64,000 nucleotides of DNA from Hawksworthiomyces lignivorus (lineage: Eukaryota; Ascomycota; Sordariomycetes; Ophiostomatales; Ophiostomataceae). Within the stretch, counting starts at the first letter, position 1, and each line of letters begins with the position of its first letter. Of the stretch, positions 1 through 64,000 are shown piece by piece. Under the pieces are notes generated by a model that saw only the letters and a program-made list of their open reading frames with translations, ran no database searches and had not been told where the DNA came from. The position numbers and the translations under genes are program-made. Location: assembly GCA_002917075.1 (NCBI GenBank), contig NTMA01000058.1, positions 62,001 through 126,000 of the forward strand. Direction: 5' to 3'.

Positions 1-437
1 ATGGTGTTGTTGGCCGTCGACACGATAGAGACATTCATGGGCCCGTCGTGACCGATGGGCAGGATTGCCGTCATGTTGATGACGTCGCCCGGCTGGTACG
101 TCTGCACCTGGCCCTGGTTGTCCTCGAACATGGCGCCGCGGCAGAGGTCCAGCTGGCCTGAAAATTGTGTATTTGTTAGTAATTTTGTCTTTTTAGACGA
201 AGCTTCGCTAAATGGATTTATTAGGAGAAACGTACACGAGGGAAGTGGTGCAGTCACGTCCTCTAAGGGAATGGTGCCATCCTTCAGCACAGCGTCGACG
301 GCTTGCTGGCCGCAGGCGGCAACCATGGCAGGGCCCGTCAGGCGAGCCGGAGGCGATGTGATGTTACCGTGGGCGGCAACAGATGCCACTAGAAAAGAAA
401 CAACCGCCGCCGCGGTCGAGGTCATTGAAGACTTCAT
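1..437 (-). CDS. Secreted LPMO-like (chitin-binding type-4-like) protein, 5' part only
   Basis: Two exons are visible, 437-236 and 157-1, joined by a 78-nt intron (158-235, GTACGT...CAG). The gene runs off the left edge, so the C-terminus is missing. The protein starts MKSSMTSTAAAVVSFLVASVAAHG, a signal peptide that would leave His as the first mature residue. A mature N-terminal His is the copper-binding hallmark of lytic polysaccharide monooxygenases. It continues with GPAMVAACGQQ and, across the splice, CxLxLCRGxxFxDNxxQVQ, then QPGDVINMT and NVSIVST. I associate this pattern from memory with fungal secreted proteins annotated as chitin-binding type-4/LPMO-like. Enzymatic activity is not established for all of them, and some His-first relatives bind copper without being oxidases. 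The start is the first ATG ahead of the signal peptide, and splicing keeps the frame. Confidence 0.75.
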   Translation of the reverse strand, partial: MKSSMTSTAAAVVSFLVASVAAHGNITSPPARLTGPAMVAACGQQAVDAVLKDGTIPLEDVTAPLPSCTFLLINPFSEASSKKTKLLTNTQFSGQLDLCRGAMFEDNQGQVQTYQPGDVINMTAILPIGHDGPMNVSIVSTANNT

Positions 438-1963
438 CGTGATCGTTGCTGAATAAAATGAGCGTCTAGGTACTTGGCCGTAAGGAGAGTCGTGAAGATG
501 GTATTAAAAAAAAGAATGCAAAAGAGTGACCCGCACTTAAATATGAATACAAAGTGAAACAGAAAGAAAAAGGAGTGACTGGTGCACAAAACAAAACAAA
601 CTCTTGGCGTGTGGAGTTCAAGATCAAGAGTCTGTTCGTCAAAGGTGGGTTTACAGGGACCAGAGAGGGCCAGGTCCGTCTTTTATGTAAAGAACATCAT
701 CTTGTGAGATCGATCTAAACCTATGCAAGGATGGTGCAGGGGGGAGGGGGGCTGCCTACGAGAAAGAGAAAGATAGGACCTGGCGATCATCTTCAATCGG
801 AATCCGGAAAGACGAGAAAACTGGAAGGGTAGTTGTGGGATTAATGATGGGAAAAAAGCCATGACGACGACTTCCAAGGGGATAAAATCAGATGCCATGT
901 AATATGATTGGCCTAGAAATGGACAGAAAATATCTATGGTCCCTACAATCTCAAATCCAAGTGGTCTTCGTGTACAGATGCTCTATCTTTCAAACCTTTC
1001 CTAGGAGCGCTTGCTCCCCCACCCCGTTTCTTATTGGTATGGCATGGACAAATGATTCGGAAAACGGCACAAGGAGATTTTTTTGACGACAAAGAGGTTC
1101 TGTGGATTTTTAATCTAGTGTTTTGTTGCTGTGTCTTGAGCTATCTGTCCGATGCCCGGTAGAATGCGGCTGCAGCCTTGTCCGATGGCAACCCTGCAAC
1201 AGGAGAAGTTTCAAGTCCCGTACGATCGACAACGCAACTACACTACACATATTCTTTCTTCTCTCGAATTTTCTAAGAAAATAGAGAGATCCGAAGAGAT
1301 CTAAAAGAATAATGCAGATTAACAATAGAGCCGTATCAGTGTGCATCGAAGGCTTTGTTGAGGGAGAACGAGCAAGTTTAAGATTTGCCGGTTCCTGATC
1401 ATCGCCAATATCTTTAGTAGGAAAATTGGACTTGACCTATAGGGAAATTGAACGACCTATTTACTTTGTATTATACGAGGGCAATGCCGGGATATCAATG
1501 GGGTTCAAGGGGATTTAAAGGAGCCTTTGTCGGAGAAAATTCAACTTGGGCTGGGGGCTTGACGACTGATTTCTCATTATTCTAAGTTTGAAGGCTACAT
1601 GTATCATCTTAAGCTTAAAATAGCGTAGCAATTTAGGATAATCAACAACATAGATCTCAAGGTTATACTATAGACTTGTCATCTCTTTTTCCCTTCTAAA
1701 GAAAGAGAATTAGAAACGGAATCTGTCCCCAATGTTTCATTGCAGCAGACAATAAAGAAAATATGAAAAATGGACATGAATAAAACCGTGCGAGAGTCCT
1801 TTTTAAGATACACAAAATACAATTTGAACCGGCATGTCTGCTTATTGCTCTAGCTGCCCGTCTTTGTTTACGCAGCCTCTTCGTTCCTCTCTGCCCTATG
1901 CAATACCCATGTTCCCCTCATAGTCAACATAACTTTATTTCGCGACTTTTGCCACTTGCCCGT
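438..1963. other. Intergenic region, no gene seen
   Basis: This is AT-richer DNA between the 5' end of the LPMO-like gene and the 3' end of the ISH1-like gene. Only short open frames with no recognisable protein are present. It should hold the promoter of the LPMO-like gene near 440-700 and the 3' UTR of the ISH1-like gene near 1900. I saw no tRNA, repeat or transposon. Confidence 0.5.
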
Positions 1964-3980
1964 TCACAGCTCATCATTAATCTTGTTACGGTACTCATTT
2001 GCCTTTTTCTTTGCAGCGTCTACGCCGATCTGGATCTGTGCCTTGGCCCAGTCCAGAGAACTCCACAATCCTTCAGAGAACTTAGCAAATAGTATTCCGG
2101 TCGGCGAGGTTGTGCCATAGCGGAAATATGTGGACTGCCGGCGGGCAAATGCGCGCAGTTCATTGAGCGAACTGCCTTGTGGAACAGGCTGTTAGGAACA
2201 TAAGTTAGCTGTGCTGCTTGTATCCTCTCTTGAACCGTACTTGCAAATATAAACGTACAATTCCATAAGAATCAAGGTACGACTTGATTTCGCTTTCACT
2301 CCAAGTATCAAACGTTTCGACCTTTGTGGCCTCTGTCACTTTCGCCAAGTGTGAAGTAGCCGAGGCATACTGGGTGCCACCGGCTTTTGATGCCGCGCTG
2401 TAATATGCCTGGGCAGCCTTGACTAATTCTTGGCGAGCAGCATCAGACTTCTCGGCAATCTTCTTGGCGGCGTCATCGCTAGATGAAGCCAGGTAGTTGC
2501 GAAGATTTTCGTAGGAGAGATCGTCAAAGGTCCACGCTGTCCAACCCGAGGCGGCCTTGTGCGAATTTTTGCGGACCAAGGCTCGCAGCTCATCGGCGGA
2601 AGACTTTTGGGGGATGGGAACACCGCGTGCGTCTAGGAAGGCTTTCAGCCGGCTCTCAGACCACATATCCACCGCAGCGCTAAACGCGGCGTGTTCTGCA
2701 TCGGCGACTGAATCAGTAGCTTTGGCATACTCGTTGCCGGCCTTAGAAGTAGCTGCGCCAAACTTGTCGGCTACGGTGTCATGCAGGGCTTCGGCACGGT
2801 GCCGGCGGATGAGAGCGCGAAGTTCTTCAGCCTTGCTGCCTTGAGGAACTAATATATTGTTAAAATCATGAGTTAATGTAAAAACATGATATGACGCTTT
2901 TGGAAATATACCTACCATTGATTCCATTCTTGTCGCAGAAATTCTTGAGTTCAGATTCACTCCATGTGCTCAGGATGGCATCAGAAACACTCTTGAACGC
3001 TTCATGCGCAGCTTCCTTTAAGCGAATAGATTCATCCTGCAATTGGAGGTAGGCCAGATGCGAGTTGCGGCGGACAGCAGCAATGAGTTTATCACGCTTC
3101 ATATGAATGTTAGCGAGTTGCTGATGCAGGGATATCCTATATGTATTTACGCACAGTAGATGGTTGGGGAGCCGGGAAACCGTAAGTGTCGAGCCAATTC
3201 TTCAACTCAGATTCTAAGCATTTGTCAGTATTTCTGGGCTGGTCATCAGTGTCTGGGGGACGTAGTGCCTACCCGTCCAAGTGTCGTAGAGCCAGTTTCC
3301 AGGGTATCCGAAAGTCTGGTGGGATTTCTTGGCGATGGACTCGTAGTTCTGCCGTGCCTTCTGAAGGATGACATCGCGCTCGCGGGGTTGAGGAACTAAA
3401 CCATTAGCATACGCAAGCTCGACTGAAGACAGGAAAGATAAGACTGCAGACTGCATTGAGCTTACCGGGAATATTGTGATGGTCGCAGAACGCTTTCAGC
3501 TGGCTCTCAGTCCACGAGTCCAGAATCCAGTCCTTGATGTTAGTGTAAGCATTCTGAGCGGCATCTTCGGTCTGGCTCCACGTCTTTTGAACCTGGGCGA
3601 CCAGCCAGTTCTTATCTTCATCGGCAGTCTGCTTCGTTTCCACTCCTTTGAGCGTCAGATGTGCCTTCAGCTGATCGGTATTCCAGGAATTGTAGGGCTG
3701 GACGACATATTCATCCCAGTGAGCCTGGACCAGATCGCGCAGATCCTTGCGGTCCGCGGGAGTCGGGTAGGGAATATTGTGGTCCGAAAGCCATTGTTCC
3801 AGCTCCGTTTTGTGCCACTTGTTGTATGCTGGAGAGGAAACAAGAAAGAGTTAATAGTTGCGTAAACAAAGAATAAAGAAATAGGGCCTAGAATATACCT
3901 GCCCGACCCAGCCAGCTGCTGCTGGCAACAGTCACCTCGGCCACGACGGCAAGTGAGAAGAGAACTTTGAAGATCCTCAT
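1964..3980 (-). CDS. ISH1/MSC1-type stress-response protein with repeated Ish1 domains
   Basis: Seven exons: 3980-3899, 3828-3466, 3395-3273, 3213-3155, 3096-2916, 2848-2259 and 2188-1964. Introns are 58-70 nt and exons total 1623 nt (540 aa). The N-terminus MRIFKVLFSLAVVAEVTVASS is a signal peptide. The rest is a chain of Ish1-type repeats, each with a W-S/T-E-S-x-L-K-x-(F/Y)-(C/L)-D core followed by a PQ-S/T-x-D-L-x-x-L-V-R segment; examples are TWSESELKNFCDKNGI and SWTESQLKAFCDHHNI. The last exon ends with KINDEL. Family knowledge: fission yeast Ish1 is a nuclear-envelope protein induced by stress, and budding yeast Msc1 is a secretory/ER-nuclear-envelope relative. The role here is inferred as nuclear envelope/ER stress response. 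A CRE palindrome lies about 610 bp upstream (see 4592-4599). Confidence 0.9.
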
Positions 3981-5783
3981 CGCAAAAGAAGGGAGATTTT
4001 TTTTTACTGGAATTTATGATGTGCTATTGTTATGTCTATCCGATTCTCTTGCGTCCCGAATGATATCCGATGCAAAGAAGCTTAAGTGACAAAAATAAGA
4101 GGATGGGAAGAAACTGATATGATGGCTCAATTTCATGAACGGAAATGGGATGAGAAAAGATAACGGTTCGCCTAAAAGAAGAAAGTTTATTTTAGATTCC
4201 CAGAAAGGGCTGGAATGCCAATAGGATCAATCACGTCACAGGGTGCCCAGTAACCATCGGAGAGACAAAAAAGAAATAGATGATGGTCTTGCGAAGTTCC
4301 TTTTACATTTAGCTTTCGTTCTCTAGCTCTCTAGATTGCCTCTCTGCTGCTGATCACAGCCTATTGTGTGCGCTACGTATATGGTGCTGATTGCTCTGAT
4401 TGCTCATGGGAAAACACGCCACCGAGGATGATGTAGCCAATACCTTTCTTTACACTGCATGCATATCATCAAGTAGGGAGAGGAGGAATTGCGCCTTCCA
4501 GACACTCCGGCTACGACGTCGAGCGCTACGACTTTCATGTGCAATGGAGATTGGATCGCTACTATGTTCTGTCTGTTGTGAGATCACGCCATGACGTCAC
4601 TTGCAACCTTCAGCAATTGGACCTCATTCGAGGTGCCGTAGCGTCTAGACCACAGCTTCGGTGGTCACCTAGTCGTCATCACTGCCGGCCTGCAGACGGC
4701 TCTGGCGCCAATCTTACGTATTCGCTGCATGTACTGTTCACACTATAGTGACGCTTGACGTTTGACGCTGATAGCAGCGAGGGAAGTCACCAAGCATGTG
4801 ATGTCACGTCTATGACAGCGGCACTTTCCTGACCTACAAACGAACACATGACCCATCACGTGTATGACAAAGCAGACTCAGATGCCTGTGATCTGAAGAG
4901 AGCTGCAGGTACGCCGTATCAGAGAACCAAACGCAGTTTTTAAAACTGGCGCAAATTCCATTCCAATTGGAGCCAGGCAGACTCCGTATTTTACATGGTA
5001 AAACTGCAACAGATGCTAACATACGAAGGTGGTCCATGCTCCGGGGGACCTCACCTCAGGCATCAGTTAACCGCCGACGCTTTAACGGCTTGCTGATTTG
5101 GGCCCCACCTTCCTATTATTGCTTTCTGCCTCACGCTAAGGCTCAGCATCGTCAAATTTATTAGCACAGCCCTACGATATTAAGATTGGTGGCCCGGGCC
5201 TCCACACTGCAAATCTTTACCTATGACTCCTGCGGCGAGGCACGAAAGGAAATCTGCCAACAATCTCCCAAACGCAGGAGTCGAAAAGAGGATAGAGAGT
5301 CTTTGTGACTGGCTGCTGCGCCGCGGGCCTAGGAAACCGCGTGCTTTATTGCCTTTTTGCCGCCGTTGAGTCACCCTAACCCTACTCCTTACAGGGCCTC
5401 GCTGCTGTGAGACAGGGATTGAGGCCAACGCCTGGCAATCTAAACCGTCTAGTCTTGCATCTAACCTCGCGAGGCCAAAAAATTAGCAGGGTCTATATTG
5501 TTTGACTCTCTTGCTCTTTCAGAAAATCATTTATATACTCTACTATTTCGCCGTCGAAAAATTTCGTTCAGCATCAAAGATACCAAAGATACATTGCCGC
5601 CAGTGCGTCTGTCTTTGTCTGCGCCAGACTGAGATATCACGAGTCTACCTGTTCCTTTATATTTGCGGAGCGGTTTTATCATAGGCTACATAGACTTTAT
5701 CTCATCGCCTGCTCAAAGTACCTTTGGTTTCTTTACACCTAACTGCATTTTAGAGGCAGCAGACCCCACAATATCTTATCACC
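3981..5783. other. Divergent intergenic/promoter region between the ISH1-like gene and TRL1
   Basis: About 1.8 kb without a supportable gene. The ISH1-like gene leaves to the left and the tRNA ligase to the right, so both promoters lie here. Notable content is a TGACGTCA palindrome and a group of TGACG half-sites between 4590 and 4870. The stretch before 5784 is AT- and pyrimidine-rich and looks like a 5' UTR. Confidence 0.5.
4592..4599. promoter_or_regulatory. CRE-like palindrome TGACGTCA
   Basis: A perfect 8-bp TGACGTCA, the binding sequence of Atf1/CREB-type bZIP factors, lies about 610 bp upstream of the ISH1-like start. Three TGACG half-sites follow at 4749-4753, 4756-4760 and 4763-4767. 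Fission yeast ish1 is known to be induced through the stress MAPK-Atf1 pathway, so the placement is suggestive. Binding is not shown by sequence alone. Confidence 0.45.
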
Positions 5784-8318
5784 ATGGGTGACGTGCAGAC
5801 TGGCGAGGCTGCCACAGGCGCTGCAGTCTCTGTGGAGCCTCAGGCCCTTCCCAAGGCGCCATACAAGCCCCAGGATACTGGAGTCGTGGCCCAGATGGCA
5901 CGAAGCTTAGAAGATGCCCTCAAGGCAAAGAAGAAGTCCAAATTGGGGGTCCGGAAAACACGCTTCAGCGTCGAGAACTCTGAGGAGGGCTACCATGTCG
6001 ACTCGTGGAAATTCAACGACTGGGACTACAAGCGGCCGGACCTGCCCTCGTACGCACGGGGTCTCTTCACGACCAAGAATAGATATGGGCAGCACGAGAT
6101 TGCAGTTCGCGGCTACGACAAATTTTTCAACGTGAACGAGGTCCAGGACACCCGGTGGGAGAACATTGAGACTCGCACTCGCGGGCCCTATGAGATTACG
6201 CTAAAGGAGAACGGCTGCATCATCTTTGTTTCTGGCCTAGACGACGACACGCTGCTTGTGTGCAGCAAGCACTCCACCGGTGACCGCGGCGATATTCAGC
6301 TGAGCCACTCCAGCGCTGGCGAGGCCCGTCTCGAGGAGCAGCTGGAGCGCCTGGGCAAGACGAAGCAGGACCTCGCGCGCGAGCTACGCTCCCGGAACGT
6401 CACTGCGGTGTGCGAGCTCTGCGACGACACGTTTGAGGAGCACATTCTAGCCTACGGCCCGGAAAAAGCTGGCCTCTACCTGCACGGCATCAATCTCAAC
6501 GTGCCCGAGTTCAGCACGTACCCGAGCGTGCTGGTGCAGGATTTTGCACGGCAATGGGGCTTCCGCCAGACCGACCTGATCATCATCGAGGACATTGCCG
6601 AGGTGCGGAAATTCCTCGAGGAAGTAGCGGAGACGGGCGCACACGACGGCCGCGACGTCGAGGGGTTTGTGATTCGGTGTCAGATGTCGCCGAACCCCGG
6701 CTCTGCTCCATACCAAGACTGGTTCTTCAAGTACAAGTTTGAGGAGCCGTACCTCATGTACAGAATGTGGCGCGAGTGCACCAAGGCGCTGATCATGGGG
6801 CGCACGCCAAAATACAACAAGCACGAGGCCATCACGCAGGAATACCTAATGTACGCGCGCAAGCGCATTGCTGCGGATCCCAAGCTGGGACAGCAGTACA
6901 ACCGGAATCACGGCATCATCCAACTTCGCGACGACTTCCTGGAGTTTAAGAATCTCAAGGGAGCCGACGCGGCAAACTTTGACGCGCTGTTCGGCGGCAC
7001 GACCAAGACGGAGGTCACCAAGGACGTGATCCTGGTGCCCATCGCCACGCTCGGCTGCGGGAAGACGACGATCGCGGTCGCGCTTAGCCAGCTGTTCGAC
7101 TACGGCCACGTGCAGAACGACAACATCACGGGCACCAAGCGGCCGCCGCGGTTCACGAAAATGGTGCTCGACCAGCTGCAGGAGCACAAGGCGGTGGTGG
7201 CGGACCGAAACAACGCGCAGCGGCACGAGCGGAAGCAGATTCTCACGGACGTCAAGATTCACAAGACCGGGATCCAGATGGTGGCGCTGAACTTTGTGCA
7301 CGACGACATAGACGCCATCCGCGCGGTGACCCGCGAGCGCGTGTTTGCGCGCGGCGACAACCACCAGACCATCCGCGCGGCGGCCGAGCCGGAAAAGGTC
7401 AAGGGCATCATGGACGGATTCCTCAACCGGTTTGAGCGGTGTGACGTGTCGCGCCAGCCCGACGACGCGTTCGACGCCGTGATCGACCTGGACCCAACGG
7501 CCGGCAGCCGCGCCAACCTAGAAAAGGTCATCCGCGAGCTGCACCAGCTCTACCCGAACTTTATGCCCGAGATCCCGTCTGCCGAGGCGATGGATGCCGC
7601 CGTGGAGAAGGCCATCGACAGCTACGACCCGAAGCTGCGGCACACGCTCGTGGACCGCGGCGGCCGCGACAACAGCTCGGGCTACCAGCAGCAGCAGCAG
7701 TCGACGAAGCCGCAGAAGGCAGGGAAGAAGAGGCCCTTGGAGTACATGGCGGTGCACGTCGCGGCCCAGGACGTCAATGCGCAGCTGGAGCGGGCGTTCA
7801 AGGACCGGCCGCCGGCTGAGGCGCGCTTCTACAAGCAGCTGCTGCAGACGCGCCGCGTGCAGCCGACGTTCCACGTGACGCTGATGCACCGGGCCGGCGC
7901 CAAGGAGCGCCCGGAGCTGTGGGAGCGGTACGTGCGGCTGCACGCGGAGGCGGAGGCGGCCACGGGGGGCGGCGCGATCAACACCACGCCGGAGCTTGGC
8001 AAGATCGACGTGCAGCTCGAGCGTGTCGTGTTCGACAGCCGGCTCATGGCGCTGGTGGTGCGGCTGGTGGACAAGAGCGGCGATGCGGGCGCCGTCGCAG
8101 CCGGGGACGACGCGGCCGGCAGCGGATGGGTCTGCGTGAACCGGGTCTCGCACATCACCGTCGGCACGCGCGACGACGCCGTCAAGCCCAAGGAGAGCAA
8201 CGACCTCCTGGCGCGCTGGCTGGACGAGGGCTCAACAGAGGCGAACGGCCTCTTGGACATTCCTATCGAAGGCCGGCCGCTGCTGCCGGGCGTGGTCCGC
8301 GGCGTGCTGTCTCGCTGA
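5784..8318 (+). CDS. TRL1: Fungal tRNA ligase
   Basis: Single-exon gene of 844 aa with an ATG in good context (CACCATGG). Fungal-type tRNA ligase has three catalytic modules, and all are visible. The adenylyltransferase domain has the nucleotidylated lysine at K141 in LKENGCIIF. The central polynucleotide kinase has a P-loop LGCGKTT with K427. The C-terminal 2H-type cyclic phosphodiesterase has its two motifs HVTLM (H697) and HITVG (H790). The enzyme heals and seals tRNA exon ends after intron excision by the tRNA splicing endonuclease, leaving a 2'-phosphate junction, and joins HAC1-type mRNA exons in the unfolded-protein response. Length fits the family (yeast 827 aa). A Q-rich linker near residues 634-640 separates kinase and phosphodiesterase. 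The gene is convergent with the tryptophan gene downstream. Confidence 0.97.
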   Translation: MGDVQTGEAATGAAVSVEPQALPKAPYKPQDTGVVAQMARSLEDALKAKKKSKLGVRKTRFSVENSEEGYHVDSWKFNDWDYKRPDLPSYARGLFTTKNRYGQHEIAVRGYDKFFNVNEVQDTRWENIETRTRGPYEITLKENGCIIFVSGLDDDTLLVCSKHSTGDRGDIQLSHSSAGEARLEEQLERLGKTKQDLARELRSRNVTAVCELCDDTFEEHILAYGPEKAGLYLHGINLNVPEFSTYPSVLVQDFARQWGFRQTDLIIIEDIAEVRKFLEEVAETGAHDGRDVEGFVIRCQMSPNPGSAPYQDWFFKYKFEEPYLMYRMWRECTKALIMGRTPKYNKHEAITQEYLMYARKRIAADPKLGQQYNRNHGIIQLRDDFLEFKNLKGADAANFDALFGGTTKTEVTKDVILVPIATLGCGKTTIAVALSQLFDYGHVQNDNITGTKRPPRFTKMVLDQLQEHKAVVADRNNAQRHERKQILTDVKIHKTGIQMVALNFVHDDIDAIRAVTRERVFARGDNHQTIRAAAEPEKVKGIMDGFLNRFERCDVSRQPDDAFDAVIDLDPTAGSRANLEKVIRELHQLYPNFMPEIPSAEAMDAAVEKAIDSYDPKLRHTLVDRGGRDNSSGYQQQQQSTKPQKAGKKRPLEYMAVHVAAQDVNAQLERAFKDRPPAEARFYKQLLQTRRVQPTFHVTLMHRAGAKERPELWERYVRLHAEAEAATGGGAINTTPELGKIDVQLERVVFDSRLMALVVRLVDKSGDAGAVAAGDDAAGSGWVCVNRVSHITVGTRDDAVKPKESNDLLARWLDEGSTEANGLLDIPIEGRPLLPGVVRGVLSR

Positions 8319-8639
8319 GCGGAGGGGCGGAGCCTGGATCACTAGAATTTTTTTTTTTTTTTTTGTTGATATACCATGATAATATGATGGCATGCATGAT
8401 TCGGTTGATTCGAGTAGAAGAAAAATCAAATACTTTTTTTTATATTAGCAGCATCTAAGCAAGCTTCTTTTTTTCATCCGAGCTGTGAGACGCCTCAAGA
8501 AATAATAGTAGAAAACCCATATCTTCATTTTTAAATTTTTACACTTATTTTTTGTTTCGAGCCCTTGCATTCCACCATACTCTGTATTCTTTCACAGAGT
8601 CATACCGTGTGTCTAGCTTTCCCTTTTCCCTCAGGCAGC
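8319..8639. other. Convergent 3' intergenic spacer
   Basis: About 320 bp between the TRL1 stop and the stop of the anthranilate phosphoribosyltransferase gene on the other strand. It contains T-runs (for example near 8350-8364) and AT-rich sequence typical of two overlapping 3' UTRs. No gene is seen. Confidence 0.5.
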
Positions 8640-10010
8640 CTACGCCTGCGCCGCCGTGGCGGGGGTGAGCTGGTTGGTGGCCTCGACAAAGAGCTTCCAC
8701 TGGCGGCGGGCCTCGCCGCTGGCGACGGCGCGGCGGGCCAGCCGCACGCCCTCCTTCCAGCGGCCGCCGCCGGGCCCGCGGTCGGGGATGGCGTCGGGGT
8801 CAGCCTCGGTGCCGTCGTCAGCGGGGTCGCAGAGGCCGGCGACGACCATGAGGGCGGCGGTGTTGATAAAGATGAAAGACAGCAGGGGGTCGTCGGCGGG
8901 CCGCTGGCCGAGCAGGATGGCGGTCATGGTGGCGGCGTTCTCGGCGGGGGAGCGGCCGGGGGAGACGCCGCTGAGCGGGTGGGCGGCGACGCCAAAGTCG
9001 GCGGGGCTCAGCTGGAAGTGGTCGATAGTGACCTCGCTGCCGGGCCCGGCGGACTCGTGCAGCCACCAGCAGTAGCTGGGCCCGGCGATGGAGAGCTCGT
9101 CGAGGTCCTCGGCGCCGCAGACGACCATGGCCTTTTTTGCGCCGGCCATGCGCAGGGCGTCGGCGAAGACGGGGCCGAGCTCGCGGCGGGCGACGCCGAT
9201 GACGCGGGCCTCGAGCGGGGAGGGCAGGGGGTCGCCGTCGGAGACGACGTCGACCGGGTTGGTCAGCGGGCCCAGCAGGTTGAAGATGGTGCGCCAGGGC
9301 AGCTGGCGGCGCAGGGGCGCGACGAAGCGCATGCCCGGGTGGAAGACGGGGGCGAACAGAAAGGCGTAGTTGGTGGCGGCGTAGACGCGGGTCAGCGTGG
9401 CGGGCGCGATGTAGTTGAGGTCGGCGACGAGGTCGGTGGTCTCGTTCTCGATGGCGCCCGCCGGCTCGCCTTCTTTTGTGTCTGGCGACCCCGGGTGCTT
9501 AAGGTTGGCCAGCAGGTCGGCCGAGCCCGACTTGCTCGTGGACGCGCGGTTGCCGTGCTTGGCCAGCCGCAGGTACGCGGACGCCACGATGGACGACGCC
9601 GTCGACACGTTGAACGTGTTGTGCGAGTCGCCGCCCGTGCCCACAATGTCGCACAGGCCGCCGCGGTACTGGCCGCGGGCGAGCGGCCGCGCGGCTGCCA
9701 CTGCGCGCAGCGGCGCCGCTTCCACGCGGGCGGCCGCCCGCCGCATGCGGTCTGCGCAGGCCGCCAGCACGTCGGCGCGGCGGTCCAGCCCCGTAAAGTG
9801 CAGGCACATCAGCAGGGCGCCGGCCTGCACGTCGGCCACCTGATTGGTGAAGAAGAGGGCCACGGCGTCGGCGATCTCGTCAGCGCTCGGCGGCCCAGCT
9901 CCGCCGCTGCCCGCCTGCGGCAGCGGCCACAGGCGGTTCAGCAGCGGCTTGATGTCGACGACGTTCGTCGCCGCGGTGGCGGCGGCGCTGGCTGGCGGCT
10001 GGGAAGCCAT
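8640..10010 (-). CDS. TRP4: Anthranilate phosphoribosyltransferase
   Basis: Single-exon gene of 456 aa. It transfers the phosphoribosyl group of PRPP to anthranilate, the second step of the tryptophan branch. Family signatures are clear: GTGGDSHNTFNVST at about 124-137 (PRPP-binding glycine loop), KHGNRASTS at 151-159, and a later MRFVAPLRRQLPWRTIFN with LGPLTNP. Length is longer than bacterial TrpD because of an Ala/Pro-rich N-terminus (about residues 1-45) and inserted loops. No mitochondrial presequence is obvious, so a cytosolic enzyme is expected. A consensus Gcn4/CPC1 site lies 372 bp upstream (10382-10389), consistent with cross-pathway control of amino-acid synthesis. The start is the first ATG in frame. 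Confidence 0.97.
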   Translation of the reverse strand: MASQPPASAAATAATNVVDIKPLLNRLWPLPQAGSGGAGPPSADEIADAVALFFTNQVADVQAGALLMCLHFTGLDRRADVLAACADRMRRAAARVEAAPLRAVAAARPLARGQYRGGLCDIVGTGGDSHNTFNVSTASSIVASAYLRLAKHGNRASTSKSGSADLLANLKHPGSPDTKEGEPAGAIENETTDLVADLNYIAPATLTRVYAATNYAFLFAPVFHPGMRFVAPLRRQLPWRTIFNLLGPLTNPVDVVSDGDPLPSPLEARVIGVARRELGPVFADALRMAGAKKAMVVCGAEDLDELSIAGPSYCWWLHESAGPGSEVTIDHFQLSPADFGVAAHPLSGVSPGRSPAENAATMTAILLGQRPADDPLLSFIFINTAALMVVAGLCDPADDGTEADPDAIPDRGPGGGRWKEGVRLARRAVASGEARRQWKLFVEATNQLTPATAAQA

Positions 10011-10602
10011 TGCGTTGTGCTGCTGTGCTGTGCGAAGAAGAAAGGACGGCTCTGTGCAGAGTTGAGCCGTACGATTGCTCTGTCGAATTGGCTCTGGCTG
10101 GTGTCCAGTTGCACTGTCGTCCTCTGTAAATTTCTCTCTAGCGCGCTAATGAGGGGCAGTCTGAAGCTGTGTAAGTGCCTCCAATTGCAGTAGTTTCTGG
10201 CTTCTTTGTTGCGCAAAGCGTCCTCTGACAGCTCTAGAATGCAAACAAAACAAGAAAACCACGCAGACTGGCCTGACGAGATTCCTCTGGCGTTTCACCT
10301 CTCTCAATTCAACGGTGATAGATACCCGATTGACCTCTGTCCGGGGTCCAACATGGGGTGCGTGGGGGGTTCGTTGGTGCTTGAGTCATGGAGGAGTCAT
10401 AGGCGGTGAATAGCGGCAATTTACAGCGGTCGTCCACTGCTGGAGACTCTGCCAATTGAGTTGGTCCGTGCTTTTTTTCTTTCTGGTGCGATTAAATTTT
10501 TAGAGACGGCGAGCTTCAGAGCGTCAGCACACACACGAGACCAGCAGCCACGGGGGGTCGACCAACTTTATCTCGACTAACATCTTCTGTGTGCTTTCCA
10601 CG
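10011..10602. other. Divergent promoter region, TRP4 / uL10m
   Basis: About 590 bp between two divergent starts. It holds the Gcn4-type element described separately and pyrimidine-rich 5' UTR sequence. No gene is seen. Confidence 0.5.
10382..10400. promoter_or_regulatory. Gcn4/CPC1-type element TGAGTCAT plus half-site
   Basis: TGAGTCAT (10382-10389) matches the Gcn4/CPC1 consensus TGASTCA. A second GAGTCAT follows at 10394-10400. In ascomycetes these bZIP factors activate amino-acid biosynthetic genes on starvation. The site sits in the promoter shared by the tryptophan gene and the mitoribosomal gene, with the tryptophan gene the likely target. Confidence 0.6.
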
Positions 10603-11727
10603 ATGCCGCCACAGCTTCCAGCTCCGTCATTGGCGCGGTCATTGGGCCGCTGCCTCGCAGAAAGCAGGGCTAGCAGCCTTGCTATTTCGTCCACCTCCAC
10701 CTTCTCCTCGACCTCAACCTCGACATCGACCTCAACCTCTTCCTCTCTCTCACAGCACAGCACAGCCAGATTACGGCAATGGTCGCAACGCACGGCAGGC
10801 ATCCACACGACGGTGGCAGCGCGGGCAGCCGCCGGCTCGGCGGTGTCTGCGAGCCGGCTGCTCCCCGCGGACTACGTACCGCCGACGCAGCCGCCGAGCG
10901 CGAAGCGGCCGGACATCCGCAAGGCGCAGCTTCTGCGGACGTACACGTCGCTGCTGCGGTCGACGCCGCTGATGCTGGTGTTCCAGCACAGCAACCTGAC
11001 GGGCCCGGAGTGGACGGCGCTGCGGCGCGAGCTGGGGGCGGCGTTAGAGCGGGCGGCGGCGCAGCAGCAGCAGCTGGGCGTGGCGTGGCCCGAGGAGCTG
11101 GCGTCGCGGATCCAGCTGCAGGTGATCCGCACGCGCATGTTTGACGTGGCGCTGCGGGTGACCGAGTTCTTCGACCCGGCGGCGGTTGCCCCTGCAACCA
11201 CCAACAAAAAGACGTACAACCACGATCTGTCGGCCGCCGCGTACGCCGCGATCAAGGCGGCGGCAGCGTCGGGCGCCACGGCGGCCGACAACTCGGCGTA
11301 CGGCCAGCTGGCGCCGCTGCTGGTGGGCCCGCTGGCGGTGCTGACGTTCCCCGCGGTGTCGCCGGCGCACCTGGCGGCGGCGCTGTCGGTGCTGGCGCCC
11401 AGCGCGCCGGCGTTCCCCCCCCCCTCGCGCAAGAAGAGCCCCGGCTACTACGACCCGGCCGTGCAGAGCGCGCTGCAGAAGCTGCTGCTCGTGGGCGGCC
11501 GCGTCGAGGGCCGCGCCTTTGACGTCGACGGTGTGCGCTGGGTCGGCGGCATCGAGGGCGGCCGCGCCGGCCTGCAGGCCCAGCTCGTCGCCCTTCTGCA
11601 GTCCGCCGGCCTCGGCCTCGCCACCGCCCTCGAGGGCGCCGGCAAGAGCCTCTGGCTCACCATGGAGGGCCGCCGCACCATGCTCGAGGACGGCGGCGCC
11701 GCCAAGGACGCGCCCAAGGAGACATGA
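10603..11727 (+). CDS. MRPL11: Mitochondrial large-subunit ribosomal protein uL10m (MRPL11-like)
   Basis: Single exon, 374 aa from the ATG at 10603. The N-terminus is Ser/Thr/Arg-rich without acidic residues, as expected of a mitochondrial presequence. It is followed by [18 protein letters not shown] and a segment like L10 proteins in which the strand [12 protein letters not shown] precedes an E-W-x-x-L-R-x-E-L helix. The middle ends with [12 protein letters not shown], matching the L10 'GP' region. The family forms the base of the mitochondrial ribosomal stalk. Assignment rests on these segments and overall layout, and the C-terminal third is variable. Confidence 0.82.
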
Positions 11728-12308
11728 CGCTTATGATCGGAAAAAGAAAGAGAACTCCGTATCCAATTATGCCTCCTGTACTCTACTGCACAATTATGTA
11801 TTATATATACCACAATTATCGGCTGCAATGGCGTTGAGCATCAAATATGTAGTTCATGTGCCTAATCATACCGTGTAGCTAATGTGCCATACCGTATCTA
11901 GTCGATGATAAATACTGTATTGATACTGTGCCAGCCTACGGGGCTACTGGCTATATTACGAGTACGACCTAGGCCCAGGCTTGCGCAGACGGGGTCGTCT
12001 TGTCGCTGGCATGGAGATTGCGCTGCTTCGTCGTGTTATTACTTGCATTCCCGCTGCTATTAAAACCGTCCCAGCTTCATCCTCCCTCTCGTTCTCCGCA
12101 CAGCGTCATCACCCGCGCGGATTCTGTCACAGCCGACGGGAGCAGGAGGAGGACAATTCTGGTCGTTCAAGCAGGCATTTTGCTAAGATTTTTTATTTTT
12201 ATTTTTTTTGTTTTCTTTTCCGCTTTCTTCCTTCTTCCTTTTGTGTGTTTGTTTCGTCCACTGCGCCCCGTCTTCTCCTCACGCCTCCAGCTAAAATTCG
12301 CGAAAACG
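11728..12308. other. Intergenic region upstream of the DUF4870-like gene
   Basis: About 580 bp with the 3' UTR of the mitoribosomal gene and the promoter and pyrimidine-rich leader (TTTTCTTTTCC tracts near 12190-12290) of the next gene. No gene is seen. Confidence 0.5.
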
Positions 12309-13113
12309 ATGGATTTCGCTCCCTACCAGTCCTCCCCGCCGGAGCACGAGCGCGTGATGTCGCCCCCCGCCGGCGGCAACACCGCCTCGCCGCGCGCCTC
12401 CCTCGAACGGCGGCCCTTCTCGCCGCGGCAGCAGCAGCAGGGCAACACGGCCAGCCCGCCGCCGCTGCAGCACCCGCAGCCGCAGCGCCAGTGGTCCGGT
12501 GGTATCCCCAGCCCCAGTTACTTCTCCTACCAGCAGGGCGGCGGTGCTGCTGGCGGCGGCACGCCCGACGTGCTGTACGATGGCGGCCGCGACGGCGTGA
12601 TCAGCGAGTTCGACACCAGCCTCGGCCTGCGGCTCGACTACGAGGCCTGCCTCGCGTACCTGGCGGTGCCGCCGCTGGGCTCGATCCTGCTGCTGATCCT
12701 CGAGCGGAAGAGTGACTACGTCCGGTTCGTAGACTATATATTTTCCTGGGGAGGGTTTCTGGTTTTGTTTTCTGTTTGTTTCCCCCCTTTTTGGCTAACA
12801 ATCGCCTTCTCTTTCTTTTTCTCAGATTCCACGCATGGCAAGCCAGCCTCCTGTTCACGCTCGTCTTCGTCGTGCACCTCCTCTTCTCGTGGTCGACCTT
12901 CCTGAGCTGGCTGATCTTCCTCGGCGACCTGGCGCTCATGGCGTGGCTGACGCTCAACGCCTACCGCGACGCCGACACGCTGGACAGGTAAGACGCAAAG
13001 AGACACGAGCGAGACTCACGCAAGTTATCCTGTTCTTCACTAACACTCTTCTGCGCAGATTTGAGGTGCCATTCATTGGCCCCATCGCAAGCAAGATTGT
13101 CGACGACGAATAG
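12309..13113 (+). CDS. Small polytopic membrane protein, DUF4870/UPF0132-like
   Basis: Three exons: 12309-12724, 12826-12987 and 13059-13113, giving 210 aa. Introns are 101 and 71 nt with GTTCGT/CAG and GTAAGA/CAG boundaries. The N-terminal 100 residues are Pro/Gln/Gly-rich and disordered. The C-terminal half holds three hydrophobic helices: ACLAYLAVPPLGSILLLILE, LLFTLVFVVHLLF and FLSWLIFLGDLALMAWL. The splice-spanning SDYVRFHAWQ and the tail FEVPFIGPIASKIVDDE match the arrangement typical of UPF0132/DUF4870 membrane proteins (helix, E-K/R-x-x-x-V-R-F-H-A-x-Q, two helices, then P-x-x-G-x-x-A). Function is unknown. The ATG is the first after the pyrimidine-rich leader. Confidence 0.85.
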
Positions 13114-13998
13114 TCCCTCCTACGAATTTTCTCTTCCTCCACACTACTTTGCGCTCCAGCCCTCTGTACATATACCCAACATCTTTCTCAGCTGACCTCC
13201 TGCGATGTTCAACTGCCACGAGACTGACTCTTTCTCTACATTTCCTTTTTATTCTTATTGTGGATTCTGACCGCGCTTTCGCTTCCAAGACTGCGCATTC
13301 ATCACGTCTTTTCCAGCCAGGCTTGGCGTTTGAGGATTCGGCTTTTTCTGGATGTATATCCTCCCTTTTTTGTGTCTTTTTCTCTTTTTCTTTCCCTATT
13401 TTCAGCCCATGCGAGGCCGTCATCCTATCTGCAAGAACTATTGATAAACAAATATACCGTAAATCCTGTGTTGTGCATCGCCCATGTGGCCCATGTGGCC
13501 CATGTGAAAGCCTCGTGCTCGCTCTGTATCTCCTAAGCGCTCTCGATTTCCGTGCTATATTAATCACGTGACACACAATCAATGGCTTTGTCAGCCTCGT
13601 TGCTGGTGTGGCGGACGACGCGCGCTACGTCGCCTGCCTATGGCCCCTGCTATTAGCCCTCTCTCTCAGCCCAGAACAGCTCCACGCCGTAAAGTCGAAA
13701 AGAAGCATGAAGAAGCTCTGCCACACACACACACACACACACTCCATCACAACAGCAACTCTCTCTCGCATCATCGATTTCTCATCATTCTCTCACACAC
13801 CCTCTCACCCTCCACCACTCCCCCAATAATCGAAACTGAGATTCTATTAAACTTCTTATCTCAATAGAACACAGCACGCTAGACGTCTCGTGTCTCTCTT
13901 TTTCTTTTGTCAACACCTTGCTCTTCTGTTCTTTCCACCTCCCCGAACCCTGAACGCCATAACGAACATCCTCCTCTCTATACTCTCTATACCCCAAC
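13114..13998. other. Intergenic region with CA microsatellite, upstream of RPT5
   Basis: About 880 bp of pyrimidine-rich sequence. It contains a short (CA)n run near 13722-13741 and a CCCATGTGG triplication near 13490-13506. Long open frames here look like low-complexity translation rather than genes. It should contain the RPT5 promoter and a long 5' UTR. Confidence 0.5.
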
Positions 13999-15728
13999 AT
14001 GTCCACACTCGAGGAGCTCGACGACATTGAGCGTCATGAGCGCGAAGACAAGGACGAGAAGAAGGACGGCGGCGACGAGAAGGACGGCAAGGACCGCAAA
14101 GATGGCGGCGGTGGTGGCCAGGGCAAGGCCGAAGGCGACGCAGAGATGAAGGACGCCGAGCCGGAGGAGGACGACGTATTGGACGAGGAGATTCTCAGCC
14201 TGAGCACCCAAGAGATCATAACACGCCGGAGGCTGCTCGAGAACGAGTCGCGGATCATGAAGAGCGAGTTCCAGCGGTTGTCGCACGAGAAAGCGACGAT
14301 GGGGGAGAAGATCAAGGACAATATGGAGAAGATTGCTAATAACCGGTACGTTCCCTTTTCCTAGTCTGCCTTTTTCTCTTGGGTGTCCTTCTATTTCTTT
14401 CGTCTTCGGCTCCTCGCTACTTTACTCGCCTGCGTCTCATGGACGATCTGCTGACCCGCCTCGCATCCAGGCAACTTCCATACCTGGTAGGCAACGTTGT
14501 AGAGCTGCTCGACCTCGACCCGACGGCAGAGTCCTCCGAAGAGGGCGCAAACATCGACCTGGACGCAACGCGCGTCGGCAAGTCTGCCGTCATCAAGACC
14601 TCCACACGGCAGACCATCTTCCTGCCGCTGATCGGCCTCGTCGACCCGGAGACGCTGAAGCCGGGCGACCTCATCGGCGTGAACAAGGACTCGTACCTGA
14701 TCCTCGACACCCTCCCCGCCGAGTACGACAGCCGCGTGAAGGCCATGGAGGTCGACGAGAAGCCCACCGAGAAGTACAGCGACGTCGGCGGCCTAGACAA
14801 GCAGATCGAGGAGCTGGTCGAGGCCATCGTGTGGCCCATGAAGGAAGCCGACCGCTTCAAGAAGATCGGCATCAAGGCACCCAAGGGTAAGCTCGCTGCC
14901 TGCCTCTCCTCCTCCTCATCTTCCTCTGCATCCCTCCCTAGAGAGCTGAATGTTTTCTGACGCACATGCTTTTTGACAGGCGCCCTCATGTACGGTCCCC
15001 CCGGCACCGGCAAGACGCTGCTGGCGCGTGCGTGCGCCGCCCAGACCGACGCCACCTTTTTGAAGCTGGCCGGCCCGCAGCTCGTGCAGATGTTCATCGG
15101 CGACGGCGCCAAGCTGGTGCGCGACTGCTTCGCCCTGGCCAAGGAGAAGGCGCCCGCCATCATCTTCATCGACGAGCTGGACGCCGTCGGCACCAAGCGC
15201 TTCGACTCGGAGAAGTCGGGCGACCGCGAGGTCCAGCGCACCATGCTGGAGCTGCTGAACCAGCTCGACGGCTTCGCCTCCGACGACCGCATCAAGGTCC
15301 TGGCCGCCACCAACCGCGTCGACGTCCTCGACCCCGCCCTGCTGCGCTCCGGCCGCCTCGACCGCAAGATCGAGTTCCCCCTGCCCAACGAGGAGGCCCG
15401 CGCCCAGATCCTCAAGATCCACAGCCGCAAGATGAAGGTCAACCCGGCCGTCAACTGGGGCGAGCTGGCCCGCAGCACCGACGAGTTCGGCGGCGCCATG
15501 CTCAAGGCCGTCTGCGTCGAGGCCGGCATGATCGCCCTGCGCATGGGCAAGAACCAGATCAGCCACGAGCACTACGTCGACGCCATCGCCGAGGTGCAGG
15601 CCAAGAAGAAGGATGTACGTTGCATTTTTCCTTTTCTTTCTCTTTTCCCCTCTTCCCTTCCTCTTATTATCTTCTCTGGACGCGAGCTAACCTTTTTTTT
15701 TTACCAGACGGTCAACTTCTATGCTTAG
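13999..15728 (+). CDS. RPT5: 26S proteasome regulatory ATPase subunit 6A
   Basis: Four exons: 13999-14345, 14471-14886, 14980-15614 and 15708-15728; 472 aa. It is one of the six AAA+ ATPases of the 19S base that unfold ubiquitinated substrates and open the 20S gate. Visible features are a charged N-terminus (about 1-60, rich in K/D/G), a coiled-coil start ([19 protein letters not shown]), the OB-fold region, Walker A GPPGTGKT at 260-267, Walker B IIFIDE ending at D319-E320, the sensor-1 segment AATNRVD and the arginine-finger region [11 protein letters not shown]. The tail NFYA is the Rpt5 HbYX-type motif that docks in the 20S pocket, and it is encoded by a separate seven-codon last exon. The third intron is 93 nt with no in-frame stop, so retention would insert 31 residues and keep the tail. 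The [16 protein letters not shown] segment differs slightly from the usual DEFNGAQLKAV. Confidence 0.97.
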
Positions 15729-16220
15729 AAAACAACATCAATTTCGCCGGTGCGGTCTCTTGCTGTCCCGCGTCGTGTGTCGACGGCCGGGAGGAGGCGG
15801 GAGAAGAGAGTAGAAGAGGAGGGACAGTCTTCTTTTTTTTTATGTACAAGTAGCCACAGCTTTGTCAAGAGCTTTTTGGTAGATGGCATGGGACGTGGTA
15901 GATACGGAATTCATTCCACAACGCATATAATTTCTTCTGCCGGGGACGCGGGAGGTAGTCTTGTGTATTAAAAAAATAAGAGAAAAAGAGAGAAAACAAT
16001 ATAAAGGCCTTGTCCAGATCAAAGAAAATGAGAAAACGACGCTGCCCATGAGGGGGCTTGGATATTTATTATGGAGAATGCTTTGTGACTACATATGCTG
16101 AACGCTTTTTATATCTAAAAAGAAAAGATCTAGACGGTACCTCGCCTGTCTTGTGTGTCCCAAGCAGAGCCTCTGCCTAGATGGAGGAAGAGCGAGAGAG
16201 AGAGAAAGAGAAAGAGAGAG
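15729..16220. other. Convergent 3' spacer, RPT5 / casein kinase 1
   Basis: About 490 bp between two stops on opposite strands. It is AT-rich, with a GA-rich run near 16189-16220 at the kinase 3' end. No gene is seen. Confidence 0.5.
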
Positions 16221-19200
16221 CTAAGGACCCTTGCCAAAGCCCTGCTGCACCTCTTTGCCGGCCACCTTGACGACCTTGCGCGTCCCGGAGGCCGTGCGGT
16301 ACACGAGGGCAAACACCTCGTTGCTGGGGTCGTCGTCGTCGGCGTCGATGATGTCGCCGTCCTTGTCGTCCACCTCGAGCGGCGCGTCGTCGGCGACCAG
16401 CGCGCTCGTGTCGACGTCGAGCGACAGGTGGCCCATGCCAGCGCGGACGGCGGCAGAGGGGCTGCGGTCGTCGTCTGCGGCGGCGGCGGCGGCGAGCAGC
16501 GCGCTCCGCGAGAAGCGGCTGGCCCCCCCGCTGCCGGTCCGCTGGCTGCTCGGCGTCGCAAACACGGGCAGCGGCGGCAGGCGGCCCGCGTGCTCCGCGT
16601 CGCCCGTCTCCTCGTCGTCGACCTCCAGGGGCGCGGCAGACGAGAACGGAAAGCTGTGCGCCGGCTCGCTCTTTGCTGCTATTGGCGTGGCTGCGGCTGC
16701 TGGAACGGGGGGCACGGCGGACGCCAGCTCATCAACGGCGATAGGAACCGGCTCGAAGTGCATGACGTGCACCGCGCCGCGCTCGGGCGTCTGCGCGAGC
16801 GGAGGCCCCACAACCTCCTCTAGCTGCTCTAGGCCCTCGGCTCGTATATCTGCAGCTGCAGCTGAGCCGTCCAGCGCGCCCTCTGCTGCTGGTGCCGCCG
16901 CCTGCGCTTGCGCCGCCTGCTCCTCCTGCAGCGCGCGCAGCCGCTGGGCCTCCTTCTGGATGGCAGCGACAACCTCGGCGAGCCACGCCTGCACGCGTCC
17001 CGCGCCGGTCCAGTCGCCGTCCTGCAGCAAGCGGTCCGACAGCGTCTCGAGCTCGGCGATGACCTTGCTGAGCGTCTTGTCGAGCACCTCGGTGAAGGCG
17101 GGCGCCAGGAGGGGCCCGCCGCCGCCGCCGCCGCCGCCCACGCCCAGCCCGCTGAGCCCGCCCAGCCGCGTCGACATGGGCGCCAGCGGCCGGTGGTAGG
17201 CGCCGGGGCTCATGGTGCTGCTGCGGGCGGCCAGCGCGGCCGCAGCTGCCGCCGCCGCGCTGACGGCCGACGTGGGCCCGCCGCCGCGGCCACCCGCGCG
17301 GCCCACGGCGCGGTGGAACGCGTAGCGCTTGGCCATGACGTCGCGGTACAGCGTGACCAGTGTGCGCTGCGCCTCGCTGTCGTAGTAGTACGGGAAGCCC
17401 GCGTAGCCCGCGCGCAGCAGCACCCGCGTCGTCGGCGGCGGCCGCAGGTCCGACGCGAACTCAGATCGCCGCCGCTTGCCGCCGCCGGGAGGGGACGCCG
17501 GCGGGCCTACCACGATGGGCCCGCTGCGCAGGCTGCCGCTGCTGATCTGTAGCTGAGGCGTCACGGGGCGCGGCGTGACGGGCCGCGCGTCGGCGGGCTC
17601 TGGGCTCGGCCGCGGTATCGTCGTCGTAGTAGTAGTAGTAGTAGTAGTAGTAATAGCGGCAGGAGTAATCGTAGAAGTGGTAGCTGTCGATGCTGTTCCG
17701 GTCGTTGCTGCTGTCGCCGTCCCTGCCGCGCCTTGGATATCCACGAGCGGGGGCGACTCGCCAGCCGCGCCAGCCGGCGAAGCCGAATGTGGCGGCAGCA
17801 GCGGCGGCCGCGCTGCTAAGGGCGACGTTGACGGCACCCGCGGCGCGTCTCCGATGGACGCTGCAGACGCAGCAGCAGCTGCTGCCGCTGCCGACGCCTT
17901 TTTTGCGGCCGTGCTGCCCGCCGGCGGCAGCAGCGTCCAGTCGTACACGCCGTCGTCGCAGTCGCCCTGGGCCGCCAGCACCCCGTCGAACAGGCCGCGG
18001 AGGTGGTCGTAGCCCGGGTCCTCCTCAAACGCCAGCCCGCGCGTGTACGTCAGGTACTGCGCAAACGCTGGCGGGTAGCCGCGGCACAGGTCCTCGATGG
18101 ACGTCGCCATCTTCTTCTCGCACATTAGGTCGTGCCGCACGTCGTTCTGCGCCGCCTTGACTCCCTGCCACGGCAGGCTCCCCCGCAGGAAATACAGCAG
18201 CACGTGGCCCAGCGCCTCCAGGTCGTCGCGCCGCGACTGGCTGCGCCGGCAGTGCGCGTTGACGCTCATGTACCGCGCCGTCCCCGACAGCGACTGCGCC
18301 TCGCCCCACGGGATGTGCGCGTTCGTGTCTGGGTCCACGTACGGCTTCGCCATGCCAAAGTCGATCAGGTGCACCATGCCCGCCGTCTCCGTCCCAGGTA
18401 GGCCCACTAGGAAATTCTCCGGCTTGATGTCCCGGTATATCAGCCCGTTTTCGTGAATGGCCTGGATTCTCGTGATCTGGAAAACCGAAATAGAAAATCA
18501 CGCGTCAGTAACAAACTTCTGGCTCCAGCGTAATCAAAAAATTGTGCTTCTCACCATCTGCTTGGCCAGCATAGCCACCGTTTTGATCGAAAACCGCCGG
18601 CCACAGTCGTGTAGCAGCTTCTCCAAGGACGGTCCGAGCAGGTCCATGACCAGAACCTTGTGGAAGTCCATTTCGCCAAACGAGTAGATTTTAGCAATAC
18701 CGGCTGCTCTTTGAATTAGCACACTGCTCATGAGAATCATGACAAAGGTCAAACATGAAAGATTGCCAAGACAAAAATGAGACGTCACATACGGCAGTCG
18801 TTGAATCGTTTATACATGCGGAATTCATTTCGCAGCTGCGTCGAGTCGTTTCTTCGAAGCTCCTACAAAGCAGTCAGTAGGCAGAAGAAGAGATAGAAAA
18901 AAAAAAAAAGCAATTGGCCCAACGCGAGCATGCTCACAAATTTAGCAGCCACCTGCTTCTTGGGGCCGCTCTCGCCAGCGGTAGTGGCCGCGCCAAGCGG
19001 CAGCAGCTCGCCGCGGTAGACGACGCAAAAGGTGCCCTCGCCGATGCGCTCGCGGACGCGGAGGCGGACCTTCTGCTCGCCGGCGCCGCCGATCTGCTCG
19101 ACGGACCCGCCGCTCTGGGCCAGCGCGCGCTGGCGCTCGTCCAGCTGCTCGCGGCTCTGCAGCCGGCCCGCGAGCTGGGGCACCACCGCGGCCAGGTCGT

Positions 19201-19321
19201 CGAGCGCGGCAAGTGTCTTGGTCAGGGCGGCGTCGCTGTCGCCGTCCGCGCCACCTGCACTGGCGGCGCTGAGACCCGCGCCCGGGCCTCTCTCCCAGCC
19301 GGAGGCGGCGGCCATCGCCAT
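16221..19321 (-). CDS. Casein kinase 1 family protein kinase with long low-complexity tail
   Basis: Four exons: 19321-18938, 18862-18793, 18703-18555 and 18476-16221; 952 aa. Kinase signatures run across the splices: glycine loop ERIGEGTFCVVY (about 91-102), catalytic lysine K127 in VAAKF, FNDCPGIAKIYSFG, catalytic loop LIYRDIKPEN, LIDFGMAKPY, and the CK1 signature SGTARYMSVNAH...SRRDDLEALGH with YFLRGSLPWQG. Substrate-loop details resemble the YCK (plasma-membrane) branch more than HRR25. Unusual points are about 90 residues before the kinase domain and some 500 after it. The tail contains Ala runs, an 11-Thr run, a 7-Gly run and a probable coiled coil (about EKLQRLRALQEEQ-like). No C-terminal Cys pair for palmitoylation, as in yeast Yck1/2, is present; the protein ends QQGFGKGP. 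The ATG at 19321 is the first in frame; a second follows two codons later. Confidence 0.92.
17626..17653. repeat. (GTA)n microsatellite inside the casein kinase gene
   Basis: About nine tandem GTA units on the + strand (TAC on the coding strand, read as ACT/Thr in frame) encode most of the poly-threonine run in the kinase tail. Confidence 0.8.
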
Positions 19322-21088
19322 TTTGTGCAATAAAAAAGGCGTCTCGACGGGGGGTTGTTGTTTTGTGTATATATATGCGGATGCGCGCGTGCGCCTGCTT
19401 GCAGCCCGTCTAAGTGTAGGCTGTGCAGCGCAGCTCAGAGGAGCCTTTCAGATCCGGCCAATACCGTTCAGCATAAACCCAAAAAAAGAAAAGAAAAGAA
19501 AAGAAACAAGAAAACGGCTTCCTGCAACTCGCACGTCCGCCCTACATCTGGACAGACGAGAAACACTTTCTTTCAAATTTGGCTGTCCGATGGAGAGGGA
19601 AATTTCAGCTTCTATTCCCCAGGGTCGCACTCTTTGTAAGATGCCCCTCAAAAAAATAAAAATAAAATAAGAAAACAACCAGTGGATAGTCCAAATCTCG
19701 AGCTAAGGGATGGGATGGACCAGCTCAGAGCGCTAAATAAGATTCCCTCCAACGAATCGACGAGGAGAACGAGCGAACGGCTTGGGCTGAGAAGAGCAAG
19801 GAAGAGAGGGACAGAGAGGGATATCACCGGTCTGGCAGCGGCAACACAAGCGGCAGCGAGGGAAATAGGAAGAAAGTTAGGGCTGGTTTTATTTCCCTCC
19901 CGCTTTGCCTCGCATCGCGGGATTGGCTTTTTTTTTTTGGTCTGTTTGATGATGTGTTCAATCCCTCAGGGCTTTTTTTTTTTTCTGGTTTTCTTCATGC
20001 AAGACCCTACAGCCCTAAGCCTTTTCAAGGGACGTGGGATGCACCGAAGAAGGAGAATCAACGACGAGAGGCAAAGACAAACAAAAAGTGACAGTTTGCT
20101 GTAAATGACGCTAATACTGCGGCTACTGAGCGCCGTTGGCGTAAGCTTCCGCAGTGCCAGGCGCGGATCGGATAAGACACCCAACAGAGGAAGACACCGA
20201 CAGGGTGTGAAAGAGGGAGAGGGAGGGAGTAGGGGGGGGAAGGAGAAAACTGAAAATTGATAAATGAGAGGTCGAAGGGAAGGGGTAGAAACAAGTCTAC
20301 GAAGGGTGAGAGCGGCGTCGGAGACAAAAAAGAAGGGCGAAACGAGAGAATATCAATGGAAGCCTTACGGACTACGCCTACGAATATAAACTAGTCATCG
20401 AGATGTGGGCGCATGTAAGGCGTGGAGCATGGGTAGGTGGGAAAGGGATGCTCGGAAGACGTCTAGAACGAGGAGGTGGAAAGCTGAAAAAGAAGAAAAA
20501 AGGTGGGGGATAAGAGAAACGTGAGAAAGAGTGGGACACACGGAGGGTACGAGTAGCTGATACTGGCGATACTAGGAGCAGCAGAGCAAGCGAAAGCGAA
20601 GAGGGCCGCAACATGGCAGCAAAAGAGAAGTTTCTCGGCCGCTACGAGAGAGGACAGGGCACCGGGGCACGTAGCACAGAGGTGATAGTCGTCGTCGTGG
20701 TGTGTAGTGTGGTGTAGTCCGTAGTCGTATACATAATAGTATGGTTGTAGTGTGGGTTGATCGAACTAAGTTGCCTGACCAGGGCGGAGGGCGATGTCAA
20801 TGTCTGGTTGACGTTGAGGTTGCATCATCCAGGCGCTTGCTCGACCAGCATTTCCAGGGCCGCTAGGATCAGGCAAAACTATGTAGTCGTACATACCATA
20901 CAGCACACATACATAGGGTGGGAATCCGTCAGTGTCACTAATCCGACCCATGCAAAATTCATGCAAGACTTGCATGCAGTTGAAATTGGCATGGAAACTT
21001 TTCTAATTCGCATTCAGGCCTTCTGTCAGTTTTGCTTGGTTCGTATCCTCTCCTGTTGCCTCTCTCTCATCTCTCTCATCTCTCTCAT

Positions 21089-21120
<32 letters not shown>

Positions 21121-21684
21121 GGTGACGAGAACCCCGAGCGGGGCCTGAAATTGCATCACTGCTCGGAGAATAAGAGCATCTAGGACGGCAAGGTTGCAAC
21201 GAGCTCTGTGCGACGTACGATGGCTGAGATTTTCCACGGCCGAGCTAGGCAACTAACTTGCAATCGCTGCCAAAGAAGTGTATATAAAAGCGCTCATAAA
21301 ACCAACAGCCAACAAGTTCGTCACATCTGAACCCTGCAAAACACAAATAAGACCGTCTTGTCAGCTTCCGTTTGTAGAAGGGAATCAAAAATAAAAATTT
21401 AAGTATAAAAATAAAAATAAAAATAAAAATTAAATTGCCGCTGTGACTCAGCGGAGTGTGAGAACATGACAGTTCTACGAATAGGAGATCTAACTGATGA
21501 AGAAAAAGAGTCGGTTCAGGACCATCTACATATTTTCAAGGTAGTCCTATTTCAAGATGGCCGCACCCTAGTAAGGTTTACGTAGATTTTTGAGAGAATT
21601 TTCCATGCCACAAGCGAGACTTGCGGTCAGACTTCAAAGACGCTGAGGAGCGCCCGGCATCTCCAACAATGGGAACTAAAACAT
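19322..21684. other. Gene-poor low-complexity region upstream of the kinase
   Basis: About 2.4 kb with no supportable protein gene. It is purine-rich (GAGAGG/GGAAGG) from about 19780 to 20640, which would be pyrimidine-rich in the kinase 5' leader on the other strand. A CATCTCTCT tandem followed by a T-run of about 34 occupies 21060-21120, and an A-rich (AAAATA)n run lies near 21386-21430. It ends at the tRNA gene. Confidence 0.5.
21060..21120. repeat. CATCTCTCT tandem plus long T-tract
   Basis: Three to four copies of TCTCTCATC are followed by about 34 consecutive T. Simple-sequence DNA with no coding potential. Confidence 0.85.
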
Positions 21685-21827
21685 GCCCGGTTAGCTCAAT
21701 CGGTAGAGCGTGAGACTCTTAATCTCAAGGTTGCGGGTTAGTAACAGTCCTGGAAGCCCATCTCGGAGCGTCCATGCGAACAGCTTCACTAACATAACCC
21801 TAACAGGTTCGACCCCCGCATCGGGCT
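21685..21827 (+). tRNA. tRNA-Lys(CTT) interrupted by a 70-nt insertion in the T-stem
   Basis: Exonic parts are 21685-21736 (tRNA positions 1-52) and 21807-21827 (positions 53-73). Together they form a perfect 73-nt tRNA: acceptor stem GCCCGGT/ATCGGGC, D-arm GCTC...GAGC, anticodon stem TGAGA/TCTCA with loop CTCTTAA and anticodon CTT (21718-21720), variable loop AGGTT, T-stem GCGGG/CCCGC with loop TTCGACC, and discriminator T73. No intron sits at the canonical site after position 37. The A box (about TAGCTCAATCGG) is intact. The B box GGTTCGACCCC (21806-21816) is also intact because the insertion ends in G. It is therefore transcribable by Pol III in principle, with A-B spacing enlarged by 70 nt. 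The insertion could be a spliceable intron or could make this a pseudogene; exact restoration of a canonical tRNA favours the first. Confidence 0.88.
21737..21806 (+). other. Non-canonical tRNA intron with spliceosomal-type signals
   Basis: Seventy nt starting GTTAGT and ending CCCTAACAG. A CTAAC branch-like element sits at 21789-21793, its branch A 14 nt from the 3' end. Length and signals match the mRNA introns of neighbouring genes. GGTT occurs at both boundaries, so the exact junction could slide by up to four bases; only the GT-AG placement gives splice consensus. The first five bases (GTTAG) are complementary to CTAAC at 21800-21804, so the ends can pair into a hairpin projecting from the T-arm. 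GGGTTA (21735-21740) can also pair with TAACCC (21795-21800). Confidence 0.7.
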
Positions 21828-21875
21828 CAAATCCTGATGCGTCTCTTCAAAGAGGCACTTCGAACTCACCATCAA

Positions 21876-21884
21876 TTTTTTTTT
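21876..21884 (+). terminator. Candidate Pol III terminator (T9)
   Basis: A run of nine T begins about 49 nt after the tRNA 3' end and is the first strong T-tract downstream. RNA polymerase III terminates at such tracts. Confidence 0.55.
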
Positions 21885-23169
21885 CTCGGCAATCTTTTGT
21901 TACTCTTCTTGGTCTCTCGCTGGCTTTCTATTTTGTCCCTTGCATTTTATGCTTTTCTCTCTCTTTTTTTTCTTTTTTTTTCTTCCAATTCGAACACCGT
22001 GTGTCTACACAACGCAGAAAAATTATTACGGCCAATTTCTTTTTCATGTCATGCGCCCCGTGCTCTCTAATTCACTTGCTAGTATAATTAAATTGCTTAG
22101 CAAACCACACGGTTTACGCTTTGCCCAGCAATTCCAATATAAAATAGAGTGTTTCTAAAAAACGGCCCGCTCGCCAAAGCCCGCCGTTGCACCATATGTC
22201 GGACAATAGCAAGTGAAGTTGGCGTTACAATATCCAGGTTCCCTCCAAGACGTAATCTCTCCACAGGTAGCTCCCTACTGGCACTCCGTCATCAACCCCG
22301 TGCCCTGCAACCCGTAGTGCTGTGTGTCACGGCTGGTCGAACCAGAATGGCTTTTCTGGTGGTAAGCTACTTTTAGAAACCCATGGGCTGCCGTTCTCTG
22401 GGTCTTAGCTTGAAACATTGGGAAGCATTGCATGGACTAGAAACTACAAAGTTTCGATAATCAAGTAAATCGTATATGTTGCACGGGGCAAACAGCTGAC
22501 ATTGCCTCATAGACAGAGATAAATGATGTGAAACTACGGACATATATGCTGTTCAAGTTTGAGTGAAGAAAACCAGGGATTGCCTTATTTTCAGCCTTCA
22601 TATCTTAAAACGGCGCTTGTGTAATGAGATGCAATTTGCGAATGAACCATTCACATAGCAATTCATGAAAACTTTCAAACGAGACGAATGCAATGCTAAA
22701 GACAGACACCGCCAGCAAAGTTTGCTCTGTGGATATGTACGACACAGCTTGTGTGCAATAAAATAGTGATTCACATCGCTGAGGTTGTGCAGCACATATC
22801 ATTTTTTTGGTTTAAAAAAAAAGAGTCTCTTTTTCGTACTTCCGTAAAGTTAGACGAGAAAAGTATATTTACTGGTTTCTGTGGGTGGATGGCATCTTCT
22901 GTTGTGAATCTCTCTCCATCAGCCTCGTCTTCAAGTGCCTGTAGCCTTGTGAGCTGCCCCACACGAATGCCCCGCAGTGCTATAAATTTTTTTTTTTTTT
23001 TTTTTTTGTTTTGCCGGGTCAATTGCGCCAATCCGTCACAGAGCAGCGTACCATTTTGATTTCCAAGCTTCTTGTGCTCTAGAGAACGACGAGCTGCAGT
23101 GCAGAACAATCTCAGGACCTTCCGTTGTCAGCAAATAAAAGAAATAAAAAACCCCAAAACAAAAGAAAG
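21885..23169. other. Intergenic region between the tRNA gene and the ankyrin gene
   Basis: About 1.3 kb of AT-rich DNA with T-runs (for example 22987-23007). No convincing gene on either strand. It contains the promoter of the ankyrin gene. Confidence 0.5.
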
Positions 23170-23847
23170 ATGGCCCCCAACCCCTACATCATGGCGGCGG
23201 ACAACAGCCCCGCGCTGCTGCCGCTGCTGCGCGAGAAGCCCGAGCTGGCCGCCGCCCAGGACGAGCACGGCTACTCGCTGGTGCATGCGGCCGCCAGCTA
23301 CAACCACCTAGACCTGCTGCGGAGCCTGGTGCGCGAGTTCCGCGTGCCCGTCGACCTGCGCGACGAGGACGCCGAGACGGCTCTGTTCGTCGTCGAGACC
23401 GTCGAGGCCGCCCGCTGCCTCGTCGAGGAGCTGGGCCTCGACCCGGCCATCCGCGGCGACCTTGATCTGACCGCCGCCGAGAAGATCGCCGCCGAGGCCG
23501 AGTTCCCCCTCGTCGCCGAGTACCTGCAGGGCCTGGACGCCGCTGCCGCCGTGCTCGTAGACGGCGCCCTGCCGCCCCCGCCGCCGGGCATGACGGTGAC
23601 GATGGGTACGATGCCGGCGCCGGACGACAACGACGAGGCGGCGGCCAATGGCGAGAGCAGCAGCGCTGCCGCCGCGTCCGCCGAGGGCCAGCCCGACCCA
23701 GAGTTCCGCCGCCGCATCGAAGAGCTGGCCGCCCGGCCCGACTTCCATACCGCTGACGGCCAGGCGGCGCTGCGGCAGCTGGTCGAGGACGCCCTCTCGG
23801 GCCAGGATCTGAGCGAGGACCGCAGCGTGCGGCCGCGGCAGATCTGA
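23170..23847 (+). CDS. Small ankyrin-repeat protein (yeast YCR051W-like)
   Basis: Single exon, 225 aa from the first ATG (AAAGATGGCC). Residues 1-125 contain two to three ankyrin-type units: LLREKPELAAAQDEHGYSL followed by VHAAASYNHLDLLRSLV, then DLRDEDAETALFVV with VEAARCLVEELG. A Pro/Ala/Ser-rich linker follows. The C-terminal segment has PEFRRRIEELAARPDFHTADGQ and LRQLVEDAL. Length and layout resemble the uncharacterised yeast ankyrin protein YCR051W (222 aa). Function unknown; a protein-interaction role is implied. Confidence 0.8.
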   Translation: MAPNPYIMAADNSPALLPLLREKPELAAAQDEHGYSLVHAAASYNHLDLLRSLVREFRVPVDLRDEDAETALFVVETVEAARCLVEELGLDPAIRGDLDLTAAEKIAAEAEFPLVAEYLQGLDAAAAVLVDGALPPPPPGMTVTMGTMPAPDDNDEAAANGESSSAAAASAEGQPDPEFRRRIEELAARPDFHTADGQAALRQLVEDALSGQDLSEDRSVRPRQI

Positions 23848-23929
23848 GACAAAAAGAGAGCGCTCAAATTGCCGAGTTCCTGCCGCGCATCTAGAAAATA
23901 GAAATGCTACTTTCTTTTTGGGGAGTTTG

Positions 23930-25287
23930 TCACTCATGGCCGTGCACTTCCCACAGCATGAACTCGCCAGGCGCCTTGGCGGGTCGGAAGAACGTGCACT
24001 CGGCGCCTTCGCCGGTCAGGCCCTTGGAGCTGGCGAAGCTCGACGCGCTCAGAGCAAACCACGCCTTGGATGACGGCATCGCTAGGAGGACATCCAGGAG
24101 TGTCTGGCAGGCCCACGACGGCGAGAAGAATCCGCGCCAGCGGATCACGCAGACCTCTCCTGGTGCGGTCTGTCCTTCTAGTGACCCTGGCACTGCGTAG
24201 CGGCTAAAGTACACGTCGACGTTGTCGGATGGATCAATGCGGGGGCTCCCCAGACGGACAAGCGACAGCCATTCGTACAGCTCAACTGGCTCGTCTACGT
24301 CTTCCGGATCGAAGCGGCCGTTGGAGCCAACACCATCATCGAAAAGACTGGCGGGGCGACCTAGAGGTGGCAAGGTGACGTTGGCATGTTCAGCGACAGT
24401 GGGTACTGGAGCGACCACCGCAGGAGCAAAGGCTGACAAAGGATCAGGCTCAGGAGCTTAGACAATGTTAGTTGCCAGAGCAGATGTAGGAGAATACAGA
24501 GGATAGATTTCATACTGTCGAACATGTTGCAGAACAGCCATGTGAGGGGAGTATTGAACACATTTTTGCAGGCGTAGATGAGCCGATCGAAGCCGCTCTT
24601 GCCAGGCCACATGGAATTGGCATGGAGATCAAACTCCACCACTAGAAGAACAAATTAGACAACAAAAAACTAAATGCCATTGTCAAAGACAAGGACCTAC
24701 CCCAGCGAGGGCGCAAGCCCCGGTTGCCCTTGACACCGTGCGGCTTGCCAACGAGACCGGCGCGCTCGTACGTCTCTCGCTCAAGATACAGAGTGAGAAG
24801 TCCAGCGCGTAGCGTGAAGACATTGTCCTGGCCAGGACGGCCCTCAGAGAGCATCAATATATTCCCTGTAAGCTGTCAGGAACGAACGAGAACGACGAAA
24901 AGACGAGTCCCAGATGTAGATAAGGCGAGTAAACATACCGGCCTTAATGTATGTCTTGAAAAAATCTCCCTCTAAGACCTGCCCAAGGGTCATGACGACG
25001 CGGGAAAATTGCTGTGGTTGTGGCTGCTGGACTGCCAACGTCTGCCGGACCTCCTCTGCATATTCCTGCGGAAGGATGAGGTCAAGCTGGTAGACAAAGC
25101 CGAGGGACTGGATGCTATGCCACGGCTTCTTAAGCCGCTTAGCATGCACATCGCCATCCTCCCCAACGAGTGCAGGCGTACTCTCGATGGCCGGTGGTTG
25201 CGCGGCATCGATGTGGCCCATCATCCCATAGGAGAAGAAGCAGTTTGCGGACTGGTACACCGACCGCTTGGAGACAAAGGGCAACAT
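23930..25287 (-). CDS. RPP40: Ribonuclease P/MRP subunit, RPP40 family
   Basis: Four exons: 25287-24939, 24865-24701, 24641-24516 and 24456-23930; 388 aa. Introns are 58-73 nt. The Rpp40 family is a protein subunit of RNase P/MRP, which cleaves 5' leaders from pre-tRNAs and processes rRNA. Support comes from family-like segments: VLEGDFFKTYIKAG...LMLSEG near the first splice, LTLYLERETYERAGLVGKPH, FDRLIYACKNVFNTPLTWLF, and the C-terminal LYEWLSLVRLGSPRID with VCVIRWRGFFSP, which parallels the human Rpp40 C-terminal region. The start at MLPFVSKRSVYQ is the only in-frame ATG before the conserved VYQ segment; a further upstream exon cannot be excluded. It shares a 362-bp divergent promoter with TRM11, another tRNA-maturation gene. 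Confidence 0.87.
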
Positions 25288-25649
25288 CTTTGGATACAAA
25301 GCCCCTATGGGTGAACCAAATTTCCGCTGAGCGTGAGACCTGATATATTGGCGGAGGAATAGGTAGCGAGAGACAGCATTATTGACCACGGGAGGCTAAT
25401 TGTAGTGTCTTCTGGAGTACGTTGTGGGGGAGCATTTCGTTTTTTTTTTCTTGGGCAGACTGCCCTGCGATTTGCCCCACTAAAATCTTTTAACATCGTC
25501 TTTCACAGTGGGACGGCGAACACTCAGCGAAGTGAATCATTCTCATTTCTTAAGGAAATACTCTCACTGCTTTCTGCCCATGCGCCGGTGAAACAGATTT
25601 CATGAGAGGATTAGAATTTTAGGCTTCTGCGCATAAACCAGAGGCCGCC
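25288..25649. promoter_or_regulatory. Divergent promoter of RPP40 and TRM11
   Basis: Only 362 bp separate the two start codons. It contains a T-run (25440-25450) and AT-rich sequence. Both flanking genes act on pre-tRNA, so co-regulation is plausible; no specific element was recognised. Confidence 0.55.
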
Positions 25650-27543
25650 ATGGAGTACCTCATCCGCTTCAGCCAGACACACGACACCTTTCGGATCGCG
25701 GAGATTGAGGCTCTGGCGATCATTGAGAATGTAGAGCTAGAGATTCTCTCCTATATTAAGGAGGTTTGTATACGGATGCCCCGATACTATGAATGTTTTA
25801 AATAAAATAAAAAATGAGCCTCTCCGCTCACAGCAGGCAAACAGTCCCCCTTCTGCATCGTCCGGCTGCCCAATGATGAGGCGGCGGCGAAGCTCATGCG
25901 CCGCTCGCTGCTGGCGCAGTCCATCCACAGCTTTTGGGGCCAGGGCGACACGCTGCCCGAGTTCCACGCGGACATCAGGCGGCGCGCGGCGCCTCTGTGG
26001 CCGCCGTACGCTGAGTCGTCGTTCAAATTCGAGGTGGACTCGTTCCGGGGCAAGCGGTCGGCGGCAGCGCGGCTGGCGCTGATCGACAGCCTGGCCGACG
26101 TGCTGCCGCTGACGGGGCCCATCGACATGCGCGACCCGGCGCTGTTCCTGACCATCTTTGAGCACTGGGCCTTTGACGCCGTGCAGGCGGCGCGGCCGGA
26201 CCCGGAGCGCTACTACTTAGGCCGCTTCGTGGCGGGCACGGCGCGCGGCGGCGGCGCCCGCGCCGCCACCGCCGCCTTCGACCTCAAGAAGCGCCGCTAC
26301 ATTGCCACAACTAGCATGGACGCCGAGCTGTCGCTTCTGACGGCCAACCTGGCCTTGGCCGCGCCCGGCAAGCTCTTCTACGACCCCTTTGTCGGCACCG
26401 GCAGCTTCCCCCTCGCCGCCGCCCACTGGGGCGCCGTCGCCTGGGGCAGCGACATTGACGGCCGCGCTGTGCGCGGCGCAGCCGCTGGCATCAACGGCAC
26501 CGGCGGCACCGGCGGCAGCCGCACCGGCCGCTGCGACGTCCGCGGCAACTTTGAGCAGTACGGCCTGCTGTCCGGCTTCGGCGACGTCTTCACCGCCGAC
26601 CTCACGCACGCGCCGCTGCGGGTGGCCCGCGTCGGCGTCGGCGCCGGCGACACCAGCGCAGACCGCTGGATCGACGGCATCATCTGCGACCCGCCCTACG
26701 GCATCCGCGAGGGCCCGCGCGTGCTCGGCGTCCGCAACCCGGCCAAGACGCCCTGGGTGCTGGAGGCCGGGCGCAGGATGTACAAGTGCGTGGCCGTGCC
26801 TCAAGATGAGCAGAACCACAGCTCGATTCTTTTTCTTGATCTAACCCGTCTCTAGAGATCCGACGTATCTCCCACCGAAGCAGCCGTATAGCTTCTTGGC
26901 CCTGCTGGACGACCTGCTGTGGTTCGCGGCGAACACGCTCGTCGACGGCGGCCGCCTGGGCTTCTGGATGCCCACGGCCAACGACGAGGCCCTGGAGCTG
27001 CCGGTCCCCACACACCCGTGCCTGGTCCAGGTGTCGATGTGCACGCAAGTGTTTAACAGATGTAGGTCACGCGCCTTCTCTCTTTTTCTGCTTTCTACCA
27101 TATTTTGTTTGAATTATTTTTTTTCTGACCTGGTCACAAAAGGGTCCCGTCGCCTCATCACGTACCGGCGAATACCAGACGCCGAAGTGGACCCCGAGGC
27201 ACTTGCCCGGGCTGTGGCAGCCGCCGCCGAAACGCCGAAGCTGATGGGCCAGACGGCCAACGATCTCAACCCGTTCCGGCGAGATTACTTTCGCAAATTT
27301 GAAGTACCAGAGGGTGCATCTCCAACAGCCGCAACAACAGTTGCTGCGATAGAGGCGATAGCTGAAGCACTGGCAGCAGACGATGCCAGCACACCTCAGG
27401 ATGTGCCGCCGCCGGCAGGCGACGGCAAGTCATCGATAGAGTCGGCTGCATCAGCAGCATCCGAACTGCTAAATAAGATACCGGAAGCTGGAGCCAAGGT
27501 ACCATTAATACCAGAGCCCGCATCGCAGCCAGAGCCCACCTGA
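25650..27543 (+). CDS. TRM11: tRNA (guanine10-N2)-methyltransferase catalytic subunit
   Basis: Four exons: 25650-25763, 25845-26785, 26856-27061 and 27143-27543; 553 aa. Trm11 with Trm112 makes m2G10 in tRNAs. The N-terminus MEYLIRFSQTHDTFRIAEIE and SPFCIVRLPND correspond to the THUMP-like region, followed by SIHSFWGQG. The methyltransferase fold shows the SAM-binding motif I DPFVGTGSF (from D218), an acidic GSDIDGR strand end, and the catalytic motif DPPYGIREG (D320), with YLPPKQPYSF and the WSRRLITYRR segment spanning the last splice. The first intron boundaries were chosen to give SYIKE/SPFCIV, matching the family spacing; an alternative (GTATAC donor with CACAG acceptor) would add five residues. 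The last intron is 81 nt without a stop, so retention is frame-neutral. The C-terminal 90 residues are Ala/Pro-rich and disordered. Confidence 0.95.
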
Positions 27544-28193
27544 TAAAGGGGGGCCGGCAGGACAGAAGATAGTAAACCAAAAGTGCAGAGAGCACGAAGG
27601 GCCAAATATAAAACGAAACATGTACAGGACTTTTGGCAAGCCATTTGCGTTTTCATTTGTATGATTCTTGTAGACTATACCAAGGCTGCTTCCAGAAGGA
27701 CACTTTAAAACCTGGTGTTCCTTTCAGGAAGCAGACATTTCCCATGAAGCAGAGCGGAGACAAGAAGCTACTGAATAAGAAGCTCGTAAAACGACGGTGT
27801 TGATTTGGATGAAGCAGAACATAAAAAATATAAAACATATCGCTTCTCCAGTTGCGCCTCTCCTTGTCTTTTGTTGACGAAATGAGAAACAAGAAAAACA
27901 AAAGTATAAAAAACAAGCAAAGAAAATAGTTCAATTAAGACCAAAACGTACCCTCCCAGGAGTGCACCCTTGTAACGAGGCAAAAATAAATAAAAATAAA
28001 AATAAAGACGCTCACTATGCAGACAACGATATGCACAAGCTGTGCATTCCCGTGTGATTTTTCCTTCGTTTCGTTCGTATGTTCATTTCCACAGCGCAGG
28101 TGAAGAGGGCATATATGCCTAGCCTGCACTTTGCTTGCTCCTATATGTAAACACGTCTTCCCGATGTACAGCTCCTCATACACTTCTTCACCA
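27544..28193. other. Convergent 3' spacer, TRM11 / GID4
   Basis: About 650 bp of AT-rich DNA between two stops on opposite strands, with an AAATAAA-rich stretch near 27983-28005. No gene seen. Confidence 0.5.
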
Positions 28194-29866
28194 TCACCGG
28201 AACTCCAAGGCACTCATACAGCCCTTGTCTTCGACATGCTTGAGCTCCAGCTGTTGAAATCTATTTTGTGTGGCATGTCAGTACAGAAGTAAATTGAAAG
28301 AGAAATGGAGGGACGGGTGGAAGGGGGACAAACTTTTCGCTCTTGGAGTGGAAATAGATGCCGTGGACGACGCCTTCGATCTGGTTGAAGCAAATGTAGT
28401 AGAAGCCCTCGAAGCTGGCGCCGTGTATAGTGCGGACGCGGTGATCGGGGACGAGGAAATGCTCCTTCCAGCGCATGAAGATGTTCTCCTTCTGGAGGTA
28501 CTCCTTGATGGTGAAGTTGCCCTTCTTGGCTTGCTTGGCGAACTGGCGGAAGGCGGCGAACTTGGCCCAGTGCGACATGTCGATGCGGTCGTTGGCACCC
28601 CACGACTTGTGCTTCGTGTTGAAGCCGTACTTGGAGCCGATGATCTCGCCCTCGAAGTAGGTCGTGAGAGTAGGATGGTCCTCGGTGAGTCCTGATCGTC
28701 GCACACAACGGTCAGCCATAAGTAGAACCACACAAAAATTCAACATCGGACTAGAAGCCACTAGACTTGGGGCGAGATGGTGCTGAGGGTATCATACCTT
28801 GTATGCGAAGATAACCGCACAGGAACGACTCCCGCAGGTCCACGTGCTTGATCTCTACCTGCACGTCGTACACCTGCCGCTCGGACTGTTGGTGGCCAAC
28901 GAACCGGCTGCCGGGTCGCAAGTAAGCCGAAGGTGACGTTGGGATGATCTATGGGAAAGGCACCCCATTGCATTAGCTTTTTGTACTGTATCGAAGAGCA
29001 AAAAAAAAAAAAAAAAAAGGAGAGTGGAGATTCAAGTGACATACCCGCAAGCTTGTCGGATCGCAGCCAACCAGAGATGGGGCATCGTCGAGCCAGGCCA
29101 TCTCGTCCGCGGCGGTAATGGTGGCGGCAGCGGTAACCTCAAGGTCCTCTGCCTTCTCGCCGTCCACGCTCACCGGTGACGGAACATCGGCGGCGGGCGT
29201 CAGGACGCTGCCGCTGCTGCCGCTAGCGAAGCTGGTCGTATCGAGCAGCTGCCGCCGCTCCCGCCGCTGCCGCCGCAGTGACTCTTCGACGCCAAAGGGC
29301 TCCCAGACATCGGTCTCGGGAATGGTGTAGCGGTCCGCGACGTCATTGCGGCTGATAGCACGCAGACCGGCATTAATCCGTCCCGCAATTGTGGTGGTAG
29401 GAGTAGTAGTGGTAGTAGTGGCGGCGTTGGTGATGATTTGAGTCGTATGTGTGTCCCGCCGTTCGAGAGCAGAGTCGGTCGGAGTGTTGCTGTCGGTCAT
29501 GTCTTCGTCGTCGGCATCAGACGGCTTGTTCTCGTCGTCGCGGTCGCTCTCGTTCAAGAACATGGGCTCGGCATCCTGCGGACCAGTCGCCAATTCCGTA
29601 GCACGCTGAAGGCCGGGCGACATGACGGACGATGGAGAGGGTGATGTTGGTGACGCTGCTTCGGCTATCTGAGGCTGGCTTCCGCTGCTGCTGCTGCTGC
29701 TGCCGGCACTAGCACCGGCAATCTCGATGTGTGACCGGCCGTCTTCTTGATAGTGTGGTGGAGGAGGATGAACCCAGCTGGAAGGTGCACGGGGCGCCTG
29801 GTCATCTGGACATGTCGAGTTGAAGTTGACAGAATCGTTTTCGTCGCGAGAGGCTGGGGTGGGCAT
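28194..29866 (-). CDS. GID4: GID/CTLH ubiquitin-ligase substrate receptor, Vid24 family
   Basis: Four exons: 29866-29045, 28948-28798, 28691-28334 and 28260-28194; 465 aa. Introns are 96, 106 and 73 nt. Gid4/Vid24 recognises proteins with an N-terminal proline (Pro/N-degron), such as gluconeogenic enzymes, for destruction when glucose returns. The conserved barrel is complete: YLRPGSRFVGHQQSERQ, YDVQVEIKHVDLRESFLCGY, LRIQGLTEDHPTLTTYFEGE, NDRIDMSHWAKFAAF, then FEGFYYICFNQ and the short final exon ending SALEFR, the usual E-F-R end. The first exon supplies about 275 residues of poorly conserved Ser/Thr/Asp-rich sequence, longer than in vertebrate GID4, including an acidic stretch SDRDDENKPSDADDEDM that may be phosphorylated. 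Start is the first ATG. Confidence 0.95.
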
Positions 29867-32800
29867 TCTCGGTGGTAGATGGTATAGGGGTGATATGGAG
29901 AAGAGGAGAGGAGAGAAAAGGAGAAGAATAACAAGATCGGAGAGAAGACGGGAGAGAGGACGAGAGAGAGGGCGAGACGGGGGAGTACGATGCGGTGTAT
30001 CGCACAGTCGGATGAGAGCGGATAGTAGAGTGCCGTCTCAATCGATGAATGGGAGGAGAGCTTCTGTTGCGCTTAGGCTACGCAGCCGTCGATGTCGCGG
30101 TGACGAGATTGGCAGCGAGAGAAGTGGCGGTGACCGAAGGAAACAGGAAGGAATAACCCGCAGGATGTCTCACGGACGGGGAGAGGAAGGAGTGACCCGT
30201 ATAAAGATGAGAGGCAGCCAGGAAAGGCAAATAAAAAGGTATCGCGACAAATTATCACGAGAAACAGGGCAGACCAAATTGATATGGGCAGATGGCCGGC
30301 TGCTCAGGTGGATTCCGTGCCCTGCAGTCGTGTCTCCTTTTTTCTTTGTCGATACTGCTGTAATACCCAGAGGCGCGGTTCAGACGGCAGTGTCGAGAAA
30401 GCGATAATAGTCAAAGGCAGAGAGAGCAAAAGAACACGGGAAGTGTGGGCTGTGCACGCGTTTTGCCTTTTTGCCCTTTTGCTCTGCTGCTCTTTTTTGG
30501 CCCTTTTTTTGCTTATTGCGCAACCGGCGTGTGACAGCAAGGGTTCTGGTATGCTGGGCTCTGCACCCCGGATTATGGCGTGTGAGACGGACGAGAACGA
30601 TGTGTTGGTGTCAGCGACGCTGTGTCGACGATGCGCTTCAGACGAACCCGACGAGAACGAGCAGGCGAGCGGTGAAGTATGACGACAAAGGAGACAGTGC
30701 GATTGCTGTCAAGGGACTTTGGAAAGGGATTTTGACAGGCCAGAGACAGCCCAAGAAAGAGAGACAGCGACGACGGAGCCGGGACAGAAACAGGACAGGG
30801 CGGTAAAGGGATGCAGCAGCCAATGCGTCGGGCAGTTACTGTAGGATGGGAAGGCGTGATTTAAGAGAGATAGGGAATGGTCGAGTCAGAAGGCCTAGGG
30901 GGGGTGTGGGTTAGTAGCTTTGGTTGTGGATTGGCTGTCTACTCTGTTCTATCGTTTCTTTTCTGGTGGACGAGGAGGCGACTTTGAGTGACTTGGCCAG
31001 GCTTAGTTTACTGGAGGGCGGAGAAACGGGGACAGATAGATAGGACGCTAAGAAAAAAGCGATACTAAAACAAGGTAGAGAAGATACATACTAATGAGAA
31101 AGTATGTAACAAAGACAAACAAGGCGAGATGTGTGACACGCGGAGAAAGAGAGAGCGTTAGAGACGCCAAAAATGAAGCAAAAACGGTGACGACGTACGA
31201 CCAGATGAAGATGCACTCAAAATAATAAGAGAAACTACCAGAAGGGGGAGAAAGCAGACAAGCAAAAGCAGTCAGCCAGTCCGTCATACATTAACGCGCT
31301 CTCACAAAAAATTAAAATAAAATAAAATAAAAAGCATCAGAATTAAACAAAAACATGTGCAGAACGCAGAGTGCACTGCAGAATGACGCTGAGTCCATTG
31401 GATCAGGAAGAAAAAAGAGGGGCCCACTATGCGTATCTGGTAGCCGACCGACCGTTGGGAGATGCTACGAGTAGGGCGATGTAGTGAGATACTTTCAACA
31501 TAATAATTGCTCTCTATTATACCTTCGATACTTTCCATCCGCCCTTGTATGTATGTACTCCAAGATGCCGCTTTGGCGGTGCTGACTTGCTTCTGGACGC
31601 CACCGGCGATTTTCATAGTGGACAGGGGGGAAAGGGGGGGAGTGACCGGCCGCGGCGCAGCAGTCTAGAAGTGGGAGCAGATCTGGCTCTTATTGCTCAC
31701 TCCTATAATTTGCAGAGGGCCAGAGGACCCGTCTGATGGCTTTGCGCGTCCATCAAATAAGACGTGATAGACGACAATCTACGCGAATTACCTAACAGGA
31801 AGTGGCTCATGCGTGTGAATAAGAGGCAGTCTGCTGGCCACGAGCCACGCAGCACCGCGCAGTTTTCAATGTGCACACGTTCGCACTACTGAGAACAACC
31901 TGTAGCAAGTATACAAGGCGGATACTGCGGCTGTTGGATCTGGACTGAAGGACCTTGGCGGCCGGGGCAGAGCTTTTGATTCATCTAGAGGGCGCGAGCT
32001 GGGGAAGAATAGGAGAGATGAGGAGCAAGAGGAGAAGAACAAAATGCTGGGCGAACGAACCAACACAGCCAGTCATAACAGCCTTCTTACAACGAGTATA
32101 ATGTGAGGGGTGGTTCGCGGCACACACGGTACAGATGGGAAGAGGCTGTATAACCGCGGGATCAGAATGCTGGGGTAATCCAAATGGTATACTTTCTTGG
32201 CTGCTCTCTCCGCCAGCTACAGTGCAGTACTTCTGTTGGTAGCAAAACAACAGACATTTAAATTTGGTGGACGGGGCTTGCAGATGCCCAACGAGGTCTG
32301 CGCACAGTCGGCTGTGTCTGGTCTCTCCATGACATTTCTTCGCCGCTGCCGCCGCCGCTGTTGTCGTCGTCGTCGTCGCCTTTTTTCTTCTTTCTGGCCT
32401 GACAATATTCACATGATACATGCACGACGACGTCAAGGCTCGCTAGACCACCAAGGAATCCCCCCAACCACTTTCCCCATTCTTCAATCTATTCCGTATT
32501 AATATATATGCAATTTAATATCGTTTGTGCATTCTGTGCGCGCGCGCTCTTGTGGTGTACAGTGCCTTCGCCGATATTGCGACGCAGCAGTCAGAAAAAC
32601 CTCCATACTCGCCTGCCTTCTCCGGCCACAGTCTAGGCTTCTGAGAAAAAAATCCACGAATGGGTGTTGCGTCATCTACTGCTGCTTCTGCTCCTGATTT
32701 CGGAATGGCTTTTTAATATTTTCTTGTTTCTTGCTTACACATCAGTCGTTTTGAAAGAAAACAGGTGCCCATCAACATGATCCTCGTGGCCCCCATCAGC

Positions 32801-33168
32801 AAATTGCGCAGCCTTTTCGGCCTGTTCCGACTCTAAAAGGCAGCCCGCCGACACCAAACGCCAGCGGCAGTCCTCTGCCAGAAAGACCACTGCCATAGAA
32901 GACGCGCCACACAGCTGCATGGCTCACGAAAACCCATCTTCTTCCCCGAAAGCCCGGTCCATGTCCATTGTCATGTCCATTTCCATGTCGTGGCATATTC
33001 TATCTTCCCTTTTTATTTTTTATTTTTATTTTTTTTGCTTATGCACCTCCTCCGTGTCCTAGCGCCGGCCACATAATCATTGTCGTTTGGGTATATACAT
33101 ATTTATTCTGCTTCTCTCCCTCCCGTCTGTTTCCGGCCTTGCATCTGCGTCGTGCATCGTGAAAACCT
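29867..33168. other. 3.3-kb region without a recognisable gene
   Basis: Purine-rich DNA from about 29880 to 30060 would be the pyrimidine-rich 5' leader and promoter of GID4 on the minus strand. GA-rich tracts recur to about 31250. Several open frames of 60-200 codons exist but are low-complexity and match nothing I know. No tRNA or transposon termini seen. A long non-coding RNA or long 5' leader is possible but not shown. Confidence 0.5.
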
Positions 33169-34010
33169 TTAGATCGGCTTGATCTTGAAATGCAGCGAGA
33201 TTAGACTGAATACAAGCGCCTTAAGGTCTTGGACTAGGTAGTAGAATACGCGGAGGCCTTCGGGGTCCGCCGACTCCGTCACATCAACCAGGGATCCTAT
33301 CTTGGCCGTCTGCAAGTAATAGCGTATCAGTATCAAGGGAATCCAAATAACAAGTAGGGGCTGCCCAAGGACAGAGCTTCTGTTGTCTCGTACCTCGAAG
33401 GAGATGTGCTCGTTGCCGACCCGTAGCTCAAGCTCTTGGCGGCCGTCCTTGTTCTTCTGGGGCCACTTCGCATCGTCTTCCCTATTTGCCTTGTTAGGCA
33501 TTGCATCTCATTAATCGTTCAGGAAGAAGAAAAGCTATGGGGGCTGACGAACTTCATAATCTCGCTCAGCTTGACAATCCGCTTGATCTCCTCGATCACG
33601 AGCGAGCTCACGTACACTGCCCAGAAATGTTAGTTTCTTGCTGCGACCAAACTGGAGAGAAAGGAGACAAGCTGCGCCGCGTACTCTCTTTTCGGATGAG
33701 GCTGTCGTTGCGGTAGTTGGAGTTGTTTGCATAGCGTGCAATCGCGCTGCGGCCGTCGCCAACGACACGGAAATCGAACTCTGCATATTGGCAGTTAGTA
33801 GATGTAGCTATTGCAAATCAAGCAAGCAGGAGAAAGAGGCACACGAACCCAAAAACTCATGGCCAAAACGACCTGAATGGCCGGAGCTGCAAGCAAAGCG
33901 TCCGTGTCAGTAGCAGTCAAATAAGAGCAGAAACCGTTTTTCCCATTTCCAGTATCGTGCCGAAGAACATACTAATACCGCAGGTAGAACTGCTCGTTTG
34001 AGGACGTCAT
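33169..34010 (-). CDS. MAGO: Exon-junction complex core protein Mago nashi
   Basis: Six exons: 34010-33973, 33885-33848, 33780-33685, 33616-33553, 33481-33394 and 33309-33169; 154 aa. Five introns (67-87 nt) interrupt a 465-nt frame. Sequence is near-invariant for the family: [74 protein letters not shown] and the end [12 protein letters not shown]. Mago pairs with Y14 and clamps eIF4A3 on spliced mRNA upstream of exon junctions. All splice sites were fixed by this conservation. It is divergently oriented from beta-COP across 745 bp. Confidence 0.98.
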
Positions 34011-34755
34011 ACTGCCGTTGCTGTGTGTGGGTTGCAAGTGCGCATCACGAGGCTGGAAGCTATGCGCGCGAACTTCTCTGCTCTATTTGGTCCTGCCCTG
34101 GATTTTCTCTTGCTTGGCCTGGCAGGCAATGCCCCGTACTCCACTAAAATTGAGGGGTGCTATCTAGCGGTCAAACCCACATTTCACGTGATGACCCCCC
34201 GTTGGAATGCCGGCCAGTTTCTGCCACCTGGCGGACAGCTCACCGCCCTGTTGCTAGCCCACAGGCACAAGCCAGGAGAGGAAGGAAGGGGGGCAGAGGG
34301 ACAGCAAGCCACAATTGGCAGGGGGCTCTCCAATTTGGCACGCTGTTCTTATTGAATTGGTACGACAGGGAGACCAGCGAAAGAGAACGTTGGGATCTCG
34401 AAAACGCACACAATCCTAACCACAACCACAACAATCCCCAAAAGTCACAAAGACTTGCTACTCTCTCCAACACCCCCGTCCTTGGTAGCGTCAGGCCAGG
34501 TTGTGGCTCCTCCTTGACGCCAAAAAAGACACCTCCCCCCGTGTTGGAGTGCTTGTGCGGTCAAGCAGGCAGCACTAAAGGTCAACCATTGGGTTTGGCT
34601 GTCCTCCATATACTGCCTTTTTTTACCTGTTTTCTTGCCGTCGTCGTCGTCTTCATAGTCGTCGATTCCTCTCAACCCATCTCTGATACCACAGCCAACT
34701 CTGTACGGAGAGCATCGGGAGTCCCGAACAGCTCCCCCCACCTCCTCTACCCAGC
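34011..34755. other. Divergent promoter region, MAGO / beta-COP
   Basis: 745 bp between start codons. It contains CACAACCACAAC-type repeats near 34418-34435 and pyrimidine-rich sequence before 34756. No gene seen. Confidence 0.5.
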
Positions 34756-37700
34756 ATGTCTACCTTTCTCGACAGCGCATACAGCCTGGTGCACCAGGAC
34801 AATGCCGCCGATGTTCCGACCCTCAACGACCTCAAGAACCAGCTTGAGAAGGGCACCGACGAGTCTAAGCAGGATACCATGAAGCGCATCCTGACAGTCA
34901 TGCTCAATGGCGACCCGCTGCCCGGCATTCTGATGCACATCATCCGCTTCGTCATGCCCTCCAAGTCCAAGCCGCTCAAGAAGCTTCTCTACTTCTACTA
35001 CGAGATCTGCCCCAAGCTAGATGCCAGCGGCAAGCTAAAGCAGGAGATGATTCTTGTCTGGTGAGTTTGTGCCTTTTTCTCTGGGGAGAAGCTACCGGCG
35101 TCTTTGTGTTTTGTAGTGCAGCTTCTTTCATTCTAACTGTGCACCTTTCTTTTCCACAGCAACGGCATCCGTAATGATCTGCAGCACCCCAACGAATATA
35201 TTCGCGGCAACACGCTCCGCTTCCTCTGCAAGCTCCGCGAGCCCGAGCTGATCGAGCCGCTCCTCTCTTCAGCACGGTCGTGCCTCGAGCACCGCCACGC
35301 CTACGTCCGCAAGAACGCCGCCTTCGCCATTGCCTCCATCTTCCAGCACTCGCCCACCCTGATCCCTGATGCCGCCGAGCTGCTGTCCACCTTCATCGAG
35401 TCTGAGAGCGACCCGACTTGCAAGCGCAACGGCTTCGCCTCGCTGGCCAGCATCAGCCATGACGGTGCCCTGGCCTACCTCACTAGTGTCTTCGACGGCA
35501 TCCCCAACGCCGAGGAGCTCTTGCAGCTCACCGAGATCGAGTTCATCCGCAAGGATGCTGTGCAGAACTCGCAGAACAAGGCCCGCTACCTGCGGCTGAT
35601 CTTCGACCTGCTCGAGGCCAACACGTCCACAGTTGTCTACGAGGCGGCTTCGTCGCTGACAGCTCTGACGAGCAATCCCGTTGCCGTGAAGGCCGCTGCC
35701 GGCAAGTTCATTGAGCTGAGCATCAAGGAGGCGGACAACAACGTCAAGCTGATCGTGCTCGACCGCGTCGACCAGCTGCGGCGGAAGAACCCCGGCGTCC
35801 TGGACGACCTGGTGATGGAGGTCCTCCGCGTACTGCCTAGCCCAGATATTGACGTGCGCCGGAAAGCCCTCGACATCGGCCTCGAGATGGTGTCGAGCAA
35901 GAACGTCGAGGAGGTCGTCCTGCTGCTCAAGAAGGAGCTGGCCAAGACCGTCGACCAGGAGTACGAGAAGAACGCCGAGTACCGCCAGCTGCTGATCCAC
36001 TCCATCCACCAGTGCGCCATCAAGTTCTCCGAGGTGGCGGCCAGCGTCGTCGACCTGCTGATGGACTTTGTCGTCGACCTCAACAACGCGTCGGCCGTGG
36101 ACGTCATCAACTTTGTCAAGGAGGTGGTTGAGAAGTTTCCCAAGCTGCGGCAGACCATCGTGCAGAAGCTGGTCGAGACGCTCAGCGAGGTGCGCGCCGG
36201 CAAGGTGTACCGCGGCATCCTGTGGATCGTGGGCGAGTACTCGCTGAACGAGGACGACATCCGCGAGGCGTGGAAGCGGATCCGCGCCAGCCTCGGCGAG
36301 ATCCCCATCCTGGCTTCAGAGCAGCGGCTGCTAGACCACGCCGACGACGAGGAGAGCAAGAGCGCCGAAGAGAAGCTCAACGGCAATCACAAGCCGGCGG
36401 CACCGACGGGCTCGCGGCGCGTCCTGGCCGATGGCACGTACGCCACCGAGACCGCGCTGACCAGCCAGACCTCGGCAGCCCAGGCGCGGCTGGAGGCGGT
36501 CAAGGCGGCGCAGAAGCCGCCGCTGCGGCAGCTGATCCTGGACGGCGACTACTACCTGGCCACGGTGCTGTCGGCGACGCTGACAAAGCTGGTGATGCGG
36601 CACTCGGAGATCTCGTCGGACGCGGCCCGCACCAACGCGCTGCGCGCTGAGGCTATGCTGATCATGATCTCCATTGTGCGCGTGGGCCAATCGCAGTTCG
36701 CCAAGGCGCCGATCGACGAGGACTCGATCGACCGCATCATGACGTCCGTGCGCAGCCTGGCCGAGTTCAGCGAGCACAAGGAGCTGGAGACGGTCTTCCT
36801 GGACGACACGCGCACGGCCTTCCGCAACATGGTGGCCACGGAGGAGAAGAAGCGTGCCGCCCGCGAGGCCGACGAGAAGGCCAAGACGGCCATCCAGGTG
36901 GACGACGTCGTGGCCATCCGGCAGCTGAGCAAGAAGAACGCGCTCGACGGCGCCGACCTAGTCGAGGCGGACCTAGACCGGGCGACGGGCGGCGACGCCG
37001 GCGGCGCCGAGGACCTGTCGAGCAAGCTGTCGCGCGTGGTGCAGCTGACGGGCTTCTCGGACCCCGTGTACGCCGAGGCGTACGTCAAGGTGCACCAGTT
37101 TGACATTGTGCTGGACGTGCTGCTGGTCAACCAGACGACGGACACGCTGCAGAACCTGTCGGTCGAGTTCGCGACACTGGGCGACCTCAAGGTGGTGGAG
37201 CGGCCGACGACGCAGAACCTGGGCCCGCACGACTTCCACAACGTGCAGTGCACGATCAAGGTGTCCAGCACGGACACGGGCGTCATCTTTGGCAACGTCG
37301 TATATGACGGCGCGCACTCGACGGACACCAACGTCGTCATCCTCAACGACCTGCACGTCGACATTATGGACTACATCCAGCCGGCCACGTGCACCGAGAC
37401 CCAGTTCCGCACCATGTGGACCGAGTTCGAGTGGGAGAACAAGGTCAACATCAACAGCAAGGCGCCCACGCTGCGCGCCTTCCTCGAGGGCCTCATGAAG
37501 GCCACCAACATGAACTGCCTGACCCCCGAGGCCGCCATGAAGGGCGACTGCCAGTTCCTGAGCGCCAACCTGTACGCGCGGAGCGTCTTTGGTGAGTTTC
37601 TTCTCCGTCTTTTTTCTCCCCGACTTCGTACATTTTTGTTGTTCTTCTTCTTTTATACTGACCAACTCGCAGGCGAGGATGCCCTAGCCAACTTGAGCAT

Positions 37701-37821
37701 CGAGAAAGAGGGCGAGGACGGCCCCATCACGGGCTTCGTGCGGATACGCAGCCGGTCGCAGGGCCTGGCGCTGAGCCTAGGCTCGCTCAAGGGCTTGAGC
37801 AAAATCGGCATAGCGGCGTAG
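34756..37821 (+). CDS. SEC26: Coatomer (COPI) subunit beta
   Basis: Three exons: 34756-35060, 35160-37591 and 37673-37821; 961 aa. Introns are 99 and 81 nt. Beta-COP is part of the COPI coat subcomplex that resembles AP adaptors and drives Golgi-to-ER retrograde traffic. The N-terminal two thirds are alpha-solenoid (adaptin-like) repeats, for example LYFYYEICPKLDASGKLKQE, CNGIRNDLQHPNEYIRGNTL and RHAYVRKNAAFAIASI. A charged linker (about 515-560) leads to the C-terminal appendage with LTGFSDPVYAEAYVKVHQFD and QPATCTETQFRTMWTEFEWE. Length matches the family (about 950-975). The second intron is 81 nt and stopless, so unspliced RNA stays in frame. Confidence 0.98.
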
Positions 37822-38680
37822 GCCATCTCTGCGGTCGTTTCTTACGCATATGTCGGGAGAGGGAGCTTGGGGGCATCTTAATGTTATCTACTTGATGTTC
37901 TTTTCGGTGCACAAAGTATGCTTGTTTTGTTGTTTCTGCCATGCTCGAATTCCCTTTTTTCTTTGGAGGTTGATAACGATTAAAAAAAAGACGCCAGGGG
38001 CGAGGGACTTTGCAATAAAATCCAGCTCACAAGAAGGAAGGGGATAAATTTTCGTAAACAAGAGACATAAAATCGAAAGACATTTTTTCTTACGTGAGTT
38101 GCCAAATTGTATATGGATTGTTCATGATGTAGGTATGAAGTATCAAGACATATATATGTATATGTAAGTGCAAATCTCGCATTAAAACGCAGAGAGTATT
38201 GGATTTTATGTAGCATCGAATCTTTCGTCTGTTCGGGGACAGAGTCGAAGCAAGAGAAGGACATCAGTGTGCGGTAGAGCAGCTGGACTGGAGCCAGAAC
38301 AATAATGCGTAACAGAAATCAAGAACCAGAGAGCAGAAAGCACTCCAAAACAAAAAGCCCAACTATTACCACCAAACCGTGCAAAGTGCTCCAGCATCCG
38401 GCAGGATGCACTTGATGCAAAAAGGTTTTCCTCGCTAGGAAAAGAAAAAGAAAAAAATGTGCAAGTTTTCGTTTCGTCGTGACAGAATAAAGAGTCTGAC
38501 CAGATGAGAGAAATTGTGAACGCAAAAACAAGAAACAGGGGTATTGTCGATAAATAGCAGCAAAGAAACAGAAACAGAATTTAATAAAAAAAAATGAATC
38601 CACGCAGGCAGTGCACAGCGAGGATCAGTAGAGAGATAGAGAGGTAAGAGAAAGGGGAAGAAAGGCTCTCTCTCGTCACT
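37822..38680. other. Convergent 3' spacer, beta-COP / UBTD-like
   Basis: About 860 bp of AT-rich DNA between two stops. It includes TATATATG-type repeats near 38149-38165. No gene seen. Confidence 0.5.
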
Positions 38681-39164
38681 CTAGCGCGCGGCGGCAGCAG
38701 CACCAGCAGGAGCCTCAAACACCAGCGCGTTGACCACGTGGCCCTCTTTCCAGCCCTGGGCGGCCAGCGGCGCGGCCTCTTTGAGAATCTTACCCAGGTA
38801 CGCAATGCGGACGCGGGAGCTGTGGGGGAGCTGTGGACGGCATGTTAGTTAAAATCAATAAGGACAAACACGGGAGAAAAGTAGAAGGCCGGCTCTCACC
38901 TTTGCCTTTTCGGCGATGCGGCGGGCCAGGTGGTGGACGGTCTCGTCGCGGCCGACGCGGACGACGACGTCGCGCGAGGAGACGCTGAGGCGGGCGCGGA
39001 TGGCGATGGGACGACCACCGCCCCCGCCGCCCCCGCCGCCTCCGCCGCCTCCTCCGCCGCCGCTGGTCGTCGTCTCTATGACAACACTCTTGCCCTTCTC
39101 CTCGCGGCGGCTGCGGCGCGCAGCGCTGCGGCGGGTCTGGCGGGCCTCGTCGGTGCACGTATCT

Positions 39165-39196
<32 letters not shown>

Positions 39197-40311
39197 ATCG
39201 TCGTCACCATCATCGACACCCGCTCCGTTGGCTTCGCCATAGGTCGAATGCCGTCGCCGGCCGGCCGCTGCGCCGTTCGAGTCGCCGCCGTCATCACTGT
39301 CGTCGTCGTCCCCATCGTCGTCGTCGTCGTCGTCGTCGTCGTGGAGGCCGAGGAGGCCGCGCTTGGCCTCGTCGTCCAGGTCGTGCTCCGGGTCGTCGTC
39401 GAGGTTGGTGGGGTCGGAGACGATCCAGGCGGGCAGCGCATAATAGTTGCCAAAGGCGTCGTAGGCGCCCTGGGCCATGTCGCCCGTGGGCAGGGTGATG
39501 TCGGCAGCGTCGAGGATGCTCTGGGCGGTGGCGCGGGCCTCGGCCAGGTCGGCGTCGGCGGCGGCGTCGGGCTTTCTCTTTGCCGTCGTCGTTGCGGCTG
39601 CAGCACCGCCGCCGCCGCTGCTGGCGTCCTGCGTCGGCTCCGCCGCCGCCCGCTGCGCTGCCGCCGCCACCAGGTCGGCCTCCCACAGAATGGCCAGCGC
39701 GGCGTGCAGCGCCTGCCAGATCTCCGGGCGGCCCGTCACCCGCGTGTCGAAAAAGTCGACGCGCTCGCGGTCGATGGACTGGCGCGTCCACACGCGGTTG
39801 CGCGACGTCCAGCGCCGCCGCCGCAGCGGCTTGTTGATGTGCTGGGCCAGCGCGGACGCGGACGCCCCTCCCGCCGCCGCGGTCGTCGCTGCGCTACCAG
39901 CGCTCCCCATAGGCGGCGGCAGGCGCATGACGCCCGCCGGCACGGGCGCCGTGTTGGTCCGGGCGCTGCCGCCGCGCAGGCTGGAGATGGTGGCGGGCGA
40001 CGACGAGGCGGTGCCGGCGGTGCCGTCACTACTGTCGCCAAGGCCTGCGCCGCCCACAGCGGCAGCGGCAGAGGCGGAGCCAGAGGCGCCTGCCAACGAC
40101 GAAGAGGCCGCGCTGGGGTGGGGGATATTGATTGCGCGAGCCGAGGCCGAGGGCGCGCCACCTGGGTAGGGCGAATTAGGCCCTTCGGAGCGGGAAAAGC
40201 AGCAGCCCTATAGGAGGCGAGTGAGCAGCGCATTCGTCAATGGTAGAGTGCGGGAAAGAGAGAGGAGGGAGGGAAACTTGGGCGAGCAGAAAGCGGCCAG
40301 CCACCTACCAT
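38681..40311 (-). CDS. UBTD1/2-like ubiquitin-fold protein with lipidated N-terminus
   Basis: Three exons: 40311-40309 (the ATG alone), 40207-38900 and 38830-38681; 486 aa. Splicing joins the lone ATG to GGCTGCTGC, giving MGCCFSRS, a predicted N-myristoylation plus palmitoylation site. Without the intron no in-frame ATG gives this sequence. The UBTD-type N-domain follows: RRWTSRNRVWTRQSIDRERVDFFD, TGRPEIWQALHAAL, SILDAADITLPTGDM and YDAFGNYYALPAWIVSDP, which parallel human UBTD1 (ITLPHG...YDELGNRYQLP). A C-terminal ubiquitin-like domain (IRARLSVSSRDVVVRVGRDE...RIAYLGKIL) completes it. Between them lie two Asp runs and a 16-Gly run that lengthen the protein well beyond animal UBTD (about 230 aa). 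Family members bind E2/E3 enzymes, so a ubiquitin-pathway role at membranes is inferred. Confidence 0.85.
39015..39350. repeat. Trinucleotide-repeat tracts coding poly-Gly and poly-Asp
   Basis: CCG/CCT repeats (about 39017-39063) read as poly-Gly, and GTC/ATC repeats (about 39164-39210 and 39300-39340) read as poly-Asp in the UBTD-like gene on the minus strand. Such tracts are prone to slippage and length polymorphism. Confidence 0.8.
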
Positions 40312-42539
40312 GTTGACTCTTTGCTGGACAAAAATTGCCGTTCTCTGCTAAGAAGACATTGTTCTTCAAAGTTGGATCTGAGCGAGAGAATATAAAAAAG
40401 AAATATAAAAGTATGCGGCGAATGCGGTGGAGCAAGTAAAGTGAACTTTTTGCGGGCGTAGCGTGGTGATGTTTCGTCGGTTCCGAGAACGGATGGCGAT
40501 CGACAGGAAAGGCTAGAAAGATGAGGGGATCTGACAACTTTTGGTCCTTCGGCGGAAATGATGTGATAATCGACGCTGGAGAAACAATGGCGAACCAGCT
40601 GCGCTTCTTCTTGAAGAGGTCCCAAGGAGTCTTCTGGCTAGTCGGGCGCGGAAGAGGTGAGGCTGTCGAGCTGAGAGAAGAAAAAGAAAGAGAGAGAAAG
40701 AGAAAAGAGGTACACAGAGAATGAGAGTGAGAGTGAGAAAGCGAGAGCGGAAATGAGGAGACAAGACGAGACAAGAAGCAATAGAGAAAGAGGAGGCGAG
40801 AGGAGGCGAAGGGACACGAGAATGGCTGCAGATTGGTAGATGGGCAAGTCTGCAGATTGGCAGATTGGCAGATTGACAAATGGATGAGGCGACGGGCCAC
40901 AGAAGAGAGGCAAATAGCTTCAATTCCTGCAGTCAGTGCCTGTATTAGACCAGGTCCCAGGATGGTTCGTCAAAGAAGACGAAGGCATGTCTCCGCTAGA
41001 CTTTTTAGTATTGCTGCAGCGAGTGGCTTTCTAGACTACGACGTGCTTTTGTACAGATCGAGTTAGACGTAGCTTAGCAGGAAGAGGACGAGGTTTTGTT
41101 TGGAGAGAAAAGAAAAGAGGACAAGCAGCTGATAGTGAATAAGGACTTAACGGAGTAAGGACTTCAGGTTTAAAAAAGTGGAGTGAAGTGGAGTGAAGGT
41201 GGAGGATGACGAGGATGGACGAGGATGGACGGGGGATGGGTTGGCGCACGGATGGGTGGTGTGGTGAGAGATGATTGCTTTGATTTGATGGGACTTTGAT
41301 GGGTTCTTCTTTATTTTTTCGCTTTTGGTTCTCATAGATGGTAAAAGTGGTTCCTTTCGAGAAAGAAAGAGAGAGGCTAATGAAGTTAGGTGATGCTGGG
41401 TGATGCTGGGTGATGCTAGACGATGCTTGTACCTACGATATTAGACGAGGGCGGGAAGAGAAAGAGAGGGAGGGGGGAGGGGGGAAGGAACAAGGGGGAC
41501 AGGGGGGAGATTTAGGGTGTCGGTTGGCTGTAAATCTGTACTCTAGATTCATAATACAGCACATATTATAGCGAGGTATAGAGAGGCATAGCAGAGTACA
41601 GCAGAATATAGCAGAATAGCAGGCTATAGCTAGGTACAGCAGAGAAAGAGTAAGAGTACGGCGTATTATAGGGAAGCATGCGTAGTGGAGCGTGGAGCGG
41701 TATGGAGGATACGTAGGACTTTCTGCAGAGTACGGAGTATACAAAGTACATTGGCTTACCAGCGCTGTCCAGAGACTCGGGGTGCTGCAGCGCTGGCTGG
41801 CTGGGCCTGGCCCCCGGGGCACAAAAACGTCACCACCTGGTCCGAGCTTCTAATTATTGGGGCGCCTCAAACCCGCTAACCGCTAGTGCTTAGTGTCCTC
41901 TGAAGATGCCATCCTGCAGCCGCGCTCAAAGGTGCGTCGTCCTGCCGTATTTCCATCTGCTGGGAAATGGGAGATTTGTCCCCATTAGCATGTGTAGGCT
42001 CGTATCTGGAGTGCATGTGTGGGAGTATTGCTCGTATTGTTCTACGCTGCATGCACATAGTACACGTAGTACACGCAGCACACGTACGCTCCAGATCTTT
42101 TGCTGTGTAATGCTGTTTTTACTTTTGTGTGCGCGTGGGCATATATTTTATCTGGCAATTTCCTTCCTATGATTCCAAATGCCGCCTAATTGCTGACATC
42201 TTGCTCATGATCAATAAAAAGATGCGTAATGCAGTCGGGCCCGAAAAGGGGTGAATTGCTTTAGGTCATTTACGAAGATAAAACTACTTATTTGAATTTG
42301 TTGCTCGGTGCTTCCTATCTCGTCCCTTCGTGTCACTCATTAGACGTCCATATCGTACAGCTGCTGCTATCACAGCTCAGCAGGCCTAGCCTGATCTGGG
42401 ACAGGAGAGGTGATCTACAAAGATTTTGCTCGTGCTCATCCCTCGGCACGGACGCTATGTTACGGCTGCGCGTAGAAGCCCATATACCACTGGCGAATAA
42501 AAAGAAGATCCTGTCGAGGCGCGGCCCGCCCGGGCGCGC
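40312..42539. other. Gene-poor region with simple tandem repeats
   Basis: About 2.2 kb upstream of the UBTD-like gene. Purine-rich GAGA stretches lie at 40680-40800. Short tandem repeats include GCAGATTGG units near 40845-40880, GAGGATGGAC units near 41207-41230, GGTGATGCT units at 41390-41425 and AGCAGAATAT-like units at 41580-41645. No coherent gene seen. Confidence 0.5.
41388..41426. repeat. GGTGATGCTG tandem repeat
   Basis: Three near-perfect copies of a 10-bp GGTGATGCTG unit and a fourth degenerate one. Simple repeat, non-coding. Confidence 0.8.
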
Positions 42540-43327
42540 TCACCACAGGTAGCCGCGGCAGTTGGGGCTGCGGCACAGGCAGGGCGTCATACCGGCCACG
42601 CCGCGGCGGGCGTCGGCGGCCAGCGGGCCGTCACTGTTGCCGCCGGTGTAGTCAAAGGTGAGCTCTTCGCCGGCGGTGATGGGCCGCACGGCGAAGAAGG
42701 CGAGGTTGTGGATGTGCTTGTCGGCGTGGTCGCCGACGCGCGCAAAGATCTGGCAGTTGGGCGCGCACGAGTGGTTGACGAACCGCGTCGGACCCGCCCG
42801 GAACTCCCCGTCCACCTCGAGCGGCGGGCCCGCCAGCCGCGGGTCCAGCGACGCCGCGTCCGAGAACTTGTCCAGCGCGAACAGGTACACGTCCTTGTGG
42901 CGGCGCGCCTGCTGCGCCTGCGTCGTCGTCGTCGTCGTCGTCGTCTGTCCGCTTCCTGCGCCCTCGTCTACGCCCCCCTCCGCGTCCGCCGCCCGCCGCC
43001 GCGCCGCCGCCGCCCGCGCCGTCAGCACTTCCCCCAGGTACCGGTCCACAAACTGGCCCGGCGCCAGGTCCACCAGCGTCCGCACCCCCCACCCGCGGTC
43101 CGCCGTGCGGAAGATCTGCAGCGGGATCCGCCGCCCCCGCGCCACCACGCGGTTGGCGCAGCCCCCGCCCGCAGCCGTTTCATTCATCTCGTCCGCCGCG
43201 CACGCGCACCCCTCGTGACACTCGTAGATCGGGTCCTTGCTCGTCCGGTACCGCCGCCGCAGGAGGCCCGCCCGCTCGCCCCGGCTGTGGTACGCAAACT
43301 TGGCACGGCGTCGCCGTGCCTGCCGCC

Positions 43328-43361
<34 letters not shown>

Positions 43362-43930
43362 ATGCTGTTGATGCTGTCCTCGGCCCCCCTGCGGCGGCCG
43401 CCCCCGTCGCGCACCGCCTCCGCGCTGCTGCTGTTGCCGGGCCTCGCGCCCGCTGCTGCCGTCGTCGACGTTGCTGTCGCTGTCGCTGTCGCTGTCTGTG
43501 TCGGCGGCACCCTTCTTTCGGCTGCCGCCCGCTTCCTCTTCGTCCCACTCCATGTCCGACAGGCACTCGCAGCCGTCGTACATGCAGGCTCTGCTGTCTG
43601 TGCACGAGCAGCCGCTGCGGAAGCTAGCCTCAGCGGCCTCTACCCCGTCCGTCAGGATCGACTGCGTGATGAACTTGAACCCGGCCGGGAACTTGGCGCC
43701 ATCTCCTGTCTCGTTGACAATGGTCACCGGGTACTCGCCGTGCGTGGGGAACGCCCGGATCTGGCACCACTGGCACGCGTCGATGACGTGAGCCGGCGGA
43801 GGGCCCTGGGACGGCGTCAGCACAGCAGACTCTTGGCAACAAAAGATGCGGGGCCGTATGCGACTCGAGCACATACTGCTTTCCAGTTGTGGTTGAAAAA
43901 GTGCTCGCGGTACGACTCGCGGTCACCCAT
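42540..43930 (-). CDS. DIM5: Histone H3 lysine-9 methyltransferase (SUV39/DIM-5 type)
   Basis: Two exons: 43930-43877 and 43805-42540; 439 aa. The 71-nt intron has a CTGAC branch site and joins MGDRESYREHFFNHNWKA to GPPPAHVIDACQWCQIR. DIM-5/Clr4 trimethylates H3K9, which in Neurospora directs DNA methylation and heterochromatin. The parts of the enzyme are visible in order: pre-SET Cys cluster (CQWC, GCSC, CMYDGCEC, YECHEGCAC...GCANRVV), SET domain (LQIFRTADRGWGVRT, FVDRYLGEVL, KDVYLFALDKFSD, catalytic-site TRFVNHSCAPNC, ELTFDYTG) and post-SET zinc site CLCRSPNCRGYLW. It is longer than Neurospora DIM-5 (about 330 aa) because of two insertions: a Ser-Asp/Arg/Gln-rich block with an 11-Gln run inside pre-SET, and an Ala/Thr-rich insert with an 8-Thr run within SET. 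Confidence 0.96.
43331..43360. repeat. (CTG)n repeat coding poly-Gln in DIM-5
   Basis: Tandem CTG on the + strand (CAG on the coding strand) encodes an 11-residue glutamine run in the pre-SET insertion of the methyltransferase. Confidence 0.85.
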
Positions 43931-46923
43931 CGCAGCGAAGGCGAGCGCACGCGATGCGCGCTCTGGGATCTCCAATTGACGCTCGGTTCTTTCTATGACT
44001 TGTAGGCTATAGAGTATGAATTACAAAAGCGCATCCTTCTTTACGTCACTATTTGTTCAGAACTCATAGGTCGCTGCCGCGGAACTCGGTTTGTGAGTCG
44101 AGACTTTCGTGGACGAGGTCTAGCTGTGTGGTATTATGAGCTTTCATGGACAGCAAAATATGGTCACGTGTATGACCCCGTGATCGTGTTGCAAACGAGA
44201 AGAGAGCGACAACGAAAGACTTCCGTTTGTCTGTAAGCTACATAGACTGGGATTGATTTCAAAGGAAGCAAACGATTTGTTTGCCTATAAAAGGATCAGA
44301 TCGTTAGTTTCCATTCTCATCCTCAAAGATAAAGGCTTAGCAAGCCAGCCAGCTAACCCGTTTCTTCATTCACGAGCCCCTGCCTGTGTAGACGCCTTCG
44401 ATGCTAAAACACTATACATGATGTCTTTACTAAAACAGTAAATAATCTGTTGCTCTCCTATCTTACAAAGCGAATAACACCCTGGATATGAATGACCTGC
44501 CGTCCTCCGAAAACAAAAGAATCGTCGTTCTATTCTGTCGTCTCTTGTGCTAGTCCACTCCCAGAGTCAAAGTCTTGGAAGAGTGAAGCACATAGGCGCT
44601 GCGCCATCCCAGCAAATCTTTCTCATTTAATTTTCTCGGGATGTTTCCTTTTATCTATTTCTCTTCAGCAGTGCAGCTTAATGTTTCTGTCTTCACAGAA
44701 ACATCAACAGCAACAAACAACAACGACAATGGTTCCGCTGTTTCTTTCTTTTTTCCCTTTTTTTTGAACTCTTGTACATTCACACTGCACAAGTACTGTT
44801 ATCCAGAAGAGTGTGCTCTCAATTTTTCTAAACCATGATCGATTATCAAACAGCCACCGTGATTGTGATAAATTAATCAATAACACAAAATCAATCAATT
44901 TCCTCAGTTGATATCGGTCCCATATCAAGTGGATGCAAGACTACGCTTGTCAAACAAAGACGGAATTGAGCCAATAAATATGGCACAGCACATTCTCACC
45001 CCACTGGTCGATGACGCCGAAATATATACGACTAGCTCACGACATTCACATTCAATTAGTTACTGTGGTGTATATTGCATCCCAAAAGCTTACGGAGAGA
45101 TGATTGCGACGTTGGAGGGAAGAGAGTTCAATTTTGAACTATGATAGACGCCAAGCTTCGCCGTTATGTAAGTGTTCGGATACTTAGTGGTGGTGGGAAA
45201 AACCCTCATAAAAGCGCTATGAGTTGCAACTTACAAGCAGCCCTCTAAATCTAGACGAGTTTCTTAAGAGGGAGTTCTGCCGGCTTACACTATCTTCCAA
45301 ACTAATAGAAAGGAGGAAATGTGACAGATTATTTGACTTGACGAGAGAGGAGGAGAGCATCGGCACTTTAGACAGAAAAAGAGAGGCAGAACATCCCTTT
45401 TAAGACAGAGATAAATCGAACAAGTCTATTCTCAAGTTTATTGGAGCAGTTTTGGTGGCTCGGTTGAGTTGAGAAGTCTGTCAGCTTCGCCCTCAATACG
45501 AATTCTGATTGTAGGGCAAGTCAGCTCGGCGTACTGCTTGTCATCGACTTTACTGTGAACGCCCGACAGGGTGTTCTCTTCGAGGACCAAGTTAAGTTCG
45601 GGCATTAGGAGGTTTAGTCTCGCGAGGTTCCGGAATCGTCTTGCAGTGGATCTTGCTCATCTTCATATCATAGGCGACTCATCATATGTTTGGTAGACTA
45701 CAACTTATATCGAGGATGCTTCAAATTAGAGATGGCGTTCGATATTTAATAATATAAACTGCCCTTACATGCGCTTACAATGGCAGCCTTCTCTTGAGCG
45801 CATTATAACTGGGCCACACCTTAGACGGACGTAAGCTTAAAGTCTACGTAAGCGCCTTCTACGAAAAGCGGCACACCATGGGTCAGCGTTGTTACTATAT
45901 GCACCTGTCAAATGGCCCAATCCTGTGAAACCACACTTATCCAGGGTTGGATATGTTAAATTTCAAATATTCTCGACCGCGCCATTTAATTGTCAAGTTG
46001 GTGTTACCTGCTCCTTTTTGTAAGCGCACATGCGTACCCTCTGCTGCTCTATCTATACCTGCGGCAGACTCCTAGTTAATATTCAACCGACTCTTCCAGA
46101 TATGGAATATGGTTGTTCGTTTCCAAGACCGACGGTTAGGATGCTTTGGAACCCCAAGCAAGGCTAGAGTTCATCTTCGCTCTGGCTTGCTTGGCTTGGC
46201 TCTCACAACATCTCCATCTTTCAGGCGGAACAGTCCCTAACATCATCTTTTCTTATGTCTTCTCACAAAGGCTTTTCCTTCCCTTAAATCTGTCCGGAGG
46301 CTGCACGATGCGGCCACTTAGCGGCTATAAAGTCCATCTCCTGGAGAAGCCGGAGCATCTGCTCTAGAGAGTTCTATCAGACACAGAGGTTCGTAACTGG
46401 AACTTGCCAATAAAGCCATTAAACACTGCATACTGATCATTACGACACAGATTGATGCTGAGATCCTCAATTCTCTGAACTTCTTAGAAGTGGAAATTTT
46501 TTCCTGCAGTGCGCCTTTAGGAAGCCAGTCCGATGTACTTCTTCTTCAAGTCGCCATACATCTTCTTGAATACAAATTAGAGCGGGAGGCTTAGGTTCAG
46601 TTTATTGTTGCTTGAAGCAACGATCCTGCCGTCTGTGAAGCAGCGTATCGCTCGTATTGCATGGATGCGCAAGGCAGACTGCGGCTGTGATATAGCACAG
46701 ACCACGCCAGGCAATTTTGAGGCAATTATTGACCAGCAGGCTTTGGTGCAAGGCTGTATAGTTGGCTATTACTATTCGAATGCAGTTGTTGCCCTGCTGA
46801 GCCACGCTGGTGCTCATGACACGTTGACGATGCAGCTTGATGCAGTTTTGAAGATTTGAATGTTCAAGATGACCTTCAATATTCAAATGTATGTAATTAT
46901 CAATTTTTCTTGGGATAGGAGAT
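43931..46923. other. AT-richer intergenic region
   Basis: About 3 kb with lower GC than the flanks and no intact gene recognised. The first few hundred bases should hold the DIM-5 promoter. From about 45430 to 46590 the minus strand carries several short coding-like fragments (listed separately). Confidence 0.5.
45430..46590 (-). pseudogene. Possible decayed protein gene (scattered coding-like fragments)
   Basis: On the minus strand, several short stretches read like ordinary protein but are separated by stops or frame changes. Near 46560: KKMYGDLKKKYIGLAS then stop. Near 46380-46480: IEDLSINLCRNDQYAVFNGF then stop, with a frame change into QMLRLLQEMDFIAAKWPH. Near 45840-45900: VPLFVEGAYVDFKLTSV then stop. 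At 45608-45441: a short frame starting MPELNLVLEENTLSGVHSK and ending at a stop after LNSTEPPKLLQ. I recognise no family. The alternative is chance open frames in intergenic DNA. Confidence 0.28.
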
Positions 46924-49900
46924 ATGGCTGCCGCTGCCGCAGAGCAACATGCGCTCTATACTCATGAGCTGCTGGGCCGAACGGCTGCTTGGCGCTTTCG
47001 AGATGCACCATTCGGAGTGCGCGATTTCGACAGGATCTGTGTCGACAATAATGCCCTATCCTTTGTGCGAGATGGTGCCCAGCTGTCATTCTGCATTCTC
47101 ATCTCCGCCGGCGCATCGCATGTGGCAACTGTCGAAGGCTGTCCTGCGGCGAACACCATCAGAGTCACGGTCTACCATCTCGATCAAGGTTTCCAAGCGA
47201 AGTGGTCCGCTTCGTATATAACCACTAGAGAGCAGACACCGGGAGAGTCGTTCTCCGAGTCTGTAAATATGCACGGCGGCATCACGGAAGATGGCGCGTC
47301 TGTCCTCGTAGTATACAGGCCGGTCGGGATGTCAACCATGGCTTTCACCGTAACGAAGGATGGGTTTACGCCCAGGACACCTCCCTCCGAGACGGCGGAA
47401 GGTTACTCGATTTCTAGCGGCGCAGTGTCTGATGACAGCGAGCACATCTTTTATACCAAACGCGGCAAAGCATTCGGCAGCGGCGGTGAAGCTAAAGCGG
47501 TTCAGGCGTGCTCGTTGCGCGACCTCAGCCGCCAGCGAGCAGTGACATTTTCGTTTGGCGACGGCTATCGTATGAGGAGCACGCGCTTGCTACGGCCGCT
47601 GCGGCTGCGGGGCCCAGCCTACATGGCTGTAGATACCACCGAATCCCTCGACGGAGACATTGAGAGGGGAATTATGAAGGTTGCATCGTCGGACGGTGCT
47701 GTGCAGTGGCATGCGTCTGGGCTCAGCTCGATCACGAGCTATGGAAGCAAGCTGAACGCCACCGTCTCGCCGGATGGCAAACACATGTTCTTTGTCGACA
47801 AAGACGAGGCGATGCTTCAACACTGGGATCTTAGACGGCCAACACTGCAGCCGATCGAAAAGGTGTCGCTCCCCGGAGTGGAATATGCCCAGAGCCGGAG
47901 ATGGATTATCCGCGGACAAGCGACAGTCATCCGGGACGCAGTCGCGAAGAAGATTGACCGTATCTGGTTCTCGCCTGCCTGCAGCGTCGTCACAGTCATC
48001 TCCGCTAGTGCCCCCTCTACTATCGTCAACTGTTTCTTGGCTTGCAATCTCCAGCTCCTCTTTCACCAAAAGTTCCAGCACGCGACATGGGGTGGTCTGG
48101 TGCCGCTTCACATTGGGCTCAATACGTCTACAGGATTGACTATTGTCAGCATGTCGCCAACCTTGTCCTACAGCACGCCGAATCGCGAAGAAATTGTCGT
48201 CGGTGTGCTGGGCGCGATGCTTCCGCTAACGGAGACATTCTTGAGACTGAAGCGGATCGAAGAGTACTTTGACTCCATAGGCAGCAGAATTGCGACGTTG
48301 ACAAAGTCTGTCAAAGCCGGTGAAGCGAATCCCGTCTGTCGATACAGCTGGAAGCCGGGCGTGTTTGATCGCGACGACGCCCACCCCCTGACACGCGAGC
48401 TGGGACGAGCGCCAACGACGACGGCTGAGGATGCGAGACGGCGGTGGGAGTTCTACGACAGCGTTTTTGCAAACCCGTCCGCCTCGGTGAGCATGCCATC
48501 GACGCCAGAGATCCGCGCTGTCGTTATGCCACACCTATTCTCGTTCAAATACCCTTGGGACCGGGACAAGGCTGTTAGCATCTTTGCCATCATGATGAAA
48601 AACGAGTACCACATTATTGCAATTGGACCATCGCCGAGCGCCCCGGGCAGAAGCCCCGACGTTATTCGCGTCCTCTATGCGAGCGACATCAAGACGTCAG
48701 GGGAGGCCGAGCAGCTTATTGAATTCTACGAAGCGGGCAGCAACTTCATCTTGCGCGTCTTTCGAGAGCAAGGCTACGCCGGCGCGTATTCAGGAGCGCC
48801 AATGCCCTTGCCGAGATGGACCGTTGCTTCGCCGCATTTCTTGGAAGACGACGCCTGGTACGATCTGTTCGTCGTCCACCGGGCGGCGCACGTCGCCTTG
48901 CCGAATGGGTGGACGCGGACGCCCAATACTGCCCTGATGGCTACGTCTACGATCCATGCGTATTTCAAGCCACACACGTTTGTGGTCATGGCTGTCGTCG
49001 ACTACGGCAGCCGTGCCAGTGCCGCGTACGCCCCGGCCAAGTACTTGCTGTGGCAGGAATACGGCCTCCGTGGCCTTCGAAAGCCGAACACAAATGACAT
49101 CTTTTTCGGCGGCGGCGAGTATGCCAAAGTGCTGGGCCCCTATTTTCGCTCCATTTACGACGACTCATCGTACGACGACTCGAGCCCCCTGTTTCCCAGC
49201 ACCTTGGCGCTCGTCTGCAACGTGGCTTACCGGTCACGGGAGACCGAGCGCGCCGATGCTTTCTTCCGGAGACTCCACCAAGAGAACCGTCTCTTGCTGG
49301 CCAACACGCAGTCTGTTAGCTGCGCCCTGCCCCTGGCATGCCGGGTGCGGCCGACGGCAACGCTCTCGCTCATGCGCCACATTGTACTGTTTCACTTCAA
49401 GATGGGCGATGTTGGGGCAGTGGAGGCAAGAAGTGGCGTCTCGAGAATGTTCAGCTTCATGGACATCTGGCGCGCTGCGATGTCTCGTCGATCGGCTTCC
49501 TACGACGTGCCACAGGAGCCCAACACAAGCCACGTGACGCTTCCCCTGCAAGGCTTCTGCTCGTTCAACAAAAAGCTGTACAGAACGCCGCCGCTCTCGG
49601 CGAACGATCGCGACAATGCGCTCTGGGAATTTGTTCGCGCTACATCTCCTGGTGACGGAGAGCCCTCTCTGGCATGGGAGTCGCATATTTTGGACGCGGT
49701 TGCGCACAGTGGGAAGGCCCCAGCGAGTCCATTCACGAGGCTGGTCGAGGAGATCCTGTGCATAAAGAATCGTGACACTCGGTTGTCCTTCTTGAGAGTT
49801 CCATGGCTGGAAAAGTTGCTGTTTTGGAAGCTGAACAAGTTTGGCCAGCGTGTCTATCTTGCTCGCACTGTTCTTCCCGTCGTGGTCCTCTTTGCCGTCC

Positions 49901-51081
49901 ACCTTGCGGTCGGGATCCTCTCCACCAAAACTGACGATCGACGAAATGGGAAAACCGGGGTCGTCGTCACCGTCCTGGCCTGCATTGAAGCCGTCGTCTC
50001 CTGCTACATTCTCTACACAAAGGCCTGGATGGTCTACCGCGTGCGCCGTATCTTCTTTCGGTCCATCTCCAACTACGCCAGCCTGGTTGCTGTGTCGCTT
50101 GGCTTAACCCTTTTCAGCATGATCGTGGCCAAGAAGACACCTCCACGGGCCTTCCTCGGCTTCTCGACATTCGTCTTCCGTCCGAACCATAAAGGCGCTC
50201 TACATCATCGTGATTACCATCCTATTCCTGAACACGCTCATCGCCATCCTGAACCTGAGGATCAAGCGCGCTGACAAGAACGCCGAAAATCTGTACATCA
50301 TCCAAGCGGCCTCGCTGTAGCTGGAAATCGAGCTCGGCTTGCTCTCGTCGACTGAGCGTGCGTGGCAAGATTGGTTTCCCGAGTGGTTTTCCTACACGAT
50401 GACTGAGACGGAGAAGCGCACCTGGAATGAGTTCGTGATCAAGAACCCGCTGAAATGGACTGAAGAGAACAGTGCGGGAGAAGACAAGGACCACGCCCCT
50501 GCGCCACCTGCGGAAGAAGAAGCCGCTTCAGCCCCAGCAGCCGGGTCCGCTGTCGAGGCCGGCGACGCCGCGGTGGCAACACCATCGTCGTCGAATCAGA
50601 CCGCTGCGCAGTCGACACCGGAAGCGGCGGAGGCCAGCGCTGGGACTGCAGCAAGCTCAGCTGCGCAGCAGCAGGGCAGAGCCGACACACCGGCGCCGCC
50701 GGCTCCTCCACCGCCACCGCCGATCACGAATCTCGACGACATCCTCGGACAAACTAACGACAATCGCACCCCTCCTCAAGAGGGTAGCGCGGACGCACTT
50801 GGCGACGACGAAGTGATTAGTGAAGATGACGACTTGTTGAGCCGACGGGCCGCCAGCAATAGCGGTGTGAGCAGCGAAACGGCCAATCCAACACAGCCGG
50901 TTCAGCATCTGCGGATACGGGTCCGCTCGGGATCCGGCACTGCTTTGTGTGCGGCTCGCCCGGGAAGCCGTGCTCAGGCTGCAAGGCGGTTGCGTACTGT
51001 GGGAAGGACCACCAGAAGGCGGATTGGGACCGGCATAAGAGCGAGTGCAAACGAAAAGGAAAGGCCAAGGCATCGGACTAG
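46924..51081 (+). pseudogene. Broken beta-propeller/TRP-like ion-channel gene with C-terminal MYND finger
   Basis: A long open frame (46924-50274, 1116 codons) starts with an apparent beta-propeller-like region (SPDGKHMFFVDKDE, IDRIWFSPACSVVTVISAS). It then has membrane helices TVLPVVVLFAVHLAVGIL, VVVTVLACIEAVVSCYILY and YASLVAVSLGLTLFSMIV. At about 50175-50190 the sense reading jumps one frame straight to a final channel-type helix LYIIVITILFLNTLIAILNL. The intervening helices and pore loop expected in six-helix channels are absent, suggesting an internal deletion. That frame has an in-frame TAG at 50318-50320 (where CAG would fit), then continues LEIELGLLSS, DWFPEWFSYTM and NPLKWTEEN. A Pro/Ala/Ser linker follows. 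A second frame change precedes a complete MYND zinc finger (CFVCGSPGKPCSGC...YCGKDHQ...HKSEC) ending at 51081. Codon use is less GC-biased than in neighbours. Similar channel-MYND layouts are, in my recollection, commoner in early-diverging fungi. Confidence 0.6.
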
Positions 51082-51894
51082 TTTCTTTCTAAAGAACAAT
51101 GAGCAAGGATGCTTTGCTGGGGAAGATTGGGCGGTGGGGCAGCCTTTTGGCGATCTTCAATGTCTCAGGCTCAAGCCAAAGTGCAAACGTGGGTGCTCAT
51201 GGGGATCGCTTGCAGATCTCACAAATTTGAACAAAAAGATGAATGATGCTCTCCGTATAATACTCTCTAGATTTCTTATTTTATTCGCAATAGACCTCCA
51301 TTCTTTGTTTACTTCATTTGTGTTATCGTTTTTATGGTGCACGTCGTAGCATTGCTAGTCGACGAACACCCCCTTCTGCCTCTCAACAACTCTCAAGACC
51401 CTGTAATTATTTTAAAATATTGATGAAATCCTGACTATTTGTATACTACATGAGGTACCAGCACCTCGGGACACCATTATAACTACCGTCGCTGTTCGAT
51501 GGGAGGGGAGGAGGGGAAATCTAGATCCTGTTTTCGAACAACACACGACAAGATGGTAGTTCCGATAATAACCTGGGTCGTGCAATTCCCAGACCTAATG
51601 CGCCTTTAGTGCTGTTTGTTTTACCAATGACGCTGGAGATAATTGCCAATCATATCAGAGACTGGGCGTGCTCCGGTGATAAAAGATAGGCCGGAGGTGG
51701 CCGCCATCGCTAAGTCGTGATGGATATGACCAAATCTGTGGGGAAGCCATCGGGTTCGTGTAAGCGATCGCCTGCTTAAGGACCTGACAACTGATCAACG
51801 CATTCCCTGCGGCTGAGAAAATACAACCATACACACAAACACGGACGCAGAAAAAAAAAACAAGCTTTGAGCGAATCTAACTTGCACATTAATC
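51082..51894. other. Intergenic region upstream of the aldolase
   Basis: About 810 bp of AT-rich DNA; no gene seen. It contains the aldolase promoter and an A-run (51851-51860) before the start. Confidence 0.5.
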
Positions 51895-53007
51895 ATGGCC
51901 CCCTCTGCGGTTGACGAGCCCAAGGCCGACGCGGCCGTTGCCACCAAGGCTAGCCTCACGTCGGGCGACCCGTCTCTGGCACACATCACCGACGAGGACG
52001 GCCAGCCGCCCGTGTTCGAGGACCCCATGGAACACCGCAAGTATCTCAAGCACCGCTTAGCCCTCGCCTTCCGCATCTTCGCCAACCACGGCTTCATGCT
52101 GGGCATCGCCGGCCACATCACCGTGCGGGACCCGGTCGACCCTACGAGCTTCTGGGTCAACCCCTTCGGCCTGCACTATGGCCTGATCACGGATGACGAC
52201 CTGATTCGGGTGAGTCACGACGGCGTGGTTCTCGAGGGCGGCAAGTACCGCAAGCTCAATTATGGTAGGTTATAGATTCCAAATCTCAGAGAGAGAGAGA
52301 CAGAGAGAATGCGTATCCATTTTTTTTTTCCTTCGTTCCGACGCTGACCCGATGCTGGTTTGCCTGCTCTTTCTATTGGTTAGCTGCCTTTGCCATCCAT
52401 TCGGAAATCCACAAGGCACGCCCGGACGTGCTCTGTGCGGCACATGCGCACACCATCTACGGCCGTGCCCAGTGCGCTACAGGCCGGCCGCTGGACATGC
52501 TGACGCAGGACTTCTGCATCTTCTACAAGGACCACGTTGTCTATCCGTATGTCGTGGCTCCCCTTCGTCCTGCTGCTCTAGCCTGAGTTAGTTTGTTGTG
52601 TTTCGTGCTGTTTTCTTTATGCATATCTAATCTTGCCTCTCCCCAACAGCAACTTTGCCGGCGTGGTTCTGGCACCCGAGGAGGGCCGCCGCATGGCCGC
52701 CGTGCTGGGAAACTGCAAAGCTGCCCTGCTGGTCAACCACGGCCTGCTCACGGCTGGCCCGTCCATCGAGGCCGCCGTCAACTGGTTCATCACTCTGGAG
52801 CAGTGCTGCCAGGTGCAGCTGGCCGCCGAGGCTGCCGTGGGTGGCCGCCGGGAGGAACTGCTCAAGATCGCTCCCGAGGAGGCTCTCAACACGTACCAGG
52901 CCACAGGCACCGCCAGCGGCGGGTACTTTGGCGGGCTTCCCCTGTTCCAGATGGCCGAGCGCGAGTTTGGCGAGAGCACGCACATGGGTCGCGGGCTGCG
53001 TCCGTAG
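51895..53007 (+). CDS. Class II aldolase/adducin domain protein
   Basis: Three exons: 51895-52264, 52384-52546 and 52650-53007; 296 aa. Introns are 119 and 103 nt. The fold is that of zinc-dependent class II aldolases related to L-fuculose-1-phosphate aldolase. Visible segments are [23 protein letters not shown], the substrate-side [24 protein letters not shown], the zinc-ligand motif AAHAHTIYG, and the third ligand region [11 protein letters not shown]. Many fungal paralogues exist with unknown substrates, so only a lyase-like or epimerase-like activity on a sugar phosphate or related hydroxy compound can be suggested. The N-terminal 40 residues are disordered. It lies immediately after the broken channel gene but shows no functional link to it. 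Confidence 0.94.
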
Positions 53008-55107
53008 GAGATTCCCAGGTGCGGAGGAGAGGGGGGGAGAGGTGGGGACGAGAAAGAGAGGAGGTAGTCTCACAGCGTTGCAAAACAGGAGGAGGTGGTG
53101 CTGAAGAGTGTCCCCCTCAGCGGAATAAGCTGCTGTATCTGTGTTGTTGGTAAGCACTATCCGCTGTCGCAGAGTTGAGCTCCTATTTTCATGCGTCTGG
53201 CATAGATTTGTGACGTTTGCACAGACGACAAGCTGGCTCAAGTGCACGGAACAAATAACAAAACGAAATATATGTAATGGAGAGATAACATGGTACACGT
53301 ACAATGAAAAAGATAAGCTGGGCGATGTGTGCAGATCTTGAGCCCTTGGCAGATCCCCCGGAGGATTTGCCTCTTATTGTTCTCTTTGTTCATGAGAGCT
53401 TTGTGAAAAACAAAAGGCAATTCAGCAATAATGCAAAACAACAAGAAACCATCAAAATGGATGAATTAAGCTTCTGTTCAATTTAGAGTTAACCTGCAAA
53501 ATGCTTCAAATCTTGGGCGGCCCACTGACTTGCATTTGTCGCACTTCTGATAGGAGCTGCATCTCGTTCTTCTTTACTTTTTGGCAGCATTGAAAACACT
53601 TCCGAGAGCTATCGTGGCTGTGCAGACTCGGTGCCAGAAGAACAAAAACGGCACCATTGTGTCATCATGGGCGATGAGGAACACCCAACGGGCTCCGGCG
53701 CACAGATGTAAGACAGTGCGTTCTTCTCGCTGTTTGGGATCACCATAAGTGGCCTAGACTGAGCAGCTTCTTTTCTACCGTGCAGGAGTACCCAGTTCTT
53801 GAATCTTTCAAAGTGGATAATTCTTCTCTTCTATCCTGCTATAGGCTCACGGAACCGTTCAATTCCACAGATAAGGTTGACTTTCTGCCTCCTGGAAGCG
53901 CCCGTGTCTAGAGGTAGGATTGCGAGCTGAAACGATCCGCCTTGTGGAGATCGAAAAAGAGTAGAAAACCAGGTCTTCCAAACGGCCACATTCTTCTTGA
54001 GTGGCTAGGCCACCCCTGTATATTTGAACCTGACCCCCCGTTTCATCGACGGTAGGCATACTTGTAAATCAACCTTTTTTTTTTCATTCATTTTTCATTA
54101 TTTCCCTCACTCGTCAGGACGACTTTCTCAGCTCCGAATCTTTGATCGTCACGGCTGTTTATCTAGAATCGGCAGTCTCGTCAAAGTCAAATGTAATCTC
54201 TTCCGAAAGCGATGGTACCTGGCATGGCCTCTCATCTCAAAACGAATGTGCGTTGCAGTGACAGCTCGCCGTCTGTCCTAAGCACGTTCGACACATTGAT
54301 ATAAGCATTTTCATCAGGCTGATTTTCTCACACGTCTCCTCTTTTCTTGACGAGTTCGCCAAGCATTTCCCAGTTTGCCTGTTCTGGCGCTATAATTCGT
54401 CCGGCCTGGCCCGGTCTCGGCCATCGACGATGTGATACTCGAGATCCTGCCTCTGTCCCACGAGCCTCCACACCACTTGAGCCTCCCCTTGCTCGCCCTT
54501 GGCGAAAGCTGGCGGCAAGAGCAGCGGATATGGTGGATGGATCTGCGTAGTACTCCGCAGTTGTGCTCTTTTTGTGTTGCTCCGTACCATTCTTTTCTTC
54601 TTCGGTTGTTGGCGTGAACTCTGAACATGGCTGTCCTTGTCATGCCACTGGGGGCTCGGGTAGGAATTACTTCCCACCCTTTGCTCCTCCTAACATCCTG
54701 ATAAACGCGGTATCTACACCTTTTTGCTGCTCCTCACACACACACACACACACCCACACCACTGGCACGCGGGGGACCTGCATCTCGCAGACTGCCAGCA
54801 TGAACCTTGCTGCTTTGGATAGATGACACTCCATCCTTTCCCGTAGGTCTGCCCCAGGGCTCTGGATCCGGTCTGACTAGCCCATGACGTCGTTCCAGAC
54901 TGTGTCTCCCGCGGCTTTTACGGCATGCTTCTCGTCCATGTAGCCCCTCGTTCTCGATTGGTATCGGACCCTCTTTTACTTATTACCGCCTTTTCCTCCT
55001 TCTGCCCTGGTCTTCTTCTCTGTCTCTTCCTTCTCCATCGCCTCCTTGATGGCGTGCCGTTGCAGCTTTCTGTTCTCTCTTCTACCACCGTCAACTTTCT
55101 CGTCATC
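53008..55107. other. 2.1-kb region without a recognisable gene
   Basis: Mixed-composition DNA between two genes on the + strand. A (CA)n run at about 54735-54754 and pyrimidine-rich sequence before 55108 suggest a long promoter and leader for the downstream gene. No coding family recognised on either strand. Confidence 0.5.
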
Positions 55108-57340
55108 ATGACGACCCTCCACGGCGGCACGTCGCCGCTGGCGGCGCTCACCACTGTGTTTACGCCGCCTTGCCCGACGACGTGGCTCATCACCACGACC
55201 AAGCTGCCGTCCCAGTACCCTTCGTTCCCGGCGGCGGGTCCAGTCACATGTGATCCTCCAGCCTGGTCAGCCAACTTGGCCGCGGAGGGCTTTCAGTACT
55301 ACTCGCCGGCTATCTGCCCAGATGGCTTTGAAGTCGGCCAAGGATGCTCCATTGCATCTACGCCGCGCACAGCTGAGGGATTTCCGGCAGTTGCTGCCGA
55401 TGAAACCGTCGCGTGGTGTGTGCCAAGGTAGGTGTCTGCTTTCATTTCGTGTTTTCTTCAAACGCAGCTTGCCCAGCTTGCCCATACTGACAAACAATAG
55501 TGGGCAAACATGCACCTCCGACACGACAGACTTTCGGGGAGGCATCTGGGGTGTGAGCCGCACAGCAACCGGTGCCAACGCCGTGGTAACTGTCGGTCCA
55601 GCCATGCAGATCCGATGGCGGGATGCCGACCTGTCTATTTTGGCAACGCATCCTCTGACGCCCGGTCTTACATTGGCCGGAGCTGCGCCTCCACCTGGCG
55701 TGACGGTCTCCATCCCCATTCCTCCTTCGCTTCTTCCTTTTTCACTTCCACAAATCTTGCCTCCACAACAAACTACGACGACCAGCAGTACCTCCAATGA
55801 TCCCGCGCCGACTATCAATACAGCCCAGAACGGGTTCATCACAGTGACAGGAAAGTCGACACCGGTGACGGTTGCGCCGGTAACTACAGTGTCGATCGTC
55901 ACAAGAGGGTCGACTATTATCTCGACTATTCTTGAGCCCACCACGGTGGCGGCGGGCAGCGACACAACAGCGGCGGGGCCGGCAGCGGGGTCAGCGGCAG
56001 CAAGCAGCCATGGTGCGGACAGCAGCATTGGCAGTGACGCGGCGTCGAACATGCCCAACATGAAGGCATTCACGGCAACCATCATCATGGCCGCCGTTCT
56101 GAGCACGACGGCGCTGGCCATTGCCGTCTTTTTCCTTCTGTCTCGCCGGCGGCAGAAGCAGCGCCAACGCCGGGGTCTTGCTAACAACAACGGTGACAAC
56201 AACAACAATACAAATAGCGGGCCTGCCAAAGAGCTGCCGAGCCCAGACGGCGGATCAGCACAGTTCTCGGCCGTCGGCGTGGGCGCATGGGTTCTCCGGA
56301 AGCGACCGCGGGGGAACGGGTTTAGCAAGCGGTGGACAGGCTTGGTGTCTTGTCTGCGATTTGGAGGTGCACGCGGCCCGCTGACCGGTGACAGCGCCGC
56401 AGGTCGCTGGCGAAGACGACGACAGCAGCGGCGGGCGGCGCTCGGAGTCGACGCGCAGCAGGGTGGACCAGCGATGGCGGAGCTGGCCTCGCCCAGCCTG
56501 CGGACGCTCGCGCCGCCCGACCTCCCTGAGCTGGAGGGGTCGCCGGCCGCGGCAGCCGCCGCGGCAGCCGCCGACGCCGCCGCCGAGGCGGCAATGGGAG
56601 AGTGCAGCTGTGGCAGCAGCAGCTGCCCTGTCTGCTGTGGCGAAGGCGACTCGGAGCTGGACTACTTCCCCAAGGGCATTCCGCCCCAGCTGGGCGCGCT
56701 GCCCCAGCCCGGCAGCCCGCGCCTGAGCTGGATGTCGCGGCTGTCGCGCTATATGCGGGGCGGTGGCGGTGGGCGGCGGTCGCCGTCGCGGACGACCGAC
56801 TCGCGCGCAGGCGCCAGCGACGACGACGCCGCCAGCAGCCGCACGGCGACGACGCGCTGGTCGCGCTGGACGCGCACGGACACAGAGTCGCAGCTGGGGG
56901 CGGGCGACGCGGACGACCCTTATGGCGGCGGCGGCGGCGGCGGCGGCGGCATGGCTGACGAGAGCAGCTGGGCGGCCTTTGCGCGGGCGCATGGGATCGT
57001 CGTCCCGGGCAGCAGGATTGCCATTGTAGGTGTCAAGGGGCCCAGGAAAAATGGTGCCGTCGGCGCCGGCCTGTCTGTCCCCGCGGCCGGCAGCGCCATC
57101 GTGCGGCTGCCGTCGCCGGCAGTCACCATCTGCAGCGAGCGCACGGCCTACTCCGCCACGCCGCCGCTGCCTCCTCTTCCAGTAGCAGGACTGGCCGGCC
57201 GCCTCGGCAGCGACCGCTTCTCGCGCCTGAGCGACGGCACGTTTGGCCGAATCAACAGCTTCGTCAGCAGAGACGGGAGCCGAAGAGGAGACGCGGGCAG
57301 CCGAGAAGGCTACCGCGTCGAAAATAACAGTGAAGCATAG
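55108..57340 (+). CDS. Single-pass membrane protein with Ser/Thr-rich ectodomain and long cytoplasmic tail
   Basis: Two exons: 55108-55427 and 55501-57340; 719 aa, 73-nt intron. The N-terminal region has paired cysteines and aromatic motifs (TTVFTPPCPTTW, YYSPAICPDGFEVGQGC, AWCVPSGQTC) that recur in a large group of uncharacterised filamentous-ascomycete surface proteins. A Thr/Ser/Pro-rich stalk (about 190-290) follows, then one transmembrane helix at about 296-320 (FTATIIMAAVLSTTALAIAV). A basic stop-transfer segment (SRRRQKQRQRR) comes next, then about 380 residues of low-complexity cytoplasmic tail with Ala and Gly runs and a Cys cluster (CSCGSSSCPVCC). The layout resembles wall or stress sensors, but no WSC domain is present. 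An upstream in-frame ATG (54925) would add a hydrophobic leader; the later ATG was preferred because it starts the family-like MTT segment. Confidence 0.72.
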
Positions 57341-57763
57341 ACAAATAAAACAAACAAATACGATACAAAAAAAGGCACTGATGCTGTGAAATTATTAATT
57401 ATGTGAAACTTTCAAACTATGAGCTGCCATATGCATAGCTTGTATCAGACCCATGCCTGTCTTCATTCTGAAGCAAGGATCACGTCAGAAAATGCGAGAC
57501 CGCAAATACCCTTTACCTTAATAGCCATGCGTAGAGTATCTTAATCTTTTTCAATGTGAAGTCTAGAGAAAACGGCTGCGCGCACAACCTTGCCACGTAT
57601 GCTAACCCGCCGTGCGACTGGAAGAAAAATGCTGGTATCGTATGATTAGAGTCAAGTAAAATCGACCGACAAAAAAAAAAAAAAGAAAATAATAAATAAA
57701 AAATAAACACAATTTGAAGAATGCAAACGCAAAGAGCCAACCAAAAAAAATATATATATATAT
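57341..57763. other. Convergent 3' spacer
   Basis: About 420 bp of AT-rich DNA between two stops on opposite strands, with an A-run (57669-57684) and a (TA)n run (57750-57762). No gene seen. Confidence 0.5.
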
Positions 57764-59928
57764 CTAGGACTGCTTCTCAGAGATCTCAGTAGTATTGACG
57801 CCCTTTTTCTCGGCACCGCCGCTGCTGCTGGCTATGCCTTTCTCGACGTCCGGGATCGGCAACAGCTGCGGCGGCGGTGCGACATCGTTGCCGTCCTGCT
57901 CGCCGCCGCTTGCCTCATTGTCGTCTGCCGCCGCCGCCGCGAGCTGCAGGGGCGCGGGCGGGGGCCGGTCGGGGACTTTGCCGACGATGCCGGAGCCGCG
58001 GAAGGCGACGAGGACGACGAGGAAGGAGCAGGCGCCGAGGGCGCAGTTGAGCCAGCTGGCGGCGCGCAGGCCGAGCAGGGTGGCGCGGTCGCCGACGAGA
58101 GTGGGGCCAGCGTCGGCGACGGGGAGGCCGCGGGCGGCGGCCATGACGGCGGTCTGGACGGCGGTGGCGACGGCGAGGCCGATGGCGCGGCCGACCTGGC
58201 CGGCCATGTTGACGAGGGCGCCGCCGAGGGCCTGGTCGGCGGGCGGCAGGGCGCGCGAGACGAACAAGGTGAGGCTGGACCAGGCGGTGTCGGCGCCGAA
58301 GACGGACAGGATCATGGCCTCGAGGCCGTAGGCGAAGTACGAGGTGGAGTCGGCGGGGATGGGGGCGGCCATGAGCAGGCTGCACAGCGTGACGCAGGCG
58401 TTGCCGAACAGCAGGATCAGGTAGGTCGGCACGCGGCCCAGCAGGCCGGCGACGCAGAAGCAGGTCAGCACGCCGGCGACGCCCGTGGGGATGAAGCGCA
58501 GCGTGGTCTGGATGGCGCTCAGCCCCTGGTAGTCCTGGTAGAAGTAGGTGGCGTAGACGAGGAAGCCGTTGAAGGAGCTGAAGAAGAGGGCCATGATCAC
58601 CAGCGCCGTGCCAAAGGGCCCCGTCGACCGCGAGAAGATGGACATGCGCATCAGCGGCGGCGGCGGCCACGCCCGCCCCGCCCGCTGCCGCCGCACGTTG
58701 GCCGGCCGCTCCAGCCACAGCTGCCAGCCCACAAACGCCGCCACCAGCAGCAGCGACAGCCCCAGCACCGCGCCCACCCACGGCGTCGACCACCCCACCA
58801 CGTTGCCCTCGGTCAGCGCGAACAGCAGGCCCACCAGCCCCAGCGTCACCAGGAAGCCGCCCAGCCAGTCGATGCTGCGGAAGGCCGCCTGCGCGGGCGT
58901 CGGCGGCGGCGGCGGGCGCGCGTCGGCCGCTGCCTCCTCCTCTGCGTCGGACGCGGCAGGCGAGTCACTGGCCTCATGCAGCGGCGGCTGCGGCAGGTTC
59001 GGTATGAGCAGGTAGCCCGCGGCGGTGACGACGCCGGCGAGGATGGCGAGCACGCCAAACACCCACTTCCAGTTGGCGTAGGACGTGATCAGGCCGGCCA
59101 TCAGGTTGCCGAAGACGCTTCCCAGCGGAGCGCCAGCACCTGCTTCGTTAGCGACATCATTGTTCTGAGAAAAGGGGGATCCCTCCGTGGGAAGTCGAAA
59201 ACAAGTCGGCGTCTTACCATATGCGGCGAATGCATAGTTCTTGGCTTTACCTGGCGGAAACGTCGTCCCAAGAATGCCAATAGCGGTGGGCACATTAGCT
59301 GCCGCACCAAGACCCTGCAGGCCACGGAAGATGTAAAAGGCAATCTCATTTGGGATGAATGGGTTGGCCACCGTCGTGACCGCCACCCATGCCGACCCGG
59401 CCACAAAGATGGCCTTCTTGCCGAACACATCGGCGATGCGGCCCCAGAGCAGCAAGAAACAGCCAAAGGTCAGCGAGTACGCTGATACGACCCACTGCAG
59501 CCGAGTGCCAGGGATACCCAGCTCGCGGCCGATGCTGGGCAGAATAATAACGACGGATTGGACCGAGAGTGTCTTTGACTGTTAGTCTGTATACCAAGGA
59601 TGGTGAAGATGGAGAGGAGCGATGGCTATCCTACGTTGGAAAAGCTCGCACCGGCGACCGTAGCCACGAGGGCAATGCTGCGCCATTTGGAATAGGGCAG
59701 CTTTCCAGAGTCGTCAATGGATTCGTCATCGTCGCTGTTGTCGTCGTTGTTTGTGTCTGAGCCAGGCCGCTGTTGTATTCTGTCGAGGGTTGCTGGAGCT
59801 TGCGAGTTGGATGCTGATTGCTGTAGTTGTTGCGCGTCTTGCTGTGGGTTAGGGCTCTTCTCTAAAGAGATTTCCGCAGCAGCATGTGAACTCTCAGCAC
59901 CGGTTGGTCCATTTCCAGTGAAGCTCAT
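57764..59928 (-). CDS. MFS transporter, DHA2 (14-helix drug:H+ antiporter) family
   Basis: Three exons: 59928-59635, 59572-59218 and 59139-57764; 674 aa. Introns are 62 and 78 nt. The N-terminal 85 residues are hydrophilic and acidic. Then come helices with the family motifs: SVQSVVIILPSIGRELGI, LLLWGRIADVFGKKAIF (motif A, G-R-x-x-D-x-x-G-(K/R)), FRGLQGLGAA and the motif-C-like GAGAPLGSVFGNLMAG across the second splice. Some 13-14 hydrophobic segments follow, with a Pro/Ala-rich loop (about 285-310) and a long acidic tail. The branch resembles yeast Atr1-type aminotriazole/boron exporters. Substrate unknown. The first intron acceptor could be either CTAACAG or AAAG eight bases later; both keep frame and differ by two residues. 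I chose the latter because CTAAC is the likely branch site. Confidence 0.94.
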
Positions 59929-61857
59929 GCTGCGCTTCGTTGGCGTCGTCGGCGAGCTGAGAAGCAGTCTTGAGAGACACCCTCGCTTTAGGCGATGAGA
60001 AGCTTTAGGCGATGAGAAGAAGGATGCGTTGCCGGGTCGCCACGCTGTTGCCCTTTTCGGCCGATATTTGTCAAGGCGCAAGCTCAGAGAAGATTTTGTT
60101 GCCTCTTTCTGCTGATTTCGTGGCTGTGGCCTCTTGATCTCTTCAATGAATTTCGATACTTTTGATTTTGCTCCGTTTCGCCGCCGCGTCTCTTATTTTC
60201 CATCGTGCATCTCCTCCTCCGGACTTGGACCGGAGCAGACTGGTGCGGCACCCTTTTTTGGTTAGAGATGGCCTAAGTCGGCCGAGCTATGTACGATACG
60301 CAATATATGGGGAGCTCGTCGGCATTCGAAAATTTTTGTGCTTGTAACATAAATCCAGATTCAATACAACCTCCACTGTGGAACTCTGCTTTGTATCAAT
60401 TTACACGCTCTTCCTATCCGAGCTAGGCCGTCGTCGAACGCTTCTTAGTTCCCTTCCTAGTCTTCCAACAGTGACTGCAGCCAGACTCCCCCGTTCTCTG
60501 TCTTCTTCTTGTTTTTGCGTCTTCTGAGGCGCACGCTACGTCTACTGTATTGCCTGCTAGTTTGACCAGCAGATGAGACAAATGCGCAAAGGCGAGCCGT
60601 TACATCATCAGTTTGTCTTCCGCTAGCGCACAGCTTTGTGAGGCTTTAACGAAGTCGAATGCAATGTGCTCTCTCAGTGCCAGTCTTAAGTCAGCCCCAG
60701 AAATCAATTTGAGATCCAAACAACAGAGAATAAAGAAGATATAACAAAATAAGATAAATTAAGTGCGAAACTAGAAATAAATGATGCAAAAATTCGATGC
60801 CATAGTAAATCAGCGTATTCATTGCTGACTTACGGCCTTCTTAGCCGTCGCTCCTTTTATCTAGCTATCGCCAAGGACTGGAAAGGCAGAAGTTGTCAAC
60901 CCGCGCTGTTGTCTACCACTTTTTTTTTTTTTTTTTTTTTTTTTTTTCTGGCGTAGATCTAGAGAACAAGAGGCCTAGGCATCGCATTGCCCAGCTCTCT
61001 GGCTGCCATCAGGGCACACCATATGTAGAGGTTTTCTCGTCTGACATAGCAATTGATGCGGTTTGTATTCTGCATGAACCCTGAGAGGAAAAGGTTCAGC
61101 TTCATTGAAGCAAGCAGGCCAAGTGCTGCTTTTGCTGTCTAATCTCAGCCCGCAAATGGTAAGAAGGAACGTCCTCTACTGCTAGCTGGCGCGACAAGGG
61201 TACGTTTTATTATGATCAAAAACTCCAAAGCTGAACCAGCGTCTGAATTGAAAACGAGCACGAGGCGACATGCTCTCAGCCCCAGCTAGGCTATAAACGT
61301 TAAGCTGCATCATAGGAAAGGAAGCCCCCCTGACGGATGGCGCGCCCGAAATGAAAATGTTCCTGGATATCGCAGGCGCAGCGTCACAGACACGGAGGAC
61401 TCCGTCTCAATTTCGCAATAAGAGCTGTTCCTAGATGTCAATGTGCCACGCTTTATCCCTTACAGTAGCGACAAGAAAACCCCCCGAGCGATACCCGTGC
61501 TCAATTCGACAATCAAATCCTTCGTAGAATAAGCTTTTTTGGCTTGCTCTCTGCCGTGCATCCCGAGTGCGCCTCTGGTGGGGGATCTTAAGGCTGTGTT
61601 GGTCAAGGGTCACCCTTCGTAAGGCATACATTGTCCTTCTTACCGACGAGCAAACAAGTAAAAAAAGGCACATCAAAGAAAGCTCATTTCCTTCTTGAAT
61701 TGTGCATATGTGTGTTTTTCCTCTGCGTCCTCCTTTTTTTTTCCATTTATTGTTTAACAAGACGAACGTCGCCCATATCCATTTTTTCTCTTCCTAGTCT
61801 ACCTTAGTCTACACATCTTTAATTCTCTACGCATTCTTTCTCAACAATCAATCCAAC
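59929..61857. other. 1.9-kb divergent intergenic region
   Basis: Between the MFS transporter (leaving left) and a small membrane-protein gene (leaving right). A T-run of about 27 lies at 60921-60947. No coding family recognised. Confidence 0.5.
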
Positions 61858-62436
61858 ATGGCTCCCGTAAATGGAGACCTCCCTCCTAGCATCCTAGCCG
61901 CTCGGAGCCCCCTAGCGCCCACTGTTTCCGCTCTTCTTCATGTGTTCGTGCGAAACACCGATGACAATCACGAGAGCAAATATGGCTACCTTCCTGGAAT
62001 TATCTTCCTCAGCGTCATGTTTGGCATTCTCCTTTTATTCTTCTTGCATGGCTTATACACGAGAACCATTACTATGAGTGGCTGTTTTGAATGTTTGAAA
62101 ATATGCACAAAGGGCTTGGCTAAGGGTATCTTTGGCTTCTTGGTATCGGTCATCTGCTTTCCCTTGTTCTTTTATTTCCTCTTCAAAGAATGCTTCAAAA
62201 AACCAAACAGCGCTCAGGGACAGCAGCAAGGACAACAGCCACCGTCGCAGAATAACGTCGCCTACAAATCGGAGCCTGCGCCGCTTGCAAGACCGCAAAT
62301 GCCCCTAGACCCCGTGGTGGTGGTGCCGGACAGAGCCGACCTGGACGATCCAGATGCCGCTTTTGATTATGTGCCGGATGACATCGAGAAGCCGCCACTT
62401 GCCAAGCTCAAGCCATATCGGCCACCTCCGTCATGA
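61858..62436 (+). CDS. Hypothetical small two-helix membrane protein
   Basis: Single exon, 192 aa, ATG in CAACATGG context. Two hydrophobic helices are seen at about 43-65 (YLPGIIFLSVMFGILLLFFL) and 89-108 (GIFGFLVSVICFPLFFYFLF), separated by a short Cys-containing loop. A Gln/Pro-rich basic tail follows, then an acidic motif VVPDRADLDDPDAAF. I do not recognise the family. The downstream gene at 63204 has a similar plan and a similar acidic motif, suggesting tandem paralogues. Confidence 0.6.
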   Translation: MAPVNGDLPPSILAARSPLAPTVSALLHVFVRNTDDNHESKYGYLPGIIFLSVMFGILLLFFLHGLYTRTITMSGCFECLKICTKGLAKGIFGFLVSVICFPLFFYFLFKECFKKPNSAQGQQQGQQPPSQNNVAYKSEPAPLARPQMPLDPVVVVPDRADLDDPDAAFDYVPDDIEKPPLAKLKPYRPPPS

Positions 62437-63203
62437 ATAATAGAAACAGCAGCAAGAGCAGAGATACAAGAAGAGAAGAAAATATAAAGGCAAAATACCT
62501 AGATTGCATATGAATGCCATGTGCAGGTAGCTACTTTTGAGTGACGTGTATATGAATTTCCATCAAGCAAAGGACGGCTGTCTAAGGGGGGCATGTTTTT
62601 GAATCTTTCCTATTTCCTCCCCTTTTTTTTTAATCACCTTCTTTCTTTTCTCTTGCTCCTCTTCTTTGTCTCTTATCTTGCCTCATTTTCCACTGCCTCC
62701 CCCTGTCTTTGTTCTCCCGTCTGTTTTTCGCCTGGGCACTGTTTTGCCAGACGATTTTGCTGTGCGTCGCATATTTTGGCCTATCACTGCACCGCCCTCA
62801 TTGCCATTATCGTCCACCGACTACGAGCTATACGTCGGCCTAGACCTCTGCATCCCCCCTCTTTGTCGCGGGCCAATACTAGGCGGATTCGCAAGGCTGT
62901 GTTGGCACCAGACCACCACCCATTGCATCATGCTCGTCTTCCAGAAGCTCCGGAAGAAGAATCCTACTTCCACAAAAATGTCTTGTCCATTGTCTCACTT
63001 TTATCTATTTTCTGCTCTCCCTTCTCGACTCTGACCAGCTTTTAATTTCGCATCAAAGACACCCAAGAAAACAATTAACTAAACGGCTGGAGGGATTCAA
63101 TACACCAAACATTCCATTGGCTCGAGCTTGAATTCGCTCATACATTTTCCCTTTTCTCTTTTGTTCATCTAGCTGGCCCATTGCGTCAGCTGACAGGTGC
63201 ACA
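62437..63203. other. Spacer between two small membrane-protein genes
   Basis: About 770 bp, pyrimidine-rich (TTCTCTTG/CCTC tracts at 62600-62760), probably 3' UTR then promoter and leader. Open frames here are low-complexity. No gene seen. Confidence 0.5.
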
Positions 63204-63914
63204 ATGGCCTCCGCCATCCAAACGCCGGCCACGGCAGCTAGCACCGGCATCAGTGCCGTGGCTACACCGACTACTCTGTTGACTTCTACGATCCAGCCCC
63301 CTATGACCTCATTTTTGTCTACGAGTGCTGGCACGGGCTCCAGTACTACTTCCTCGTCTACTACCTCGTCAAGTGGAATAAGCAGAGCAACTATCATTGC
63401 TGTCGTCATATTTAACCCTGTATCGCTCGTTATAATAATGCTCGTGTGCTTGGCCATTTTATTTCTCATTGTGGGAATCCTCTTGGTCGTCGTTTCTCTG
63501 TACAAATGGACAAAATTTACTCTGTTGTACGCGTGGACGTGGGTACTCGCCTTCCCATGCACTGGAGGGCGGTATCAGAAGCAGAAGCAACATCGACAGC
63601 AATTGTGGCAGTGGAGGCCAAGATGGAACGGCCAGCCGCAGCAGAGACCTGCCAACAGCCGCGCGGCGGCAGCGGCGAGAATCGCCGCGCTGCCAGAAGT
63701 TGCGAGCGAGCCCGTCGGCCGGCCTCGAGTTGTGCCCGTCTTGGCTCCGGACGACCCGATCAACTTGCAGTCCATCCGCATCGTTCCCGACCTTCCTGAA
63801 GACGGCGATCCAGATAAAGTGTTCCAATCTGCTGTGGTAGAGGTTGTAACTGGCTACTTGTCCGATGCAAAGACTGGCGGAGCATCAAGCTCTACCAGCA
63901 CGTCAAAAGCCTAG
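63204..63914 (+). CDS. Hypothetical small membrane protein, possible paralogue of the 61858 gene
   Basis: Single exon, 236 aa, ATG in ACAATGG context. A Ser/Thr-rich N-terminus (about 1-62) is followed by a long hydrophobic stretch at about 64-100 (IIAVVIFNPVSLVIIMLV continuing into LAILFLIVGILLVVV). A basic Gln/Arg-rich segment, an Ala-rich helix and an acidic C-terminal motif IVPDLPEDGDPDKVF come next. Not recognised as a known family. The same order of parts and the V-P-D-x(3-4)-D-x-D-P-D-x-x-F motif are shared with the upstream neighbour. Confidence 0.6.
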   Translation: MASAIQTPATAASTGISAVATPTTLLTSTIQPPMTSFLSTSAGTGSSTTSSSTTSSSGISRATIIAVVIFNPVSLVIIMLVCLAILFLIVGILLVVVSLYKWTKFTLLYAWTWVLAFPCTGGRYQKQKQHRQQLWQWRPRWNGQPQQRPANSRAAAAARIAALPEVASEPVGRPRVVPVLAPDDPINLQSIRIVPDLPEDGDPDKVFQSAVVEVVTGYLSDAKTGGASSSTSTSKA

Positions 63915-64000
63915 AAGATAGCCGGTTCGCGGGTATATCTTGCACTGCGAACTGCCTTTAGACTGTCACGTGTATCTGATAAGCACCCTGTAAAATATTT

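Follow-up and report, generated by a model that had tools for sequence, protein, structure and literature searches.

Introns in transfer RNA genes are the textbook case of splicing that is independent of the spliceosome, the intron being cut by a protein endonuclease. In nuclear genes their canonical location is 37/38, and only a few places are known where tRNA introns lie elsewhere. In the red alga Cyanidioschyzon merolae an intron is found in the T-arm, in archaea other non-canonical sites of the tRNA are occupied, and these ectopic introns have a bulge-helix-bulge (PMC9602550, PMC3978253). The second paper also describes ectopic tRNA introns in the nucleomorph of Guillardia theta, many of which lack a defined bulge-helix-bulge (PMC3978253). 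As for introns of the mRNA type in small RNAs, they are known in U6 of the fission yeast S. pombe (PMC10484740), and a paper of 2017 knew of no small structured RNAs other than U3 and U6 that often contain an intron (PMC5832005). According to the same paper, intron-bearing and intronless paralogues of the fungal U3 snoRNA gene exist together in one genome.

Here we consider a tRNA-Lys(CUU) gene at positions 21685-21827 of the window, by which we mean the whole stretch of 64,000 nucleotides that was analysed. Eight nuclear tRNA-Lys(CUU) genes were found in this fungus and, judging from sequence, it is quite likely that three of them contain a U2-type intron in the T-arm, and that the spliceosome removes it from a Pol III transcript. 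When compared with the systems above, the T-arm location is shared with Cyanidioschyzon, but no bulge-helix-bulge is common to the copies here. Guillardia theta also has ectopic tRNA introns; its host compartment, however, is a nucleomorph instead of a fungal nucleus, and spliceosomal signals, which are present here, go unmentioned in the accessible part of PMC3978253. The canonical 37/38 introns likewise reside in nuclear tRNA genes, but both the site and the signals differ. The U6 introns of S. pombe and other fungi are alike in being of the mRNA type, of similar size and located in a small Pol III RNA, while their host is a component of the spliceosome and not a tRNA. The B box is also placed differently, in exon 2 of the tRNA-Lys gene, whereas each U6 intron of the present genome holds a B-box-like GTTCGAATC. 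The fungal U3 genes resemble our case as small structured RNA genes with intron-bearing and intronless forms in one genome, but their host is a snoRNA. The present case joins the spliceosomal introns of Pol III RNAs with the ectopic introns of tRNAs, a combination that we found described nowhere; among the titles and abstract openings of open-licence papers that were listed, none reports that a tRNA gene has a spliceosomal intron.

If this reading is true, the spliceosome can accept a tRNA precursor made by Pol III and helps to make a transfer RNA, and the nucleus of a fungus joins the few places with tRNA introns outside 37/38. It would also account for the mis-scoring of such genes by tRNA programs, and the supply of tRNA-Lys(CUU), which decodes AAG, would be tied to splicing capacity. 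The subject bears on the gain of introns in small structured RNAs, which in fungi has so far been described for U6 and U3. Because intact and interrupted genes for the same tRNA share one genome, the question is directly testable.

Gene copies and the inserted sequence

The gene in the window, on the forward strand, is interrupted by 70 nt at 21737-21806. It was found that joining exon 1 (21685-21736, tRNA positions 1-52) to exon 2 (21807-21827, positions 53-73) gives a 73-nt tRNA that is identical in every letter to five uninterrupted genes of the same genome. The first-pass annotation had the coordinates and letters of this locus right, and its statement that excision of 21737-21806 leaves a proper 73-nt tRNA-Lys agrees exactly with the intact copies; the insert is also 70 nt long, starts with GTTAGT and ends with CAG, as it described. 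The spliced product would be a standard tRNA with a CUU anticodon. Its letters are those of the intact genes, which score 70.3 bits with the Rfam tRNA model, compared to 30.8-31.1 bits for the interrupted genes (30.8 for the window copy).

The genome comprises 43.7 Mb in 191 contigs. The coatomer beta protein encoded in the window shares 89-91% identity with its counterparts in Niveomyces insectorum RCEF 264, Sporothrix species and Grosmannia clavigera, which makes the fungus a sordariomycete and most likely a member of the Ophiostomatales; Sporothrix is classified in that order and Niveomyces in Hypocreales. When the 5' part of tRNA-Lys(CUU) was searched for in the whole genome, by DNA similarity and by pattern, both ways gave eight copies. 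They are found on eight contigs, and 73 of 73 exon letters are identical in all of them. The insert is present in three copies (L001, L002 and L003) and absent from the other five (L004-L008). It lies between positions 52 and 53 in each of the three, with 70 nt in the window copy L001 (contig C146), 66 nt in L002 (contig C181) and 70 nt in L003 (contig C57, 1438-1507, minus strand). The first-pass annotation had proposed to look for the same insertion in other copies, and L002 and L003 carry it. In a relaxed tRNA search (64 rows; 63 of the 1084 first-look candidates were scored), no row other than the three interrupted genes scores below 49 bits; this search covers part of the tRNA genes, and further interrupted ones may exist. 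Prokaryote and viral contigs yielded no relatives, which was to be expected of fungal DNA.

ARAGORN models an anticodon-loop intron in all three interrupted genes. We rejected this placement and, with it, the canonical 37/38 site, because comparison with the five intact copies fixes the insert site at 52/53 (51/52 to 55/56 when all registers of the window copy are counted). Within this range the junction of the window copy is ambiguous over five registers, and GT-AG selects 52/53 while 53/54 fits equally well. The 52/53 junction given by the first-pass annotation holds as the choice made by GT-AG, but not as the sole register. Also, ARAGORN labels L078 as a Lys(CTT) gene with an 18-nt intron, which would be a ninth copy. 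By eye, however, its loop has CGT, its sequence does not resemble those of the eight, and it was left out of the tRNA-Lys(CUU) count.

The three inserts are homologous and not independent gains, those of L002 and L003 being 87% identical and that of the window copy more diverged. In genome searches (E<=10, very common words skipped) the window insert matches itself alone, and the L003 insert matches itself and L002. An origin as a dispersed repeat, which the first-pass annotation had raised, or as an introner was thus rejected for these two inserts, neither of which has copies at unrelated sites. A direct repeat is found at the junctions, GGTT in L001 and L002 and the 6-nt GGTTCG in L003. Such repeats would agree with an insertion that duplicated its target, so that the donor arose from the GTTCG of the T-loop, although they are short and partly demanded by the splice signals.

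Splice signals, mRNA introns and U6

The putative 5' splice site of the window copy is GTTAGT at 21737-21742; L002 has the same letters and L003 has GTTCGT, and a GTNNGT-like donor is found in all three. The branch-site motif CTAAC at 21789-21793 has its counterpart in TTAAC, equally far from the intron end in L002 and L003, which gives a YTRAC motif with 13 nt between it and the intron end in each insert. The 3' splice site at 21804-21806 follows YAG and is CAG in every copy. Between L001 and L002, 13 of the 14 signal columns are kept, versus 25 of the 52 others (48%; p=0.002), and between L001 and L003 the counts are 12 of 14 versus 21 of 52 (40%; p=0.003), while L002 and L003 are too alike for this test (p=0.26).

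GTTAGT alone is at chance level in the window, with 16 occurrences against 14.3 expected, and 36 of 100 shuffles reach 16. The full motif rule (GTNNGT plus YTRAC-N6-20-YAG) is matched by only 3 of the 255,700 segments of 66 or 70 nt on both strands of the window. They are the insert, a codon-supported mRNA intron at 26786 and a segment at 2258 on the minus strand that is also mRNA-intron-like. The genome-wide motif scan alone is not significant: it gave 6 matches, 4 of them in Lys genes, and a reversed control pattern gave 7. The two extra matches (C126 and C186) were rejected as T-arm-intron tRNAs, having no tRNA surroundings by eye; they look like chance because of the 7 control matches.

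For comparison, ten codon-supported mRNA introns were collected from 189 kb (62 stretches of the same genome), one of which (donor GTTATC) may be false. An ORF-joining search was discarded as too noisy (2548 candidates), and an earlier version of the codon score gave 16 candidates, among which likely and unlikely introns were mixed by eye. Since the selection demands a CTRAC branch motif, branch statistics would be circular for these introns, and the usable ones are donor, length and T-run. The ten introns are 68-125 nt long, half of them 68-73 nt. A GTNNGT donor occurs in 5 of 10 and a T at donor position +3 in 1 of 10. All three tRNA inserts have T at +3, and L003 also has C at +4. We therefore regard the insert donors as acceptable but not strong. 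The likeness to nearby mRNA introns that the first-pass annotation saw is real for size and acceptor but less close at the donor, where T at +3 is uncommon.

Pol III can be stopped by runs of T4. Such a run (T4 or longer) is found inside 8 of the 10 mRNA introns and in none of the five Pol III-type introns (3 tRNA, 2 U6; p=0.007), or in none of three when the tRNA inserts are taken alone (p=0.035). The longest T run is at most 2 in the three tRNA inserts and at most 3 in the two U6 introns. The absence of T4 fits transcription by Pol III, given that T4 runs can stop it, and the contrast is suggestive only, because the tRNA inserts are related and few.

U6 is an essential RNA and is classically transcribed by Pol III. 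With 47 of 2985 candidates scored, two U6 genes were over the cut-off (59.5 and 51.7 bits) and two further rows were below it. Both genes have an intron on the minus strand, 66 nt at 1569-1634 in L056 (GTAGGT...CTAAC...ACAG) and 67 nt at 1569-1635 in L057 (GTAAGT...CTGAC...AACAG). Exon 1 ends with GAAACGATA or GAAATGATA, the intron follows and then CAGAGAAG, and the spliced junction would read GATA directly followed by CAGAGAAG. Both genes match the Rfam model poorly upstream of CAGAGAAG, which we account for by the mRNA-type intron that directly precedes it. No intronless U6 gene was found among the scored candidates, and because U6 is essential there are strong grounds, from sequence, to infer that these introns are spliced. 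Therefore, with two U6 genes carrying mRNA-type introns, this lineage evidently splices Pol III transcripts. As for 5S rRNA, all 47 genes scored (of 1791 candidates; 46 over the cut-off) span the whole model in 117-127 bases and so have no intron-sized insertion, in a scan that could miss an interrupted 5S gene.

The predicted Pol III transcription unit

The interrupted genes have an A box, a B box and a T-run, and no T4 run in the insert. Upstream of the window copy, BLAST and an alignment of the eight copies delimit a conserved 5' leader (CTCCAACAATGGGAACTAAAACAT) at 21661-21684, likely the Pol III start region. The BLAST matches of the window copy with the other seven start 0-25 nt upstream of the tRNA, and the leader of the eight units starts near CAACAA. 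The A box starts at tRNA position 8 (21692), within exon 1. The B box GGTTCGACCCC occupies 21806-21816, and its first G is the last base of the intron. This terminal G of the intron completes the B box of the interrupted genes, which has the same 11 letters as that of the intact ones, in agreement with the first-pass annotation that it survives the insertion. The distance between the starts of the A and B boxes is 110-114 in the interrupted copies, greater than in the intact copies.

A long conserved trailer with a hairpin before the T-run is observed in all eight genes (21828-21884 in the window, and in the same place in L002-L008). In 36 of the 50 other nuclear tRNA genes that were looked at, a T4 run lies within 15 nt, and longer trailers also occur in several Phe, Arg and His tRNA genes. 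The hairpin (GTCTCT-TCAA-AGAGGC, 21841-21856) is predicted in all eight copies, with modest z-scores of -0.4 to -2.3. It has six standard pairs, G.U included, in seven copies and a shifted pairing in L003. When L001 and L002 are compared with the five intact copies, two of its pairs have been exchanged, C-G for U-A and the reverse. This speaks for maintenance of the interrupted units in their own right, though the exchange may be one old event. The conserved unit ends with a T9 run at 21876-21884, likely the Pol III terminator; a T run of 6-15 starts 43-53 nt past the tRNA in each of the eight genes.

Homology between the copies is mostly limited to the predicted transcript, and the loci beyond it are mostly unrelated. 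The exceptions are short matches in some pairs, several of them in T-rich stretches, and 105 nt at 72% that L001 and L003 share beyond the T-run. By downstream flank and leader L001 groups with L003, while by introns L002 groups with L003; these conflicting groupings hint at exchange between the interrupted copies. A TATATAAAAG box was also observed at 21281-21290, in intergenic sequence about 400 nt upstream of the tRNA, and TATATAAA does not occur within 600 nt upstream of any of the other seven tRNA-Lys(CUU) copies.

Precursor folds and competing explanations

In the predicted folds, each of the three precursors retains its acceptor, D and anticodon stems. The insert is enclosed by a T-stem of 4 pairs in the window copy and of 5 pairs in L002 and L003; in these two the first G of the intron replaces G53. 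The insert is thus predicted to enlarge the T-loop and to leave the stem unbroken, contrary to the first-pass annotation, which had the T-stem broken. The window precursor is predicted to form 6 pairs between the donor GUUAGU and ACUAAC at the branch site, a pairing not seen in the predicted folds of L002 and L003. In this model it might interfere with recognition and splicing, or do no more than place the two sites close to each other.

Removal by the spliceosome, already put forward by the first-pass annotation, is the favoured explanation, given the same site in three loci, the kept signals, the absence of T4, the lack of a common bulge-helix-bulge and the U6 genes with mRNA-type introns. 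Pol III would read from the leader across the tRNA, its intron and the trailer as far as the T-run, the U1 and U2 snRNPs would recognise GTTAGT and CTAAC, and two transesterifications would link position 52 to 53. A normal tRNA-Lys would be completed by RNase P, RNase Z and CCA addition, with end trimming either before or after splicing. On balance we think that the spliceosome acts here as a tRNA-processing enzyme, with part of the tRNA-Lys(CUU) spliced in the T-arm and the donor perhaps derived from a duplicated piece (GGTTCG) of the T-loop/B-box sequence of the tRNA itself. Against spliceosomal removal, the five intact copies could supply the tRNA unspliced, and the exon identity could stem from gene conversion.

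Both objections lead to the main rival, in which the three genes are disrupted copies that retain the insert and give no functional tRNA, while their exons are kept alike by conversion from the intact five. We consider this unlikely. The first-pass annotation had named several intact genes elsewhere, together with a lack of spliced reads, as the mark of a disrupted pseudogene, and the former part applies, as five intact genes exist. The drop in tRNA score from 70.3 to about 31 bits caused by the insert and the uncommon T at donor +3 are also consistent with disruption. However, the exons are identical despite introns, leaders and trailers that have drifted, and at the 87% intron identity of L002 and L003 the chance of 0 changes in 73 sites is 4e-5 without conversion. 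Conversion, in turn, would tend to remove the insert and to even out the trailers, which differ, and the splice signals, the B box and the absence of a T4 run are all kept.

It is less probable still that the tRNA splicing endonuclease excises the T-arm insert and Trl1 ligates the exons, as in the red alga and archaea, an option that the first-pass annotation had left beside the spliceosome. In its favour, the genome has two matches to the tRNA endonuclease family and, at 5754-8315 in the same window, a gene for the tRNA ligase Trl1; five further tRNA genes (L078, L083-L086) receive an anticodon-loop intron from ARAGORN. T-arm introns of Cyanidioschyzon with a bulge-helix-bulge also offer a precedent (PMC9602550). 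To evaluate this, a bulge-helix-bulge was taken to be a 4-bp central helix with a 3-nt bulge on either side, placed at the junctions, in the registers compatible with the mature tRNA. Over the 5 registers of L001, 5 of L002 and 7 of L003, the full central helix was found only once, as an all-G.U helix in one register of L003. Moreover, the GT...YTAAC...CAG layout is that of spliceosomal introns. Finally, that the interrupted units yield some RNA other than tRNA-Lys, for instance a tRNA-like 5' fragment that is retained, is hardly credible: the predicted precursor fold does keep all four stems (acceptor, D, anticodon and T) and merely has its T-loop enlarged by the insert, but exon 2 is perfectly conserved, T-loop included, and the window insert shares little with the other two beyond the splice signals.

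As a separate observation, the Trl1 of the window is of the fungal type with ligase, kinase and phosphodiesterase domains, and its gene lies about 13 kb from the interrupted tRNA gene.
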